DNA from: Pseudonocardia sulfidoxydans NBRC 16205
GTDB lineage: Bacteria > Actinomycetota > Actinomycetes > Mycobacteriales > Pseudonocardiaceae
Assembly: GCF_007989085.1 (NCBI RefSeq)
Contig: NZ_BJVJ01000030.1
Coordinates: 1-64,000 of the forward strand
Direction of reading: 5' to 3'
Length of the DNA: 64,000 bases
The notes under the pieces are model-generated. The model was not told the DNA's origin. It was given only the letters and a program-made list of their open reading frames with translations, and did no database searches. The position numbers were made by a program, and so were the translations under genes. Positions within the stretch are counted from its first letter, which is position 1. Every line of letters begins with the position of its first letter. Shown piece after piece: positions 1-64,000 of this stretch.

Positions 1-1
1 G

Positions 2-433
2 GTCGAGACGACCGTCGAGACCACCGCGACGTCGGCGCGCCTCGCTGCCACCGGCCCGGTCGCCACACCCGACCGCCCCGCCGGTGCCCACCGGCTGGCC
101 GACGACCACGACCCGACCTGGGACGCACCGGCCGACGTCCGCGAGCCGGGCGACACGCCGTCACGCGCCCCGGGATCGGAACCCGTGTCGCTGACCCCGC
201 GGTCCCGGTCGCGCCACACCGCGCTCGTCGTGCTGTTCGTGGTGCTCGCCGTGGTCGCCGTGCTCGTCACCCTGCTGCTCCTGCTGCCCCGGCTCATCGG
301 GTCGACGAGCGCGATGTCCGAGCCGTCCGGGTTCGCCCCGGGTAGCGTGTCCCGCCAGGAGGGCGTCGCGATGGGCTGGACGGCGCATCGGGACGGAGGG
401 ACCGGGAACGATGTCACGGAGAATGTCCGGTGA
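2..433 (+). CDS. pknA: C-terminal part of a Ser/Thr protein kinase, probably PknA (5' end outside window)
   Basis: An open frame enters from the left edge and stops 108 bp before pknB. What is visible is a polar, Pro/Asp/Thr-rich juxtamembrane stretch, one strongly hydrophobic helix encoded at about 218-302, and a short polar extracytoplasmic tail. No kinase motif is in the window. The call rests on position: in actinobacteria pknA lies directly upstream of pknB in the division/envelope operon with rodA, pbpA and pstP, and PknA has this tail layout with a single helix and no PASTA repeats. It could instead be another membrane protein of the same operon. The identity is inferred from synteny; the transmembrane segment is seen. 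Confidence 0.6.
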   Translation, partial: VETTVETTATSARLAATGPVATPDRPAGAHRLADDHDPTWDAPADVREPGDTPSRAPGSEPVSLTPRSRSRHTALVVLFVVLAVVAVLVTLLLLLPRLIGSTSAMSEPSGFAPGSVSRQEGVAMGWTAHRDGGTGNDVTENVR

Positions 434-541
434 GCCCCGGGAACACGCTGTCCGGCGACCGCGCGCCGAGCGAGCGGACCGACGCGCGGCGCGACCAGGC
501 ATGATGATCCGACCCTCGACACGACTCAGGAACCGGCACCG

Positions 542-2455
<1,914 letters not shown>

Positions 2456-2456
2456 C

Positions 2457-3095
2457 ATGCGCGTTCTCGTCGTCGACAACTACGACAGCTTCGTCTACAA
2501 CCTGGTGCAGTACCTCGCGCAGCTGGGTGCCGAGAACACGGTGCGCCGCAATGACGAGGTCGAGCTCGACGAGCTCGACGACGTCGACGGCGTCCTGATC
2601 AGCCCCGGCCCCGGCGTCCCCGAGGAGGCCGGGCGCAGCGTCGACGTCATCAAGGCGTGCGCCGAGCGCAACCTCCCCCTGCTCGGGGTGTGCCTCGGCC
2701 ACCAGGCGATCGGAGTCTCCTGGGGGGGCGTCGTCGACCGTGCCCCCGAACTGCTGCACGGCAAGACGTCGTTGGTGCACCACGACGGGGTCGGCGTCCT
2801 GCGCGACCTGCCCGACCCGTTCGTCGCGACCCGCTACCACTCGCTGTCGATCCGTTCCGAGACGCTGCCGCCCGAGCTCGAGGTCACAGGCCGTACCGAC
2901 GGTGGGGTGATCATGGCGCTGCGCCACCGTGACGCCCCGCTGGAGGGTGTGCAGTTCCACCCCGAGTCGGTCCTCACCGAGGGCGGGCACCGGCTGCTGG
3001 CCAACTGGATGGGCTCCGCCGGCCATCCCGTGCCGGAGGCGCTGGTCACGGAGCTGACGGCCGAGGTCGCGGCCCTGGGCGCCCAGCAGGCCTGA
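2457..3095 (+). CDS. trpG: Class I glutamine amidotransferase, anthranilate/aminodeoxychorismate synthase component II
   Basis: Glutaminase subunit that supplies ammonia to a TrpE or PabB partner for anthranilate or 4-amino-4-deoxychorismate synthesis. The 212 aa cover one GATase domain. The triad is visible: Cys79 in GVCLGHQAIG, His168 and Glu170 in QFHPES. The N-terminus starts with the typical VVDNYDSFVYNL strand. Mycobacteria also keep a trpG/pabA next to pknB, and here the gene starts right after the pknB stop. No TrpE or PabB partner is in the window, so whether the main product is anthranilate or p-aminobenzoate cannot be told; amphibolic use is common. Confidence 0.93.
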   Translation: MRVLVVDNYDSFVYNLVQYLAQLGAENTVRRNDEVELDELDDVDGVLISPGPGVPEEAGRSVDVIKACAERNLPLLGVCLGHQAIGVSWGGVVDRAPELLHGKTSLVHHDGVGVLRDLPDPFVATRYHSLSIRSETLPPELEVTGRTDGGVIMALRHRDAPLEGVQFHPESVLTEGGHRLLANWMGSAGHPVPEALVTELTAEVAALGAQQA

Positions 3096-3236
3096 CCACC
3101 CGCCGCCCGGCTCGCGGGCCGGTCACGAATCAGCGCCGGATCGGGCGTTCGCGCACGCCACAGGCGGTTCACGTTACGGTGGAGGAACGCCCGGGCGCGC
3201 CGTTCCGGACGCGCACAACCGTCTCGCGAGGTTTCG

Positions 3237-3497
3237 ATGCCCAAGTCCAAGGTCCGGAAGAAGGCCGCCACCTACACGCCGCCGGCGCAGCGCTCGGCCG
3301 CGAAGGAGGCCGGGCCGACCAGTCCGGTCTACGTGGTCGTCATGCTCGGACTGATGCTCGTCGGGCTGGCGTGGCTGGTCGTCAACTACATCGCGGGCGA
3401 CAAGATCGCGCTCTTCGCCGCGCTCGGCTCCTGGAACTTCCTCGTCGGATTCTCACTCATCGTAGTCGGCTTGCTGATGACGATGAGATGGCGCTGA
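3237..3497 (+). CDS. crgA: Cell division protein CrgA
   Basis: Small membrane protein of the actinobacterial divisome that interacts with FtsZ, FtsI and CwsA and inhibits Z-ring formation. The 86 aa carry a basic N-terminus starting MPKSKVRKK, two transmembrane helices at about 31-52 and 62-82, and a short charged end (MRWR). Length, layout and the PKSKVRKK start are typical of the family. It sits between trpG and a PH-domain membrane protein as in mycobacteria. The ATG lies after a 141-bp gap with a GC-rich stem right behind trpG, so it probably has its own promoter. Confidence 0.93.
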   Translation: MPKSKVRKKAATYTPPAQRSAAKEAGPTSPVYVVVMLGLMLVGLAWLVVNYIAGDKIALFAALGSWNFLVGFSLIVVGLLMTMRWR

Positions 3498-3524
3498 CCA
3501 GCGGAAACACACCCCTGTAAGCAG

Positions 3525-3553
3525 TCCACACTGTGGATGAACGCTGTGGACAA
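3525..3553 (+). promoter_or_regulatory. DnaA-box-like cluster between crgA and the PH-domain gene
   Basis: Three TGTGGA cores lie within 29 bases. TCCACA/TGTGGA form a small inverted repeat at 3525-3537. Extended 9-mers read TGTGGATGA at 3532-3540 and TGTGGACAA at 3545-3553. The second is the exact complement of TTGTCCACA, the preferred actinobacterial DnaA box. The surrounding genes lie close to oriC in mycobacteria. This could be a DnaA titration or regulatory site; it is too small to be the origin. Confidence 0.45.
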
Positions 3554-3573
3554 CCTCACAAGAACTACTCTTC

Positions 3574-4050
3574 GTGATCATGGGTGACGGCGAACCCGCA
3601 GGTGACGCCGCCGATCTGCCCGCCCGCTCGTGGAGTACCCCGGCGGGCCTCGTCGTCGTCGCGTGGCTGTGCACAGCTGCCGCCGCCGGCTGGCTCGCTG
3701 TGTTGCTCGTCACTCACTCGGATCCCACTGGTTCGCTGCTCGCCGCCGTCGCCACTCTCGGTCTCCTCGTGGCCTCCGTCTGGGCCAGCCGGGCCCGGCC
3801 GCGGCTCGCCGTCACCCCCGAGGGCGTCCACGTCCGCGGGCTGCTGCACCGCCGCAGCTACCCGTGGTCGACGGTCACCGACGTCCGGGTCGTCCAGGCC
3901 CGCAGACTCGGCCGCGAGACCTTCCTCCTCGGCGTCGACGTCCGCGACGACGCCGCCCTCGACGGCGAACGCCTCCTGATCTTCGGCCGCCTCGACCTCG
4001 GCGCCGACCCCGTCGACGTCGCCGCCACCGTCATGGCCGCCCGCCACTGA
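3574..4050 (+). CDS. PH-domain-containing membrane protein
   Basis: A 158 aa protein (GTG start; an in-frame ATG two codons on is also possible). It has two transmembrane helices at about 23-45 and 52-69, then a soluble bacterial PH-like domain beginning RPRLAVTPEGVHVRGLLHRR and containing the WSTVTDVRV strand. This is the layout of the Rv0010c-type protein, which is a neighbour of crgA in mycobacteria. Function is unknown; the position suggests an envelope or division role. The stop is followed within 6 bases by a 16-bp perfect stem (4057-4116). Confidence 0.8.
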   Translation: MIMGDGEPAGDAADLPARSWSTPAGLVVVAWLCTAAAAGWLAVLLVTHSDPTGSLLAAVATLGLLVASVWASRARPRLAVTPEGVHVRGLLHRRSYPWSTVTDVRVVQARRLGRETFLLGVDVRDDAALDGERLLIFGRLDLGADPVDVAATVMAARH

Positions 4051-4056
4051 CCCAGC

Positions 4057-4116
4057 TCCGCGCGCAACCTCAGCGCTGTCGGGGACCGGATTCGGAGCAG
4101 TGAGGTTGCGCGCGGA
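4057..4116. terminator. Hairpin copy A: 16-bp perfect inverted repeat after the PH-domain gene
   Basis: The arms at 4057-4072 and 4101-4116 are perfect complements over 16 bases (TCCGCGCGCAACCTCA and its complement) with a 28-base spacer. It begins 6 bases after the PH-gene stop and is a likely bidirectional terminator between convergent genes. No T tract follows, which is common in GC-rich actinobacteria. A closely related copy lies at 4987-5047. Confidence 0.6.
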
Positions 4117-4985
4117 TCGTGGTCTTCCGCGCCGCTGTCCGGCGGATGTGCCCCGCCCGGGCGCCGGGCCACCGCGCACCGGCAGAGGACCGCGCCACCC
4201 GGTTCCCACTGTCGACGCGCAACTTCCCCGGTCGCCCAGCACCCTGCAGGACAGGCGCCGACCCAACAACGCAGCCGACGTGCGCAGAAACTGTCCGGCG
4301 AGCCCAGACGACGAGCACGGGGCGTTTCGCACGGCCTGCGCCTGCACGGCCAGGAACAACGCCGCGCGGTTCTGACGGTCGACGCGCGCCATCCCCGATC
4401 ACCTGGTGCCCTGCAGGGCGGGCGCGGGCCCCACAACCCGACCGGCAGCCGCAGAGACCGCGCGGCGATCCCCTCGCGCGAGGGCGGCTGCGACCTACGC
4501 CACCGGCCGCGGCGCCAGCCGAACCGCGTCACGCGGTTCTCACGATCGGCGCGCGACTTCCCTCGTCGCTCAGCACCCTGCAGGACGGGCTCCGACCCGA
4601 CAACATGGCGGACGTCCACAGAAACCGCGCGGCGATCCCGGACGCGCGCCGTCTGCGCTGTCTGCGCTGTCCACGCCGTCCACGCCGTCTGCGCTGTCTG
4701 CGCCGTCCACGCCGTCCACGCCGTCCACGCCGTCTGCGCTGTCTGCGCCGTCTATGCCGCCTGCGCCGCTTGCGCCGTCTGCACAGACCGCACCGGTCCG
4801 GGCCGGGAAGCACTCGGCACGACCTCCGCGGCGGGCAGCGGCAGGGACGGCGCGATGCGGTTCCTTGGGTCGACGCGCACCTTCTCCGGTCGTCTCACGT
4901 CCGGAAGGACGCGCGGCCACCCGACAACGCAGCCGGTGTGCGCCGGAACCGCGCGGCGGCTGCGGGACTCCGTTCCGAGCGGACA
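4117..4985. repeat. Non-coding region with four degenerate ~165-bp repeats
   Basis: No convincing gene lies here; the open frames are low-complexity Arg/Pro/Ala runs. From about 4191 a unit recurs. It starts with a CGCG-CACGCGGTTCTCAC-like block, then a (G)TCGACGCGC core, CCCTGCAGGACGGGC, CCGACCCGACAACG and GAAACCGCGCGGCGAT. The TCGACGCGC-type cores fall at about 4213, 4380, 4548 and 4870, so the spacing is about 165-169 bp except where the third unit has an inserted 9-bp repeat array. Copies are diverged but align over more than 100 bp. The stretch lies between two related hairpins and between convergent genes. Confidence 0.7.
4647..4781. repeat. 15-unit 9-bp tandem repeat (minisatellite)
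   Basis: Fifteen head-to-tail 9-mers of three main types (CGCCGTCCA, CGCCGTCTG, CGCTGTCTG) run without interruption. The last few units carry single changes. The array sits inside the third 165-bp unit and separates its left part from the block that resumes near 4851. A multiple-of-3 unit keeps all frames open, which explains the apparent Arg-rich frames on both strands. Confidence 0.85.
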
Positions 4986-4986
4986 G

Positions 4987-5047
4987 ATCGCGCGCAACCT
5001 GACTGCTGTCCGGCGCCGGATTCAGAGCAGTGAGGTTGCGGGCGGAT
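4987..5047. terminator. Hairpin copy B near the rhomboid gene 3' end
   Basis: The arms at 4987-5007 and 5026-5047 pair with a few mismatches. The loop holds the self-complementary CCGGCGCCGG. It shares the sequence of copy A (CGCGCAACCT... GGATTC-GAGCAGTGAGGTTGCG-GCGGATCGTGGTC) in the same orientation. The rhomboid gene on the minus strand ends 65 bases to the right, so this stem may stop its transcript. Confidence 0.55.
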
Positions 5048-5111
5048 CGTGGTCGCCCCCGGTCTGCCCCGCTGCTGGTCGAGCGGAGCCGGGCCCCGGG
5101 CGCGCGGAGGG

Positions 5112-5981
5112 TCAGGCTGCGATGAGCATCAGCACGATCGAGAGCACCGCGAGGAGGGCGAGAGCGCCGGCCTGGATGGCGTTGCGGTTGCGGGCGGGGG
5201 CGTAGACGACCGCGGCCGTCGCGACGGCGCCGACGACCAGACCGCCGACGTGCCCGATCAGCGAGACGCCGGGCAGCGTGACGCTGAGGACGATGTTGAT
5301 ACCGATGACGACGATGACCTGCGTGGCAGGGATGTTCATCCGGCGCAGGACGACGGCGAGGCCGCCCATGAGCCCGAACACGGCGCCGGAGGCGCCTGCG
5401 ACCTGCACGGTCTGCCCGTAGAACAGCAGGGCCGCGGCGGAGCCACCGAGCAGGGCGACGAGGTAGATGCCGAGGAGCCGGGCGCGGCCGAGGAACACTT
5501 CCATGTCGCGGCCGATGACCCACAGCGCCAGCATGTTGAACAGCAGGTGCAGCGGGCCGAAGTGCAGGAACCCGGCGGTGACGACGCGCCACCACTCGCC
5601 GCCGGCGACGGCCGCGGGGATGAGCGACCAGTCGCGGAACAGCGGGGACGAGCTGTTCTGGTTGAGGCTGCCGGCCTGGACGACCGTCAGCAGGAAGACG
5701 ACGACGTTGACGGCGATCAGCGACGTCGTGACGACCGGGACGCGGGAGGGCCGCGCCGCCGGCCGGACGGTGCGCCGGGCCGCCGGGCGGCCCTCCGCGA
5801 CGCAGTCGACGCACTGGTAGCCGACCGACGCCTCCCGCAGACACTCCGGACAGGCCGGGCGGTCGCACCGGGTGCAGCGCAGGCCGGTGGGCCGGTCCGG
5901 GTGCCGGACGCACACCGCCGGGGCGGGTGCGCCCGGCGGCGGACCGGGCCGGTCGTGCGGGGGACCTGCGGGGTCGGTCAC
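5112..5981 (-). CDS. Rhomboid-family intramembrane serine protease with N-terminal zinc-binding domain
   Basis: Integral membrane protease expected to cleave transmembrane substrates. The 289 aa start with a Pro-rich stretch and a B-box-like zinc motif ([16 protein letters not shown], then PACPECL and YQCVDC). The rhomboid core has about six helices. The catalytic dyad is Ser198 in GASGAVFG and His244 in GHVGG, and an [14 protein letters not shown] segment matches the conserved HxxxxHxxxN region. The GTG start is 19 bases after the stop of ppiA, so the two are probably one transcript. Substrates are unknown. Confidence 0.92.
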
Positions 5982-6000
5982 GTCGGGGGCGCTACCGCTC

Positions 6001-6540
<540 letters not shown>

Positions 6541-6598
6541 CGTGCCAGCACCGTAAATGGACGCCCACGCGGGAAGCAGGTCGAGGATGATGGCGAGC

Positions 6599-7024
6599 AT
6601 GAGGACCACCAGAAATGCCCCCGACCACCTCGCCGCGATCGGTGAGGAGCTCGGCGAGCTGGCGGCGGATGCGTTCGCGGACGTGCGGGACCGTGTGGAG
6701 GTGGGGGGCGGTGCCGTGGCCGAGGGGGCGCGGCGGCTCGTGGAGGTCGCGGCGGACGCGTTGAGCGATGCCCGCGAGGAGCTGGTCGCCCGGATCGAGC
6801 CGGAGAAGCCGTCGCGGAAGTGGCGGTGGTTCCTCGCCGGCGGGATCGCGGCGGCGGTCGCGGTGGCGTTGTGGGCGGTGTTGTCGCGGCGTCCGCAGCA
6901 GGTCGACGAGCCGATCCGCGCGGTGCCGGAGCCCCCGTCGCCGGGTGGTGGGGGTGGGTCGCAGGCGGCCCCGGCGACGCCGACGCCCTCTGCCGCGGCG
7001 CGCAACGGCCACAGCTCGGGCTGA
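6599..7024 (+). CDS. CwsA-like membrane protein (proposed cell wall synthesis/cell shape protein)
   Basis: About 141 aa with a soluble N-terminal half rich in Ala, Glu and Asp (likely helical), a basic boundary (KPSRKWRWF), one transmembrane helix at about residues 79-97 and a Pro/Gly/Ser-rich tail. Mycobacterial CwsA, which binds CrgA and Wag31, has the same layout and also lies beside ppiA, so homology is proposed from architecture and synteny. Four in-frame ATGs (6557, 6587, 6590, 6599) make the start uncertain; the last is chosen because the protein-like sequence begins there. Its stop codon lies in the arm of a hairpin shared with the convergent hydrolase gene. Confidence 0.5.
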
Positions 7025-7043
7025 GCCCCGGGAGCGGCTCAGC
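7020..7043. terminator. Bidirectional terminator hairpin containing both convergent stop codons
   Basis: GCTGAGCC at 7020-7027 pairs perfectly with GGCTCAGC at 7036-7043 around an 8-base loop. The cwsA-like stop (7022-7024) and the hydrolase stop (complement of 7039-7041) lie in opposite arms. Confidence 0.55.
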
Positions 7044-8157
7044 TCCTGTGTCTGCCCAGGAACTCGACGACGGCGCGTTCGTAGCGCGCCGGGTCGGCGT
7101 TCCACGACGAGGTGTGCTCGACGCCGGGCACCTCGAGCAGTTCGACCTCCCAGCCGATGCTCGGCGCGGCCTGCGCCAACATCCGGCTCGACGTGACGGG
7201 CACGGCAGTGTCGGGCGTGCTGTGCACGATGAACGTCGGTGGGCGGACTGCGGGCGGGCTCTCGCGCAGGGCGAACCGGTCGAAGTCGATGCCGATGCGG
7301 CGGCTGGTCCAGCCCGCGGCCACCGGGGTGAGGGCGGGCGGCAGCTTCCGGTTGCGGGCCTGCTGGCGCAGGGTGGCGCGCCAGTCGACGAGGGGGGCGT
7401 CCCAGACGGCGGCGTCGATCCGGCCTGCCTCGGTCGACCGGTCGAGGAAGGCGCCGGAGATGGCGGCGCCCATCGACCAGCAGAACAGCGACAGCCGTGA
7501 CGCCCCGCCGGCGACGAGGTGGCGGACAGCGGCCTCGAGGTCTTCCCACTCGGTGTCGCCCAGGTGGTAGTGACCGTCGGGGCTGGGTGGGGCGACGTCG
7601 TCGTTGCGGTAGGAGATGACGAGCTGTGACCACCCTGCGCGGTGCAGCGCGGGCAGGATGCGCAGTGCTTCGCGTCGGGCGCCGCCGCGGCCGTGGACGT
7701 GCACGATCCAGGGGGCGCCCGGGTCGGCGGCCGGGACCGACCAGGCGGGCGCGGGGCCGAGCGGGGTCGGGATCGCGACCTCGGTGAACGCGAGCCCGCG
7801 GGCGCCGGGGTCGGGGTCGTAGGGCCCGGTGTCGACGACGGCGGCCGTGCCGGGCGCCGGGACGGGCCCCTCGTCGAGGGCCCGGACGACGATGTCGCGT
7901 TCGGTGCGCAGCACCGGCCCCATGACGGCGAGCCCGTCGGCCCAGCGCAGGCCCCATACCCCGGGTTGTTCGACGAGCCGTGAGCGGCGCAGCGTGACGG
8001 TGCCGTCGCCGGCGTCGACGACGCGTTCGGGCAGCACGAGTTTCTGCCGGGTGTCGAGCAGGACGCTCGAGTAGAACCAGCCGACGCCGAGCACTCCCGC
8101 GCCCAGCCCGGCACCGACGCCGGCGATGCCGGCCCGCAGCCATCCGTTCCCCCGCAC
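7039..8157 (-). CDS. Membrane-anchored alpha/beta hydrolase
   Basis: 372 aa with one hydrophobic N-terminal helix at about 9-31, likely a membrane anchor, followed by a roughly 100-residue spacer and an alpha/beta hydrolase fold. Catalytic residues can be placed: an oxyanion region HVHGRGG, nucleophile Ser228 in CWSMG, an acid in STPDTAVP and His in VEHTSSW. The family includes esterases, lipases and peptidases; the substrate cannot be told. It is a single gene in convergent orientation to the cwsA-like gene. Confidence 0.85.
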   Translation of the reverse strand: MRGNGWLRAGIAGVGAGLGAGVLGVGWFYSSVLLDTRQKLVLPERVVDAGDGTVTLRRSRLVEQPGVWGLRWADGLAVMGPVLRTERDIVVRALDEGPVPAPGTAAVVDTGPYDPDPGARGLAFTEVAIPTPLGPAPAWSVPAADPGAPWIVHVHGRGGARREALRILPALHRAGWSQLVISYRNDDVAPPSPDGHYHLGDTEWEDLEAAVRHLVAGGASRLSLFCWSMGAAISGAFLDRSTEAGRIDAAVWDAPLVDWRATLRQQARNRKLPPALTPVAAGWTSRRIGIDFDRFALRESPPAVRPPTFIVHSTPDTAVPVTSSRMLAQAAPSIGWEVELLEVPGVEHTSSWNADPARYERAVVEFLGRHRS

Positions 8158-8256
8158 ACCCCGATGATGACGCAGTCGGGGCCGCGCGGTCGCGTGGATC
8201 CCTCACGTCACGTCGCACACGGTCATACGGTTCGGTGGAAACGCTCCGACCTGCGC

Positions 8257-8282
8257 TTTCACCGCCACCGGAACGGGTGAAA
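8257..8282. promoter_or_regulatory. Inverted repeat TTTCACC-N12-GGTGAAA upstream of the secreted Asp/Ala protein
   Basis: TTTCACC at 8257-8263 and GGTGAAA at 8276-8282 form a symmetric pair in the 222-bp divergent region between the hydrolase and the secreted-protein gene. It could be an operator for either. Nothing else in this region was recognised. Confidence 0.35.
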
Positions 8283-8379
8283 ACCAAGTTGCGGGGACAA
8301 CCGTAGGCGGGGGGTGTCGTTGGGCGTGCAGATCACCGTCGCAACGTCCGAGACCCCCGATCGGAAGGATCCACCTGCG

Positions 8380-9027
8380 ATGAGCAGCCTTGCTCGGCGC
8401 ACCTTGCGCACCACCGTGACCGCCGCGGGCATCGCGGCGCTCGGTGCGGGCCTGGCGGCCCCGGCCTTCGCGGCCCCGGCCCTGCCTGCCGTCCCGTCGC
8501 TCCCCGGCGCCGACGCACTCCCCGGTGCCGACGCGCTGTCCACGGTCCCGGGTGCCGACGCCGCCCCCGGTGCCGATGCGCTGCCGCCCGCGTTCACGTT
8601 CGAGGCGCCGACGGTCGACACCTCGGCCGACGCCGCCGACGCCGACGCCGCCGACGCCGCGGATGCCGACGCCGACGCCGACACGGATGCCGCGGACGCC
8701 GATGACGCGGACGCCTCGTCGGCCGACGACGTCGCCGTGAACAGCGCCCTCCCGGGCGTCCCGCAGCTCCCGCCGGTCCCCGGCACCGAGGCTGTGTCGT
8801 CGCTGCCCGGCCCGGCCGACCTGCCGCTGCCTCCGCTCCCCGGCCCCGAGGCGCTGGCTCCGGTCGTCAACGCGGAGGGCACCGGTCTCCCGGACCCGAC
8901 GGCGATCAGCCCGGCCGACTTCGTCAACAGCAACGCGGTCGTCCCCACCCCGCCGACGGTCGACCCGGCGCAGGTCGCGGCCCTCGCGGCGAACCCGACG
9001 CAGGTCCAGGGCCTCGGCGTCAGCTGA
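8380..9027 (+). CDS. Secreted low-complexity protein with Asp/Ala-rich repeat
   Basis: 215 aa; ATG at 8380 follows a GGAAGGA ribosome site. An upstream in-frame GTG at 8314 is less likely because the signal peptide starts at 8380. Residues 1-34 are a Sec-type signal peptide with basic start, hydrophobic core and an AFA-APA cleavage site. The mature part begins with near-repeats of LPGADAL, passes through a run built almost only of Asp and Ala (about 86-121), then Pro-rich PG blocks. There is no catalytic motif. A wall-associated or cation-binding surface protein is possible; function is unknown. Confidence 0.75.
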   Translation: MSSLARRTLRTTVTAAGIAALGAGLAAPAFAAPALPAVPSLPGADALPGADALSTVPGADAAPGADALPPAFTFEAPTVDTSADAADADAADAADADADADTDAADADDADASSADDVAVNSALPGVPQLPPVPGTEAVSSLPGPADLPLPPLPGPEALAPVVNAEGTGLPDPTAISPADFVNSNAVVPTPPTVDPAQVAALAANPTQVQGLGVS

Positions 9028-9040
9028 CCCGGGCCCGTTT

Positions 9041-9107
9041 CGCGAACGGCGCGTTCCTGCCGCGGGCCCCAGCGTTGTGGCCGGCGGCAGGACGCGCCGT
9101 TCTCGCG
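9041..9107. terminator. Long hairpin between convergent genes
   Basis: The arms at 9041-9063 and 9084-9107 pair over about 23 bases with two small bulges (CGCGAACGGCGCGTTCCTGC on the left). The stem lies between the secreted-protein stop and the FAD oxidoreductase stop, so it can serve both strands. Confidence 0.7.
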
Positions 9108-9149
9108 TGTGCAGGGGCGACCCCCGAACCGTTCACCCGCGGTATCTGG

Positions 9150-10430
9150 TCAGCGGGGCATCGGCTGGTGCGACAGCAGCCGGCCGGCGGGGTCCAGTGC
9201 GGCGGTGGCGGCGGCGATGCGGTCGGCGTCGGCCGGTGACCAGCACTCGCGCACCTGCTCGGGCGTCATGGCGCCGTAGCTGAAGTTGAGCGAGCGGCCG
9301 AGCGTCACGTCGTCGACGAGCGCGAGCGCCGTGGAGTGCAGGCCCTCGACGACCGCGGCGTCGCCCGGCGCTTCCAGTGGCGACAGCACCATCACGGAGT
9401 AGGCGGCGTCGCGGTGCCCGACGACGTTGGGTACGGCGGGCGGCCGGGCGAGGGCGCCGCCGAGGTGCCGGATGCCGACGACGGTCATCACCGGCGCGGA
9501 CGGTCCGGCGAGCCCGGCCAGCTCGCCGAGCGCGGCGGGGTCGAGGCCGCTGACGAGGCGGTTGGCGGAGCGGTACGCGTGGGGCCGGTCGGGCTCGTCG
9601 AACACGGTGGCCGACTCGGTGAAGGGGAGCCCGCGGACGGTGTCGCGCAGCACGGTGCCGAGGTCGCGCAGGGGTGCGATCACGTCCGCACCGGTAGCGG
9701 GGTCACCGCACCAGGCCAGCTGGATCTGGGCCACGTGCCGGCCGCGCAGCGGCTCGGGGACCATCGGCAGGTCGGGGAAGACGAGCATGGCCGCGGCGGA
9801 GGTCATCTCCTCCGGGACGTTCTCGGTCCAGCGGCGCCACCCGTCGAGGACGTCCGGCGCGGCAGGCAGGTAGAGCCCACCGCCGAGGATATCCGTCAGG
9901 TTGACGAGATCGATCTCCATCCCGGTGACCACGCCCAGGCCGGCGCCACCGCCGCGCAGAACGGCGAACAGCTCGGGGTCGGACTCGGCGGTGACGGTCC
10001 GCGGGGTGCCGTCCATGGCGACGAGGTCGATGCGCCGGACGTGGTCGGCGGCGAACCCGTGCCGACGCGCGAGGAGGCCGGTGCCGCCGCCGAGGGTGTA
10101 GGAGATCGCGCCGACGCCCGGGGAGCTGCCCGACAGCGGGGCGAGCCCGTGCGGCGCCGCGACGTCGACGACGTTCTGCCACGACGCCCCTGCCTCCACC
10201 CAGGCCGTCCTGCGGGCGGGGTCGACGGTGACGCCGGTGAAGGCGTGCGTCGAGATCAGGATGCCGCCGTCGAGGACGCGGCCCTGGCCGTGCCCGCTGC
10301 TCATGACGGCGACGGGCAGGTCGTCGACGGCGAGGGCGGACCGGATGTCGTCGGCGGAGGTCGCCACGAGCACGCGGTCGGGCTCGTGACGGGCAGCGCG
10401 CTGGAACCCCAGGAGGGTGTCAGTGATCAT
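9150..10430 (-). CDS. FAD-linked oxidase, berberine-bridge type
   Basis: 426 aa oxidoreductase with an N-terminal PCMH-type FAD domain (about 20-190) containing VMSSGHGQGR and the glycine-rich YTLGGGTGLLARRHG. The C-terminal end has a BBE-like motif (LNFSYG). Family members oxidise alcohols, sugars or aromatic metabolites with O2. The usual second covalent-flavin Cys is not evident, while a His is present in SSGHG, so single-site flavinylation is possible. It is divergent from a WYL-domain regulator 64 bp away, which may control it. Confidence 0.85.
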   Translation of the reverse strand: MITDTLLGFQRAARHEPDRVLVATSADDIRSALAVDDLPVAVMSSGHGQGRVLDGGILISTHAFTGVTVDPARRTAWVEAGASWQNVVDVAAPHGLAPLSGSSPGVGAISYTLGGGTGLLARRHGFAADHVRRIDLVAMDGTPRTVTAESDPELFAVLRGGGAGLGVVTGMEIDLVNLTDILGGGLYLPAAPDVLDGWRRWTENVPEEMTSAAAMLVFPDLPMVPEPLRGRHVAQIQLAWCGDPATGADVIAPLRDLGTVLRDTVRGLPFTESATVFDEPDRPHAYRSANRLVSGLDPAALGELAGLAGPSAPVMTVVGIRHLGGALARPPAVPNVVGHRDAAYSVMVLSPLEAPGDAAVVEGLHSTALALVDDVTLGRSLNFSYGAMTPEQVRECWSPADADRIAAATAALDPAGRLLSHQPMPR

Positions 10431-10493
10431 GGCATCGACGCTATGACCCCTTGCGGACACTGAACGTCCTCGTTCCGTGCCAGTCTGGGACGC

Positions 10494-11489
10494 GTGACAG
10501 AGCGCAGGGACATGCCCGCCCGGCTGCTGCGGCTGCTCGCGCTGCTGCAGACACGCCGCGAGTGGCCCGGTCCCGAGCTGGCCGGACGACTCGGCGTCAC
10601 GACCCGGACGATCCGCCGCGACGTCGACCGCCTGCGCGCACTCGACTATCCCGTCGCCGCGACGACCGGCACCGCGGGCGGGTACCGGCTCACGTCCGGC
10701 AGCAACCTGCCGCCGTTGGTCCTCGACGACGAGGAGGCCGTGGCCGTCGCGATCGGGCTGTCGACGACGGCCGGCGGCAACGTCGCCGGGATCGAGGACG
10801 CCTCGATGCGGGCGCTGGGCAAACTGGAACGGGTGCTGCCGGCGCGGCTGCGGCCGCGGCTGGCGGCACTGACGTCGGCCACCGAGGCGGTGCCTGGCGG
10901 CGAGGTTCCGCCCGCCGACCCGGCCGTGCTCGCCGTCCTCGCCTCCTGCGCGCGCGACCACGAGCTGGCGACGTTCGGCTACCGCAGCCGGGCCGGCGCG
11001 CCGACGCTGCGCCGCGTCGAGCCGCACGCGCTGGTCACGGTGAAGGGCCGCTGGTACCTGCTGGCGTTCGACCCGGACCGCGACGACTGGCGCAGCTTCC
11101 GCGTCGACCGCATCGCCGAACCGGCGACGACGCACCGCACGTTCACGCCCCGGGAGCTCCCGGCGCAGGACGCGGCGGCGTCGCTGGCCCGGTCGTTCGC
11201 GACGGCCACGTACCGGTGGACAGCCGTCGTCACCGTCGACATCGATACAGCCGAGTTGCGGGAACGTCTCCCGGCCGCACTGGTGGGCGAGGTCGAGGAG
11301 GACGGCACGGGGGCGCGGGTGCGGATCAGCGCGGAATCGGCCGACCTGGTGGTGCACGACGTCGCGACGGTCGCCGCCGTCGCGGAACCCCGCACCATCG
11401 ACGCTCCACAGGAGATCCGGGAGCGCCTCGACGTACTCGCGCAGCGGCTCGCCGCGTCCACATCCCCCGCGCGCACCGGATCTCGGTGA
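10494..11489 (+). CDS. YafY-type transcriptional regulator (HTH_11 + WYL)
   Basis: 331 aa. The N-terminal DeoR/HTH_11-like winged helix (about 9-65) has GVTTRTIRRDVDRLRAL as recognition region. A WYL domain follows at about 145-210 with VTVKGRWYLLAFDPDR, then a C-terminal WCX-like part. WYL domains bind small molecules or nucleic acid. It starts at GTG 10494, divergent from the FAD oxidase gene, its likely target. Its stop overlaps the start of the MT-A70 gene. Confidence 0.88.
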   Translation: MTERRDMPARLLRLLALLQTRREWPGPELAGRLGVTTRTIRRDVDRLRALDYPVAATTGTAGGYRLTSGSNLPPLVLDDEEAVAVAIGLSTTAGGNVAGIEDASMRALGKLERVLPARLRPRLAALTSATEAVPGGEVPPADPAVLAVLASCARDHELATFGYRSRAGAPTLRRVEPHALVTVKGRWYLLAFDPDRDDWRSFRVDRIAEPATTHRTFTPRELPAQDAAASLARSFATATYRWTAVVTVDIDTAELRERLPAALVGEVEEDGTGARVRISAESADLVVHDVATVAAVAEPRTIDAPQEIRERLDVLAQRLAASTSPARTGSR

Positions 11490-12169
11490 CAATCGAGCCC
11501 GTGACGACCGTCGACGACCCCACCACCGGCCGGCGTCGTGTCGCGCCGCTGCGCGTCGACGCCGGCCCGACCGAGGTCGCGGCGCTCCCCCGGGTCGACG
11601 GCGGCTGGGCGACGGTCTACGCCGACCCGCCGTGGCGGTTCGCGAACCGGACGGGGAAGGTCGCGCCCGAGCACCGCCGCCTCGACCGCTACGACACGAT
11701 GACGACCCCGCAGATCGAGGCGTTGCCGATCGCCGAGGTCGCCGCCGCGAACTCGCACCTGTACCTGTGGGTGCCCAACGCGCTGCTGCCCGACGGCCTC
11801 GCGGTGATGGAGGCGTGGGGCTACCGCTACGTGTCGAACATCGTGTGGGCCAAGCGTCGCAAGGACGGAGGTCCCGACGGCCGTGGCGTCGGGTTCTACT
11901 TCCGCAACGTCACCGAGCTGATCCTGTTCGGGGTGCGCGGCACGCTACGGACGCTCGATCCCGGCCGTCGGCAGGTCAACATGATCGAGACCCGCAAGCG
12001 GGAGCACTCCCGCAAGCCCGACGAGGCGTACGGGCTGATCGAGGACTGCTCCCCCGGCCCCTACCTGGAGCTGTTCGCCCGTTACCCGCGCCCGGGATGG
12101 ACCGTCTGGGGCAACGAGTCGGACGCGGAGATCACTCCACGCGGCCGTGTCTACCCGGCATACCGTTGA
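11486..12169 (+). CDS. MT-A70 family adenine-N6 methyltransferase
   Basis: 227 aa (GTG at 11486 overlapping the upstream stop; GTG at 11501 also possible). The catalytic ADPPWRF motif (DPPW) near residue 49 and the later HLYLWVPNALL and EHSRKPDE segments are typical of MT-A70 enzymes, which methylate adenine N6 in DNA or RNA. No restriction endonuclease lies beside it, so it is an orphan methylase. Phage-type relatives exist, but the codon use matches the neighbours and a conserved small HTH gene follows. Confidence 0.85.
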   Translation: MTIEPVTTVDDPTTGRRRVAPLRVDAGPTEVAALPRVDGGWATVYADPPWRFANRTGKVAPEHRRLDRYDTMTTPQIEALPIAEVAAANSHLYLWVPNALLPDGLAVMEAWGYRYVSNIVWAKRRKDGGPDGRGVGFYFRNVTELILFGVRGTLRTLDPGRRQVNMIETRKREHSRKPDEAYGLIEDCSPGPYLELFARYPRPGWTVWGNESDAEITPRGRVYPAYR

Positions 12170-12218
12170 CCTCGCCCAACACTGGATCCGTGGTCGTCGC
12201 GGGTGGAAGATCCGCGCC

Positions 12219-12437
12219 ATGGCCAAGACTCCGGACCTGAAGCGCGGCCAGCGCCTGTCGGACGCGCAACGTTCGACGATCGGCGCCGAGCTGCTCAAGC
12301 GGTACGAGACCGGCAAGAGCGTCCGTGAGCTGTGCGCCGAGACCGGCTACAGCATCGGCCGGGTGCGCCGGCTGCTGGAGGACGCCGGAGTGACCTTCCG
12401 GGCCCGGGGCGGGGCGGGCCGGCGGCGCACGGGCTGA
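12219..12437 (+). CDS. Small helix-turn-helix protein
   Basis: 72 aa, ATG at 12219, 49 bp after the MT-A70 stop. A single HTH of the resolvase/Hin type covers about 27-60 (YETGKSVRELCAETGYSIGR then VRRLLEDAGVTF), with basic ends. Small HTH proteins of this form (MAKTPxLKRG start, GGAxRR end) are widespread in actinobacteria. The role is unknown; DNA binding is inferred. Confidence 0.75.
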   Translation: MAKTPDLKRGQRLSDAQRSTIGAELLKRYETGKSVRELCAETGYSIGRVRRLLEDAGVTFRARGGAGRRRTG

Positions 12438-12440
12438 CCG

Positions 12441-13523
12441 CTACCGGTCCATCACCAGCGCGGCCCGGTTGACCTTGCGCGCCTTGGAGTCCTCCATCGC
12501 CTGCAGGACGTCGTCGAGCGGGTAGGTGGCGTCGACGAGCTTGTCGAACGGCAGCCTGCCGACGTTGCGCGAGATGAACTCCAGCCCTGCCTTGAGGAAG
12601 CGCTGGTGGTAGCGGATGACAGGGTGGATCGTGACGGCACGCCGGGTCATCGAGCCGATGTCGAGGGTGATCTCCACACCGGGCATGACGTTGCCGATCT
12701 CGATGTAGGTGGCGCCGGGCCGGACCATCTCGATGCCCTCCGGGACGGCCGAACCGACACCGGTCAGTTCGAGCGCGACGTCGGCGCCACCGTCGGTGAG
12801 CTCCCGGACCCGGGCGATCCGGTCGGCAGCCTCGGGAGCCTCGTCGAAGGAGACGGTCTCGTCGGCACCGAAGGCCTTCGCCGCGTCGAGGCGGCGCTGC
12901 ACGGCATCGACGACGACCACGTGCGCGCCGCGCTCCTTCGCGACGGCGACGCCCCACAGCCCGAGCCCGCCCGCGCCCTGGATGACGACGGTGTCGCCTG
13001 CCGTGACGCCACCGCGGTCGATGCCCGCCGACACCTGGGCCAGCGCACAGTTCGCGCTCACGGCGGCGAGCGGGTCGACGTTGCCGGGCACCTTGAACAC
13101 GTGCTGGAAGCGGCCGACGTAGTAGTGGGTGCCGAAGGTGCCGGTGAAGTGCGGGAAGTCGTCGGGCGAGGCGATCCAGTGGTTGTAGGAGTTCTCGCAC
13201 AGGTGGGTGCGCCCGGCCTGGCACTGCCGGCAGTGCTGGCAGAACGCGAAGTAGACGACGGACACCAGGTCGCCGGGGTGCAGTTCCTGGCCGGCGGAGT
13301 CGGTGGGCCGCGTGGAGGGGTCGACGACGCGGCCGATGACCTCGTGCCCGAGCACGATCGACTTGAGCGGGTGCTTGTCGGCGAACATGTGCACGTCGGA
13401 GCCGCACACCCCGGCCGCGACCGTCTCGATCAGCAGCGCGCCCGGCCGGGGCGTCGGGAGGTCGTACTCGCGGAGCTCCACGCTCCCGGGCTTCGGCATG
13501 TACGCGAGACGTCCGGTGGCCAT
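12441..13523 (-). CDS. Zinc-dependent medium-chain alcohol dehydrogenase
   Basis: 360 aa MDR enzyme. The catalytic zinc ligands are visible in AAGVCGSDVH and GHEVIG. A structural-zinc loop reads CQHCRQCQAGRTHLC. The NAD(P)-binding Rossmann motif is GAGGLGLWG. It oxidises an alcohol or threonine/sorbitol-like polyol; the substrate is not predictable. A strong ribosome site (GGAAGGAG) precedes the ATG. It is divergent from the RibD-type reductase gene. Confidence 0.92.
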   Translation of the reverse strand: MATGRLAYMPKPGSVELREYDLPTPRPGALLIETVAAGVCGSDVHMFADKHPLKSIVLGHEVIGRVVDPSTRPTDSAGQELHPGDLVSVVYFAFCQHCRQCQAGRTHLCENSYNHWIASPDDFPHFTGTFGTHYYVGRFQHVFKVPGNVDPLAAVSANCALAQVSAGIDRGGVTAGDTVVIQGAGGLGLWGVAVAKERGAHVVVVDAVQRRLDAAKAFGADETVSFDEAPEAADRIARVRELTDGGADVALELTGVGSAVPEGIEMVRPGATYIEIGNVMPGVEITLDIGSMTRRAVTIHPVIRYHQRFLKAGLEFISRNVGRLPFDKLVDATYPLDDVLQAMEDSKARKVNRAALVMDR

Positions 13524-13670
13524 GAGGACTCCTTCCGGTCGAGTCCGACGGTGGGCCCGCACGCGACGCTAAACATCAGACCTTTTCGCGTCAACGCGGG
13601 ACCGATGAGTTGCGGCGCCGGACCCGGTCTGCTCTGACAACATCAGCATCCCCGATCGAGGAGCATTCCC

Positions 13671-14222
13671 ATGGGCGCCATCAAGGTCCACGAGTTCATC
13701 ACCCTCGACGGCTGCATCGGCGCTCCGATGTGGACGTTCGACTACCCGTTCACCGACGAGATGACGGCGTCGGTCGGGGCGTTGACCGGCACCGCGACGG
13801 CACTGTTGTTCGGCCGGACCACCTGGGTCGAGATGGGCCCGGCCTGGTCGTCGCGCAGCATGGCGGACGACCCGGGCGTCCCCTTCTTCAACAACACGGC
13901 CAAGTACGTCGTCTCCAGCACGCTGACCAGCGCCGAGGGCTGGAACAACTCCCACCTCCTCGGCGGCTACGACGCCGACGCCATCCGCACGTTCAAGACG
14001 GACAACGAGGGCGACGTCTACGTCAGCGGCAGCGGCACCCTGGTCCGGGCGATGCTCGCCGACGGGCTCGTCGACGAGCTGCACCTGTTCGTCTACCCGG
14101 TCGCGCTCGGCACCGGCCCGAAGCTCTTCCCCGAGGGCACCGAGAACACGCTGAGCCTGCTGGGCTGCGAGTCGTACACCAACCAGGTCGTGCACCTGAC
14201 CTACGGCCCGCGCAGCGCCTGA
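13671..14222 (+). CDS. Dihydrofolate reductase/RibD C-terminal-type reductase
   Basis: 183 aa with the RibD_C fold: start KVHEFITLDGCIGAP, central LLFGRTTWVEM and the NADPH site VYVSGSGTLVRAMLADGLVDE (first residues), then ELHLFVYPVALGTG. Proteins of this family next to regulators or sigma factors are common in actinobacteria and usually uncharacterised; NADPH-dependent reduction is inferred. A GAGGAG ribosome site lies 7 bases before ATG. The downstream sigma factor gene is convergent. Confidence 0.88.
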   Translation: MGAIKVHEFITLDGCIGAPMWTFDYPFTDEMTASVGALTGTATALLFGRTTWVEMGPAWSSRSMADDPGVPFFNNTAKYVVSSTLTSAEGWNNSHLLGGYDADAIRTFKTDNEGDVYVSGSGTLVRAMLADGLVDELHLFVYPVALGTGPKLFPEGTENTLSLLGCESYTNQVVHLTYGPRSA

Positions 14223-14262
14223 CCGGGGCTCAGCCCGGCATCGCGCCGAGCGACCGAGGACA

Positions 14263-15558
14263 TCAACCCAGTTCGGCGAGCTTGCCCTCCAGCACCGTCC
14301 GTTCACGGGCGTTGGCGCACAACGACACCGCCCGTTGCAGCTCGGTGCGGGCGTCGTCGGTGCGGCCGAGGCGGCGCAGCAGCTCGCCGCGGACCGTCGG
14401 CAGCAGGTGGGAGCCGGCGAGCGCGTCGTCGGCGAGGCCGTCGACGATGACGAGCGCCGCGGCGGGACCCTGGGCCATCGAGACGGCCACGGCCCGGTTG
14501 AGCTCCACGACCGGCGACGGCGCGAGCCGCCCGAGCGCCTCGTAGAGGACGACGACACGGTCCCAGTCGGTGTCGGCCACCGATGCGGCGACCGCGTGGC
14601 ACTCCGCGATCGCCGCCTGCACCCCGTAGGCGCCCAGGCCCGTGCCGACCTGCCCGGCGCGCACCAGTGCGGCGCGGCCGCGGGCGATCGCGGACCGGTC
14701 CCAGCGACGGCGGTCCTGGTCCTCGAGCAGCACCGGTTCGCCGTCGGGGCCGGTGCGGGCGGGGAACCGGGCCGCGGTCAGCTCCAGCAGCGCGAGCAGC
14801 CCGTGGACCTCCGGCTCGGCCGGGACGAGCCGAGCCAGGACGCGGGCGAGGCGCTGGGCCTCCGCGGCCAGGTCGAGGCGGATGAGGTCGTCGCCGGAAC
14901 TGGCCGAGGAGCCCTCGGTGAAGATCAGGTAGACGACGCTGAGCACCGACCCGAGCCGGGTGCGCCGCTCGTCGGCGGGCGGGAGCGCGAACGGCACCCG
15001 CGCCGCGCCGAGCGTCTTCTTCGCGCGGGTGATGCGGGCCTGCACGGTGGCCGTCGGCACCAGGAAGGCCTTCGCGATCTCGTCGCTGGTCAGGCCGCCC
15101 ACCACGCGCAGGGTGAGCGCCACCTGCGCCTCCGGCGACAGCACCGGATGGCAGGCCGTGAACATGAGCGCGAGGACGTCGTCGTCGATCTGGTCGGGGT
15201 CCCAGAGCACGTCGTCGGTCACCTCCACCGGGTCCGCGGCACCCGTCACGACACCGCCCTCGGCCAGCCCGTGGGCGAGGGCGGCGTAGCGCTCGTCGCG
15301 GGCGGACCGGCGGCGGAACGCGTCGATCGCACGCCGCCGGCCCGTGGTCAGCAGCCAGCCCGCCGGGTTGCGCGGCACCCCGTCGCGGGGCCACGAGACG
15401 AGCGCCTCGGCGAGCGCCTCCTGGGCGAGGTCCTCGGCCAGCGCGAAGTCGCCGGTGTAGCGCGCGAGCGCACCGACGATCCGCGCCGACTCGATCCGCC
15501 AGACCGCCGCGACGGCCTCGCGGCCCGGGTTCAGAGCTGGCCCGTCGCCTCTCGCCAC
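14263..15558 (-). CDS. ECF-type RNA polymerase sigma factor with C-terminal extension (ECF42-like, DUF6596)
   Basis: 431 aa. Sigma region 2 includes DFALAEDLAQEALAEAL and WLLTTGRRRAIDAFRRR; region 4 includes LTLRVVGGLTSDEIAKAFLV and TVQARITRAKK. A long C-terminal domain with TPR-like helices follows (about 200-431). This is the layout of the ECF42 group, whose members work with DGPF/YCII proteins rather than an anti-sigma factor, and the partner gene lies directly upstream here. A GTG at 15558, overlapping the 3' end of the partner gene, is taken as start because no ATG or GTG lies between it and the conserved VWRIESARIVGALARY region. Confidence 0.9.
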   Translation of the reverse strand: MARGDGPALNPGREAVAAVWRIESARIVGALARYTGDFALAEDLAQEALAEALVSWPRDGVPRNPAGWLLTTGRRRAIDAFRRRSARDERYAALAHGLAEGGVVTGAADPVEVTDDVLWDPDQIDDDVLALMFTACHPVLSPEAQVALTLRVVGGLTSDEIAKAFLVPTATVQARITRAKKTLGAARVPFALPPADERRTRLGSVLSVVYLIFTEGSSASSGDDLIRLDLAAEAQRLARVLARLVPAEPEVHGLLALLELTAARFPARTGPDGEPVLLEDQDRRRWDRSAIARGRAALVRAGQVGTGLGAYGVQAAIAECHAVAASVADTDWDRVVVLYEALGRLAPSPVVELNRAVAVSMAQGPAAALVIVDGLADDALAGSHLLPTVRGELLRRLGRTDDARTELQRAVSLCANARERTVLEGKLAELG

Positions 15559-15950
15559 GCCCGCTCCTTCTTGATCCACTCGTTGTCCTGCGGGAACTCG
15601 TCGATCGACGTCACCCGTCGGATCTCGGCCTTGACGCCCGGGCCCTGCATGGGGGCGCGCCTGGCCCACTCCACGGCCTCCTCCTGGGAGGCGACGTCGA
15701 GGATCCAGTAGCCGCCGAACAGTTCCTTCGTCTCCCCGTACGGCCCGTCGGTGACGACGGGCGGCTGCGACGAGTAGTCGACGACCACGCCCTTCGCGGC
15801 GTCGTCCAGACCCTCGGCGGCGACCAGGACGCCGGCGCGGATCATCTCGTCGTTGTAGCGACCCATCGAGTCGATGATCTCGCCGAAGTCGACGTCGCCC
15901 ATGGCGGCCCAGGACTCGTCGGTGGCCCGCATGATCAGCATGTACTTCAC
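15531..15950 (-). CDS. YCII/DGPF-domain protein, partner of the ECF sigma factor
   Basis: 139 aa ferredoxin-like YCII domain: start MKYMLIMRA, central DGPF-type motif VTDGPYGETKELFGGYWIL. DGPF proteins are encoded next to ECF42 sigma factors across actinobacteria and are thought to act in the same regulatory circuit. Overlaps the sigma gene by 28 bp, so translation is coupled. ATG at 15950. Confidence 0.9.
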   Translation of the reverse strand: MKYMLIMRATDESWAAMGDVDFGEIIDSMGRYNDEMIRAGVLVAAEGLDDAAKGVVVDYSSQPPVVTDGPYGETKELFGGYWILDVASQEEAVEWARRAPMQGPGVKAEIRRVTSIDEFPQDNEWIKKERAWREATGQL

Positions 15951-16082
15951 GGTGGTTCTCCCTGTTCGTCGGGTCCCGTGCGGACCCTCTCACCCACAGG
16001 TCGAACGGCGCTGGCCCCGGATCGACAACCACCCCGAAGAATTTTCCGGACGTCGTCGCAGCGGCCGGGTCCCGGCTGTCGG

Positions 16083-16922
16083 TCAGGCGCTGCGGCGGGC
16101 CGTCACCACCAGGTACTCCCAGTTCAGGACCATGGCGCCCGGGGTGCCGCGGTCGTAGCGGGCCGCCAGGGCGGTGAGGTCGGCGTCCAGCGCGGCGACG
16201 TCGTCGGTGTTGTCGGCGATGTGGCGGTAGATCGCCATCGTCGGGCCGTACACGGTCTTCCAGTAGGCCGTCCACGCCTCCGGCGTCGCCCAACGGTCGG
16301 TGCTCAGCACCTGCCGGCGGGCCGTCACGTCGGTGACCCGGTCGCCGAGCAGCGCGCGGACGTGGTCCTCGTCGCCCCACAGCGGCGGCGGCTGCGCCCC
16401 GGGCGGGGACGGCGGCGCGTAGGGCTTCATCGTGCGGAACAGCTCCCCGACGAACCCGGTGGGCGTCCAACTGATCAGACCGATCGTGCCGCCGGGGCGG
16501 ACGACCCGGACCAGCTCGTCGGCCGAACGCTGGTGGTCCGGCGCGAACATGACGCCGACGCACGACGTCACGACGTCGAAGGAGCCGTCGGTGTAGGGCA
16601 GGTTCTCGGCGTCGGCCTCCTGCCAGTCGACCGTCACGCCGTGGCGCGCGGCGTACTCGCGGCCCGCGACGAACAGCTCCGGCGTCAGGTCCGACGCCAC
16701 CACCCGGGCACCCGTCGCGGCGGCCGGCACCGCGACGTTCCCGGTGCCGGCGGCCACGTCCAGGACGCGGTCACCGGCGCGGATGCCGGCGGCCTCGACC
16801 AGGACCGGGCCCAGCTCGGGGATCAGCTCGATCGCGACCTCGGGATAGTCCCCCATGGCCCAGATCGCCCGGTGCCTCGCCTTGACGGCGCGGTCGGCGG
16901 CGGGATCGGTCGTGATGCTCAT
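16083..16922 (-). CDS. Class I SAM-dependent methyltransferase
   Basis: 279 aa. The SAM site VLDVAAGTGNVAVPAA (about residues 54-69) is followed by an acidic loop (ASDLTPEL), then ADAENLPYTDGSFDVV and RVVRPGGTIGLISW, all typical of UbiE/Methyltransf_11-type enzymes. The acceptor is unknown. It lies alone between the sigma/DGPF pair and the VOC gene, all on the minus strand. Confidence 0.88.
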   Translation of the reverse strand: MSITTDPAADRAVKARHRAIWAMGDYPEVAIELIPELGPVLVEAAGIRAGDRVLDVAAGTGNVAVPAAATGARVVASDLTPELFVAGREYAARHGVTVDWQEADAENLPYTDGSFDVVTSCVGVMFAPDHQRSADELVRVVRPGGTIGLISWTPTGFVGELFRTMKPYAPPSPPGAQPPPLWGDEDHVRALLGDRVTDVTARRQVLSTDRWATPEAWTAYWKTVYGPTMAIYRHIADNTDDVAALDADLTALAARYDRGTPGAMVLNWEYLVVTARRSA

Positions 16923-17060
16923 CGTCGTCTCCTCGTCGTGTTCCGCCTGGTAGCCGCGGTGGTCGATGAGAAGGACGCTATGAGCCGGCCCCCATGGATC
17001 GCGTCGGGTGCGGCACCCCACATCTCCGGCGGCACACCCCATCTCGGGCCCGGCGCGCCC

Positions 17061-17396
17061 TCAGCCGGGCCCGCCGCCCACGCCGATCTCGTTGCCGTCG
17101 GGGTCGGCGAACAGCAGCTTGCGGACGCCGTTGCCGTAGGTCTCCCGCGACACCGGCTCGACCCCGCGGCCCGCCGCGGCGGCCTCGAACCCGTCGAGGT
17201 CGTCGACGAACAGCGTCACCACCGAATGCCCCGCCGCCTCGGGCCGGACCAGCACGTAGACGTAGCGGTGCTCGGCGATCGTCCACACGTGCTCGACGTC
17301 GTTGGGCACGAACGTCTCCACGTCGCCCAACAGCCGGTCGAACCAGCCGACGGCCCGCTCCAGGTCGCTGACCGACACCCCCGCGAACAACTCCAT
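17061..17396 (-). CDS. VOC (glyoxalase/bleomycin-resistance) family protein
   Basis: 111 aa with two short betaalphabetabetabeta modules: FAGVSVSDLERAVGWFDRLL and LLFADPDGNEIGVGG near the end. Metal ligands of classical glyoxalase I are only partly recognisable, so this may be a binding protein or a lyase/dioxygenase of the superfamily. Start at ATG 17396. It lies divergent from the antiporter gene. Confidence 0.8.
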   Translation of the reverse strand: MELFAGVSVSDLERAVGWFDRLLGDVETFVPNDVEHVWTIAEHRYVYVLVRPEAAGHSVVTLFVDDLDGFEAAAAGRGVEPVSRETYGNGVRKLLFADPDGNEIGVGGGPG

Positions 17397-17477
17397 CGAT
17401 CCCCCTCGACACCCGCGCATCGTTGTGCGATCTCCCCAGGCCGCCGAGGATGACCACCGGCCCGGAGAGGAGGACGC

Positions 17478-18725
17478 GTGACAGCGCTCGTCGCCATCAT
17501 GCTGATCCTGCTCGTGTGGGGGCTCGTCGCGGGCCGGCTCGCGCGGGTCAGCGTGACGATGCCGCTGGCGCTGCTCCTCGCCGGCATCCTGCTCACCTCC
17601 GGCTCCGACCCCTACTTCGTCTTCATCATCGACTTCGAGGCGGGCGAACACATCGTCGAGGGGATCCTCGCGATCCTGCTTTTCGTCGACGCCACCGAGG
17701 TCCCGGGCGGGATCTTCGGCCGCGAACCCCGCGTGATGCTGCGGCTGCTGCTCATCGCGCTACCGTTGTCGCTGGTCATCGCGTGGGTCGCCGGCATCGC
17801 CCTGTTCGGCGGCACCGGGCTGTGGCTGCTCGCCGTGCTGGCGACGATCGTCATGCCCGTCGACCTCGCACCCGCCGCCGCGTTCATCCGCGACCGCCGC
17901 GTGCCGGAACGACTACGCCGCCTGGTCAACGTCGAGAGCGGTCTCAACGACGGCCTCGTCGCCCCCGTCTTCCTCCTCGCGATCGCCGGCGCGGCCGCGC
18001 ACGGGGAGGACAGCCTGGCCGACGCCGCCGCCGACGCGATCCCCTCCCTCGCCGTCGCGGTCGTCGTCGGCGCGGTGATCGGCACCGCCGCGGCGTGGCT
18101 GCTCGGGAAAGCCCTCGACCGCGGGTGGACACTGCCCTCGGCGCTGCGGATCGCGGTGCTCGCGCTGCCGCTGCTCGCCTACGGCACCGCGATCCTCCTG
18201 ACCGGTAACGGGTTCGTCGCCGCCTTCGTCGCCGGGGTGTTCTTCGAGCCGGCCGCCCGACGGCTGCCCACGGGCACCCTGCATCTCGCCGAGGACATCG
18301 GCGAGATGCTGTCGCTGGCGTTGTGGTTCATCTTCGGCACGATCGTCAACCAGGTGGTCTCGAGCGGCGCGATCACCTGGCGGGTCGTCGTCTACGCGCT
18401 GCTGGCGCTGACCGTGGTGCGGGTGGTACCCGTCGTGCTGTCGCTGATCGGCACCGACGTCCGGGTGCCCGACCGGTTCACCATCGGCTGGGTCGGGCCG
18501 CGCGGGATCGCGACCCTCGTGTTCGGGATGCTCGCCGTCGTCGAGCTCCCCGGCGACAAGGACTTCGTCCTCGCCGTCACCGTCGTGACCATCGTGGCGA
18601 GCATCGTGGTCCACGGCCTGTCGACGGGCGTCGTGATCCGGCTGTACGACCGCGCGGACCGGAAGTCGGCCGGCCCGGGCCCTTCCGAGAACCCGGACGA
18701 GCCCGGAGCGACCGCCGACCGATGA
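17478..18725 (+). CDS. Monovalent cation/proton antiporter, CPA1 (NhaP) type
   Basis: 415 aa membrane protein with about 11-12 hydrophobic segments. Conserved family regions are ILLFVDATEV and LVNVESGLNDGLVAPVF (transport site region) and WVGPRGIATLVFGML near the end. The motif that normally reads PTDA is MPVDLAPA here. Function: exchange of Na+ or K+ for H+ at the cell membrane. GTG start at 17478 with GGAGAGGAGG upstream. The tail after the last helix is Pro/Glu rich. Confidence 0.9.
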   Translation: MTALVAIMLILLVWGLVAGRLARVSVTMPLALLLAGILLTSGSDPYFVFIIDFEAGEHIVEGILAILLFVDATEVPGGIFGREPRVMLRLLLIALPLSLVIAWVAGIALFGGTGLWLLAVLATIVMPVDLAPAAAFIRDRRVPERLRRLVNVESGLNDGLVAPVFLLAIAGAAAHGEDSLADAAADAIPSLAVAVVVGAVIGTAAAWLLGKALDRGWTLPSALRIAVLALPLLAYGTAILLTGNGFVAAFVAGVFFEPAARRLPTGTLHLAEDIGEMLSLALWFIFGTIVNQVVSSGAITWRVVVYALLALTVVRVVPVVLSLIGTDVRVPDRFTIGWVGPRGIATLVFGMLAVVELPGDKDFVLAVTVVTIVASIVVHGLSTGVVIRLYDRADRKSAGPGPSENPDEPGATADR

Positions 18726-18828
18726 ACCTGCCCGCCCCGGGCGGTCGCTGCTGAAGCTGACCCGCCGGCCAAGCCCGACGTCCTGCACCGCCGCTTACCG
18801 CGTCCTTTCCCGAGGGACGTTGCCGGCG

Positions 18829-18925
18829 GGCCGCCCTGTGTGTTGACGACAATCCACCCGCGCGGGACGTAACACCAGATCGCACGTGTCCGAATGGTTC
18901 TTGCAGCCCCACACACAGGGCGGCC
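18829..18925. repeat. 15-bp perfect inverted repeat with 67-bp spacer upstream of the Ltp pseudogene
   Basis: GGCCGCCCTGTGTGT at 18829-18843 is exactly repeated in inverted form at 18911-18925. It fills most of the 239-bp gap between the antiporter and Ltp genes. It could be a long regulatory hairpin in the Ltp leader or the ends of a tiny mobile relic; no target duplication was seen. Confidence 0.6.
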
Positions 18926-18964
18926 GGTTCGACGACTCGAACACCTCTGTGAGGGGGACCCACG

Positions 18965-19472
18965 ATGACCACCACGCCCAGTACCCGCAGGACCCGTCGA
19001 TGGTCGCCGGCCGCCTTCGGCCTGGCCGCGGGGGTCGCACTCTGCGTTGCCGGCTGTGGTGCCGGGCCGACCAGCACGCCGACGACCCCCGCGGCGGCCA
19101 GCGTCCCCCCTGTCACCACCGCGCCCGCCGTCACCACCACGCCCGCCGTCACCACCACGCCTGCGGTCACCACCACCGTGCCCGTCGTCGAGGCTCCGCC
19201 GGCACCCACCACCCCGGCCATGACCACGTCCCAGGCCAACGCGGTCCGCATGGCGAACAACTACCTGGAGTTGATGGCGTTCTCGCGGACGGGGCTGATC
19301 AAGCAACTCCAGTACGAGAAGTTCTCGGCGGCCGACCGAACAGGCGGACAAGAAGGCCGCCGAGTACATGGAGCTCCAGGCGTTCTCCCGCGACGGGCTG
19401 ATCGCGCAGCTCAAGTACGAAGGGTTCACAGCGGCCCAGGCCGCACACGGGGCGAAGTCGGTCGGCCTGTAA
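18965..19472 (+). pseudogene. Ltp-family (host cell surface-exposed) lipoprotein, frameshifted
   Basis: The first 124 codons give a signal peptide with lipobox VAGCG, a Pro/Thr-rich linker with repeated PAVTTT units (19123-19185), and one Ltp repeat (NYLELMAFSRTGLIKQLQYE). After FSAAD (about 19336) the protein sequence continues in the next frame from 19338: EQADKKAAEYMELQAFSRDG, then QLKYEGFTAAQAAHGAKSVGL and stop at 19470-19472. The usual spacer between two Ltp repeats is missing, so an out-of-frame deletion of the inter-repeat segment explains the break. Ltp repeats are known from cell-surface and phage superinfection-exclusion lipoproteins. A sequencing error is less likely because residues are missing as well. 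Confidence 0.75.
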
Positions 19473-19495
19473 CCCACTCACCGGCCCGCCGGGCC

Positions 19496-20745
19496 TCACC
19501 AGCTGACCTGCAAGGACTCCAGGCCGCGGAAGAAGAAGCTCGCGATGTAGGTGGGTTCGAACCCGTCGGTGAGCCGGACGTCGGGCAGCCGGTGGAACAA
19601 CGTCTCCAGCGCCACCCGGATCTCCGCTCGCGCCATCGGCGCACCGGGGCACACGTGCAGTCCCCGACCGAAGGCGAGGTGGTCGCGCACGTTCGGGCGG
19701 TCGAGGTCGACCTGGTCGGGCTTCGGGAAGCGGGACTCGTCGCGGTTGCCCGACCCGAACAGCAGCAGCAACGGTGCCCCCGCCGGCAGAGCCGTCCCAC
19801 CCAGCTCGGTGTCGCGCGTCGTGATCCGGAAAAGGCCGCGGTGCGGGGCGTCGCGGCGCAGCGCCTCCTCGGTGGCCTTCGGGATCGTCTTCACCGGGTC
19901 GGCGAGCAGCCGTGCGCGGACGTCGTCGTTCTGCAGGATCAGCAGGACCGTCGCGGTGATCGCGTCGCGGGTCGTGTCGAACCCGGCGACCCGGGCGGCG
20001 CCGCGGACGATGTTGTGGACGTACTCGTCGGGTAGGCCAGGGAAGCCGTTGGCGCCGTGGACGAGATCGGACAGCAGGTCCTCGCGGGGCCGGCTGCGCC
20101 GGTCGTCGATCAGCGCCTGCAGGAGCGCGTGTACTCGGCCATCCGGCGCGCCGAGGTCACCCTGTCGGCGACTGGCGCCAGCGGGTTCCACAAGGTGTTG
20201 ACGTCGTCGGTCCAGCCCTGGACACGGGCGGTGTCCTCGGCCGGGAAGCCGATGATCGCGCTGATGACGGTCTGCACGAACGGGATCGCGTAGCCGGCGA
20301 CGAGGTCGGCCTGGTCGCCGGCGAACCCGTCGATCAGCTCGTCGGCGCGGGCGCGCATCGTGGGCAACATGGCGCGGACCCGGGCGCCGGTGAAGCCGGC
20401 GTCGAACACGCGGCGGAAGCGTTCGTGGTCGGGCTCGTCCTCGTTGACGACCATCGTCGTCTCCGGCACCCCGCCCCGGCGCAGCTCCTCGACGACCTCG
20501 GGCGGGTTGTCGTAGATCATCGGGAGCGCGGCTTTCGACGAGTACGTCTCCCGGTCGTCGATGACCGTGAGCAGGTCCTCGTAGCGGGTGACCATGTAGG
20601 CGCCGAGGGTCGCGCTCAGCGCGGGCGGACGTTCCCGGGCCGAGCGGTAGAACAGGTGCGGGTCCTCCCGGTGCGGGCTGACCATGGGGTTGAAGTCGAA
20701 CGCGGCGTCGTCGACGGACGTCTCGGTGGTGGTCACGACGGGCAC
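19496..20745 (-). pseudogene. Cytochrome P450, split by a frameshift
   Basis: Two frames together make one P450 of normal length. The N-terminal frame (20745 to 20110) runs MPVVTTTETSVDD... to NPLAPVADRVTSARRMAEYT and then meets TGA. The C-terminal frame takes over near 20135 with ALLQALIDDRRSRPREDLL. It holds the I-helix AGFDTTRD, ExxR in EEALRRDAPHRG, and the haem loop FGRGLHVCPGAPMARAE. So all core motifs survive but a small indel at about 20125-20140 separates them. It may be true decay or an assembly error. An AraC regulator lies upstream on the same strand. Confidence 0.85.
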
Positions 20746-20839
20746 CTTCCGTGGTGGGGGCGGCGTCGAGCGACGCTACGAAGTGATCCCGGTCACGGTC
20801 GATCCGTTAGGCGCAGATCGGCGATCCGATTCCCGCAGC

Positions 20840-21802
20840 TCAGGCGCGGCGCAACGTCTCCGACGGCGCGCAGCCGTACCGGCGCCGGTACTCGCCTGCG
20901 AACCGGCCTGTGTGCGTGAACCCCCAGCGCGCGGCGACCTCGGTCACCGATGTCCACGCCGGGTCGGCCGCCACCAGATCGGCGTGCGCGCGGCGCAGCC
21001 GCACCTGCCGCAGGTACGCCGTCGGTGTCTCGCCCACGTGGCGGGCGAACCCGTCCTGCAAGGCCCGTGTCCCCACCCCGACGCGGCGCGCCAGGTCGGC
21101 CACCGTCCACGGCGTCGCCGGTTCGGCCTCCAGGAGCTCGACCGCCTCCCGCACCGTCGAGGACCGCGGCGCTGCCGGCCGCACCGCCATCGCGTCCCGG
21201 TACGGATGGTCGAGAGCGTGCAGCAGCGATACCAGCACGGTGCGCGCCAACGGCCGCGTCACCATCGGCGACGCCAGCGGGCCCTCCGGCTCCTCCACCA
21301 GCGCCACCAGGCTGCGTGCCAGCGCCCACCACTGCCGTCCCGCCGGCGACCGGAGGTCCAGCCGCGGTTCCAGCGGCACCACCGCGCGGACGGGCCGGTC
21401 GCTGAGCTCCGCCACCGCTGACTCCAACGCGTCGCGCTCGATCTTCAGCCCGAACAGCCGCCCACCCCCGGCCCAGCCGTGCAGCCGGGTCCGCCCGTCG
21501 GGCCGGTACACGGCTGCCACCTGCGGCGACACGCAGACATCGGCATGCCCGGTCCAGGTCCGCAGGTCGCCGTCGAGCGGCACGTTGACCTCGTAGCCGG
21601 TCTCCAGCTCGCCGGTCTCCAGGCTGACCTCGCCCGAGTACGCGAGCAGCCCGGCCGACACCGACCCCAGTGTCACCGCTGCGAGCGACATCGCGAACCC
21701 GGCGCCCTCCTCGAGCACCGCGAGCCGGTGCGGGAAGTAGACGCGCGCGACCGCCTCCTGCGCCTCGTCCCGGGCGCGGGTCGTCATCGAGATGGCCGGC
21801 AT
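20840..21802 (-). CDS. AraC-family transcriptional regulator
   Basis: 320 aa, ATG at 21802. The N-terminal half resembles the AraC-binding-like domain of aromatic/alkane regulators. The C-terminal double HTH has TVADLARRVGVGTRALQDGF and EVAARWGFTHTGRFAGEYRR-type sequence. It precedes the broken P450 by 94 bp on the same strand and may have regulated it. The inducer is unknown. Confidence 0.88.
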   Translation of the reverse strand: MPAISMTTRARDEAQEAVARVYFPHRLAVLEEGAGFAMSLAAVTLGSVSAGLLAYSGEVSLETGELETGYEVNVPLDGDLRTWTGHADVCVSPQVAAVYRPDGRTRLHGWAGGGRLFGLKIERDALESAVAELSDRPVRAVVPLEPRLDLRSPAGRQWWALARSLVALVEEPEGPLASPMVTRPLARTVLVSLLHALDHPYRDAMAVRPAAPRSSTVREAVELLEAEPATPWTVADLARRVGVGTRALQDGFARHVGETPTAYLRQVRLRRAHADLVAADPAWTSVTEVAARWGFTHTGRFAGEYRRRYGCAPSETLRRA

Positions 21803-21888
21803 CCTCGCCTCCGCTCCCGACCAGGATGCGGGGCGGACCGGCACCGTCAACCGTGGCGTTCGGCGGCGGGGAACCGGGGAAGGGGCCG

Positions 21889-22467
21889 CTACCGGGCGGC
21901 GCGCCATTCGTCGGCCAGCAGGGCGTAGGTCATGCCGTCGAGCCAGCGGCCGTCGCGGTGCAGCGAGTCGGCCACCGCGTACTGTTCACGCCGCATCCCC
22001 AGCCGCTCCATGAGCCGCCACGACGGCTCGTTCGCCGCGAAACACGACGCGAACACCCGCCGCAACCCGAGGTCGTCGAAACAGATCCGCAGCAGCTCAC
22101 GGGCGGCCTCGGTGGCGTAGCCGTGGCCGGCGAACCGCGGGTCGAGCGACCAGCCGATCTCCGCCTCCGCGCCCGCGGCCTGCTCCTTCACCTCGTGCTG
22201 CGCCCACCCGTCCTGGACCCGTAGGTACAGGTCACCGATGACGTCGCCGTCCTCCTCGATCATGATCGTCGTCGGCAGCCGCTCGGCGAACCGGACCCGC
22301 CATGCGTCGAGGTCGTCGGGCAGCCGGGTCAGCCATTGCCCGACCTCGGGGAGCCGTCGGTAGCCGAAGACCGCGGCCACGTCGAGGATCGTCGCCGCGC
22401 GCAGCGACAACCGTTCCGTCGTGACGGGCCAGGGCAGATCGGCGAGAGTGCGTGCCACCCCCGGCAT
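21889..22467 (-). CDS. GNAT-family N-acetyltransferase (RimJ/RimL-like)
   Basis: 192 aa. The start TTERLSLRAATILDVAAVFG and the acetyl-CoA binding region DPRFAGHGYATEAARELLR, then FASCFAANEPSWRLMERLGM, are typical of the ribosomal-protein-type GNATs. The substrate is unknown. It ends with TAG. ATG at 22467 is chosen; the sequence upstream is not GNAT-like. Confidence 0.88.
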   Translation of the reverse strand: MPGVARTLADLPWPVTTERLSLRAATILDVAAVFGYRRLPEVGQWLTRLPDDLDAWRVRFAERLPTTIMIEEDGDVIGDLYLRVQDGWAQHEVKEQAAGAEAEIGWSLDPRFAGHGYATEAARELLRICFDDLGLRRVFASCFAANEPSWRLMERLGMRREQYAVADSLHRDGRWLDGMTYALLADEWRAAR

Positions 22468-22490
22468 TCTGCCGATGTCGCGGCCACGGG

Positions 22491-23009
22491 TCAGGCCGCG
22501 GCGCGGGCCCGGCGCGTCGCCAGCACCATCTTCGCCAGGTAGACGGGCCCCGGCGGCACCCAGCCCAGTTGCTTGGCCATGCCCATGTCGTCGCGGTTGG
22601 CCCAGTGTTCGACCACCATGCCGTCGACGAGCCGCAGCCAGTGCGTCTGCGGAGCCGCGAAGGCGCGGCCCGTCGCCGGGAACACGGTTTCGATCGCGCC
22701 GTCGGCGGTGTGGACGTGGAATGGGCCGGTCTGCCTGCCGCTCATCGTCGTGTGGGCGACGACGAGGTCGCCCTCCTGCACGACCTCCCGCACCTCCCAC
22801 CGCAGCCCCGAGTGCGCGGTGGCGAGCCAGCGGGCCGTGGCCACGAACGCCGCCGGGCCGCGGCCGCGGCAGGCGAGGGGCTCGCGGACGGCCTCCCGGT
22901 TGGTCGCGTCGGGATGGATCACCTCGGCCAGCGCGGCCTCGTCGCAGGCCGACAACGCATCGAACATGCGGCGGAGGAGATCCTGGACGTCGGTGGAACT
23001 CGCGGTCAT
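22491..23009 (-). CDS. SnoaL-like/NTF2-fold ester cyclase family protein
   Basis: 172 aa alpha+beta cone fold: start LLRRMFDALSACDEAALAEV, HPDATNREA, then strands VVAHTTMSGRQ and THWLRLVDGMVVEHW. The family covers polyketide cyclases and many binding proteins. The catalytic residues cannot be assigned. A 23-bp gap separates it from the GNAT gene on the same strand. Confidence 0.8.
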   Translation of the reverse strand: MTASSTDVQDLLRRMFDALSACDEAALAEVIHPDATNREAVREPLACRGRGPAAFVATARWLATAHSGLRWEVREVVQEGDLVVAHTTMSGRQTGPFHVHTADGAIETVFPATGRAFAAPQTHWLRLVDGMVVEHWANRDDMGMAKQLGWVPPGPVYLAKMVLATRRARAAA

Positions 23010-23117
23010 GGCTCCCCAGGGTCGGCGGCGTCGACGGTCGGAGTATTCCCCCGCACCCCCGCAGACGACCAGCAGCCCGACCCGAGCAGGACGAACGTTG
23101 CGACCATGGGCCGTCCT

Positions 23118-23945
23118 TCACGCGCCGAGGACGTCGGCGATCATGCGGTGTCCCTGCTGTTCGAACGCCTCGTCGCCCACCCGGAACGCCCACACCGCGG
23201 TGCCGATGGCCTCGCGTAGCAGCTCCCGTCGCCACCCGGGCTGCGTCCGCGGGTCGTGGCCGTAGCCGTCGACGAACGCCGCCTCCAGGTCGGGCCGGCC
23301 GCGGAACTGCTGCACCTGGAGCCGGCAGAGGTCGGTGTGCGCGGGCCGCAGGTCGGCGCGGCCGAGGTCGATCACCGCGACGACCCCGTCGTGGACGAGC
23401 CAGTTGCGCGGCTGCCAGTCGCTGTGGGTGGGGACGAGCGTCGCGGGCTCGTCGGGCCACGCCGCGACCTCGCAGCGCAGCCGGGCCGCGGTCTCGGGGT
23501 CGACGCGGTGCGCGGAGTCGAGGTGCGCTTGCGACCGCTCGCGCATCCGGCGCTCGTAACCGGTGTCGACGGTGCTGGCCTGCTCGTGCAGCCGCGCCAG
23601 CAACCGTCCCGCCTGCCGGTACGTGTCCGGGTCCGTCTCCTCGGGCCGGCCCTCGACGAGCTCCCCCGGAAGGTACGCGGTGACCAGCAGTTTCGCGGCG
23701 GGATCGCCGTGCAGCAGTTCCGGGGCGCTGCCCCGCCACGGCCGCAGCCACTCCTGGTGCGCGCGCAGCTCCCGCGCGATGTGGTGATCGGCGTCGTCGC
23801 CCGCCTTGACGATCACGTCGCGACCCTCGTGGCGCAGTTGCAGGACCGTGGTGCCGACGATCCCCCACGACAGGTCGCGCACCAGCTCCGCGCCGGGGAG
23901 CCAGGCCTGCAGCAGCGCTGTCTGGCGGGGGTCGAGGCCTGTCAC
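23118..23945 (-). CDS. Aminoglycoside phosphotransferase (APH)/choline kinase family protein
   Basis: 275 aa kinase-like fold. The ATP-binding Lys is in DVIVKAGDD, the catalytic Brenner-type motif is THSDWQPRNWLV and the metal-binding segment is VAVIDLGRADL. Family members phosphorylate antibiotics, sugars or small alcohols; the true substrate is unknown and resistance should not be assumed. A single gene on the minus strand, divergent from PAP2. Confidence 0.85.
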   Translation of the reverse strand: MTGLDPRQTALLQAWLPGAELVRDLSWGIVGTTVLQLRHEGRDVIVKAGDDADHHIARELRAHQEWLRPWRGSAPELLHGDPAAKLLVTAYLPGELVEGRPEETDPDTYRQAGRLLARLHEQASTVDTGYERRMRERSQAHLDSAHRVDPETAARLRCEVAAWPDEPATLVPTHSDWQPRNWLVHDGVVAVIDLGRADLRPAHTDLCRLQVQQFRGRPDLEAAFVDGYGHDPRTQPGWRRELLREAIGTAVWAFRVGDEAFEQQGHRMIADVLGA

Positions 23946-24037
23946 CGTCGGACCCTAACCGGCGCCCCCGAATCGTTTGCCGGGCGTTGGCTTTCGGCTG
24001 GTGATCCGCTTCCGGTCCGCTCCATAACCTCGGTGAT

Positions 24038-24712
24038 GTGATCGTCACGCCCCCGGCACCCTCCCCCGTTCTCGTCGACCCCCGATTGCTGCCGACGGGC
24101 CTGCGCCGATCCGCCGCCGTCGTCGCGGCGGGGTGCGCGGTGGCGCTCGTGCTGCTCGGCGTGCTCGTGGCCCACACGGCCGCGCCGACGTCGTTCGACG
24201 CGTGGGGCGAGCACCTGGTTCGGGGCCTGCACGTGCTTCCCGACGGCTGGACCGATGTCGCCGTCGCCGCGGGCGAGCCGGTGTTCGTGGTCGCGGTCGC
24301 GGTCCTCGTCGGGGCGTGGTGCGCGTGGCGGCGGCGGTGGCGCCCCGCCGCGGTCGTCGTGGCCGGTCCGGGGCTGACGGGTATCGCCGAGCTGGTGCTC
24401 AAACCGCTGGTGGGGCGCACGATCGCCACCGGCGACCTGGCGTTCCCCAGCGGCCACACGGCGGGGGCGACGGCTCTCGTGCTGGCTCTGACGCTCGTCG
24501 TCGCCGGGGTGGTGCGGGAGCGTCGCGTACTCGCGCTGACGGTCGGCGCGCTGCTGACCGTCGCGGTGGCGGTGGTCGTCGCGGTCGGGCTGGTCGCGGA
24601 GCGGGCCCACTACCCGACCGACACGATCGGCGGATTCTGCCTGGCCGTGGTCATGACGGTCGTCGCCGCCGCCGCGATCGACCGTGCTGGAGATCGTCGA
24701 TCGGGTGCGTGA
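24038..24712 (+). CDS. PAP2-family membrane phosphatase
   Basis: 224 aa with five to six transmembrane helices. The three acid-phosphatase motifs are KPLVGRTI, PSGHT and RAHYPTDTIGG, with the catalytic His residues in the second and third. It probably dephosphorylates a lipid phosphate such as undecaprenyl pyrophosphate or phosphatidate at the outer face of the membrane. GTG start. Its stop codon falls inside a large palindrome (24699-24744). Confidence 0.9.
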   Translation: MIVTPPAPSPVLVDPRLLPTGLRRSAAVVAAGCAVALVLLGVLVAHTAAPTSFDAWGEHLVRGLHVLPDGWTDVAVAAGEPVFVVAVAVLVGAWCAWRRRWRPAAVVVAGPGLTGIAELVLKPLVGRTIATGDLAFPSGHTAGATALVLALTLVVAGVVRERRVLALTVGALLTVAVAVVVAVGLVAERAHYPTDTIGGFCLAVVMTVVAAAAIDRAGDRRSGA

Positions 24713-24744
24713 AGCGACGGATCCGTCGCCGTACGCACCCGATC
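24699..24744. promoter_or_regulatory. 46-bp palindrome at the PAP2 end, upstream of the SARP gene
   Basis: GATCGGGTGCGT at 24699-24710 is inverted at 24733-24744, and the centre GCGACGGATCCGTCGC (24714-24729) is itself a perfect palindrome; only three bases on each side do not pair. It spans the PAP2 stop and ends 55 bases before the SARP start, so it could be a terminator, an operator, or both. Confidence 0.6.
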
Positions 24745-24799
24745 AGGGTCGGGTCGTCGGGCGCTTCTCCTCGGGGCCGGTCGGCGGGACACTCCGGCG

Positions 24800-27700
24800 G
24801 TGGCTGCCGTCGTGGTGAGGATCGTCGGCAGCTTCGCGGTGGAGTCGCACGGTTCCGCCGACGTCACGCTCGGCAGCCGGAAGGCACGCAGGCTGCTCGC
24901 GGCGCTGGCCGTGCACCGCACCCGGACCGTTCCCGCCGACGAGCTGGTCCACGTCCTGTGGGGTGACGCGCCGCCGGCCCGGCCGGTCGAGAACGTCGCG
25001 ACGCTGGTCAGCCGGCTGCGGGCGGCGGTGGGACCGGCCGTGGTGCTGGGTGGGCGGGACGGGTACCGCCTCGGCGGCCCGCCCGAGGTCCGTGTCGACG
25101 TCGACGACGCGGCACGGTTCGTCGCCGAGGCCACCGCCCGGACGGCCACCGAGCCGGGTCTCGCGGCCGCGGCGGCGCAGCAGGCGTTGCGGCTGCTGGG
25201 GACGGGCGCCGTGCTGGTCGACGAGGCCGACGCCGACTGGGCGGCACCGGCGCGGGCCGAGGCGGAACGGCTGCTGCGCGCGGCCCGGCTGGTCGCGGCG
25301 GACGCGTCGACACGCTGCGGGGACCACGTCACCGCGGTGGCCGCCGCGGCCGCGGCGCTGGCCGACGACCCGCTCGACGAGTCCGCGGCCCGGCTCGCGA
25401 TGGCCGCCCACCAGGCGTCGGGCGAGCCCGCGCACGCGCTCGCGGTGTTCGAGCGGCTGCGCGTCGCGCTCGCGGACTCGCTCGGCGTCGATCCCGCGCC
25501 GGAGACGCGTGAGCTGCACCTGGCCCTGGTCCGCGGGCGGCGCGCGCCCCCGGGCCGGACACCGCCGACGAGGCCGCCCACGGGCCGGCCCCCGACGGGC
25601 CGAGACCGTGAGTCCCAGGTCCTCCTGGATGCGTGGACCGCGGCCGTGGCCGGCCGGGGCGGGCTGGTGCTGCTCGTCGGGGAGGCGGGGATCGGGAAGA
25701 CGACGCTGGCGGACCGGCTCCGGGACACCGCCACGTCGACGGGCGGGCGGGTTCTGTTCACCCGCTGCTACGCGGCGGAGCGGTCGCTGTTCCTGCAGCC
25801 GTTCGTCGACGCGCTGACGACGACGTTGTCCGGGATGTCCGCACCCGACCTGGTAGCGGCCGCGGGCCTCCACGCGTCCGCCCTCGTCGACCTGTTCCCC
25901 CCGCTCGCGCCCGTGCTCGGCCCGCCGGCCGCGGAACGGACCAGCACCGACGTCGCCACGCGCCGCACGTTCGAGGCCGTGACCGGCGTCCTCGCCGCGC
26001 TCGCCGCTGGGCAACCGACGCTGCTCGTGCTCGACGACCTGCAGAACGCCGGCGCCGCGACGGTCGAGCTGGTGCACTTCCTCGCCCGGCGCACCGCGGA
26101 CACGCCGCTGCTGGTCGTCGCGACGGTGCGCGTCGAGGAGGGCCACGATGTGTTGGCGTTGCTGGGGCCGGTCGGGTCCCAGCTCGCGGTGGGCCCGCTC
26201 GACGCCGCCGCCGTCGCGACGCTCGCCGCTGCGGCGGGGCACGCCCCGATGGCCGACGCGATCCTGGCCCGCACCGGCGGGCACACGCTGTTCGTCGTCG
26301 AGACGCTCGGCGGGCTGCGCGCGGGGGCGTCGGACGTGCCGGCGTCGCTGCGGTCGGCGGTCGTCGACCGGCTGGAGCCTGCGGGTGCCGACACCACCGA
26401 CCTGTTGCGGGCGGCCGCGGTGGTCGGGGCGAGCGTCGACCCCGAGGTCGTCGCGGGGATGCTCGGCGTGGCGGCGCACGTCGCGGTGCAGCGGTGCGAG
26501 CGGGCCGTCGCCGCGCGGCTGCTCGTGCCCGCAGGGTCGCGGTACGAGTTCGCGAACGACCTGCTCCACGAGATCCTCTACGCGACGACGCCGGAGCCGC
26601 TGCGGCGTGCCCACCACCACCGTGCCGCCGACCTGCTCGCGGACACACCTGAGGCGGTCGCGGTGCACGCGGCCGCGGTACACGACCTGGTCCGCGCGGC
26701 CCGCGCCCTGGAGGCGGCCGCCGCGGAGGCGACCCGACGGGGTGCCATGACCGACGCCGAGATCCTGCTGGGCCGCGCGCTGAGCCACGCGGAGCAGGCC
26801 CGGGCGACCGGCGACGTCGCCCGCGTGTACCTGGCCCGGGGCCGGGTCCGGGAGGCGATCGGTGAGTACCGGCGCGCGGCCGGCGACGACCACGCCGCGC
26901 TCGCGACGGCCCGTGACGTGGGTGACCGCCACAGCGAGATGCTGGCGTTGCGGGCGCTGGGCGGGCACGCGTCGCTGGCCATCGGGGTGCCGGCCGCCGA
27001 GTGCGCGCGGTCGTTGCGGGCCGGGCTGGTGATCGCGGAGTCTCTGGGCGACGACGCCGTGACGGCGGAGATCCTCGGCTGGTCGGCGGTGCTGTCCACC
27101 AACCGGCTGCGGTTCGCCGATGCGCTCGCGTCGAGCGAACGGGCCGTCGCGGCGGCCAGGAGGTCGGGATCGGACACGGCGCTGGCGGTGGCCCTCGACG
27201 GGCGCAAGAACGCCCTGACCTACCTCGGGCGGTTCGCCGAGCTCCCGCCCGTGCTGGCCGAGCTCGAACCCCTCCTGCGCCGGTCGGGTCATCTGGAGCT
27301 CCTGCAGTGGTGCGTGTTCGAGTCCGCCTTCCCGGCCGTGGCGCGCGGCGACTGGGCGACCGCGCAGTGCCGCATCGACGACGCGTTGGTCGTCAACCGA
27401 CGCAGCGGGCACCCCGTGCACGAGTCGTGGTTCGTCGCCCATCTCGGCTGGGTCGCCCGTCTGCGGGGTGACATCGACGGTGCGCTGGCGCACGGTCGGC
27501 GGGCCGTCGCGCTGGCCTCGTCGCTGTCGCACCGGTGGTTCGTCTCCGACGCGGGCGCGGTGCTCGGTGCGACGTTGATCGAGGCCGGTGAGCGGGCCGA
27601 GGCCGTCCGGGTGCTGGAGCGGTCGCTGGAGCGGGCCGGCCCCAACGGCGCCGAGGCGCACCTGTTGCGCTGCCTCGGCCCGTTGGCGGAGGTGACCGGG

Positions 27701-27964
27701 TCGGCGACCGTCCTGGCCGACGCCGACGCGTTGCTCGGCTCGATCGACGCGCCGCCGGGCTCGGCCTGGTTCGGTGGGTGCGACGCCTACCTCTCGATCG
27801 GGCGGGCCCACCTCGCCCGCGGCGACCGTGACCGGGCCGCGGCGGCGGTCGCGCCGCTGCTCACGGCGTCACGCGACGAGGGATGGACCGCGCTCGAACC
27901 CCTCGCGCGCGCCGTCGCCGACCGGGCGGGCGCGGACCTCACTGACCGGGCCGGCGCGGACTAG
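24800..27964 (+). CDS. SARP-family regulator with BTAD, AAA ATPase and TPR-like C-terminus (AfsR-type)
   Basis: 1054 aa. An OmpR-like winged helix covers about 1-90 (LGSRKARRLLAALAVHRTRT). A BTAD helical domain follows to about 245 (LDESAARLAMAAHQASGEPA), then an ATPase domain with Walker A GEAGIGKTT near 293 and Walker B-like TLLVLDDLQNA. A long helical repeat region lies behind it. Large SARPs activate secondary-metabolite genes by binding 11-bp direct repeats. Such repeats lie in the divergent promoter at 30098-30130. The TAG stop shares the bases CTAG with the TAG stop of the convergent fusion gene. GTG start at 24800; GTG at 24812 is also possible. Confidence 0.88.
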   Translation: MAAVVVRIVGSFAVESHGSADVTLGSRKARRLLAALAVHRTRTVPADELVHVLWGDAPPARPVENVATLVSRLRAAVGPAVVLGGRDGYRLGGPPEVRVDVDDAARFVAEATARTATEPGLAAAAAQQALRLLGTGAVLVDEADADWAAPARAEAERLLRAARLVAADASTRCGDHVTAVAAAAAALADDPLDESAARLAMAAHQASGEPAHALAVFERLRVALADSLGVDPAPETRELHLALVRGRRAPPGRTPPTRPPTGRPPTGRDRESQVLLDAWTAAVAGRGGLVLLVGEAGIGKTTLADRLRDTATSTGGRVLFTRCYAAERSLFLQPFVDALTTTLSGMSAPDLVAAAGLHASALVDLFPPLAPVLGPPAAERTSTDVATRRTFEAVTGVLAALAAGQPTLLVLDDLQNAGAATVELVHFLARRTADTPLLVVATVRVEEGHDVLALLGPVGSQLAVGPLDAAAVATLAAAAGHAPMADAILARTGGHTLFVVETLGGLRAGASDVPASLRSAVVDRLEPAGADTTDLLRAAAVVGASVDPEVVAGMLGVAAHVAVQRCERAVAARLLVPAGSRYEFANDLLHEILYATTPEPLRRAHHHRAADLLADTPEAVAVHAAAVHDLVRAARALEAAAAEATRRGAMTDAEILLGRALSHAEQARATGDVARVYLARGRVREAIGEYRRAAGDDHAALATARDVGDRHSEMLALRALGGHASLAIGVPAAECARSLRAGLVIAESLGDDAVTAEILGWSAVLSTNRLRFADALASSERAVAAARRSGSDTALAVALDGRKNALTYLGRFAELPPVLAELEPLLRRSGHLELLQWCVFESAFPAVARGDWATAQCRIDDALVVNRRSGHPVHESWFVAHLGWVARLRGDIDGALAHGRRAVALASSLSHRWFVSDAGAVLGATLIEAGERAEAVRVLERSLERAGPNGAEAHLLRCLGPLAEVTGSATVLADADALLGSIDAPPGSAWFGGCDAYLSIGRAHLARGDRDRAAAAVAPLLTASRDEGWTALEPLARAVADRAGADLTDRAGAD

Positions 27965-30066
27965 ACCAGCTCCGCGAGCAGTTCCGCGACCCGCCGCGCT
28001 CCGTCCGACCGGACCGGCGGTGGGTGGACGTCGCGCGCCAGCTCGCCGGCCAACGCGGCCGCGAGCTGCTCGGGGCCGGTGTCGGCGTAGTCGAGGCGAC
28101 GGCCGGCTCCGTGCCGGTCGAGGCGGTGCCGGACGTGGATGTTCTGCTCGAAGTGGTTCTGTACCGGCACGTGGACGAACGGGCGCCCGCTCACCGTGAG
28201 CTCCATCGTCGTCGTCAGCCCGCCCTGCACGAGCGCGACGTCGCACGCGGCGAGGTACCGGTGCAGGTCGGGAACGTAGCCGTGAACCTCGACGCCCGGC
28301 GGCGCGGCGAGCGCCGCAGGGTCGATCCGCGGGCCCGCGACGACGACCATCCGCAGCCCCGGGATCGCCCGGGCGATCGCGGCGTGGGCGTCCAGGGCCC
28401 GGCGCAGCAGGTGCAGGCCCACCCCGGAGCCGCCGACGCTCACCACGCAGACCCGGTCGTCGCCACCCCAGCCGAGCTCGGCGCGCAGCGCGTCGCGATC
28501 GGTGACCGGTTCGAACCCGGACACCCACCCACCGAAGTCGTAGTTGCGGGCGGTCCACTCGCGGATGGGCGGCAGGTCGGGGCCGAAGTCGAGGGGCACG
28601 ACGTCGTCGGGGTCCCCGATGAACACCGCGCGGTCGCGCAGCCGCGGCGTCCGCGCCACCTGGTCGAGCATCTGGGCGTTCATGTCGGCGGTCAGCGCGG
28701 CCTCCCTGCCGCCGCCCGCGGGCATCGGCAGCCAGCCGACGAAGTCGGTCAGCCAGGCGTAGGCGGCCGTCTTGAGCTCGGGGTTCTCGTGCAGGAAGTG
28801 GTCGACCTCCCAGCCCTCGTCGGCGATCCACAGGTCGTAGGGGTCGTCGCGGACGACGTCGGCGAAGACCATGAAGTTGGCGACGAGGATCTCGTCCATC
28901 CGGCGCACCGCCTCGAAGACGCGCAGGTCGTGCTCGCCGGCCTCGGCCTCGATGTGCGCGGACTCCCCCGCGAGCCACGCGCTCGCCGGGTGCACGCGTT
29001 CCCCTGCCTCGGCGACGACGCCGGCGACCGGTGGTTGGGCGAGCCAGTCGATCTGCAGGCCGGGCCGGGCACGGCGCAGCTCGGCGGCGATCGCGAGGTC
29101 GCGGCGGACGTGCCCGAGACCGATCGGCGAGCACACCAGGAGGGCGCGTTTCGGCCGGTCGAGCGGGCGCCGCCACCGCCGGACCGGCTGCGGTGGCTCG
29201 AAGCGGGCCGCGAACCCCCGGATGGCCGTGTTCACGACGACGGGTTCCCGCGCCATCGGCAGGTGCCCGGCACCGTCGAGGACGAGCAGCTGCCCGTCGA
29301 CGAGCTCGGCGAGCCGTTCGCCGCGCTCGGGCGGCACGCAGCGGTCCTCGGTCGCGGTGATCACCAGCACCGGGCACTCGACGGACCGCGCCACCGCACG
29401 GGTCGCGGCGAGGTCGAGCGCGCCCGGGGCCCGGCCCACCACGATCAGCACCTCGGCCGAGGTCCCGAGCCCCCACTCGACGCCGTCCTCCCACACCTTG
29501 GTCGAATGCGGCTCGACGAGCAGCTCCCCGAAGAAGAACTCGAGGAATCCGCGCAGGTCACGTCGCCAGTAGTGCCAGTTGTCCTTCGCCCATCCGTCGT
29601 CGGTGTCCAGCGGTGCCCGGTGGTCGTGGACGGAGCGGGCGGGCAGCCCGGGCGCGAGCGCGACCGGGTTCGGGCAGATCGCGACGACCCTGAGCACCCG
29701 CTCCGGGTGCCGGGCCGCGGCGACGATGCACCGCCATGCCGCCGAGCAGTGCCCGACCAGGACCGCCTGCTCGACGTCGGCGGTGTCGAGCACCGCGACC
29801 AGGTCCGCGACGAGGGCGTCGAGACCGAGCCGCGCGGGGTCGGTGCACCGGTCGGAGCGCCCGTTGCCCAGTGGGTCGACCGTCACGACCCGGTGGTGGC
29901 GCGCCAGGAACGGCACCTGGGCCTTCCAGAGGCGTGAGTCGACGATCGGGCAGGGCGGAACGAGGAAGACGGTCGGTCCGGCCGACTTCGCGCCGAACAC
30001 CTCGTAGCCCAGCCGGTAGCCGTCCCGCTCGACGAACCCCGCGATGTCGGGTTGCAGCGCGCGCAT
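27961..30066 (-). CDS. Fusion of alpha/beta hydrolase and UGT-like glycosyltransferase
   Basis: 701 aa, ATG at 30066. Residues about 1-285 are an alpha/beta hydrolase (LVPPCPIVDSRLWK, TATEDRCVPP, GAGHLPM). The nucleophile elbow reads VGHCSAAW, with Cys near 106 where Ser is usual. Residues about 305-701 are a GT-B glycosyltransferase of the MGT/YjiC kind: start RALLVCSPIGLGHVRRDL and donor-site region VALVQGGLTTTMELTVSGRP. The glycosyltransferase could modify a metabolite and the hydrolase could release or trim it. Neighbours are the SARP regulator and a methyltransferase, which suggests a tailoring role; this is inference. Confidence 0.85.
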   Translation of the reverse strand: MRALQPDIAGFVERDGYRLGYEVFGAKSAGPTVFLVPPCPIVDSRLWKAQVPFLARHHRVVTVDPLGNGRSDRCTDPARLGLDALVADLVAVLDTADVEQAVLVGHCSAAWRCIVAAARHPERVLRVVAICPNPVALAPGLPARSVHDHRAPLDTDDGWAKDNWHYWRRDLRGFLEFFFGELLVEPHSTKVWEDGVEWGLGTSAEVLIVVGRAPGALDLAATRAVARSVECPVLVITATEDRCVPPERGERLAELVDGQLLVLDGAGHLPMAREPVVVNTAIRGFAARFEPPQPVRRWRRPLDRPKRALLVCSPIGLGHVRRDLAIAAELRRARPGLQIDWLAQPPVAGVVAEAGERVHPASAWLAGESAHIEAEAGEHDLRVFEAVRRMDEILVANFMVFADVVRDDPYDLWIADEGWEVDHFLHENPELKTAAYAWLTDFVGWLPMPAGGGREAALTADMNAQMLDQVARTPRLRDRAVFIGDPDDVVPLDFGPDLPPIREWTARNYDFGGWVSGFEPVTDRDALRAELGWGGDDRVCVVSVGGSGVGLHLLRRALDAHAAIARAIPGLRMVVVAGPRIDPAALAAPPGVEVHGYVPDLHRYLAACDVALVQGGLTTTMELTVSGRPFVHVPVQNHFEQNIHVRHRLDRHGAGRRLDYADTGPEQLAAALAGELARDVHPPPVRSDGARRVAELLAELV

Positions 30067-30097
30067 CGCCCACCTCCCGGTGCCAGTGTCGGCGCGG

Positions 30098-30130
30098 CCA
30101 TTGCAGGCCCATTGCAATCCCGGCGCAACC
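30098..30130 (+). promoter_or_regulatory. Three 11-bp direct repeats, candidate SARP-binding sites
   Basis: CCATTGCAGGC (30098), CCATTGCAATC (30109) and CCGGCGCAACC (30120) are contiguous 11-mers. The first two share CCATTGCA exactly and the third matches the second at 8 of 11 positions. SARP proteins are known to bind heptamer repeats at 11-bp spacing. The array lies in the 115-bp divergent region between the fusion gene and the methyltransferase gene, about 50 bp before the latter's start. Confidence 0.55.
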
Positions 30131-30181
30131 ACCGTCCGGACGCTTCCCCGGCACACGACCGATACGACAGGGGGCACGTCG

Positions 30182-31237
30182 ATGGCACTCGACCAGGACA
30201 AACTGATGGATTTCGTCTTCAGGTTCGCCGGTGACCTGGGCGCGACGATGGCGGCGGGAAACGTCGTCGTCGGGCACCGGCTCGGGCTCTACCGGGCTCT
30301 GGCCGACGGCCCCGCCACCGCCGACGAGCTCGCCGACCGGACCGGCTGCCACCCCCGCTACCTCGCCGAATGGCTGCGCGGGCAGGCCGCCGGCGGCTAC
30401 CTCACCTACGACGCGGACGCCGGCAGGTTCGCCATGACCGAGGAGCAGGAGTTCGCCCTCGCGAACCCCGACGGACCGGTGTACCTGCCGGGCGCGTTCG
30501 TCCTGGCCCTCGGCGCGCTGAAGGCCGAACCGCGGATCACCGAGGCGTTCCGCAGCGGCGCCGGGGTCGGCTGGAACACCCACGACGACGACGTGTTCGA
30601 CGGCTGCGAGCTGTTCTTCCGGCCCGGGTACGTCGCCAACCTGGTCGGGAGCTGGCTGCCCGCGCTCGACGGCGTCGTCGGGAAGCTCACGGCGGGCGCG
30701 CGGATCGCCGACGTCGGCTGCGGGCTGGGCGCCTCCAGTGTCCTGATGGCCGCCGAGTACCCGCGGTCGACGGTCGCGGCGTCGGACTACCACGCGGGGT
30801 CGATCGAGCAGGCGCGCAAGCGGGCGGCGGACGCGGGCGTCGCGGGGCGGGTGTCGTTCGAGGTGGCGGCGGCGCAGTCGTTCACCGGGACCGGCTTCGA
30901 CCTGGTGACGACGTTCGACTGCCTGCACGACATGGGTGATCCCGTCGGCGCGGCCCGCCACGTCCGGGAGGCGTTGGAGCCGGACGGCACCTGGATGATC
31001 GTGGAGCCGGCCGCGACCGACACCGTGGAGGGCAACCTGAACCCGGTCGGCCGGGTGTACTACTCGTTCTCCAGCTTCCTGTGCGTCCCGAACGGGCTCT
31101 CGCAGCCGGGCGGCTACTCGCTCGGGGCCCAGGCGGGCGAGGCCGCGATCGCCGCGGTCACCCGGGACGCGGGGTTCACCCGGTTCCGGCGGGTTGCCGA
31201 GACGCCGTTCAACAACGTCTTCGAGGCCCGCCCCTGA
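30182..31237 (+). CDS. SAM-dependent methyltransferase with N-terminal winged helix (Rv2258c-like)
   Basis: 351 aa. The N-terminal winged-helix dimerisation part (about 15-85) has GLYRALADGPATADELADRT and PRYLAEWLRGQAAGGYL. The SAM domain begins IADVGCGLGASSVLMA near 177; TFDCLHDMGDP follows. These are features of O-methyltransferase-like enzymes similar to Rv2258c; the substrate is unknown. A GGGGG run lies 7-8 bases before ATG. Its promoter holds the SARP-like repeats. The 3' end overlaps the end of the convergent kdpD by 29 bp. Confidence 0.88.
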   Translation: MALDQDKLMDFVFRFAGDLGATMAAGNVVVGHRLGLYRALADGPATADELADRTGCHPRYLAEWLRGQAAGGYLTYDADAGRFAMTEEQEFALANPDGPVYLPGAFVLALGALKAEPRITEAFRSGAGVGWNTHDDDVFDGCELFFRPGYVANLVGSWLPALDGVVGKLTAGARIADVGCGLGASSVLMAAEYPRSTVAASDYHAGSIEQARKRAADAGVAGRVSFEVAAAQSFTGTGFDLVTTFDCLHDMGDPVGAARHVREALEPDGTWMIVEPAATDTVEGNLNPVGRVYYSFSSFLCVPNGLSQPGGYSLGAQAGEAAIAAVTRDAGFTRFRRVAETPFNNVFEARP

Positions 31238-33800
31238 CCGTGACCGTGCTGGAACTGCCCTGTGAGTGGCGATAGTCGCTATAGCGACTATCGCCACTCA
31301 CAGGGCATCCGGCGGCCGGCAGTGAGATCGCCATCGTGACGCCGCCGCCGGGGGTGTCCTCGGCGGTCAGCCTGCCGCCCATGACCTCGGTGAGGCCCCG
31401 GGCCACCGACAGGCCGAGGCCGACACCGGTCGCGTGCCGGTCGCCGAGCCGCTGGAACGGCGCGAACAGCTTGTCCTGCTGCTTCTTCGGGACGCCGGGG
31501 CCGGAGTCGACGACGCGCAGCTCGGCGCGGCCGTCGTGGACGCTGGCCCGCAGCACGACCGGGGCGCCGCGGCCGTGGCGCAGCGCGTTGTCGACGAGGT
31601 TGGCGACGACGCGTTCCAGCAGGCCGACGTCGGCGACGACGTCGGGCAGGTCCTCCGCCAGCTCGACGACGACCCGCTCGGCCTCGGTGAGCCCGAGCAG
31701 GGCGCGGGCGGCGACCTCGTCGTAGCCGATGGGTTCGAGCAGGGGGTCGACGGCGCCGGCGGCGAGCCGGGACGAGTCGAGGAGGTTGTCGACGAGTCCG
31801 GTGAGCCGGTCGGCCGACTCCTCGACGGTCGCCAGGAGCTCGGTCCGGTCGTCGCCGGAGAGCGGCAGCGACGCGTCGCGCAGGCTCCCGACGGCAGCCT
31901 TGATCGAGGTCAGCGGGGTGCGCAGGTCGTGGCCGACGGCCGAGAGCAGGGCGCTTCGGGTCTCGTTGGCCTCCGCGCGCCGCTGGGCGCGGCGGGCCTG
32001 TTCGTCCGAGCGCTGGCTGCGCAGGGCGAGCAGGGCCTGGCCGCCGACGGTCTCCAGCAGCCGACGGTCGTAGGCGGGCAGGGAGCGTCCGGTCCCGACG
32101 AGGTGCAGCCCGTACTCGACCTGGACGTCGACGTCCGCGTCCTCGGGGCGGGCGCAGTCGGGCGGCCCGGAGACGGCGACCCGCCGCCAGTCACCGCCGT
32201 CGCGTTCCAGCAGCGCGACGCTGCCGAGCCCGAACGTCTCGCGCACCTGGGCCAGGAGTCGCGGCACCGGGTCTGCCCTGGTCAGGACGGTGCGCGCGAA
32301 CGAGGCCAGCAGCGCCGCCTCGGTCCGGGCGCGGGCGGCCTGTTCGCCGCGGCGGGCGGCCCGGTCGACGACGAGCGCGACCAGCACCGCGACGACCAGC
32401 ATGACGACGAGGGTGACCGCGTTCTCGGGCTCGTTGATCGTCAGCGAGTACCGCGGCGGGGTGAGGAAGAAGTTCAGCAGCAGGCCGCCGAGCAGCGCCG
32501 CGAGCAGGGCCGGCCCGAGGCCACCGACCAGGGCGGCGACGATCGTCGCCAGGAAGAACAGCACGACGTCGGTCGACAGGCCGATGACCTCGCCGAGGGT
32601 GGCGCCGAGGACGGTCGCGACCACCGGCCCGACGACGCCCAGCACCCAGCCGAGGAGCCGCCGGTTCGTCGGCAGGGCAGTGCGCACGCGTGGCACGCGC
32701 AGGGCGGACCCGGCGGCGCCGTGGGTGACCATGTGGATGTCGATCGACCCGGACTCGGCGACGACGTGGGCGCCGATGCCGGCGTCGAAGAGCCGGGCGA
32801 AGCGGGAGCGTCGCGACGTCCCGAGCACCAGCTGGGTGGCGTTGGCGCCGCGGGCGAACTCCAGCAGCGCGTCGGCGACCCCGGCGGCCCCGGAGTCGCC
32901 GACGACGGTGTGGAAGCTGGCGCTGACGTCGTCGGCGAGGCGCCGCAGCGCGGTGCTGGCCCCGACGGGGGCTCCGGCCAGGCCGTCGCCGCGCAGCACG
33001 TGCACGGCGAGGAGATCGGCCTGACCTGCGCGTTTCGCGATGCGGGTGGCGCGGCGCAGGACGGTCTCCGACTCGGGTCCGCCGGTGAGCGCGACGACGA
33101 CCCGTTCGCGGGTCTCCCAGGTCTCGCGGATGTGGTTGTCACTGCGGTAGCGCTGCAGGGCGACGTCGACCTCGTCGGCCACCCACAGCAGCGCCAGCTC
33201 GCGCAGCGCGATGAGGTTGCCGACCTGGAACCAGCTGGCGAGCGCGGCGTCGACCTTCTCGGCGGCGTAGACGTTGCCGTGCGCGATCCTACGCCGCAGC
33301 GCCTCCGGGGTGATGTCGACGAGCTCGATCTGCTCGGCGCGGCGCACGAACTCGTCGGGCACGGTCTCGTGCTGGCGGACGCCGGTGATCCGTTCGACGA
33401 CGTCGTTGAGCGACTCCAGGTGCTGGATGTTGACAGTGGACAGGACGTCGATCCCGGCGGCGAGGATGGTCTCGACGTCCTGCCAGCGTTTCTCGTGCAC
33501 GCTGCCGGGGGCGTTGGTGTGGGCGAGCTCGTCGATCAGGACGACCTCGGGGCGCCGGTCGAGGACGGCCGCGACGTCGAGCTCCCCACCGACGCGGGTG
33601 TCGCGCCGCGGCAGGACCTCGAGCCCGTCGAGCAGCTCGGCGGTCCGCGCCCGGCCGTGGGTCTCGACGACGCCGACGACGATGTCGGTGCCGCGGTCGC
33701 GTCGGCGCCTGGCCTCGCACACCATGGCGTAGGTCTTGCCGACGCCCGGCGCCGCGCCCAGGTGGATGCGCAGCTCCCCCGGTGTGCGAGGCCCGGTCAT
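31209..33800 (-). CDS. kdpD: Sensor histidine kinase KdpD
   Basis: 863 aa potassium/turgor sensor that normally phosphorylates KdpE. The N-terminal KdpD domain has Walker A GAAPGVGKT (15-23) and DELAHTN. A universal-stress-like domain follows (VVVALTGGPESETVLRR, GTSRRSRFARL). Four transmembrane helices lie at about 390-480, then a GAF-like part, HisKA with AVGHDLRTPLTSIKA (His near 622) and HATPase (NLVDNALRHGRG, GVGLGLSVARGL). ATG at 33800 with AGGAG five bases upstream, two bases after the kdpC stop. After the normal end (VTMAISLPA) the frame runs on about 35 codons through a palindrome. No kdpE lies next to it. Confidence 0.93.
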   Translation of the reverse strand: MTGPRTPGELRIHLGAAPGVGKTYAMVCEARRRRDRGTDIVVGVVETHGRARTAELLDGLEVLPRRDTRVGGELDVAAVLDRRPEVVLIDELAHTNAPGSVHEKRWQDVETILAAGIDVLSTVNIQHLESLNDVVERITGVRQHETVPDEFVRRAEQIELVDITPEALRRRIAHGNVYAAEKVDAALASWFQVGNLIALRELALLWVADEVDVALQRYRSDNHIRETWETRERVVVALTGGPESETVLRRATRIAKRAGQADLLAVHVLRGDGLAGAPVGASTALRRLADDVSASFHTVVGDSGAAGVADALLEFARGANATQLVLGTSRRSRFARLFDAGIGAHVVAESGSIDIHMVTHGAAGSALRVPRVRTALPTNRRLLGWVLGVVGPVVATVLGATLGEVIGLSTDVVLFFLATIVAALVGGLGPALLAALLGGLLLNFFLTPPRYSLTINEPENAVTLVVMLVVAVLVALVVDRAARRGEQAARARTEAALLASFARTVLTRADPVPRLLAQVRETFGLGSVALLERDGGDWRRVAVSGPPDCARPEDADVDVQVEYGLHLVGTGRSLPAYDRRLLETVGGQALLALRSQRSDEQARRAQRRAEANETRSALLSAVGHDLRTPLTSIKAAVGSLRDASLPLSGDDRTELLATVEESADRLTGLVDNLLDSSRLAAGAVDPLLEPIGYDEVAARALLGLTEAERVVVELAEDLPDVVADVGLLERVVANLVDNALRHGRGAPVVLRASVHDGRAELRVVDSGPGVPKKQQDKLFAPFQRLGDRHATGVGLGLSVARGLTEVMGGRLTAEDTPGGGVTMAISLPAAGCPVSGDSRYSDYRHSQGSSSTVTVRGGPRRRC
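31256..31307. repeat. 52-bp perfect palindrome inside the 3' end of kdpD
   Basis: The sequence is self-complementary over all 52 bases, centred between 31281 and 31282 on TATA; the half-site begins CCCTGTGAGTGGCGATAGTC. It lies 19 bp after the methyltransferase stop and inside the last codons of kdpD. As RNA it forms a long stem that would end transcription in either direction. Confidence 0.8.
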
Positions 33801-33802
33801 CC

Positions 33803-34381
33803 TCACTCCTGTCGTGACGTCGTCGCTGCCGCGATCGCGGCGTTGAGCTCCGGCACGTTCACCGTGGGCTCGCCGAGGAAGCCGAGTATCCGCCCGTCCG
33901 TCGCGTCGGCGACGAGCTGCTGAACCCGGTTCTCCGACAGGCCGGTCACCCGCACGACCCGCACGGTCTGCAGCGCCGCGTAGCCGGGGCTGATGTCGGG
34001 GTCGAGGCCGGACGCCGACGCCGCGACCGCGTCGGCGGGCACCGCGGCGGGGGCGACGTCCTCGCGCTGGGCGATGAGCGCGCGGCGTTGCGACACCACC
34101 GTCAGGAGGTCGACGGAGTCCTGCGCCTTGTTCGACCCGCCGGACGCGGGAAGCGACGCCACCGAGGGCCGGGTGTGGAAGTACGGGTCGGCGGCGGCGT
34201 CGGCGGCCACGGGGTCGACGGCGACCACCGGGACCGGGCCCTGCCCCTCGGCCGTGGCGGACAGCCCCGGAATCCGGGACACCCCCCACACGAGCAGCGG
34301 GTACACGAGGCCGCAGAGCACGGTGAAGACGATCAGCACGGCGAGGCCGGTGCCGGCCTGCCTGCGCAGCGTGGTGAACAC
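33803..34381 (-). CDS. kdpC: Potassium-transporting ATPase subunit KdpC
   Basis: 192 aa subunit that stabilises the KdpFABC complex. One N-terminal transmembrane helix (about 10-32, LAVLIVFTVLCGLVYPLLVW), then a periplasmic domain with SGLDPDISPGYAALQTVRV and LGFLGEPTVNVPELN, both family signatures. GTG start directly after the kdpB stop. It is part of the kdpFABC-kdpD operon. Confidence 0.95.
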   Translation of the reverse strand: MFTTLRRQAGTGLAVLIVFTVLCGLVYPLLVWGVSRIPGLSATAEGQGPVPVVAVDPVAADAAADPYFHTRPSVASLPASGGSNKAQDSVDLLTVVSQRRALIAQREDVAPAAVPADAVAASASGLDPDISPGYAALQTVRVVRVTGLSENRVQQLVADATDGRILGFLGEPTVNVPELNAAIAAATTSRQE

Positions 34382-34382
34382 G

Positions 34383-36368
34383 TCACATTCCCGGGATCAG
34401 TCGGACGAGCAGGTCGATGAGGAAGATGCCGACGAACGGCAGCACGACGCCGCCGAGTCCGTAGACGAGCAGGTTGCGCCGCAGCAGCCGGTCGGCGGAG
34501 GTGGGCCGGTAGCGCACGCCGCGCAGGGCCAGCGGGATCAGCGCGACGATGATCAGCGCGTTGAAGATCACCGCGGACAGGATCGCCGACTGCGGCGAGT
34601 GCAGCCCCATCACGTCCAGCGCGCCCAGCGACGGGTAGAGCGTCGCGAACATCGCCGGCAGGATCGCGAAGTACTTCGCGAGGTCGTTGGCCACCGAGAA
34701 CGTCGTCAGCGCACCGCGGGTGATGAGCAGCTGCTTCCCGATCTCGACGATCTCGATCAGCTTCGTCGGGTCGGAGTCGAGGTCGACCATGTTGCCGGCC
34801 TCCTTGGCCGCGGCCGTCCCCGTGTTCATGGCGACGCCGACGTCGGCCTGCGCGAGCGCGGGCGCGTCGTTGGTGCCGTCGCCGGTCATCGCGACGAGCC
34901 GGCCGCCCTCCTGCTCCCGCTGGATGTAGGCCATCTTGTCCTCGGGCGTGGCCTCGGCGATGTAGTCGTCGACGCCGGCCTGCGCGGCGATGGCGCGGGC
35001 GGTGCGGGGGTTGTCGCCGGTGACCATGACCGTCCGGATCCCCATGGCCCGCAGCTCGGCGAAGCGGTCCGCGATACCCGGTTTGACGACGTCGGAGAGC
35101 CGGATGACGCCGAGCACGCGGTCGTTCTCGGTGACGACGAGCGGGGTGCCGCCCTCGTCGGAGATGGCGTCGGTGACGGGGTCCGGGACGGTGACCGCTC
35201 CCTTGCGGATCCGGCGCCCGCCGATGTCGATCCCGGACGTCCGGGTCTGGGCGGTGAAGGGCACGAACTGGGCCCGCGCTTCCTCCGCCGACGCCTCGCG
35301 GGGCAGCGCGAACTCCCGCACGCAGAGATCGACGACGCTGCGCCCTTCGGGGGTCTGGTCGGCGAGGCTCGACAGCCGGGCCACCGACGCGAGCTCCGTG
35401 ACCGACACCCCGTCGTCCGGGATCAGCTCGGTGGCCTGCCGGTTGCCGAAGGTGATCGTGCCCGTCTTGTCGAGCAGCAGGGTGTCGATGTCGCCCGCGG
35501 CCTCGACGGCGCGACCCGATGTGGCGAGGACGTTGCGCTGCACGAGCCGGTCCATGCCCGCGATGCCGATCGCCGAGAGCAGGGCACCGATCGTCGTCGG
35601 GATGAGGCACACCAGCAGCGCCACCAGGACGACGACGCTCTGCGGCCCGCCCGCGTAGGCGCTCATCGGCTGCAACGCCACGACGGCCAGCAGGAAGATG
35701 ATCGTCAAGGCGGACAGCAGGATCGTCAACGCGATCTCGTTGGGTGTCTTCTGCCGCGACGCCCCTTCGACCAGCGCGATCATGCGGTCGACGAACGACT
35801 CCCCCGGCTTCGTCGTGATCTCGACGACGATGCGGTCCGACAGCACGGTCGTCCCGCCGGTGACGCTGGAGCGGTCGCCGCCGGCCTCCCGGACGACGGG
35901 TGCCGACTCGCCGGTGATGGCCGACTCGTCGACGGTCGCGATGCCCTCGACGACGTCGCCGTCGCCGGGGATGGTCTCGCCCGCCTTGACGACGACCCGG
36001 TCCCCGACCGCGAGCTGCGACGCGCCGCGGGTGGTGCCGTCGACCATCCGGGCGACGGTGTCGCGCTTGGTCTTCCGCAGCGACTCGGCCTGTGCCTTGC
36101 CCCGGCCCTCGGCGACGGCCTCGGCGAGGTTCGCGAAGAGCACGGTGAACCACAGCCAGCCGGCGATCAGCCAGCCGAACAGCGTCGGCTGCCAGATCGC
36201 GTCGAGCGTGACCAGCACCGAACCGGTCCACACGACGAACACGACCGGGTTGCGCAGCTGGGTGCGGGGGTCGAGCTTTCCGAACGCGTCGGGGACCGAG
36301 GTCCACAGGCTGCGCGGGCTGAACGCCCCCGCGTCCACCGATGCGGGTCTCTCCAGGGTGGTCGTCAT
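34383..36368 (-). CDS. kdpB: Potassium-transporting P-type ATPase subunit KdpB
   Basis: 661 aa catalytic subunit that drives high-affinity K+ uptake with ATP. The phosphorylation site [11 protein letters not shown], the actuator motif TGESAPV and the hinge [16 protein letters not shown] are all present, with about seven transmembrane helices. ATG at 36368 overlaps the kdpA stop (ATGA). Start [14 protein letters not shown] is typical. A longer frame extends upstream but is only the shadow of kdpA. Confidence 0.97.
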
Positions 36369-38008
36369 GCCAGTGCCTCCGCGATGGGCCCGAGCGCGAG
36401 CGCCGGGAAGAAGGTGAGTGCGGCGACGAGGACGACGGTCCCGGCGACGAGCACACCGAACAGCGGTTTGTCGGTCGCGAGGGTCCCGGGGTCCGTCTCG
36501 ACGCGGCGTTGCCGCGCGAGGGAACCGGCGAGGGCGAGGACCGCCAGGATCGGCACGAACCGGCCGAGCAGCATCGCGATCCCGAGCGTCGACTGGAAGA
36601 AGTCGCTGGTCACGGTCATCCCGGCGAACGCGGAGCCGTTGTTGTTGGCGGCGCTCGCGTAGGCGTACAGGACCTCGGAGAAGCCGTGCGCACTGTCGTT
36701 GTTGAGCGCGTCGAGGGTGCCGGGCAGGGCGATCGCGAGGCCGGCGCCGACGAGGACGACCGTCGGCATCACGAGGATCGACACCGCGGCGGCGGTGACC
36801 TCGCGTCGGCCGAGCTTCTTGCCCAGGTACTCGGGGGTGCGGCCGACCATCAGCCCCGCCAGGAACACGGCGATGATCGCGAGCACCAGCAGCCCGTAGA
36901 GCCCGGCGCCCACGCCACCCGGCGCGACCTCGCCGAGCAGCATGTCGAGCAACGTCACGCCGCCCGCGCCGCCCGACCAGCTGTCGTGCAAGGAGTTGAC
37001 CGCGCCGGTGGAGGTGCCGGTCGTCGACACCCCGAACAGGATCGACGACGGGATCCCGAAGCGGGTCTCCTTGCCCTCCATCGCTCCGGCCGCGATCCCC
37101 GCCGCGCCGGTGGGGTGCGTCTCCGCGAGCCAGGCGAGCGTCAGCATGATCGCCCACAGGCCGCCCATGACGGCCAGCAGGACCGAGCCCTGCCGGCGGT
37201 TGCCGACCATCGTGCCGAACGTGCGGGTCAGCGACACTGGGATGACCAGCATCAGGAAGATCTCGAACAGGTTCGACAGTGCGTTCGGGTTCTCGAACGG
37301 GTGCGCCGAGTTGGCGTTGAAGATGCCGCCGCCGTTGGTGCCGAGCTGCTTGACCGCCTCCTGGGAGGCGGTGGGAGCCAGCGGGAACGTGGTGCCACCC
37401 ACGTCCGCACCGGAGCGCAGCGACATCGTCACACCCATCACCAGCAGCAGGACGGCGGCGACGAACGCGAACGGCAGCATGATGCGGACGACCGCGCGGG
37501 TCAGGTCGACCCAGAAGTTGCCGATCCGGTCGGTGTTGCTCGCGACGAACCCCCTGACCAGCGCCACGGCCACCGCGATGCCGACCGCCGCCGACAGCAC
37601 GTTCTGCACCGTGAGGCCCGCCATCTGCACGGTGTTGCCCAGCGTCTGCTCGGGGACGTAGGACTGCCAGTTCGTATTGGTGACGAACGAGATCGCCGTG
37701 TTGAACGCTGTCGCCGGACCCACCGAGCCGCGGTCGAACGATGCGGGCAGCAGCGGCTGGAGCCGTTGCAGCAGGTAGAGCAGCACGATCGAGACGAACG
37801 AGAAGCCCAGCACGCCGGCGGCGTAGACGGGCCACCGCTGCCCGGACGACGGGTCGACCCGCACCACCCGGTAGATCAACGCCTCGACCCGCCAGTGCCG
37901 CTGCGTGGTGAAGACCGTCGCCATCCAGTCCCCCAGCGGAGCCCGACAGGCCGCGAGCAGGACCAGCAGCAGGGCGACCTGGAGCAGACCGGCGAGGGTG
38001 TCGTTCAT
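36365..38008 (-). CDS. kdpA: Potassium-transporting ATPase subunit KdpA
   Basis: 547 aa channel-like subunit with about ten helices that binds and passes K+. Filter-region motifs seen include [33 protein letters not shown] and [20 protein letters not shown] ribosome site precedes ATG. Lies 39 bp after kdpF on the minus strand. Confidence 0.97.
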
Positions 38009-38047
38009 GACAGTCCCTCCGCGGGGCCGCGCACGTCGGGACGCACG

Positions 38048-38149
38048 TCAGTACCTCTCCGGCCGCAGCAGCGCGACCAGCAGGTACACGAGCAGCGCGA
38101 GCGCGACGACGCCGCCCACCACGTTCGTCACGACGTCGGCGGTGCTCAC
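38048..38149 (-). CDS. kdpF: KdpF, small stabilising subunit of the Kdp ATPase
   Basis: 33 aa single-helix peptide: GTG start, hydrophobic core [19 protein letters not shown] and the family end RPERY. It binds between KdpA and KdpB in known complexes. The GTG at 38149 overlaps the TGA of the upstream 27-codon gene (GTGA), so both are translated together. Too short for usual gene callers. Confidence 0.88.
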
Positions 38150-38229
38150 AGCCGCTCCAGACCGCGCAGGCACAGCACCAGGACGACGAACCCGCCCACC
38201 AGCAGCAGTGCGTACAGCACATCGGCCAC
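38146..38229 (-). CDS. 27-aa membrane peptide translationally coupled to kdpF
   Basis: GTG start at 38229 with GAGGGAG 7-8 bases upstream. The peptide is one hydrophobic helix, [20 protein letters not shown], followed by LRGLERL. Its TGA overlaps the kdpF start. A charged end after a single helix, the ribosome site and the GTGA coupling all support a real gene, the first of the kdp operon. I recognise no characterised family. It may be a further small Kdp subunit, or a leader that sets kdpF translation. Confidence 0.7.
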
Positions 38230-38314
38230 CGGACAACTCCCTCGGACACCCTCGCCAGACCCTCTGGCGCAGACGTCGCCGAGTGTCGGTCCGGCCGGCG
38301 GTCCGCAGCGGTTT

Positions 38315-38365
38315 CCCGACGCGACCTTGACGCCCTCACCGGCGGTCTTGACGCGATCCTGACGC
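38315..38365. promoter_or_regulatory. Phased TGACGC-type direct repeats, candidate KdpE operator
   Basis: CCCGACGC (38315), CTTGACGC (38326), CTTGACGC (38347) and CCTGACGC (38358) lie 11, 21 and 11 bp apart, so four of five positions in an about 11-bp ladder. OmpR/PhoB-type regulators such as KdpE bind direct repeats with this spacing. The array lies 86-136 bp upstream of the first kdp start. Confidence 0.55.
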
Positions 38366-38428
38366 CCGCGAGACCACCGTCACCCGTGAGCCGATCACTG
38401 GCCTGACCACCACACCATTGAGCACATA

Positions 38429-38465
38429 GTCAAGTATTGACCTCAGCAAGTATCACGCCTTACGG
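38429..38465 (+). promoter_or_regulatory. Candidate cbiM promoter with overlapping inverted repeat
   Basis: TTGACC at 38437-38442, a 17-base spacer and TTACGG at 38460-38465 resemble a housekeeping promoter 39 bases before the cbiM GTG. GTCAA-gta-TTGAC at 38429-38441 overlaps the -35 box, and CAAGTAT is repeated at 38431 and 38447. A metal-responsive repressor could bind here. The space before cbiM is too short for a full cobalamin riboswitch. Confidence 0.4.
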
Positions 38466-38503
38466 TCCCGCCCGTCCTTGCTCTGCCCGTTGGGAGACCA
38501 GTA

Positions 38504-39199
38504 GTGCACATCGCCGAGGGTTATCTGCCGCCGCTGCACGCAGCGGCCTGGGGAGTGGCGGCCGCACCGTTCGTGATCCACGGCGCCCGAGCCGTGGTCC
38601 GGCAGGTCCGCGAGGAGCCCGACACCAAGCTGCTGCTCGGCGCCGCCGGAGCGTTCAGCTTCGTCCTCTCCGCACTGAAGATCCCGTCGGTCACCGGCTC
38701 CTGCTCGCACCCCACCGGCACCGGCCTCGGCGCGGTCCTGTTCCGACCACCCGTCATGGCCCTGCTCGGGACGATCGTCCTGTTCTTCCAGGCCGTGCTG
38801 CTCGCCCACGGCGGGCTCACCACCCTGGGCGCCAACGTCTTCTCGATGGCGATCATCGGTCCCTGGGTCGCCTACGGCGTCTACCGGCTGACCCGCCGCC
38901 TCGGCGGCGGCCTCGGCCTCGGCGTCTTCCTCGCCGCGGCGCTCGGCGACCTCGCCACCTACTGCGTGACCAGCGTCCAGCTCGCCCTCGCGTTCCCCGA
39001 CGCCGCGTCCGGCATCGGCGGCGCGATCGTCAAGTTCGGCTCCATCTTCGCCATCACCCAGATCCCGCTCGCGATCAGCGAAGGTCTCCTGACGCTGCTC
39101 GTCGTGCGCCTGCTCGTCCGCATCAGCCCCGACGAGCTGCGCCGCCTCCGCATCCTGCCCGCGGCCACCCCCGCCGCCTCGAAGGAGGTCGACGCGTGA
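38504..39199 (+). CDS. cbiM: Cobalt/nickel ECF transporter substrate-capture subunit CbiM
   Basis: 231 aa, six to seven helices. The protein begins [10 protein letters not shown]; in CbiM/NikM the N-terminal Met1-His2 coordinates the metal inside the membrane, so the GTG start at 38504 is fixed by function. Further family motifs are [19 protein letters not shown] (a conserved metal-ligand His) and [24 protein letters not shown] lies 7 bases upstream. First gene of cbiMNQO; genes overlap or touch. Co2+ or Ni2+ cannot be told from sequence. Confidence 0.95.
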
Positions 39200-39552
39200 A
39201 GCGGTCGACGCTGCTCAACTGGCTCATCGTCGTGGCCGTGGTGGCCCTCGCCGCCATCCCGGTGCTGTTCATCGAAGGCGAGTTCGGAGGTGCCGACGGC
39301 ATCGCCGAAGAGTCCATCACCGAGTCGCACCCGGACTACGAGCCGTGGTTCAGCTCCCTGTACGAGCCGCCGTCGGGCGAGATCGAGTCGGGGCTGTTCG
39401 CGCTGCAGGCCGCGATCGGCGCCGGCGTCGTCTGCTACTACTTCGGCGTCGCCAGGACGAAGCGCCGCTTCGCCCGCGAGGCCGCTGCCGCCGCCGCGGC
39501 GGCGGAGGGTGAGTCCGACCGTCCACAGCCGGTCGACGCCCGCGACTCCTGA
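39196..39552 (+). CDS. cbiN: Cobalt transport protein CbiN
   Basis: 118 aa with two transmembrane helices (about 8-26 and 67-86) and an extracytoplasmic loop that ends in the signature [20 protein letters not shown] followed by [10 protein letters not shown]. This is CbiN rather than NikN, which points to cobalt or a mixed system. GTG overlaps the cbiM stop. The C-terminus has an Ala run. Confidence 0.93.
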
Positions 39553-40289
39553 TGCTGCCGCTCGACGCGGCCGCCTACACCAACCGCTGGCGCACCCGCC
39601 ACCCCGGCGAGAAGGCCCTGCTGTCGCTGGGCCTGCTCGTGCTCGCCGTCGCCCTGCCGACCTGGCCCGGCGCCGCGATCGTCGGCGTCGCCGCGCTCGT
39701 CCTCGTGCTCGGCCCGGCCGGGCTCGCACCGCGGGCGCTGTGGCGGGCCGTGCGGGTACCGCTCGGGTTCGTCGTCACCGGCATGCTGCCACTGCTCGTC
39801 GCCATCGGCGGGCAACCCTGGATCGCGTGGGACCCCACCGGCTGGCCCAGAGCCCTCGAGCTCGGCGGCCGCGCCGTCGCCGCACTGCTGTGCCTGCTGC
39901 TGTTCGCGGCGACGACACCACTCGCCGACCTCCTGCCCCGGCTCGAGAAACTCGGCGTCCCGCCCGCCGTCACGGAGATCGCGTCGCTCATGTACCGCAT
40001 GCTGTTCCTGCTCCTGGAATCGATCCGGGTCATCCGCGACGCCCAGGCCGGCCGGCTCGGCTTCCGCACCTGGCCGACGACCTTCCGGTCCCTCACCGGC
40101 CAGGGCGCCGCCGTCTTCGTCCGCGCCTTCGACCGGGCCCGCCGCCTCGAACACGGCCTCGCGTCCCGCGGCTACAACGGCGCGCTGCACGTCCTCGTCC
40201 CGGCCCGCCCGATCTCGCCACCGTTCCTGATCGCGACGACCGCGCTGCTCGCCGCGATCGTCGCCTCGACCCTGCTCCTGGCACCCTGA
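39552..40289 (+). CDS. cbiQ: ECF transporter transmembrane subunit CbiQ
   Basis: 245 aa with about five to six helices. The two cytoplasmic coupling helices that touch the ATPase include the end FDRARRLEHGLASRGYNG, matching the family Ala-Arg-Gly signature. ATG overlaps the last base of the cbiN stop, and the cbiO ATG overlaps the cbiQ stop. Couples ATP hydrolysis by CbiO to metal uptake. Confidence 0.93.
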   Translation: MLPLDAAAYTNRWRTRHPGEKALLSLGLLVLAVALPTWPGAAIVGVAALVLVLGPAGLAPRALWRAVRVPLGFVVTGMLPLLVAIGGQPWIAWDPTGWPRALELGGRAVAALLCLLLFAATTPLADLLPRLEKLGVPPAVTEIASLMYRMLFLLLESIRVIRDAQAGRLGFRTWPTTFRSLTGQGAAVFVRAFDRARRLEHGLASRGYNGALHVLVPARPISPPFLIATTALLAAIVASTLLLAP

Positions 40290-41212
40290 TGGCCACCCCC
40301 GTACTGCAGGCCGCCGGCCTCGTCTTCTCCTACGAACCCGGCCGGCCCGTCCTCGTCGGGGCCGACCTCGAGATCCACGAGAACCGCCGCCTCGCCGTGC
40401 TCGGCCCCAACGGCGGCGGCAAGACCACCCTGTTCCGGCTCCTGCTCGGCCTCCTCGAACCCACCGACGGCGCCGTGATCGTCGACGGCACCCCCCTGCG
40501 ACGCAAGCGCGCCGACCTGACCCGGCTGCGTGAACGCGTCCAGCTCGTCCTGCAGGACCCCGACGACCAGCTCTTCGCCGCCGACGTCGCCCAGGACGTG
40601 TCCTTCGGCCCGCTCAACCTCGGGCTGCCGCGCGCCGACGTCGAGCAGCGCGTCGACACCGCGCTCACCGCGCTCGGCGTCGCGAACCTCGCCGACCGCC
40701 CCACCCACCTGCTGTCCTTCGGACAGAAGAAGCGCGTCGCGATCGCCGGGGCCGTCGCCATGCGCCCGGGCGTGCTGATCCTCGACGAACCCACCGCCGG
40801 CCTCGACCCCGAAGGCGTCGAGGAGCTCGTCGCCACCCTCGACGACCTGCACCGCGCCGGGACCACCATCGTCCTGTCGACCCACGACGTCGACCTCGCC
40901 TACCGCTGGGCGCAGGAGGTCGCCGTGGTGCACGACGGCCGCGTCCACACGACGACCGCCGACGCCGCCCTCACCGACGTCGAGCTCCTGCGGTCGGCAC
41001 GGCTGGGACCGGCCTGGGCGCCGGCGGTACGGGAGCTGCTGCGCGCCCTCGGCTCCGACGCCGCCCCCCTCACCGCGACGGACCTGCACGCCGCCGTCGC
41101 AGCGCTCCGGCCCGACCGCGCCGCAGGCGCACCCCCCGCCCCTGCCCACCGGGTCAGAGACGCTGCGCGTCCGTCGGCGGCGTCCACGGGACCCGGTCGA
41201 ACACCTCCGTGA
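40289..41212 (+). CDS. cbiO: ECF transporter ATP-binding subunit CbiO
   Basis: 307 aa ABC ATPase. Walker A GPNGGGKTT, Q-loop LVLQDPDDQLF, signature LLSFGQKKRVAIAGAVAM and Walker B GVLILDEPTAGLD are in order; H-loop in STHDVDLAY. The signature reads LSFGQ rather than LSGGQ, common in this family. The final 20 codons overlap the convergent secreted-protein gene by 59 bp. Confidence 0.95.
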   Translation: MATPVLQAAGLVFSYEPGRPVLVGADLEIHENRRLAVLGPNGGGKTTLFRLLLGLLEPTDGAVIVDGTPLRRKRADLTRLRERVQLVLQDPDDQLFAADVAQDVSFGPLNLGLPRADVEQRVDTALTALGVANLADRPTHLLSFGQKKRVAIAGAVAMRPGVLILDEPTAGLDPEGVEELVATLDDLHRAGTTIVLSTHDVDLAYRWAQEVAVVHDGRVHTTTADAALTDVELLRSARLGPAWAPAVRELLRALGSDAAPLTATDLHAAVAALRPDRAAGAPPAPAHRVRDAARPSAASTGPGRTPP

Positions 41213-41702
41213 TCTCGGGCTCCCCGACCACGTTGCTCGGCGGGAGCCAGCCGAGCTGATCGGGGATCTCCCGCACCTCGACGCCCGCCAGTCCCGCGCC
41301 GCCGTCCACCCTCAGCACCGGGTGGTAGACACCCACCATGGAGCCCGCCGGATCCATCACCGTGAAGTACACCCCCACCTCCCGCTGCTCCAGGAACCGG
41401 TAGGTGACGTTGAAGGCGATCTCCTCCTGGGGATGCACGACCGCGTCGGGGAACGGGAGTTCGTCGTCCGGATGGGTGAGGTCGTAACCCGCCAGCGCGA
41501 GCGTGTAGCTGCTGTTGTTGATCACGGTGAAGGTCCGGTGGTAGACGGCCCGCGACGACGCGTTCCCGTCGACCACCCCGGCCGTCCGGGAGACGCCTGT
41601 GGCGTCGGTCGAGGGCGCGGCAGCGGCCGCGGACACCCCGGCCGTCCCGAGCAGCGCGGCCGCCATCACCGTGGCGGCACCGAACGTGGTGATCATGCGC
41701 AT
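41154..41702 (-). CDS. Secreted protein of unknown function
   Basis: 182 aa, ATG at 41702. Signal peptide at about 1-29 (TFGAATVMAAALLGTAGVSA, then AAAAAPS). The mature part looks like a beta sandwich, with NNSSYTLALAGYDLTHPDDE and AFNVTYRFLEQREVGVYFTV. The asparagine-rich NNSSYTL and glycine-scarce strands resemble aegerolysin/Crystal-type lipid-binding secreted proteins, but I cannot assign a family. Single gene. Confidence 0.75.
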   Translation of the reverse strand: MRMITTFGAATVMAAALLGTAGVSAAAAAPSTDATGVSRTAGVVDGNASSRAVYHRTFTVINNSSYTLALAGYDLTHPDDELPFPDAVVHPQEEIAFNVTYRFLEQREVGVYFTVMDPAGSMVGVYHPVLRVDGGAGLAGVEVREIPDQLGWLPPSNVVGEPEITEVFDRVPWTPPTDAQRL

Positions 41703-42018
41703 GACGACTCCTGGTTCGAGGCGCCGGGTCGCGGTGCGTCCCCCGGCGCGGTGGTTGCGGCTGCTGCCGCTACGACCACCGTGCCGTCCCCCGGCGCCGC
41801 CCGCGGTCGGTCGACCGAAGGGTGCGGCGGTGGACAGCTGCCCCGGCCGATCGGGGGACCATCGGCTCCGCAGGTCCGGAGGCGGGGTGGCCCGCCACCC
41901 CGCCCTCCGCGAACAGCTCCGGCACCGCGTCGCGGATCCGTACCCGGGCTGCGCGGGCCCTCCTCCCGGGGTGCGCGGGCCCCGATCTTCAGACGAGGCC
42001 CGCGCTGACCCTGAAGTC
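41703..42018. other. Intergenic region with a hairpin and a possible TetR-like remnant
   Basis: GGAGGCGGGGTGG at 41878-41890 pairs with 41895-41908 across CCCG (one bulge), a likely terminator for the transport operon on the minus strand. On the minus strand from about 41950 to 41885 one frame reads RIRDAVPELFAEGGVAG, which looks like the first helix of a TetR repressor, with nothing TetR-like behind it. No other gene was seen. Confidence 0.35.
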
Positions 42019-43170
42019 TTACTTCTTGCCCCAGATGCCGGCGAACATTGCCTTGTAGTCGAATCCCTCCGGCTCCCAGAAGTTCGGGAACGAGGCAGCG
42101 TTATCGGCGGTGACCAGACGTGCCGGGACGGCAGTCGCGTCGTAGAGCGGGAGGCCGGCCATCCTGCGAGCGGCCTGGTCGATCGCGACGTAGCCGAGGT
42201 AGCCGAACGGCGAGGTGACGGAGACGGCCTGCTCACCGCTGGCGATCAGCTTGACGTTCTCCGGAGCACCGTCGAATCCAGTGATCTTGACGTCCTCCCG
42301 GCCCTGGTCGGCAGCCGTGCGGGCCATCGGGGCCGACACCGAGTCGTAGGGCGTAACCGCGAAGTCCATCGAGCCGCGCGGGTTCTGCGCGAGCGCAGCG
42401 GTCCAGAAGGGCGGGCCGGGCTTGGCCAGGTCCGAGGTCGCGATGTCGGTCGAGTCCATCTCGATGCTGTCGCCGCACTGCTGGAGCTGCTCGACAACCG
42501 AGTGGACCTGCAGTGTGCTGACGGGGTACGCCGGGTCGTCGTAGACCTGCACCGTGCCCTTGCAGTTCGACTGCGTGATGATCCAGTCGCCGATCAGATG
42601 ACCACGCTGCACGTTGTCCGGGGTGACCTGGATGACGGCGTCCTTCAGGGCGTCGCCGACCGGGTTGTTGAAGGCGACCTGGACGATACCGGCGTCGGCC
42701 GCGGCCCTGGCCGTGTCGACGATGTCGTTCGGGTTCGCGCTCGCGTAGACGATCGCGTCGTACTTCTGATTGATGGCCTCGTTCACGAAGCCGGCCACCT
42801 TGTCCGCCCGGAACTCGGAGTCGAGGATGGGCGAGGGCGTCCAGCCGGCCAGCTCCGCGGCCTCGACGACCGCTGCGGACTCCGCGGCACACGCCGCGGC
42901 GGCTTGCGAGCAGCTGATCACCATGACTTTCTTCGTGCCCGGGTCGAACGGTTCGGTCGGCGGCTTCTGGATGTCGTCGGCGGTGGTGCGCAGGGCCTGG
43001 TCGATCCGCTGCTGGGCCGCGGCGACGATCTCGGCCTTGGCAGGGTCGGCCGCCGAGGTGGCGGTTGCGTCACCGGCGGCCGACCGGTCGCCGGAGCCGC
43101 ATGCGCTCAGCAGGAGCATCCCGGCGGTGGCGAACACCGCCGCCGCGATTCGGGCGCGTGGATGGTTCAT
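42019..43170 (-). CDS. Sugar-type ABC transporter substrate-binding lipoprotein
   Basis: 383 aa. Signal peptide with lipobox LLLSACGSG, so membrane anchored. A type I periplasmic binding fold (Peripla_BP_4-like) follows: KKVMVISCSQAAAACAAESA, DAIVYASANPNDIVDTARAA and IQVTPDNVQRGHLIGDWI. This class binds ribose-like sugars, but also autoinducers and other polar solutes. Several Cys in the mature part (CSQAAAAC, QCGD, NCKG) are unusual and could form disulfides. Third gene of an ATPase-permease-binding protein operon. Confidence 0.9.
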   Translation of the reverse strand: MNHPRARIAAAVFATAGMLLLSACGSGDRSAAGDATATSAADPAKAEIVAAAQQRIDQALRTTADDIQKPPTEPFDPGTKKVMVISCSQAAAACAAESAAVVEAAELAGWTPSPILDSEFRADKVAGFVNEAINQKYDAIVYASANPNDIVDTARAAADAGIVQVAFNNPVGDALKDAVIQVTPDNVQRGHLIGDWIITQSNCKGTVQVYDDPAYPVSTLQVHSVVEQLQQCGDSIEMDSTDIATSDLAKPGPPFWTAALAQNPRGSMDFAVTPYDSVSAPMARTAADQGREDVKITGFDGAPENVKLIASGEQAVSVTSPFGYLGYVAIDQAARRMAGLPLYDATAVPARLVTADNAASFPNFWEPEGFDYKAMFAGIWGKK

Positions 43171-43213
43171 CGGTTGAGACTCCTTCGATGGTGTGTCGGT
43201 GCGAGTTGCCCGG

Positions 43214-44404
43214 TCAACGCCGGTCCTTGGACGTGAGTAGGCGCGAGGCGGCGACGGCGGCGACGAGCACGCCGCCGTTCACGACCTCGGCCCAGGTGAA
43301 GGGGACCCCGCCGATGATCAGTGCCTGGCGGATCCAGACCACGAACAGACCGCCCAGGATGCAACCCCAGACGTGCAGCCGGCCGGTGGAGAGCAGGACG
43401 GTCGAGAGGAAGGCCGCGGCGTAGGCCGGCAGCAGCATCGGCTGCGCGACGTCGACCGCGACCGAGCCCTGGTTGGCGGCGAGGACCACGCCGGCGACCG
43501 ACGCGAGCAGGCCGGTGATGACGAACGCCATCGTGGTCTGACGCTCCACCTTGACTCCGGCCAACCGGGCGGCCCGCGGGTTCCCGCCGGTGGCGTACAG
43601 ATACCGCCCGAAGACGGTGCGGGTGAACATCAGCCACATCACGATTGCCACCAACAGGACGAACGCGACAGTAAGGGGCACCAGACCCGTGATCGTGGGC
43701 CAGATCGCGATCGCGACGGCGGCGCCGACAACAACACAGGCGACCCGGATCGACCTGAGCGATGGGGTCGCGGCCGGCGCCCGGAGGGTGCGGACCACGT
43801 ACGCGACGGCACCGACGAGGAGCAGCGCGAGCACCACCCACATCACGACGGCGGGCACCTTCGACGAGAAGCTCCCGAACGACTCGCGCCCGGCGAACCA
43901 GCCCGGGAGACCCTCGTCCGGAACGAGCACCGTGCCGTTCCCGTACACCCGGGACGCGCCGAGGAAGACGCCGCCGGTGCCGATCGTCGCGATGAACGCG
44001 TTGATCCGCATCTTCACCACGAGCAGGGCGTTGACCAACCCGCCGACCACGCCCACCGCGAGGCTGGCGACGATGGCCAACCACATCGGAAACCCGTTGT
44101 CGGCGTAGAGCCCCGCGCTCAGGTACGCGGTGAGGGTCGCCATCCCACCGATGGACAGGTCGAACTGGTTGACGCTGAGGATCGTCACGGCGGCCAGGCC
44201 GAGCACCAGCAGCGGCACGTTCTGGTGGAGGTCGAAGATGCGGTCCTGCGCACTCAGGAACGAGCCGCCGAGCCACAGGCTCAGCACGGCGAAGAGCACG
44301 AGGAACACGATGAACGTGATGCTCGACCGCAGGAAGTTCGACAGGCCGAGCCGGTTCGCGCCGGAACCGGCGCGTTGTTGCGTCACCGCGAGTGTCGCGG
44401 ACAT
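43214..44404 (-). CDS. ABC transporter permease, ribose/RbsC type
   Basis: 396 aa with about ten helices. Family motif of branched-chain/ribose permeases: ILSVNQFDLSIGGMATLTAY and later FVITGLLASVAGVVLAANQG. Forms the channel for the adjacent binding protein. ATG at 44404 lies 26 bp after the ATPase gene stop. Confidence 0.9.
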   Translation of the reverse strand: MSATLAVTQQRAGSGANRLGLSNFLRSSITFIVFLVLFAVLSLWLGGSFLSAQDRIFDLHQNVPLLVLGLAAVTILSVNQFDLSIGGMATLTAYLSAGLYADNGFPMWLAIVASLAVGVVGGLVNALLVVKMRINAFIATIGTGGVFLGASRVYGNGTVLVPDEGLPGWFAGRESFGSFSSKVPAVVMWVVLALLLVGAVAYVVRTLRAPAATPSLRSIRVACVVVGAAVAIAIWPTITGLVPLTVAFVLLVAIVMWLMFTRTVFGRYLYATGGNPRAARLAGVKVERQTTMAFVITGLLASVAGVVLAANQGSVAVDVAQPMLLPAYAAAFLSTVLLSTGRLHVWGCILGGLFVVWIRQALIIGGVPFTWAEVVNGGVLVAAVAASRLLTSKDRR

Positions 44405-44430
44405 TGAGGAACTCCTTGGCTGGTCAGTTC

Positions 44431-45888
44431 TCAGAGGACGAGTGCCATGGACTCAGCGTCGAGCTCGCTGCGGGGCCACGGTCCGCGGACACTGCCCTCG
44501 TGCAGGACGCCGACCCGGTCGCAGACCGCGAACAGGTCCTCGGCGTCGGAGGTGACGACAAGGATCGCGACGCCACCGGCGGCGAGTTCATGGATGACCC
44601 GGTAGAGCTCGTGCCTGGTCGCGATGTCGACGCCCCGGGTCGGCTCGCAGATGATCAGGAAGTCGGCACCGGTCACGAGCGCCCGCCCGAAAAGGACCTT
44701 TTGCTGGTTGCCGCCGGAGAGGGCGCCGAGGGGCAGGTCCGGGTCCGGGGGCTGCACGTTGAGGGCATCGACCTGGTGTTCGACGTCGCGTCGCTCCCGA
44801 CGCAGCGAGAGCAGCCCCCGCCTGCGCCACTGTGGCAGGGCCGAGAGGGTGAGGTTCTCCGACACCGAGATGTCGGCGATGGTGCCCTCGGTCTCGCGCT
44901 GAGGCGCGACGATCGCCAACCTTCGGCCGTGGAACGTCCGCGCGCCCGAGCGCGGGCGGGCGATTCCGGCGGCGAGATAGGCCACGTCGTGCAAGCCGGA
45001 GCCGACCAGGCCCGTCAGGCCCACGACCTCGCCCCGCTCGACGTGCAGGTCGACGGGTCCCACCTGGCCGACAAAGGCCCGATCGAGAGCAAAGACCGCC
45101 CGGCCGTCCGCCGCACGGCGGACCCGGGCGGTGTCCGAGGGTGCGGCCGTCTGATGGCCGAGGATCTCGGCGAGCTGACCTTCGTTGTCCGGGTCCAACT
45201 CCTCGTCGAAGGCGATCGCGCCGTCGAGGAGGAGCACCACACGGTCGCAGCAGCTGCGGACCTCCGAGAGCTTGTGGGATACGAAGAGGACCGTCGCACC
45301 GTCGCTCGTCAGGTCCTTCAGGGTCGCGATGAACCGGCGGGCGTCGTTCGGGGGCAGCGTCGAGGTCGCCTCGTCGATGACCAGGAACCGCGCGCCTGTG
45401 CTCAGCAGTCGTGCGACGGCGAGGAGCGCCTTCTCCCCCGCGGAGAGCTCACGGGCGGGAAGATCCAGCGGCACGTCGAGGGCGACCCGTCGCAGGGCCT
45501 CGGACGCCGCTCCACGCTCCGCACCCAGGTCCAGCAGGGGGCCGGCGCGTCGTAGCGGGGGCAGCCCGAGGCGCAGGTTCTCGACGACCGTGAGGTCGTC
45601 GACGATGCCGAGGTCCTGGTGGACGAAGCCGACCTCGGGCAGTGTCGTGAACGAGCCGACGGGGCGGCCACGGAACTCGATCGCACCCTCGTCAGCGGCG
45701 TGGACGCCATCGAGAATCTTGATCAGCGTGCTCTTGCCGGCGCCGTTGGGGCCCATCAGACCGACGAACTCGCCCTCGCGGATCGTCAGGTCGAGCCCGA
45801 CGAGGACGGCGTTGGGGCCGAACGACTTGCGCAATCCGCGGAGGGTCACGACGGGGGTCGTCCGGGGAGGTGCATCGTCGCTCGTCAT
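44431..45888 (-). CDS. Sugar ABC transporter ATP-binding protein (two fused ABC domains)
   Basis: 485 aa. Domain 1 has Walker A GPNGAGKST and signature ARELSAGEKALLAVARLL, Walker B FLVIDEATSTL. Domain 2 lacks a clear Walker A, as usual in RbsA/MglA, but has LGALSGGNQQKVLFGRALV and FLIICEPTRGVD. ATG at 45888 gives the usual start length; the frame extends further upstream without homology. First gene of the transporter operon, divergent from the catabolic operon. Confidence 0.92.
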   Translation of the reverse strand: MTSDDAPPRTTPVVTLRGLRKSFGPNAVLVGLDLTIREGEFVGLMGPNGAGKSTLIKILDGVHAADEGAIEFRGRPVGSFTTLPEVGFVHQDLGIVDDLTVVENLRLGLPPLRRAGPLLDLGAERGAASEALRRVALDVPLDLPARELSAGEKALLAVARLLSTGARFLVIDEATSTLPPNDARRFIATLKDLTSDGATVLFVSHKLSEVRSCCDRVVLLLDGAIAFDEELDPDNEGQLAEILGHQTAAPSDTARVRRAADGRAVFALDRAFVGQVGPVDLHVERGEVVGLTGLVGSGLHDVAYLAAGIARPRSGARTFHGRRLAIVAPQRETEGTIADISVSENLTLSALPQWRRRGLLSLRRERRDVEHQVDALNVQPPDPDLPLGALSGGNQQKVLFGRALVTGADFLIICEPTRGVDIATRHELYRVIHELAAGGVAILVVTSDAEDLFAVCDRVGVLHEGSVRGPWPRSELDAESMALVL

Positions 45889-46372
45889 GAGGCCTGCCTT
45901 TCTTGCAGCTCCGGTCAGAGCGCAGGTCGCGGCCGGAGGGGCACGAGGTCGACCGAACACCCTTCACCGGGTGTGTCGGCGAGAACTGGAAACCGATCGG
46001 GCGGCACGCGGACGGGGCCGTGGCGCGCGTGGGTTCGAGAGTTGCGGACGGGTCGGTACCGTATCAGTGGCCCATGTCACTAGCAACGGTCCGTGGCGAG
46101 ACGTGGACCATAACGCCGCTGATGAGCAGCCCTTTCACCGAGATGTCGACCAGTTCTCAGATGTCGAGCCGCTTGTCGGTGATCGGCGCCACTGTTACGG
46201 TACTGACTGGTCCGCAACTGACCGGTCACAGCCTCCGGCCAGATACGGAAGCGGACGTCCGAATCTCCGGCGTCCGTGTCACCCGCACCTGCGTCCCGCC
46301 CGGAAGGGCGTCTCGCCGGATCGTCGACAGTCCCAGTCCGACCCAGCAGGAACTCCGGGAGGTACCCACACC
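45889..46372. other. 484-bp divergent promoter region of transporter and catabolic operons
   Basis: Contains no gene. ACACCC/GGGTGT at 45957-45974 may be a small stem in the transporter leader. An AGTG-N8-CACT pair lies near 46062-46080 and the main operator candidate is at 46204-46228. A GGGAGG ribosome site ends 7 bases before the monooxygenase ATG. Confidence 0.6.
46204..46228. promoter_or_regulatory. 25-bp palindrome, candidate TetR operator
   Basis: TGACTGGTC at 46204-46212 and GACCGGTCA at 46220-46228 are complementary at 8 of 9 positions around CGCAACT. Size and symmetry fit a TetR-family dimer. The only TetR gene in the window is at 54246-55010, within the operon that this promoter should drive. 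Confidence 0.55.
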
Positions 46373-47893
46373 ATGACCACAGGGCAGCCCGCGCGCACCA
46401 CAACCCGTCCGACGATCGCGGTCATCGGCGCCGGCCTGTCGGGCCTGTTCATGTCCAAGGTCTGCCAGGACCGCGGGATCAACCACGTCGTATACGAGAA
46501 GGCGTCCGAGGTGGGCGGCACGTGGCGCGACAACACCTATCCCGGAATCGGCGTGGACAGTCCGGGCGGCTGGTACAACCTCCCCTTCGAGGAGAAGTAC
46601 GACTGGAGCCGCCAGTTCGCCCCGGGCGGGGAAATCCAGGACTACCTCGTCGGCGTGGCGGACAAGTACGGCCTGCGCCGCAACATCCGGTTCAACACCG
46701 AGGTGTCCGAGTGCCGCTGGCAGGGCGGTCGGTGGTCCATCGAGTTCGCGGACGGTTCCTCCGCCGTCGCCGATGTCCTGGTGGTCGCGACCGGGTTCAT
46801 CCGGGTCCCGACCATGCCCGACGTCAAGGGGATCGAGGACTTCGCCGGCCCGTGGTTCCATACCTCGAAGTGGGACCACTCGGTAAAGCTGGAGGGCAAG
46901 CGGATCGGGGTGGTCGGCACCGGATCGAGCGGCATCCAGATCACCACCGCACTGGGCAGGCGCGGTCTCGACGTCACCCAGTTCATCCGCACCCCGCAGT
47001 GGGTGTGGTCGGTGAAGAACCCCGAGAACCCGCAGGTGGTCCGCCGGCTCTTCGACCGGGTACCCGCTGTCGGTCGCTGGGTGCAGAAGAAGCGCCTGGA
47101 ACGGTTCACCTCCAACGTGCGGGCGGCCAAGTACGGCACCGACTGGCGGCTGCACCGCGGTATCGGCCGGGAGGAGGCGATCCAGGCGTTCCAGGCCGAC
47201 CTGGCGTCGATCCGCGACCCCGAACTGGCGGCCAAGATGAGGCCGCGCGACCTGCCCGGCTGCAAGCGCATCCCGCTGGCGCCGGGCTACTACGACACGA
47301 TCCAGCGTCGCAACGTCACCATCGTGCGCGGCTCGATCGACCACGTCGAGGAGCGCGGCCTCGTCACCGACGACGGCACGATGCACGAGCTCGACGTCAT
47401 CGCCTGGGCGACCGGCTACGACACACACGGCTACTTCAAGCCGATCAAGATCTACGGCACCGGTCCCGAGGAGCTCAGCGAGCTCTGGGACGGCAACCCG
47501 CGTTCCTATCGCGGAATGATGATGCCCGGCTTCCCGAACCTTTTCGTCGTCCACGGGCCCTACGCGCCGGTCAACAACATCCACACACCGCTCGCGACCG
47601 AGGACATGATCGGCTTCATCATGAAGGCCGTCGACTACATGGTGCAGCACAAGGTCGCCGTGATGCCGACCGTCGAGGCGATGGAGACCTACCTGTCCTG
47701 GGTACGTGCTCCTGCTCCACACACGACGTGGGGTTCCAAGCAGTGCGAGAACTGGTACACGGCCGCCGACGGCCACACCGTCCTGTTTCCCTACGAGCGG
47801 CCCGAGCACATCGCGATGTACTGGTCCTTCGACGCCGGCGACTGTGAACTGATCCCGGTGGGCGCCGGCGGCCGCGTCGCCGAGCACGCGTGA
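46373..47893 (+). CDS. Flavin monooxygenase, Baeyer-Villiger type
   Basis: 506 aa. The first Rossmann site is GAGLSGLFMSK, the second GTGSSGIQIT. Between them lies FAGPWFHTSKWD (about 157-168), which fits the type I BVMO fingerprint FxGxxxHxxxW(P/D). NADPH and O2 would insert oxygen into a ketone to give an ester or lactone; steroid- or terpene-like ketones are typical substrates. The short length is normal for one-domain BVMOs. First gene of the catabolic operon, ATG at 46373. Confidence 0.9.
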   Translation: MTTGQPARTTTRPTIAVIGAGLSGLFMSKVCQDRGINHVVYEKASEVGGTWRDNTYPGIGVDSPGGWYNLPFEEKYDWSRQFAPGGEIQDYLVGVADKYGLRRNIRFNTEVSECRWQGGRWSIEFADGSSAVADVLVVATGFIRVPTMPDVKGIEDFAGPWFHTSKWDHSVKLEGKRIGVVGTGSSGIQITTALGRRGLDVTQFIRTPQWVWSVKNPENPQVVRRLFDRVPAVGRWVQKKRLERFTSNVRAAKYGTDWRLHRGIGREEAIQAFQADLASIRDPELAAKMRPRDLPGCKRIPLAPGYYDTIQRRNVTIVRGSIDHVEERGLVTDDGTMHELDVIAWATGYDTHGYFKPIKIYGTGPEELSELWDGNPRSYRGMMMPGFPNLFVVHGPYAPVNNIHTPLATEDMIGFIMKAVDYMVQHKVAVMPTVEAMETYLSWVRAPAPHTTWGSKQCENWYTAADGHTVLFPYERPEHIAMYWSFDAGDCELIPVGAGGRVAEHA

Positions 47894-47904
47894 ACGGGCC
47901 GGCC

Positions 47905-48873
47905 ATGACCACCGACCTGCAGCAGGCGCGCCTGGAGCCGCGTGCACACACCCGAGCCAGCGTGGAGGAGCTCGCCCGGCGCTACTCGACATGGGGCCGG
48001 TGGGGCGCCGACGACGAGCTCGGCGCGGCCAATCACGTCACCCAGGAGACAGTCCGTCACGCGGCCGGCCTGGTGCGCCGGGGTGCGGTGTTCCCGTTGG
48101 CGCTTCCCCTCGAGGGCGACGGACCACAGCTCGGCGCAGGCGGCCGGGTAAACCCGCAGCACGTGATGCTCCGGACGCCGGCGGAGGAGATGTTCGACGA
48201 CGGCGGCCTGGTCCGGTTCTCCGACGACGCCGTGTACATGGCACTGCAGTGCTCGACGCAGTGGGATGCGCTCTGCCACATCTTCTACGACGGACAGGCC
48301 TACAACGGCCGGGACTTCTCCTCGGTCGGCGCGGTGACGGGTGCCCGCCACAACAGCATCACGAACCTGACCGACCGGGCCGCCGGCCGCGGGGTGCTCC
48401 TCGACGTCGGCCGTTTCGTCGGCCGCGAGCTCGAGCCGGGCGAGAGCATCCAGCGCGAGCACCTCGAGGCGTGCGCGCAGGCACAGGGCGTCCAGGTGGG
48501 CACCGGCGACTTCGTCCTCGTGCGGACGGGCCAGATGACGCAGCGCCGCGGCGCCTGGGGCGACTTCTCCGGTGGCCCGGCGCCTGGGCTGGGTGTGAGC
48601 ACCGCCGACTTCCTCTGCCCCCGCGACGTGGTCGCGGTCGCGACTGACACCTGGGGGATCGAGGCACTGCCCTATGAGGCCCCCGACGTGGTCGCTCCCC
48701 TGCACGTGATCCTGCTGGCCTACGCCGGCATCTACATCGGCGAGATGTGGGACCTCGACGCGCTCGCGGCCGACTGCGCCGCCGACGGTGTCTACGAGTT
48801 CTTCCTCACCGCGCCACCCCTGACCATCACGGGATCGGTCGGTTCCCCGATCACCCCGCTCGCCATCAAGTGA
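47905..48873 (+). CDS. Cyclase-family (kynurenine-formamidase-like) metal hydrolase
   Basis: 322 aa, ATG at 47905; GTG at 47890, which overlaps the monooxygenase stop, is a possible start. The PF04199-type fold has RYSTWGRWGADDELGAANHV at the start and a metal-site region QCSTQWDALCHIFYDGQ where most relatives have a GTHxDAPxH. The TQWD-xxxH form is common in this subgroup. A GQMTQRRG segment and DFLCPRDVVAVATDTWGIE follow. It could open a lactone or amide made upstream; substrate unknown. Confidence 0.85.
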   Translation: MTTDLQQARLEPRAHTRASVEELARRYSTWGRWGADDELGAANHVTQETVRHAAGLVRRGAVFPLALPLEGDGPQLGAGGRVNPQHVMLRTPAEEMFDDGGLVRFSDDAVYMALQCSTQWDALCHIFYDGQAYNGRDFSSVGAVTGARHNSITNLTDRAAGRGVLLDVGRFVGRELEPGESIQREHLEACAQAQGVQVGTGDFVLVRTGQMTQRRGAWGDFSGGPAPGLGVSTADFLCPRDVVAVATDTWGIEALPYEAPDVVAPLHVILLAYAGIYIGEMWDLDALAADCAADGVYEFFLTAPPLTITGSVGSPITPLAIK

Positions 48874-48881
48874 GGGACACG

Positions 48882-49820
48882 ATGACCGACAGCAACCGGG
48901 CCGACGCGAAGTACGTCGCCTACGACACTGTGGACGACGGCACGATCGCCCTGATCACGCTGAACCGTCCGCGCCAGCGCAATGCCCAGAACCGCGGGCT
49001 GCTCGTGGAGCTCCACGACGCGTTCCTGCGCGCCGAGGAAGACGACCAGGTCCGCGTCGTGGTGCTCCGCGGTGCCGGCCCGACCTTCTCCGCCGGCCAC
49101 GACCTCGGCTCGTCGGCCGCGGTCGCCGAGGAGACCCCCGGTCCCGACCAGCACCCGTCATTCGGCATCAACGGCGGCACCCGTGGGCCCGTCGAGCGGA
49201 TGATGTTGCAGGAGTGGCACCACTTCTTCCAGAACACCAAGCGCTGGCGCGACCTGCGCAAGATCACGATCGCGTCGGTGCAGGGCCAGGTGTACGCCGC
49301 GGGGCTGATGCTGGCCTGGTGCTGTGACCTCATCGTGGCGGCCGACGACACCGACTTCGCCGACGTGGTCGGCACCCGGCTCGGCATGTGCGGCGTGGAG
49401 TACTTCGCTCATCCCTGGGAGTTCGGGCCGCGCAAGGCCAAGGAGTTGTTGCTCACCGGCGACTCCATCGACGCCGACGAGGCGCATCGCCTCGGCATGG
49501 TCAGCAAGGTCTTCCCCGTCGACGAGCTCGAGGATCGGACCCTGGAGTTCGCCCGCCGCATCGCCTCGGTGCAGACGATGACCGCGCTGCTGATCAAAGA
49601 GTCTGTGAACCAGACCGTCGACCAGATGGGCTTCTCCAACGCGCTCGCCTCCTGCTTCTCGATCCACGAGGTCGCGCACGCCCACTGGATGACGATGACC
49701 TCCGACCGCTCCGTCGTCGCGACCCCCGAGGTCGGGATGCCCGAGTGGCGCGACGCACTGCCGATCGTGCCCGCAGAGAAGGGCACCGTCCGCGCGGCCG
49801 ACCGGACGGCGACGAGCTGA
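48882..49820 (+). CDS. Enoyl-CoA hydratase/isomerase family protein
   Basis: 312 aa crotonase fold. Typical start IALITLNRPRQRNAQNR, oxyanion region FSAGHDLGSS, VQGQVYAAGLMLAWCCDLIV and the helix AKELLLTGDSIDADEAHRLG. Length exceeds the usual 260 due to an insert after the HDLG region (EETPGPDQHP... GPVERMMLQEW). Catalyses hydration or ring cleavage of a CoA ester. ATG at 48882; two bases separate its stop from the ligase ATG. Confidence 0.9.
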   Translation: MTDSNRADAKYVAYDTVDDGTIALITLNRPRQRNAQNRGLLVELHDAFLRAEEDDQVRVVVLRGAGPTFSAGHDLGSSAAVAEETPGPDQHPSFGINGGTRGPVERMMLQEWHHFFQNTKRWRDLRKITIASVQGQVYAAGLMLAWCCDLIVAADDTDFADVVGTRLGMCGVEYFAHPWEFGPRKAKELLLTGDSIDADEAHRLGMVSKVFPVDELEDRTLEFARRIASVQTMTALLIKESVNQTVDQMGFSNALASCFSIHEVAHAHWMTMTSDRSVVATPEVGMPEWRDALPIVPAEKGTVRAADRTATS

Positions 49821-49822
49821 CC

Positions 49823-51433
49823 ATGGGGCAACCGAACCCAGACGCCGCGAGTCTCACCCTCGGCGAAGCGATGCGCTCCGCGGTAGCTGCGCACGGAGAC
49901 CTCGAGATGGTCGTGAGCCAGGAGCGGCGCATGACCTTCACCGAGGTGGACGCCGCGTCCCGAAACCTGGCCGGCCGCCTGCTGGCCGCGGGCGTCGGCA
50001 AGGGAACCCGGGTCGGGTTGTTCTTCACCTATGGCCACGAGTGGGTGGTGTGCTTCCTCGCGGCCGTGAGGATCGGCGCGCTGGCGATGCCGTTGAGCAC
50101 GCTGTCGACGCCGGCCGAGCTGGGGGCGCTGGTGCGGCGCGGCAACGTCGACACACTGCTGGCGGCCGGCTCGTTCCTCGGCCGGCGCGTAGCCGACGAA
50201 CTCGCCGAGGCACTGCCCGCGATCGGCGCTTCCGGCTCGCCCGAGCTGGCGATCGAGGACGCGCCATACCTGCGGCGGGTGTGGCTGACCGGGGACACGG
50301 CCCCGACCTGGGCCTCACTCCTCGACCTCGATGCCGCCCCGGGGCCCGGGCGACACCTCGTCGAGACGGCCGAGCAGGCGGTCGTGCCCGCGGACCTCGC
50401 AGTCGTCGTGCACACCTCCGGCTCGACCGCGGAACCGAAGGGCGTCGTCCACACTCACGGGTCGGTCCTACGCGGCTGCGTGCCGATCCGCGACGACTTC
50501 CGGGTGACCTCCTCGGGTGATCCGGCGCGCGTGCTCTGCGCGATGCCGTTCTTCTGGGTCGGCGGGGTGTTGACCGTGGTGTCGGCCGTCCTGGCGCCTG
50601 CCACCCTCTTGACGATGCCCCGGGTCGAACCGGGCGAGGGGCTGCGGATGGTCGAGCAGGAACGGGCGTCCCACCTGATGGGTTGGTCGACCGTCACCCA
50701 GTCCATGCGCTCGCATCCCGACTTCGCCACCCGCGACCTCCGGTCGCTGCCGCACCTGCTCGAGGGCCCTGCTGAGATCGCCCTGATAGACGTCCCGGTC
50801 CCTGGCGTGCCGCGGCACCGCGGGATGAGCGAGACGATGGGCACATTCGCCGGCGTCGAGACCCGGGTGGTGGACCCGACGACCGGGGAGCGGGTCGCCG
50901 CCGGGACCGAGGGCGAGCTGCACGTCCGCGGTCCCGGCCTGATGAATGGTTACTACAACCACGAGCGGCATGAGGTGCTCGACCCCGACGGGTGGTACGC
51001 CACCGGGGACCGCGCCTATCTGCTCGACGGGTACCCAACACCGTTCTACGTCGGCCGCTTCTCCGAAATGATCAAGACGGCTGGCGCCAACGTCGCCCCG
51101 CGCGAGGTCGAGCTCGCCCTCGAGGCGCTGCCCGAGATCAAACACGGCATCGTCGTCGGGCTGGAGAGCGCCGACCGGGGCGAGGAGGTCGTCGCGGTCG
51201 TCGTGACGGAGGACGGGCACGACTTCGAGCGGGCCCTCGTCGTCTCGGCGGCCCGACGAGAGCTCGCGCCGTACAAGGTCCCGACCCGATGGTTCGTCAC
51301 CGCGACGGACCGCATCCCCTGGCTCGGCTCGGGCAAGCCCGACAAGCCGGCACTGCGTGCGGAGCTGCGTTCGGGAGCGCTCGACGCGGACGAGGTCCGC
51401 TCCGATCCCACCAGCTCGAGGAGCCTCGTATGA
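49823..51433 (+). CDS. Acyl-CoA synthetase/AMP-dependent CoA ligase
   Basis: 536 aa ANL-family enzyme that activates a carboxylic acid to its CoA ester. P-loop HTSGSTAEPKGVVHTH, A5-like region HRGMSETMG, A7-like GWYATGDRAYL and A10 Lys in GSGKPDKPAL. The acid pocket cannot be read from sequence. ATG follows the hydratase stop; the next gene overlaps by ATGA. Confidence 0.92.
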   Translation: MGQPNPDAASLTLGEAMRSAVAAHGDLEMVVSQERRMTFTEVDAASRNLAGRLLAAGVGKGTRVGLFFTYGHEWVVCFLAAVRIGALAMPLSTLSTPAELGALVRRGNVDTLLAAGSFLGRRVADELAEALPAIGASGSPELAIEDAPYLRRVWLTGDTAPTWASLLDLDAAPGPGRHLVETAEQAVVPADLAVVVHTSGSTAEPKGVVHTHGSVLRGCVPIRDDFRVTSSGDPARVLCAMPFFWVGGVLTVVSAVLAPATLLTMPRVEPGEGLRMVEQERASHLMGWSTVTQSMRSHPDFATRDLRSLPHLLEGPAEIALIDVPVPGVPRHRGMSETMGTFAGVETRVVDPTTGERVAAGTEGELHVRGPGLMNGYYNHERHEVLDPDGWYATGDRAYLLDGYPTPFYVGRFSEMIKTAGANVAPREVELALEALPEIKHGIVVGLESADRGEEVVAVVVTEDGHDFERALVVSAARRELAPYKVPTRWFVTATDRIPWLGSGKPDKPALRAELRSGALDADEVRSDPTSSRSLV

Positions 51434-52608
51434 CCCTGACCGAAGACGTCGCCCAGGACCGGCATCCCGTCGAGACCCCAGAGGAGTTCGGGGCCCGGCT
51501 GCGCCGATGGCTGCGATCGGCGACGGAGAACCTCGCCCCCTCGGCCACGACGTTCGCCGACCGTGCAGCGACCCACGCGGCCATGTACGACGCGGGCCTC
51601 TTCGGTATGACCTGGCCGATCGAGCTGGGCGGCCGGAGCCTGCCCACGACTTACCAGACCGTCTTCAACCGCGAGGTCGCCGGGTTCGAATGGGCCATCC
51701 CGGACTCGTCGGTGACGGTCGGCATCTGTGCGCCCACGATGGCCGACCACGGCACACCGGAGCAGCAGGCGAGGCACATCAGCCGGATGCTGCGCGGCGA
51801 CGAGGTCTGGACGCAACTGCTCTCCGAGCCTGGGGCGGGCTCCGACCTCGCGGCGGTGAGCGTGCGGGCGATCCGCGACGGCGACGACTTCGTGCTCGAC
51901 GGCCAGAAGATCTGGACTTCGGACGCGGTCGAGGCCGACTACGCGCTCGCGCTGGTGCGCACCGACCCCGGGCGGCCTCGGCACGGCGGGCTCAGCATGC
52001 TGATCGTGCCCCTCTCGGAGCCTGGGGTGGACATCCGCCCGCTACGTGACATGACCGGCGACGCGCCCTTCAACGAGGTCTTCCTGAACGAGGCCCGGGT
52101 TCCGGTCGCCAACCTCGTCGGCCGGGAGAACGAGGGCTGGACCGTGCTCACCACGATGCTGCGTCACGAGCGGATCGCGCTCAGCGCCGGCACGGCCGGG
52201 GCCCGGATGGACGTCGACGCCTTCGGTGCACTCGTGGCGCTCGCGCGGGCCCGCGGGGTGCTCGACCGCACGGACGTCCGCGACACCCTGGCCGAGGTCT
52301 TCGTGCAGCAGCGAATTCTCGACATCACGGGCCGCCGGATGCGGGAGGGGCTGGAGAGCGGCGAGCTCCAGGGCCCCGCCGGTTCCCTCGGCAAGATGGG
52401 CACCGCGATGGCCGCCCGGGCCGTCGCGGAGGCGACCCTCAAGATCGAGGGCATGGAGGGTGTCGCCTGGCGCCCCGACGACGGGCAGGTTGCCCGGCGG
52501 ATGCGCGAGGTCCTGCAGTTCCCGAAGCCGGGCATCGCCGGCGGTACGACCGAGATCCAGAAGAACGTCGTTGCCGAGCGCCTGCTCGGGATGCCACGCG
52601 ACCGCTGA
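51430..52608 (+). CDS. Acyl-CoA dehydrogenase (FadE-type), first of a pair
   Basis: 392 aa. FAD/substrate motifs: WTQLLSEPGAGSDLAAVSVR and GQKIWTSDAVEADY in the beta domain; C-terminal helix domain with FPKPGIAGGTTEIQKNVVAERLLG, the usual FAD-binding end. ATG overlaps the ligase stop. Paired with a second dehydrogenase 38 bp on; paired FadE proteins in actinobacteria often form alpha2beta2 enzymes for bulky substrates. Confidence 0.92.
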   Translation: MTLTEDVAQDRHPVETPEEFGARLRRWLRSATENLAPSATTFADRAATHAAMYDAGLFGMTWPIELGGRSLPTTYQTVFNREVAGFEWAIPDSSVTVGICAPTMADHGTPEQQARHISRMLRGDEVWTQLLSEPGAGSDLAAVSVRAIRDGDDFVLDGQKIWTSDAVEADYALALVRTDPGRPRHGGLSMLIVPLSEPGVDIRPLRDMTGDAPFNEVFLNEARVPVANLVGRENEGWTVLTTMLRHERIALSAGTAGARMDVDAFGALVALARARGVLDRTDVRDTLAEVFVQQRILDITGRRMREGLESGELQGPAGSLGKMGTAMAARAVAEATLKIEGMEGVAWRPDDGQVARRMREVLQFPKPGIAGGTTEIQKNVVAERLLGMPRDR

Positions 52609-52646
52609 CCGGCTCTCTTCCGATCTCCACACCCTCCTGGAGCGAC

Positions 52647-53807
52647 ATGTACATCCCTGTCACGCTGACCGAGGAGCAGAAGGCGCTCCGCTCCGCGGTA
52701 CGCAGCCTGTTCGACGCCCACATGGACGAGGATCGCCGGCGTGCAGCCATCGACAGTGAGCGCGGCTACTCCGAGGACCTCTGGCAGCTGATGGCCGAGA
52801 TGGGTCTGCACGCGCTCGTCGTGCCCGAGGAGTACGGCGGTGCGGGCGGCGACATGAACGACCTGCGCGTGGTCTTCCACGAGGCCGGCCGGGTCCTGCT
52901 GACGGGCCCGTTCTTCGCCTCCGCGGCAATGGCCACGCCGCTGGTGATCGAGGCGGCGACCGACGAGGCCCGCCGGCACCTGCTCCCGGCGCTGGCGGCC
53001 GGTGAGCTCGTGGCCGCGCCCGCCATCTGCGAGGAGTCCGGCAGCTGGAATCTCGACGACGTCCGGTTGCCGGCGACCGTGCGCGGCGGCGAGGTCGTGT
53101 TGGAGGGCACCAAGCATTACGTCCTCGACGCACTCGTCGCCGACGTGCTGCTGGTAGTCGTTCGCACCGGGGACGGACTCGCCCTCGTCTCGGTCGCGGC
53201 CGACGATCCGCGCGTCGAGATCGAACGGCTCGAGACCCTCGACCTCACTCGCCGGGTGGCTGCCGTTCGGTTCCACGGATGCACGGGCCGGCTGCTATCG
53301 GCGCCCGGGCAGGACGTCATCGAGCAGCTGCGGAAAGCTCTCGACGCGGCCGTGGTGGCGCTGGCCGCCGAGCAGAGCGGCGCGATGGAGGCGCTGTTGG
53401 AGTCCGCGCTCTCCTACACCGGCCTGCGCCATCAGTTCGGCCGGCCGATCGCGACGTTCCAGGTGATCAAGCACAAGCTCGCGGACATGACGCTCGACGT
53501 GGAGCGTTCGCTGTCAGCAAGCTCCGAGGCCGCGCGGGCCTTCGTCGACCCGGCCCAACGGGCGGTTGCGGCCAGCACCGCCAAGGCGTTCGCCTCCGAC
53601 GCGTTCGTGAAGGCGGCAACCGAGCACATCCAGGTGCACGGCGGCATCGGCTTCACGTGGGAGCACCATGCTCACCTGTACTACCGGCGTGCTGCCAGCA
53701 GCCGCGAGATCCTCGGGAGCCCGCAGGAGCACCGAGGCCGGATCGTGTCGCTGCTCCTCGATGACATGCCGGAGCTCGCCGAGACCGCTGGAGTTGCCGG
53801 TGTCTGA
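52647..53807 (+). CDS. Acyl-CoA dehydrogenase (FadE-type), second of a pair
   Basis: 386 aa. The N-terminal helical domain begins VTLTEEQKALRSAVRSLFDA. The middle domain is weak in the usual flavin motifs (AICEESGSWNLDDV where EPGAGSD is normal). The C-terminal domain has SYTGLRHQFGRPIATFQVIK and VHGGIGFTWEHHAHLYYRRA. The altered beta-domain motif supports its being the partner subunit of the gene before it. Confidence 0.9.
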   Translation: MYIPVTLTEEQKALRSAVRSLFDAHMDEDRRRAAIDSERGYSEDLWQLMAEMGLHALVVPEEYGGAGGDMNDLRVVFHEAGRVLLTGPFFASAAMATPLVIEAATDEARRHLLPALAAGELVAAPAICEESGSWNLDDVRLPATVRGGEVVLEGTKHYVLDALVADVLLVVVRTGDGLALVSVAADDPRVEIERLETLDLTRRVAAVRFHGCTGRLLSAPGQDVIEQLRKALDAAVVALAAEQSGAMEALLESALSYTGLRHQFGRPIATFQVIKHKLADMTLDVERSLSASSEAARAFVDPAQRAVAASTAKAFASDAFVKAATEHIQVHGGIGFTWEHHAHLYYRRAASSREILGSPQEHRGRIVSLLLDDMPELAETAGVAGV

Positions 53808-54216
53808 TCTCGAGGAGATCCAGCGGCTGGTGACCGTCTACAGCTTCCTCTTGGACGACCAGCGCTACGACGCGCTGGCCGCCCTGTTCCTCGAGGATGC
53901 GGTCATGTGCTTCGGCGCTACGACACTGCACGGGCCGGAAGAGATCGCCCGCGGTGTCGCGGCGATCCAGCCCACCCCGCCCGGCAAGCACCTGACCGGT
54001 CCTGCTGTCGTTGACCTCGTGGACACGGGCTCGGCACACGCGTGGGCCGACATGTTCACCCTCCTGCCGGGACCCGACGGGTTCATCCTCGGAGGCACGT
54101 TCCGATACCACGACAGGATTCGTCACACCGACGCCGGCTGGCGCTTCGCCGCCCGGTACATGACCACGCCGGGGTCCGCGCCGCGCCTCGACGCGCCGCC
54201 CGTCCCGTTGCGCTGA
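53800..54216 (+). CDS. SnoaL-like (NTF2-fold) protein
   Basis: 138 aa, GTG at 53800, overlapping the dehydrogenase stop by 8 bases. Cone fold start EEIQRLVTVYSFLLDDQRYD, then ALAALFLEDAVMCFG and TFRYHDRIRHTDAGWRFAAR. Such proteins act as hydratases, isomerases or dehydratases in steroid and aromatic pathways; catalytic residues cannot be assigned with confidence. Confidence 0.8.
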   Translation: MSDLEEIQRLVTVYSFLLDDQRYDALAALFLEDAVMCFGATTLHGPEEIARGVAAIQPTPPGKHLTGPAVVDLVDTGSAHAWADMFTLLPGPDGFILGGTFRYHDRIRHTDAGWRFAARYMTTPGSAPRLDAPPVPLR

Positions 54217-54245
54217 ACGTTCGACACGAGAAGGTGAGCACCACC

Positions 54246-55010
54246 ATGTCCCGCGAGGAGTCTCCGCTCGCCGTGCAGTTCAGCGCGGCTCCCGAGCGGG
54301 TGCCGTACGAGGCCCCGGCGCCCGAGCCGGAGCAGCCTGCCGACGGCGTGGACTCCGACGGGCCGCCTGAGGAGGACGTCTCGTCGAAGCCGCCGCAGCG
54401 GCAGCGGCCGGCAGGGGGCCGGCCCCGCGACCCGCGGGTGGACCGGGCGATCCGCGATGCGGCGACGCAGATCTACGCAGAGGAGGGCTGGGCCGGGTTT
54501 CAGTTCGACGCGATCGCCAAGCGCGCCGGGGTCGGCAAGTCGGCGGTCTACCGACGCTGGGCGACCCGCGAGGATCTCGTCATCGAGGCCATCCGCGGCA
54601 TGGACACCGCCGCCGTGGTCGGCGACGCCGCCACTTTGCGCGAGGCCCTGACCCGGATCGCCCGCGAACAGCTCGAGTGGTGGGGCGACACCCCCGGCGC
54701 GGCGTACCTCCGGCTACAGATGGACCAGGTCAAGCTGCCGGCCCTCGGGGACCTCTACTCGACCCGGGTTCGGGGCCCGCTTCTCGACGTGGTCCGCGGG
54801 ATGGTCGGCAAGGCCGTCGCCAGCGGCGAGGTGCCGCCGGGCACCTCCACGACCCTGCTCGTCGAGATGCTCAGCGGCGCCATGATGATGCGGATGGGCT
54901 CCAGCAGCCGCGCCAATCGGCAGAAGCTGGTCGACAACCCGGACGAGTACATCGCGCTGCTCGTCGACTACGTCCTGGCTGCCGCCACGGCCGGCGGCAA
55001 GCGCCGGTGA
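54246..55010 (+). CDS. TetR-family transcriptional regulator
   Basis: 254 aa with a disordered, acidic-Pro N-terminal extension of about 60 residues, then the TetR HTH: AIRDAATQIYAEEGWAGFQF, DAIAKRAGVGKSAVYRRWAT. The C-terminal ligand domain is divergent. The ATG at 54246 includes the extension; the HTH would allow a later start but none is evident. It probably represses the operon it sits in and the divergent transporter, with CoA esters as possible ligands. Confidence 0.9.
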   Translation: MSREESPLAVQFSAAPERVPYEAPAPEPEQPADGVDSDGPPEEDVSSKPPQRQRPAGGRPRDPRVDRAIRDAATQIYAEEGWAGFQFDAIAKRAGVGKSAVYRRWATREDLVIEAIRGMDTAAVVGDAATLREALTRIAREQLEWWGDTPGAAYLRLQMDQVKLPALGDLYSTRVRGPLLDVVRGMVGKAVASGEVPPGTSTTLLVEMLSGAMMMRMGSSSRANRQKLVDNPDEYIALLVDYVLAAATAGGKRR

Positions 55011-56293
55011 CGGCCGTCACCCGTCGCGTTCGTATCGCCTACGGCGAGCACGGGCTCGACATCGACGTCCCGGTCGACGCGACCGTCATCGAGCCGCTCT
55101 TCGAGCGGGCGGCCGACGACCAGGAAGCCGTGCTCCGCGACGCGCTACGCCGCCCCGTCGCCGGCCCGCCCCTGCGAGAGCGCGTCCGAGGCCGCGGCTC
55201 GGTGGCGATATCGATGTGTGACCTGACCCGCCCGCAGCCCCGGCAAGCCATGGTGCAGGCGATCCTCGACGAGATCGAGGGGCTCGTGCCGCTGCGCGAC
55301 GTCGTCGTGCTCGTCGCGACGGGCACCCACCGTGGAAACACGGCCGAGGAGATCCGGGAGATGCTCGGCGACGAAATCCCGCGACAGGTCCGCGTCGTCA
55401 ACCACGACGCCCGGGACCGGAGCACGCTTCTGTGGTGCGGTGTGCGCGGCGACGGCGTACCGGTCTGGCTCAACCGGGAGTGGATGGACGCCGGCGTTCG
55501 CATCACGACCGGGTTCGTCGAACCGCACTTCTTCGCCGGCTTCTCCGGCGGACCCAAACTCGCCGCGCCCGGGCTGGCCGCGCTGGAGACCGTGATGGTG
55601 CTGCACGACGCGCGTCGGATCGGCCATCCGGACGCACGGTGGGGAGTCTGCGAGGGCAATCCGGTGCACGACGACATCCGCGCGATCGCGGCGGAGACGG
55701 GAGTCGACTTCGCCTTGGACGTCATCCTCAACCGCGACAAGGGCATCGTCGCGGCATACGGCGGCGCCCTGGCCGAGATGCACGCGGCCGCCCGGTCCCA
55801 CGCCCGCCGGCTGAGCATGCGCGAGGTCGACGCGCCGGCCGACGTCGTGGTGACCACCAACTCCGGCTATCCGCTCGACCAGAATCTCTATCAGGCCGTG
55901 AAGGGCATGTCCGCTGCCGCCCAGGTGGTGCGCCCGGGTGGGACGATCGTGTGCGCGGCCGAGTGCCGTGACGGGTTCCCCGACCACGGGGAGTACCGCG
56001 AGATCCTCCAAACGGCACCGTCGCCGCAGGCGCTGCTCGACAGCATCCGGAGCCGCAGGGATACCGTGCCTGACCAGTGGCAGGTGCAGATCCAGGCGCG
56101 GATCCAGGTGCAGGCCGACGTTGTAGTCCACGCCTCGTACCTCTCGGACGCGGACCTGCGGCAGGCCCACCTGCAGCCCACGCACGACATCAGCGAGGTT
56201 GTCGCGGACCGCGTCGCCCGAGTGGGCGCGGGCGCCCGCGTCGTGGTGTTGCCCGAGGGGCCGCAGACGATCCCGTACCTGGCCGCGCGATGA
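55007..56293 (+). CDS. larA: LarA-type nickel-dependent 2-hydroxyacid racemase/epimerase
   Basis: 428 aa, GTG start overlapping the tetR stop. LarA carries a nickel-pincer nucleotide bound to a Lys. The residues known for Lactiplantibacillus LarA fall at the same numbers: Arg75 (DLTRPQ), His108 (GTHRGN), His174 and Lys184 in EPHFFAGFSGGPKLAAPG, His200 (LHDARR), and Lys299 (AVKGMS) near Lys298. So an active nickel enzyme is expected. LarA homologues act on lactate, malate, phenyllactate or sugar acids; the glycerate kinase beside it suggests a short hydroxy acid. The cofactor genes larB, larC and larE are not in the window. Confidence 0.9.
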   Translation: MTAVTRRVRIAYGEHGLDIDVPVDATVIEPLFERAADDQEAVLRDALRRPVAGPPLRERVRGRGSVAISMCDLTRPQPRQAMVQAILDEIEGLVPLRDVVVLVATGTHRGNTAEEIREMLGDEIPRQVRVVNHDARDRSTLLWCGVRGDGVPVWLNREWMDAGVRITTGFVEPHFFAGFSGGPKLAAPGLAALETVMVLHDARRIGHPDARWGVCEGNPVHDDIRAIAAETGVDFALDVILNRDKGIVAAYGGALAEMHAAARSHARRLSMREVDAPADVVVTTNSGYPLDQNLYQAVKGMSAAAQVVRPGGTIVCAAECRDGFPDHGEYREILQTAPSPQALLDSIRSRRDTVPDQWQVQIQARIQVQADVVVHASYLSDADLRQAHLQPTHDISEVVADRVARVGAGARVVVLPEGPQTIPYLAAR

Positions 56294-57375
56294 CCCGCGT
56301 CCTGGTTGCCCCGGACAAGTTCAAGGGCACGCTGAGCGCGAGCGAAGTAGCCGACGCGGTGGCGACCGGCCTGGGCGAGCACGGCGTCGAGACGGTGCGG
56401 ATGCCCCTCGCCGACGGCGGCGACGGCAGCGTCGACGCCGCCGTCGCAGCTGGCTTCACTCGCGTCGGACCCGCGGCATACGCCGGTGCGACCGGGGTCG
56501 TCGAGGTGGCCAACACCTGCGGCGTCGTGCTGGTCGGCACCGGCGACCCGATGGGTGCGTCAAGCGTGCCGTTCGGGCAGACGGTCGCGGAAACGGCCAG
56601 GAACGGACGGCGCCGGATCGTGCTGGCCCTCGGTGGCAGCGCCTCGACAGATGGCGGGGCCGGTCTGCTGGCTGCGTGCGGGTACTCCTTCCTCGATGCC
56701 CATGGCCACGAACTCGAGCCGTGCGGTGCGACGCTCGAACGCATCACGCGCATCCGTCGGCCCGATCGCGACCTCATGGACGGCATCGATCTCCTCATCG
56801 CCGGTGACGTCGAGAACCCGTTGCTCGGCGCCCATGGAGCCGCCCGGGACTTCGCTCCGCAGAAGGGCGCCTCACCGGCTCAGGTCGAGCGGCTCGAGGT
56901 CGGTCTGGCCAACCTGGTCGCCGTCCTCGAACGCGACGTCCGTCCGGACGCCACCTCGCTCGCCGGCCTGCCCGGCAGCGGAGCGGCCGGCGGTCTCGGC
57001 TTCGCGGCCCGCGTCCTCGGGGCCGAGATGACCTCCGGCGCCGCCTTCTTCCTCGACCTCCTGGGGTTCGACACCGCGGTGGCCGACTGTGCTGCCGTCG
57101 TGACGGGCGAGGGACGGCTGGACGTACAGACCCTCGGAGGCAAGCTGCCGGCCGTCGTCATCAGGCGTGCCGCAGGTCGACCCGTCCATCTCGTCGTCGG
57201 GCGGGACGACCTCGGTCTCGAGGGCGCACAGCGACTCGGCGCCGCATCCGTCTCCGCGGTCGTCGACCGGACGACATGCGACCCCGCCGACGATCCGGGC
57301 CTGTCCCGGTGGTTGTTGCGCCGCATCGGCCACGACCTGGCGAGCCGGGTCGGCACACCCGCGTTCCGCGGTTGA
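56290..57375 (+). CDS. Glycerate kinase (GK-II/GlxK type)
   Basis: 361 aa. Motifs: VLVAPDKFKGTLSASEVADA at the start, GLAPLADGGDGSVDA-type region (PLADGGDGS), ALGGSASTDGGAGLL and GDVENPLLGAHGAA...FAPQKGAS. Phosphorylates D-glycerate to 2- or 3-phosphoglycerate with ATP. ATG overlaps the larA stop. This is the last gene of the operon, and it would route a three-carbon product into glycolysis. Confidence 0.92.
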   Translation: MTRVLVAPDKFKGTLSASEVADAVATGLGEHGVETVRMPLADGGDGSVDAAVAAGFTRVGPAAYAGATGVVEVANTCGVVLVGTGDPMGASSVPFGQTVAETARNGRRRIVLALGGSASTDGGAGLLAACGYSFLDAHGHELEPCGATLERITRIRRPDRDLMDGIDLLIAGDVENPLLGAHGAARDFAPQKGASPAQVERLEVGLANLVAVLERDVRPDATSLAGLPGSGAAGGLGFAARVLGAEMTSGAAFFLDLLGFDTAVADCAAVVTGEGRLDVQTLGGKLPAVVIRRAAGRPVHLVVGRDDLGLEGAQRLGAASVSAVVDRTTCDPADDPGLSRWLLRRIGHDLASRVGTPAFRG

Positions 57376-57402
57376 TGGCCACCCCAGCAGGTGCCCCACG
57401 CG

Positions 57403-57560
57403 TCAACCTCGCGCCTTCACCAGCAGCTTCCATCTCGAGACCATCACGGTCTCGTCCCGCTGGTCGACGATCTCACGGGCCATGGTGACGACGCCGCGGC
57501 CGGGTTCCTGCCCGGCTTGCAGCCGGTGATGGTCAGGTTCAGTTCCCGTCGATGTGGCAC
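57403..57560 (-). pseudogene. Remnant of a MaoC-like dehydratase 3' end
   Basis: On the minus strand one frame ends GRGVVTMAREIVDQRDETVM followed by VSRWKLLVKARG and TGA, which resembles the end of MaoC/hot-dog acyl dehydratases. The part before it reads RRELNLTITGCKPGRNP in another frame, so a frameshift lies near 57497. No start or N-terminal half is left. It lies in the 329-bp gap between glycerate kinase and arsR and suggests the catabolic gene set was once larger. Confidence 0.45.
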
Positions 57561-57639
57561 GACCGGGTGGATCGGCCTGGGCCTGGCGGAGGCTGAGTCT
57601 CCATACTCCCCCGGCGGCCGCCGCCCTCCTCAGATTTCG

Positions 57640-57661
57640 CAGTTGCTAATGTTTGCAACTG
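57640..57661. promoter_or_regulatory. Palindrome CAGTTGC-N8-GCAACTG, candidate ArsR operator
   Basis: CAGTTGC (57640-57646) and GCAACTG (57655-57661) are perfect complements around an AT-rich TAATGTTT. It lies 43 bases before the regulator start, in an otherwise GC-rich region, and fits the size of ArsR-family sites. Autoregulation and control of the hyf operon are likely. Confidence 0.6.
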
Positions 57662-57704
57662 ATGAGCGCGTGTGAAGATGGGACGCCGAAGGAGGTGGGC
57701 GTTT

Positions 57705-58031
57705 GTGAGCACGCCGCTGTATCAGGCGAAGGCGGAGTTCTTCAAGACGCTGGGCCACCCGGTGCGGATCCGGGTACTGGAGCTGTTGAGCGTGCGCGAG
57801 CACGCCGTGTCGGAGCTGTTGGCCGAGATCGCCGTCGAGCCGGCGAACCTGTCGCAGCAGCTGGCGGTGTTGCGCCGGGCCGGTCTGGTGCGCACGCGCA
57901 GGGAGGGTTCGGCGGTGTTCTACTCGCTGACGGGCCCGGAGGTGTCGGAGCTGCTGGCCGTGGCGCGGGCGATCCTGACCGGTGTCTTGTCCGGGCAGGC
58001 CGAGTTGCTCGAGGAGTTGCGCCTGGCGTGA
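57705..58031 (+). CDS. ArsR-family regulator, Rv0081-like
   Basis: 108 aa winged helix. Starts VSTPLYQAKAEFFKTLGHPV at GTG 57705, with GGAGGT eight bases upstream; a longer frame from 57672 lacks support. Recognition region EPANLSQQLAVLRRAGLV, wing TRREGSAVFYSL. The typical metal-binding Cys residues are absent, as in mycobacterial Rv0081, the hypoxia-related regulator found in front of the same hydrogenase-like operon. Binds DNA as a dimer. Confidence 0.9.
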   Translation: MSTPLYQAKAEFFKTLGHPVRIRVLELLSVREHAVSELLAEIAVEPANLSQQLAVLRRAGLVRTRREGSAVFYSLTGPEVSELLAVARAILTGVLSGQAELLEELRLA

Positions 58032-58056
58032 TCGGTGACGGCGCCGGGGTGGTCCG

Positions 58057-58542
58057 GTGCTGAGCCTGTGGCAGGCGATCCGTCGGGTCGGCCGGGTGGC
58101 GGAACCGGCCCCCGCGGGGCCCGCGGGTCCGGCTCCCGCGGCGGCCGGTGAGCTGGCGGGGTCGGTGCAGGTCCGACACGTCGACGCCGGTTCGTGCAAC
58201 GGCTGCGAGGTGGAGATCGGCGCGGCGTTCGGTCCGGTGTACGACGCGGAGCGCTACGGCGCCCGACTGGTCGCGTCGCCGCGGCACGCGGACGCGTTGC
58301 TCGTCACCGGTGTGGTGACCCGGAACATGGCCGAACCGCTGCGTCGCACCTACGAGGCGGTCGCCGAGCCGAAAGCCGTCGTCGCGGTCGGTGACTGTGC
58401 CCGCAACTGCGGCGTGTTCGCCGGGGCCTACGGCGTCGTCGGGGCGGTTGCCGACGTCGTCCCGGTCGATGCGGAGGTCGTCGGCTGCCCGCCGCGCCCG
58501 GAAACGATCGTGGCCGCGCTGCGGTTGCTCACCGGTCGGTGA
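58057..58542 (+). CDS. Hydrogenase-4/complex I small subunit (NuoB/HycG-like)
   Basis: 161 aa. Ligands for one [4Fe-4S] cluster: Cys47 and Cys50 (GSCNGCEVEI), Cys114 (GDCARNCG) and Cys144 (VVGCPPRPETI). Cys118 is extra. It should pass electrons between the large subunit and an outside partner at the membrane surface. A Pro/Ala-rich N-terminal stretch replaces the longer ferredoxin-like parts seen in some relatives. Matches the Rv0082 position behind the regulator. Confidence 0.9.
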   Translation: MLSLWQAIRRVGRVAEPAPAGPAGPAPAAAGELAGSVQVRHVDAGSCNGCEVEIGAAFGPVYDAERYGARLVASPRHADALLVTGVVTRNMAEPLRRTYEAVAEPKAVVAVGDCARNCGVFAGAYGVVGAVADVVPVDAEVVGCPPRPETIVAALRLLTGR

Positions 58543-58544
58543 AC

Positions 58545-58578
58545 CCGGTGAACGCGGTGGTCCGGTGAACGCGGTGGC
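58545..58578 (+). repeat. 17-bp tandem duplication at the hyfB start, with a six-codon leader frame
   Basis: CCGGTGAACGCGGTGGT at 58545-58561 is repeated at 58562-58578 with only the last base changed. The second copy provides the GTG of hyfB. The first provides a GTG (58548) followed by six codons and a TGA that overlaps the hyfB start. Confidence 0.6.
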
Positions 58579-60580
58579 CTGGGGCCTGGTGTCGGCGGTC
58601 GCCTTCGCAGCGGGCGGGACAGCCGCGGCTCCGGTCGTGCCGCGCCGTCACCGGCCGGCGGTGACAGGCGGCTGCGTGGTGGCGGCCGGGCTGCTCGGGG
58701 CCGTCGCAGGGGTGGTCGCGATGACCGGTACGGCCTGGTCGGTCGCACTGCCCGGGTTGCTACCGCTGACCGGTCTGGAGTTCGACGTCGACCCGCTGTC
58801 GGGGGTGTTCCTCGCGGTGGGGGGCGCGGTGGCTGTCGCGGCCGGCATCTTCGCGGTCGGCGCGACGCGACACGGCCTGGACCGGCCCGGCGTGCAGGCC
58901 GCGCTGCCGGCGTTCATCGGGTCGTTGCTGCTGGTCCCGGCCGCGGGCAGCATCGGGACGTTGCTGTGGTGCTGGGAGCTGATGGCGCTGACGTCGCTGG
59001 TGCTCGTGGTGGCCGAGCACCGGGAGCGTCCCGCCGTGGCGTCGGCCGGGCTCTGGTACGCGGTGATGACGCACGTCGGGTTCGTGGCGATCATGGTCGG
59101 AATGCTCGTCGCGGCGGGTCCGGCCGAGGACGGGTCGTTCGTGGCCGTCCGCGCGGGTGCCGCCGACCTGTCGCCCGCGGCGGCGAGCCTGGCGTTCCTC
59201 GTCTGTCTGGCCGGGTTCGGGTCGAAGGCCGGGATGGTGCCGCTGCACCCGTGGCTGCCGCGGGCTCATCCGGAGGCACCGAGCCATGTGTCGGCGTTGA
59301 TGTCGGCGGCGATGGTGAACCTGGGGGTCTACGGGGTCGTGCGGGTGGGGATCGACCTGCTCGGCGGTGGCCCGTCGTGGTGGTGGGTCACGGTGCTCGT
59401 CCTCGGCGCGGTCTCGGCGGTGTACGGGATCTTGCAGGCCGCCGTCGGCAGCGACCTGAAACGGCTGCTCGGCTACTCCACGACCGAGAACATGGGGCTG
59501 GTCCTGGTCGCCGTCGGCGCCTGCGGGATGTTCGCCGCCGGCGGGGACCGCGCGCTCGCGGGCCTGGCCCTGACCGCGGCGCTGCTGCACCTCATGACGC
59601 ATGCGGCGTTCAAGACGGTGCTGTTCCTGTCCGCGGGTTCGGTCCTGCACGCGACCGGCAGCCGTGACCTGGACGCACTCGGCGGGCTGCGGAGCCGGAT
59701 GCCTGTGACGACGGCGGCGTTCGGGGTCGGCGCGCTGTCGGCGTCGGCGCTGCCGCCCGGCGCGGCGTTCGTCAGCGAGTGGCTGCTGCTGCAGGCGCTG
59801 ATCCACGGGCTACCGGCCCCAGGCGTGGTGCCCGCGGTGGTGCTGCCGCTCGGGGTCGCCGCGATCGCGCTGACCGCCGGGCTCGCCGTCGCGACGTTCG
59901 TCAAGGCGTTCGGGATCGGGTTCCTCGGCCGGCCACGCAGCGGGGCGGCCGCTGCCGCGACCGAGAGCGGGCCCGCGATGCTGGCCGGGATCGGGCTGGC
60001 CGCGCTCGCCTGCGTGGCGCTGGCGGTCGGGCCGACCGTGGTGCTCCCGACGTTGGCCGACATCGCCGGCGGTCTCGTGCACGCCGCGCCGGCGGTGACC
60101 GGAACGGTCGCCATCGAGCTCGTCGGGGTGACCGGCGTGCTGTCACCGCTGCTGCTCGTCGCCGCGTCGGCCGTGGGAACGGCGTCGGTCGTGGGCGGCG
60201 TGCGGCTGTTGGCCCGCCGCCGCGACCGCCGGCGGGCGCGGCTGTGGGACTGTGGGGCCGGCCCGCTCTCGGCGCGCATGGAGTACACGGCGACGTCGTT
60301 CGCCGAGCCGCTGCAACGGGTGTTCGACGGCGTGCTGGCCTCGGAGCAGGACGTCGACGTCAGCCATCACCGGGAGTCGCGCTACCTGGTCGCGGCGGTG
60401 TCCTACCGGCGTGCGCTGCCCGACCGGGTCGAACGCCGGCTCTACACACCGCTGCTGCACGCGATGACGACGTGGGGTCGTGTCGGCCGTGGCCTGGCGA
60501 CCGGGAGCGTGCACCGCTACCTCGGCTACGGGTTCGTCACGCTGTGCGGGCTGCTCGCCCTGCTCGTGGTGACCCGGTGA
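58565..60580 (+). CDS. hyfB: Hydrogenase-4 component B-like proton-pumping subunit
   Basis: 671 aa, about 15-16 helices, antiporter-like (NuoL/M/Mrp family). Conserved pump regions include GFGSKAGMVPLHPWLPRAHP, PSHVSALMSAAMVNLGVYG and LLHLMTHAAFKTVLFLSAGS. The C-terminal 110 residues form a soluble-like tail (RMEYTATSFAEPLQRVFDGV). It would move protons or sodium when the complex turns over. Corresponds to Rv0083. Confidence 0.92.
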   Translation: MNAVAWGLVSAVAFAAGGTAAAPVVPRRHRPAVTGGCVVAAGLLGAVAGVVAMTGTAWSVALPGLLPLTGLEFDVDPLSGVFLAVGGAVAVAAGIFAVGATRHGLDRPGVQAALPAFIGSLLLVPAAGSIGTLLWCWELMALTSLVLVVAEHRERPAVASAGLWYAVMTHVGFVAIMVGMLVAAGPAEDGSFVAVRAGAADLSPAAASLAFLVCLAGFGSKAGMVPLHPWLPRAHPEAPSHVSALMSAAMVNLGVYGVVRVGIDLLGGGPSWWWVTVLVLGAVSAVYGILQAAVGSDLKRLLGYSTTENMGLVLVAVGACGMFAAGGDRALAGLALTAALLHLMTHAAFKTVLFLSAGSVLHATGSRDLDALGGLRSRMPVTTAAFGVGALSASALPPGAAFVSEWLLLQALIHGLPAPGVVPAVVLPLGVAAIALTAGLAVATFVKAFGIGFLGRPRSGAAAAATESGPAMLAGIGLAALACVALAVGPTVVLPTLADIAGGLVHAAPAVTGTVAIELVGVTGVLSPLLLVAASAVGTASVVGGVRLLARRRDRRRARLWDCGAGPLSARMEYTATSFAEPLQRVFDGVLASEQDVDVSHHRESRYLVAAVSYRRALPDRVERRLYTPLLHAMTTWGRVGRGLATGSVHRYLGYGFVTLCGLLALLVVTR

Positions 60581-61524
60581 CCGCGCTCGGCGTCGTCGGC
60601 GGCGTGCTGCAGGCCGCGGTGGTCGTCGGCGGCGCGCCGCTGCTGCTGGGCCTGATGCGCCAGGTCCGGGCCAGGCTGGAGGGCCGCGCCGGGCCGGGCA
60701 TCGGGCAACCCTGGCGTGACCTGCGCAAGCTGCTGCGCAAACAGTCGATCACCCCGCGGGGCACGACTGAGGTCTTCCGGGTCGCCCCGGTGCTGTTGGT
60801 AGCGATGACGCTCGTCGTCGCGGTCGTCGCCCCACTGGTCACCACGGCGTCGGCGGTCCCGGCCGTCGCGGACCTGTTCGTCGTCGTCGCGCTGCTCGCG
60901 CACGCCACGGTGGTGATCGCGCTCGCCGGGCTGGACAGCGGGACCGCGTTCGGGGGGATGGGCGCGAGCCGCGAGGTGACGGTCCTCGCGCTCGTCGAAC
61001 CGACCGCCCTCGTCGCGATCTTCGCGCTCTCCGTGCCCGCCGGCTCGACGAGCCTGCCGGCGATCGTCGGCACCGTTCTCGACGACCCGCAGCGACTGAT
61101 CTCGCCGACCAGCCTGCTCGCCGCGGTCGCACTGGCGACGGTGATCGTCGCCGAGACCGGACGGCTGCCGGTGGACAACCCCTCCACCCACCTCGAACTG
61201 ACCATGATCCACGAGGCGATGGTCCTGGAGTACGCCGGACCGGACCTGGCCCTGGTGGAGCTGGGCTCGGCGATGCGGCTGTCGGTCTACCTCGGGTTGT
61301 TCACCTCGCTGTTCGTGCCGTGGGGGATCGCCACCACCGCGACCCCGCTCGCGCTGGGCGTCGGCGTCGCCGCGCTCGTGGTCAAGGTCGGGGTCGCGGG
61401 AGCGGTGCTGGCCGCGCTCGAGGTGTTCCTGGCCAAGCTGCGGCTGTTCCGCGTGCCCGAGCTGCTCGCCGGGTCGTTCCTGCTGGCCCTGCTCGCCGTC
61501 ACCACCGCCTACGTCCTCGGCTGA
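60577..61524 (+). CDS. hyfC: Hydrogenase-4 component C/HycD-like subunit (NuoH family)
   Basis: 315 aa, eight helices. Quinone-site type regions: RARLEGRAGPGIGQPWRDLR and AETGRLPVDNPSTHLELTMI, followed by HEAMVLEYAGPDLA. The GTG start overlaps the hyfB stop. It connects the peripheral arm to the pump subunits. Confidence 0.93.
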   Translation: MTALGVVGGVLQAAVVVGGAPLLLGLMRQVRARLEGRAGPGIGQPWRDLRKLLRKQSITPRGTTEVFRVAPVLLVAMTLVVAVVAPLVTTASAVPAVADLFVVVALLAHATVVIALAGLDSGTAFGGMGASREVTVLALVEPTALVAIFALSVPAGSTSLPAIVGTVLDDPQRLISPTSLLAAVALATVIVAETGRLPVDNPSTHLELTMIHEAMVLEYAGPDLALVELGSAMRLSVYLGLFTSLFVPWGIATTATPLALGVGVAALVVKVGVAGAVLAALEVFLAKLRLFRVPELLAGSFLLALLAVTTAYVLG

Positions 61525-61557
61525 CCCGAGATCGACCCGAACAGAGGACACACCGGA

Positions 61558-62235
61558 ATGGACCCCGCCGCCATGAGCCCTCCCGCCGTCGCACTGCTCG
61601 ACGTCGCGGCCGGCGCGCTGCTGCTCACCGCCGTTCTCGTGGTGTGGCGGCGCGACCTGCCCACGATCCTGCGGATCTTCACCGCGCACGGGATCGCGCT
61701 CGGTGCCCTGGTCGGCGTGCTGGCGTGGGCGCAGCGGTCGGTGGAGCTCGGCCTGGTGGCCGTCGGGGTACTGGCGGTCCGCGGCGGGTTGCTGCCGTGG
61801 CTGCTGCGACGTGCCCTGGCCAGGGTGGGGCCGGCTCGTCGCGAGCCGCGGCCGGTGGTGGGCGTCGCGGCGTCGTTGCTCGCCGTCGCCGCCCTGGTGA
61901 TGCTGGCGTTCGCGGTGGCGGTCCCCGTCGTCGAGCTCGGCGGGTCCGCCGCGACCCGCGCGGTGCCGGTGGCGGTCGCCGTCGTCCTGATCGGGCTGCT
62001 GGTACTGGTCACCCGCCGGCACACGATCTCCCAACTCGTGGGGTTCCTGTTGGTGGACAACGGGATCACTGCCGCCGGATTCCTCACCACGGCGGGGATC
62101 GGGCTGGTCGTGGAGGTGGGCGTGGCGCTGGACGTGCTGCTGGTGGTGCTCGTGCTGCAGGTGCTCGCCGGGCGGATCCGCGACACGTTCGGCGAGGTCG
62201 ACCTCGGTGAGCTGCGGGAGCTGCGGGACCGATGA
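61558..62235 (+). CDS. hyfE: Hydrogenase-4 component E-like membrane subunit
   Basis: 225 aa with about six to seven helices (NuoK-like core plus extra N-terminal helices): LRIFTAHGIALGALVGVLAW and LVGFLLVDNGITAAGFLTTA. ATG at 61558 or 61573. Corresponds to Rv0085 (hycP). Confidence 0.88.
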   Translation: MDPAAMSPPAVALLDVAAGALLLTAVLVVWRRDLPTILRIFTAHGIALGALVGVLAWAQRSVELGLVAVGVLAVRGGLLPWLLRRALARVGPARREPRPVVGVAASLLAVAALVMLAFAVAVPVVELGGSAATRAVPVAVAVVLIGLLVLVTRRHTISQLVGFLLVDNGITAAGFLTTAGIGLVVEVGVALDVLLVVLVLQVLAGRIRDTFGEVDLGELRELRDR

Positions 62236-63728
62236 CGACGACGCTTCCCGTCGCGGCGCTCGCGTTCGCGCCGATCGCGGTCCCGGCACTCACCGCTGCC
62301 GGCTGCGCCGTCGCCGGTCGTCGCACGGCCGGTGCCGCGGGTGTGGTGTGTGCGCTCGCCATGCTCGCCGCGGCGGTCGGCCTCGGGGCGCGGGTCGTCG
62401 GCTCCGGCCCGGTCGAGGTCGCGGGGCTGCGGGTCGACGCGTTGAGCGCGTTCATGCTGGTCGTGATCGGCGCGGTGGCGACGATCGTTGCCGTCGCCAC
62501 CCCTGCCCACGTGGCCACCGAGGTCGCCGCCGGACGGCTCGCGCCGAGGACCGCGCGCCGCCAGGGCGTGCTCGTGCACGCGTTCCTGGCCGCGATGACC
62601 CTGGCCGTGCTGGCCGCCGACCTCGGCGTGCTCTGGGTCGCCGTCGAGGCGACCACGATCGTCACGGCCTTCCTCGTCGGGCAGGGACGGACCCGGGGCT
62701 CGGTCGAGGCCGCCTGGAAGTACGTCGTCATCTGCTCGACCGGCATCGCCCTCGCCCTGCTGGGCCTGGTCCTGCTCAACCACGCCGCCGCACACGCACG
62801 ACCCGGCGCCGACGGACCGGGCCTGGACTGGGCCGCGCTGGTCGCCGCGGCTCCCGCGCTCGACCCCGGCGTCACCCGGATCGCCGTGGTCCTGCTCCTG
62901 CTCGGCTTCGGGGCCAAGGCCGGGCTCGCCCCACTGCACGCCTGGCTGCCCGACGCGCACAGCCAGGCCCCCGCGCCGGTCTCCGCGCTCATGTCGGGTG
63001 TCCTGCTCGCCGTGTCGTTCTCGGCGATCCTGCGCGTCAAGGTGATCGCCGACGCCGCGCTCGGCGCCGGGTTCGCCCGGGCGCTGCTGCTCGGCGCCGC
63101 ACTCGCGTCGCTGACCGTGGCGGCGTCACTGCTGCTGGCCCAGCGCGACTACAAGAGGATGCTCGCCTACTCCAGCATCGAGCACATGGGGCTGCTGGCC
63201 CTCGGCGCCGGCATCGGCGGCGTGGCCGCGACCGCCGCCGTGCTACTGCACCTGCTGGGCCACGGGCTGGTCAAGAGCGCGGCGTTCCTCGGCGCCGGCC
63301 GGGTCGCCCAGCTCACCGGCACCAGCCGGATCGACCGGGTGCGTGGGCTCGTCGCGACCCAACCGGGCCTCGCGGCGGCCTTCGGCCTCGCCGTCCTGGC
63401 CCTGCTCGGGCTGCCCCCGTTCAGCCTGTTCGCCAGCGAGCTCGCGATCGTCCGGGCAGGTCTGGGGGACGCCGTCGGCTGGGCGGTCGTCGTCGCGCTC
63501 GTGCTCGTCGTCGTGATCGGGGCGGCGATGCTGCGGCACACGGGCCGGATGCTGCTCGGTCCCGCACCGGACGGGCCCGGGGCCGCGACCGCGCCCCGAC
63601 GGCTGCCGGGCGGCACCGCGCTCGCCTTGGCCGGCGGCCTGGTCGTCGCCGCGGCGCTCGGGGTGACGGCGGGCCCGCTCACCGACCTGATCACCCAGGC
63701 CACGCAGACCCTCTCCGGAGCACCGTGA
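62232..63728 (+). CDS. hyfF: Hydrogenase-4 component F-like proton-pumping subunit
   Basis: 498 aa second antiporter-like subunit. Motifs: WVAVEATTIVTAFLVGQGR, LLGFGAKAGLAPLHAWLPDA, SQAPAPVSALMSGVLLAVSF and LLHLLGHGLVKSAAFLGAGR. ATG overlaps the hyfE stop. Together with HyfB gives two candidate proton paths. Corresponds to Rv0086 (hycQ). Confidence 0.92.
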   Translation: MTTTLPVAALAFAPIAVPALTAAGCAVAGRRTAGAAGVVCALAMLAAAVGLGARVVGSGPVEVAGLRVDALSAFMLVVIGAVATIVAVATPAHVATEVAAGRLAPRTARRQGVLVHAFLAAMTLAVLAADLGVLWVAVEATTIVTAFLVGQGRTRGSVEAAWKYVVICSTGIALALLGLVLLNHAAAHARPGADGPGLDWAALVAAAPALDPGVTRIAVVLLLLGFGAKAGLAPLHAWLPDAHSQAPAPVSALMSGVLLAVSFSAILRVKVIADAALGAGFARALLLGAALASLTVAASLLLAQRDYKRMLAYSSIEHMGLLALGAGIGGVAATAAVLLHLLGHGLVKSAAFLGAGRVAQLTGTSRIDRVRGLVATQPGLAAAFGLAVLALLGLPPFSLFASELAIVRAGLGDAVGWAVVVALVLVVVIGAAMLRHTGRMLLGPAPDGPGAATAPRRLPGGTALALAGGLVVAAALGVTAGPLTDLITQATQTLSGAP

Positions 63729-64000
63729 CATCGAACTCCGCCCACACCGGCCCGCGGCGCGTCGTCTCGACCGTGGCCGCCGACGCGCTGCCCGACCGGG
63801 CCGCCGCCCTGCTGGCCGGCGGCGCCCGCCTCGCGCTCGTCGCCGGACACGACGACCGGCCGTCCGGCGGCGGCCTGCGCACGGTCCACCTGTTCGTGGA
63901 ACCCGGGACCGACGTGCGCACCGAGCTGCACGTCCACCTCGACCCCGACGCGCCGTCGATCCCGAGCCTGGCCGCTCTGTCGTTCCCGGCGGGCCGCTTC
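63725..64000 (+). CDS. hyfG: Hydrogenase-4 large subunit HyfG/HycE-like, N-terminal part (cut by window end)
   Basis: GTG overlaps the hyfF stop. The first 92 residues resemble the NuoC-like (30 kDa) domain that is fused to the large subunit in HycE/HyfG: RAAALLAGGARLALVAGHDD, TVHLFVEPGTDV, DPDAPSIPSLAALSFPAGRF. The nickel-ligand Cys pairs lie beyond the window, so whether it is a true hydrogenase or a cluster-free relative cannot be told here. Confidence 0.8.
   Translation, partial: MTSNSAHTGPRRVVSTVAADALPDRAAALLAGGARLALVAGHDDRPSGGGLRTVHLFVEPGTDVRTELHVHLDPDAPSIPSLAALSFPAGRF

Follow-up and report, generated by a model that had tools for sequence, protein, structure and literature searches.

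A small membrane-protein gene at the head of kdp operons covaries with KdpA and is a probable subunit of the Kdp potassium pump

Results

The first gene of the kdp operon

The kdp operon in the window (the whole 64,000-nucleotide stretch of DNA that was analysed) is headed by a small gene, here called X, that recurs beside kdpF in several phyla and covaries with KdpA. Judged by its conservation, its operon linkage and this covariation, X is probably a fifth subunit of the Kdp pump, a translated single-helix membrane protein that would be docked on helix 2 of KdpA. The minus-strand order in the window is X, kdpF, kdpA, kdpB, kdpC and a kdpD-like gene, with X as the first frame of the operon, and the features are as follows.

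38146..38229, minus strand: gene X, provisionally kdpX, of 27 codons and a TGA stop; it starts with GTG and encodes one hydrophobic helix and a C-terminal LRGLERL
38237..38240, minus strand: GGAG ribosome-binding site of X, 7 nt before the GTG
38221..38223, minus strand: X Asp3 codon, which covaries with KdpA Arg82
38200..38202, minus strand: X residue 10 codon (Leu here), the second covarying position
38048..38149, minus strand: kdpF (PF09604, E 1.9e-10; TIGR02115), with a 4-nt overlap with X (GTGA)
36365..38008, minus strand: kdpA (PF03814, E 2.2e-211)
37763..37765, minus strand: KdpA Arg82 codon (at the outer end of helix 2), which covaries with X Asp3
37775..37777, minus strand: KdpA Tyr78 codon, one turn from Arg82, second-ranked column
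37787..37789, minus strand: KdpA residue 74 codon (Ile here), which covaries with X residue 10
34383..36368, minus strand: kdpB (TIGR01497, E 8.6e-289 on 34383-36362)
33803..34381, minus strand: kdpC (PF02669, E 1.2e-47)
31209..33806, minus strand: kdpD-like sensor kinase, read from the ORF list, approximate start

The start of kdpB was set from the sequence MTTTLERP, which overlaps the kdpA stop. A preliminary description of this DNA had given the position of X without a strand; the position holds, and the gene lies on the minus strand. The GTG start, the ribosome site, the hydrophobic helix, the LRGLERL end and the GTGA overlap with kdpF that it reported are all present on reading the window sequence. 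No known RNA element was found in the leader region (37900-38700). On the plus strand, divergent from the kdp operon, lies a cobalt-transport-like cluster at 38504-41212 (cbiM, cbiN, cbiQ and cbiO by reading of the frames). Past the kdpD-like gene, the first frame of any size is plus-strand and methyltransferase-like (30044-31237), and no kdpE was noticed there in a reading of the ORF list.

Conservation of X as a coding sequence

Tiny frames are common in GC-rich DNA, with 83 frames of at least 25 aa listed in 11 kb of the window, and X might be taken for a frame that has stayed open by chance in a GC-rich leader. This explanation is contradicted by conservation in a series of controls. With KdpA as bait, 292 loci were collected from the genus of the window, the order and phylum to which it belongs, other phyla, named genome contigs and plasmids, with Bacteroidota and Bacillota only thinly represented. 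The start of KdpA was located for 285 of them, 250 of which have KdpF upstream. In 228 of the 250 a short hydrophobic frame terminates close to the beginning of kdpF, a count that makes no use of an X motif and includes some visibly unrelated frames. A profile of the X family, built from 131 distinct sequences of the same loci and applied at a threshold of 12 bits, matched 211 of the 285 loci, compared with 0/285 antisense regions and 0/1425 shuffles; at 8 bits there was one shuffle match. Because this profile came from the loci that it scored, a further profile was made from 109 proteobacterial X sequences alone. At 8 bits the proteobacterial profile recovered X in 27/31 loci of the window's genus, 9/22 of Actinomycetota, 10/16 of Acidobacteriota, 25/27 of Chloroflexota and 5/30 of Cyanobacteriota. 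It also matched each of the 13 non-proteobacterial loci from named contigs or plasmids; antisense regions gave no match and the shuffles gave one.

Selection and ribosome sites point in the same direction. Among 29 distinct sequences from the genus, the pN/pS of X is 0.56 in frame, whereas the other two frames give 1.01 and 1.74. A Shine-Dalgarno match of at least 4 nt precedes 80.6% of the X starts in the 211 loci and 75.5% of 208 kdpF starts, compared with 11.5% of 1649 other upstream ORF starts, the starts having been picked by length and blind to the ribosome site. X is exactly 27 aa long in 133 of the 211 sequences, and its hydrophobic core has a mean hydropathy of 2.4; with fewer than 50 residues and one hydrophobic helix, it has the size of a small single-helix accessory membrane protein. 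Together with the co-occurrence in the genus described below, these controls leave a fortuitous frame with practically no probability, and we hold with very high confidence that X is a real gene. The hidden gene that had been proposed to head the kdp operon is thus borne out, the frame being kept in 31/31 loci of the genus and in 211/285 overall; its loss from related kdp operons had been named beforehand as the refuting result, and what was found is that the frame is kept.

Distribution of X and linkage to kdpA

At 12 bits X was found in 31/31 loci of the window's genus, 78/80 named genome contigs, 47/69 loci of the Pseudomonadota draw, 24/27 of Chloroflexota, 10/16 of Acidobacteriota (one of the 16 lacks upstream DNA), 12/22 of Actinomycetota, 5/8 plasmids and 4/30 of Cyanobacteriota (one of which repeats a named Melainabacteria locus). 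It was absent from E. coli (0/1) and from one further Chloroflexi locus (0/1), and in all 74 of the 285 loci carry a pump without X. Of the two named contigs without a match, L116 nevertheless carries a clear X frame (35.6 bits), one that lacked an ATG, GTG or TTG start in the ORF search. Three loci are duplicates (L222, L234 and L351 of L123, L136 and L117, respectively); L222 and L234 are still included in the counts over 285 loci, and L351 was left out of the fresh set used below. On a tree of 238 KdpA sequences the gains and losses of X number about 14 or 15.

The genomes of the window's genus were searched with a profile of 22 sequences (E<1e-5). X was present in 52/52 genomes with KdpA versus 0/10 without, and 56 of the 59 X matches lay within about 250 nt of the KdpA match, showing that X is part of the kdp operon and is inherited with kdpA, as a gene for a Kdp subunit should be. 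The remaining three copies have no intact kdpA beside them: one belongs to a decayed kdp remnant (L295), one is a lone X in a 6-kb stretch free of kdp genes and near an NhaA-like antiporter frame on the other strand (L293), and one lies upstream of kdpD and kdpE with no kdpA (L294). The last of these would suit a peptide that acts on the sensor KdpD and not on the pump. We consider a KdpD target very unlikely, as pumps without X also adjoin kdpD (18 loci in the refetched Pseudomonadota set) and the covariation, with KdpA and KdpB columns compared, points to KdpA.

Other small frames were seen at some kdp loci. Four Acidobacteriota loci (L224, L225, L227 and L229) have no X and carry before kdpF a different short hydrophobic frame of about 20 aa with WFPL or FLPL, which is perhaps a replacement of X. 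In eight Bradyrhizobium loci (L068, L072, L076, L078, L079, L080, L082 and L083) the interval from kdpF to kdpA holds another small hydrophobic frame, whose end is 5 nt before the KdpA match.

Position in the operon

In 190 of 208 loci the distance from the X stop to the start of kdpF is between -4 and +18 nt; a 4-nt overlap of the two genes (GTGA or ATGA type) occurs in 48 of the 208. This overlap, together with the usual place of X as the first frame, would suit a leader or coupling peptide whose translation alone matters and which loads ribosomes onto kdpF. Leaders before kdpF have been published: a paper on Mycobacterium smegmatis mapped one of 120 nt and found the annotated TTG frame in it to be non-functional, and a Caulobacter paper gives one of roughly 100 nt. 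In presumed mycobacterial loci (an assignment that we inferred) X starts about 80 nt before kdpF and would therefore fit inside a leader of the 120-nt type. Rearranged operons speak against a leader function, with the orders F-X-A-C-B-D in L308, B-X-A-C in L334 and kdpB-X-F-A-C in Deinococcus radiodurans; in these X does not stand before the first structural gene, and since it is kept by kdpF or kdpA it is not simply a leader. The protein-level constraint seen in pN/pS and the residue covariation with KdpA weigh further against such a peptide, which makes this explanation extremely improbable. The six-frame scan behind the orders of L308 and L334 was used for gene order only; it missed X in L328, L331, L332 and L335, where the ORF scan had it.

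Covariation of X Asp3 with KdpA Arg82

An aspartate occupies column 3 of the X profile in 198 of 209 aligned sequences. In the curated main set KdpA Arg82 accompanies X Asp3 in 182/182 loci and X Glu in 3/4, compared with 0/8 for X without an acid and 4/65 for loci with no X. For this set the Asp state of seven loci (L268, L219, L116, L266, L228, L181/L301 and L049) was assigned after reading of the frames, and L046, with an unreadable N-terminus, was dropped. Before curation, with five weak loci set aside, the corresponding counts were 179/179 (Asp), 3/4 (Glu), 1/7 (no acid) and 5/65 (no X). On the KdpA tree, with uncurated data, the X acid and Arg82 change in the same direction in 5.8 of the 10 independent pairs that have support and in opposite directions in 0.0. 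KdpA column 82 ranks first of 342 columns (median p 0.031), and column 78, one turn away, ranks second. After curation column 82 is first of 341 (4.9 versus 0.0), and the best of 303 KdpB columns reaches 2.6 versus 0.2. These pair tests rest on few independent changes, with p near 0.03 at best. The presence of X as such, with Asp3 ignored, gave no significant KdpA column (best P22, 4.0 to 0.3, and R82, 3.6 to 0.0). X covaries with a subunit of the pump through the Asp3/Arg82 pair, and E. coli-type pumps, which have no X, carry another residue at KdpA position 82.

A fresh set of 116 new loci, from which none was dropped, was then compared; four Myxococcota KdpA matches and part of the matches from the order were left out of it. 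Arg82 was found in 89/89 fresh loci with X Asp3, 0/6 with X lacking an acid and 12/21 without a profile match. Among these 12, L427, L439 and L453 show an X frame with Asp and L371 a degraded X frame; nine of the 18 fresh loci without X thus keep Arg82, and at least seven of the nine are Myxococcota. Arg82 can therefore persist for a while once X has been lost. The Myxococcota loci that keep Arg82 with no X are L347, L352, L357, L364, L365, L366 and L371 (the last with the degraded frame), and on their sequences these are apparent recent losses of X.

A second residue pair and the predicted topology

The other columns of X were compared with those of KdpA and KdpB in about 5,500 exploratory tests, in which five column pairs had p 0.031. 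Of the five, X10/KdpA74 alone was taken further, since it is also first by mutual information (z 7.3), in a list that includes many X22 pairs resembling noise. KdpA residue 74 is aromatic in 59/76 loci where X10 is Gly or Ala versus 4/112 where X10 is larger, a pattern of size complementarity. For X10, the top column among 87 is KdpA74 (4.6 to 0.3; median p 0.125); the same comparison in the fresh loci gave 3/7 versus 0/88. This signal is weaker than that of Asp3/Arg82. The two pairs lie seven residues apart down X and eight residues back along KdpA helix 2, a spacing that fits antiparallel packing of the two helices.

The charges at the ends of X suggest its orientation. In the 211 sequences the N-terminal ends contain 1 basic and 176 acidic residues, and the C-terminal ends 339 basic and 185 acidic residues; under the positive-inside rule this pattern would place the N-terminus of X outside. 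In the KdpA of the window an Arg-rich loop precedes helix 2, and hence the end of helix 2 that carries Arg82 should also be outside.

Annotation and known families

The expectation that annotation pipelines skip X agrees with the plasmid records. Fifteen annotated records were examined and X occurs in 12, of which two list it as a CDS, the plasmid gene table being incomplete by its own description. Both are from Mycetohabitans (WP_191287747.1 and WP_212667346.1), and they match X in place and in profile score (29 bits). Their name, 'potassium ABC transporter ATPase', is wrong for a 34-residue peptide. In Rhizobium beringeri (L342:2245-2400) a 51-residue CDS between kdpA and kdpB is named phosphoenolpyruvate carboxylase, which is impossible for such a size.

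X from the window matched 0 Pfam or NCBIfam families at E up to 10, and the neighbouring KdpF scored 40.8 and 35.9 bits. For 65 X members only weak, scattered matches to Pfam and NCBIfam were obtained, none of them convincing, the best being BcsF in Pfam (E 0.0024, 4 members) and a match at 0.0074 in NCBIfam. A PHROGs scan of the window X alone gave a best E of 0.12, and comparison of X with solved structures in the PDB gave a best E of 0.72, with no convincing match. KdpF, which is thought to stabilize the Kdp complex, resembles X in having about 30 residues and one helix, in being encoded next to kdpA in the kdp operon, and in being a short peptide long missed by annotation; the two genes usually co-occur, and their sequences are unrelated. 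The idea that X is a duplicate or family member of KdpF was rejected, as X has no match to the KdpF models and the hhalign probability is 1.2%; one of the 65 members matched a KdpF model at E 0.017. CydX and AcrZ are small single-helix subunits of other membrane complexes. Like X they are tiny membrane proteins that act on a large membrane machine or are encoded alongside it; they differ in their partner, and no sequence match to X was found. Among the matches listed from the open-licence literature, no description of X was found.

Discussion

In the proposed arrangement the N-terminus of X would lie outside and its C-terminus inside, and its helix would pack antiparallel against helix 2 of KdpA. 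Asp3 of X is predicted to form a salt bridge with KdpA Arg82 at the outer rim, and residue 10 would sit against KdpA residue 74 one turn-set deeper. X would probably stabilize the helix-2 part of KdpA, much as is supposed for KdpF. The earlier suggestion that the gene encodes an extra subunit of the K+ pump gains support from the covariation with KdpA, from which we infer the role.

The same covariation would also be explained if X binds KdpA transiently as a small regulator or assembly helper and is no fixed subunit, by analogy with the small peptides that tune other P-type pumps. The absence of X from 74 of the 285 loci, which have working pumps, and from some relatives of X-bearing myxobacteria would fit a partner of this kind. 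However, the X gene lies as near to kdpF and kdpA as the gene for a subunit would (190/208 at -4 to +18 nt), and the constant charge pair suggests a lasting contact. We regard a transient regulator as unlikely, though it deserves some weight, and favor a fixed subunit.

Kdp is a textbook potassium importer, and its mechanism was derived from the E. coli pump, which functions without X. A sequence search for KdpA structures gave 3 distinct sequences, each of 557 residues like E. coli KdpA, so within that search the solved structures have a KdpA of the length seen in an organism without X. It is conceivable, and we put it forward tentatively with the balance somewhat against it, that the standard Kdp pump across several phyla has five subunits, KdpXFABC. 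X would then clamp the outer part of KdpA helix 2 through Asp3-Arg82 beside the potassium entrance and set the stability of the selectivity filter or the affinity, and the E. coli pump would be a reduced form. The Asp-Arg pair offers a simple charge-swap handle on the contact between X and KdpA. Should X prove to be a subunit, it may be encoded in leaders that are described as untranslated in other species, and work on the mechanism and stability of Kdp would have missed a part used by many environmental bacteria.
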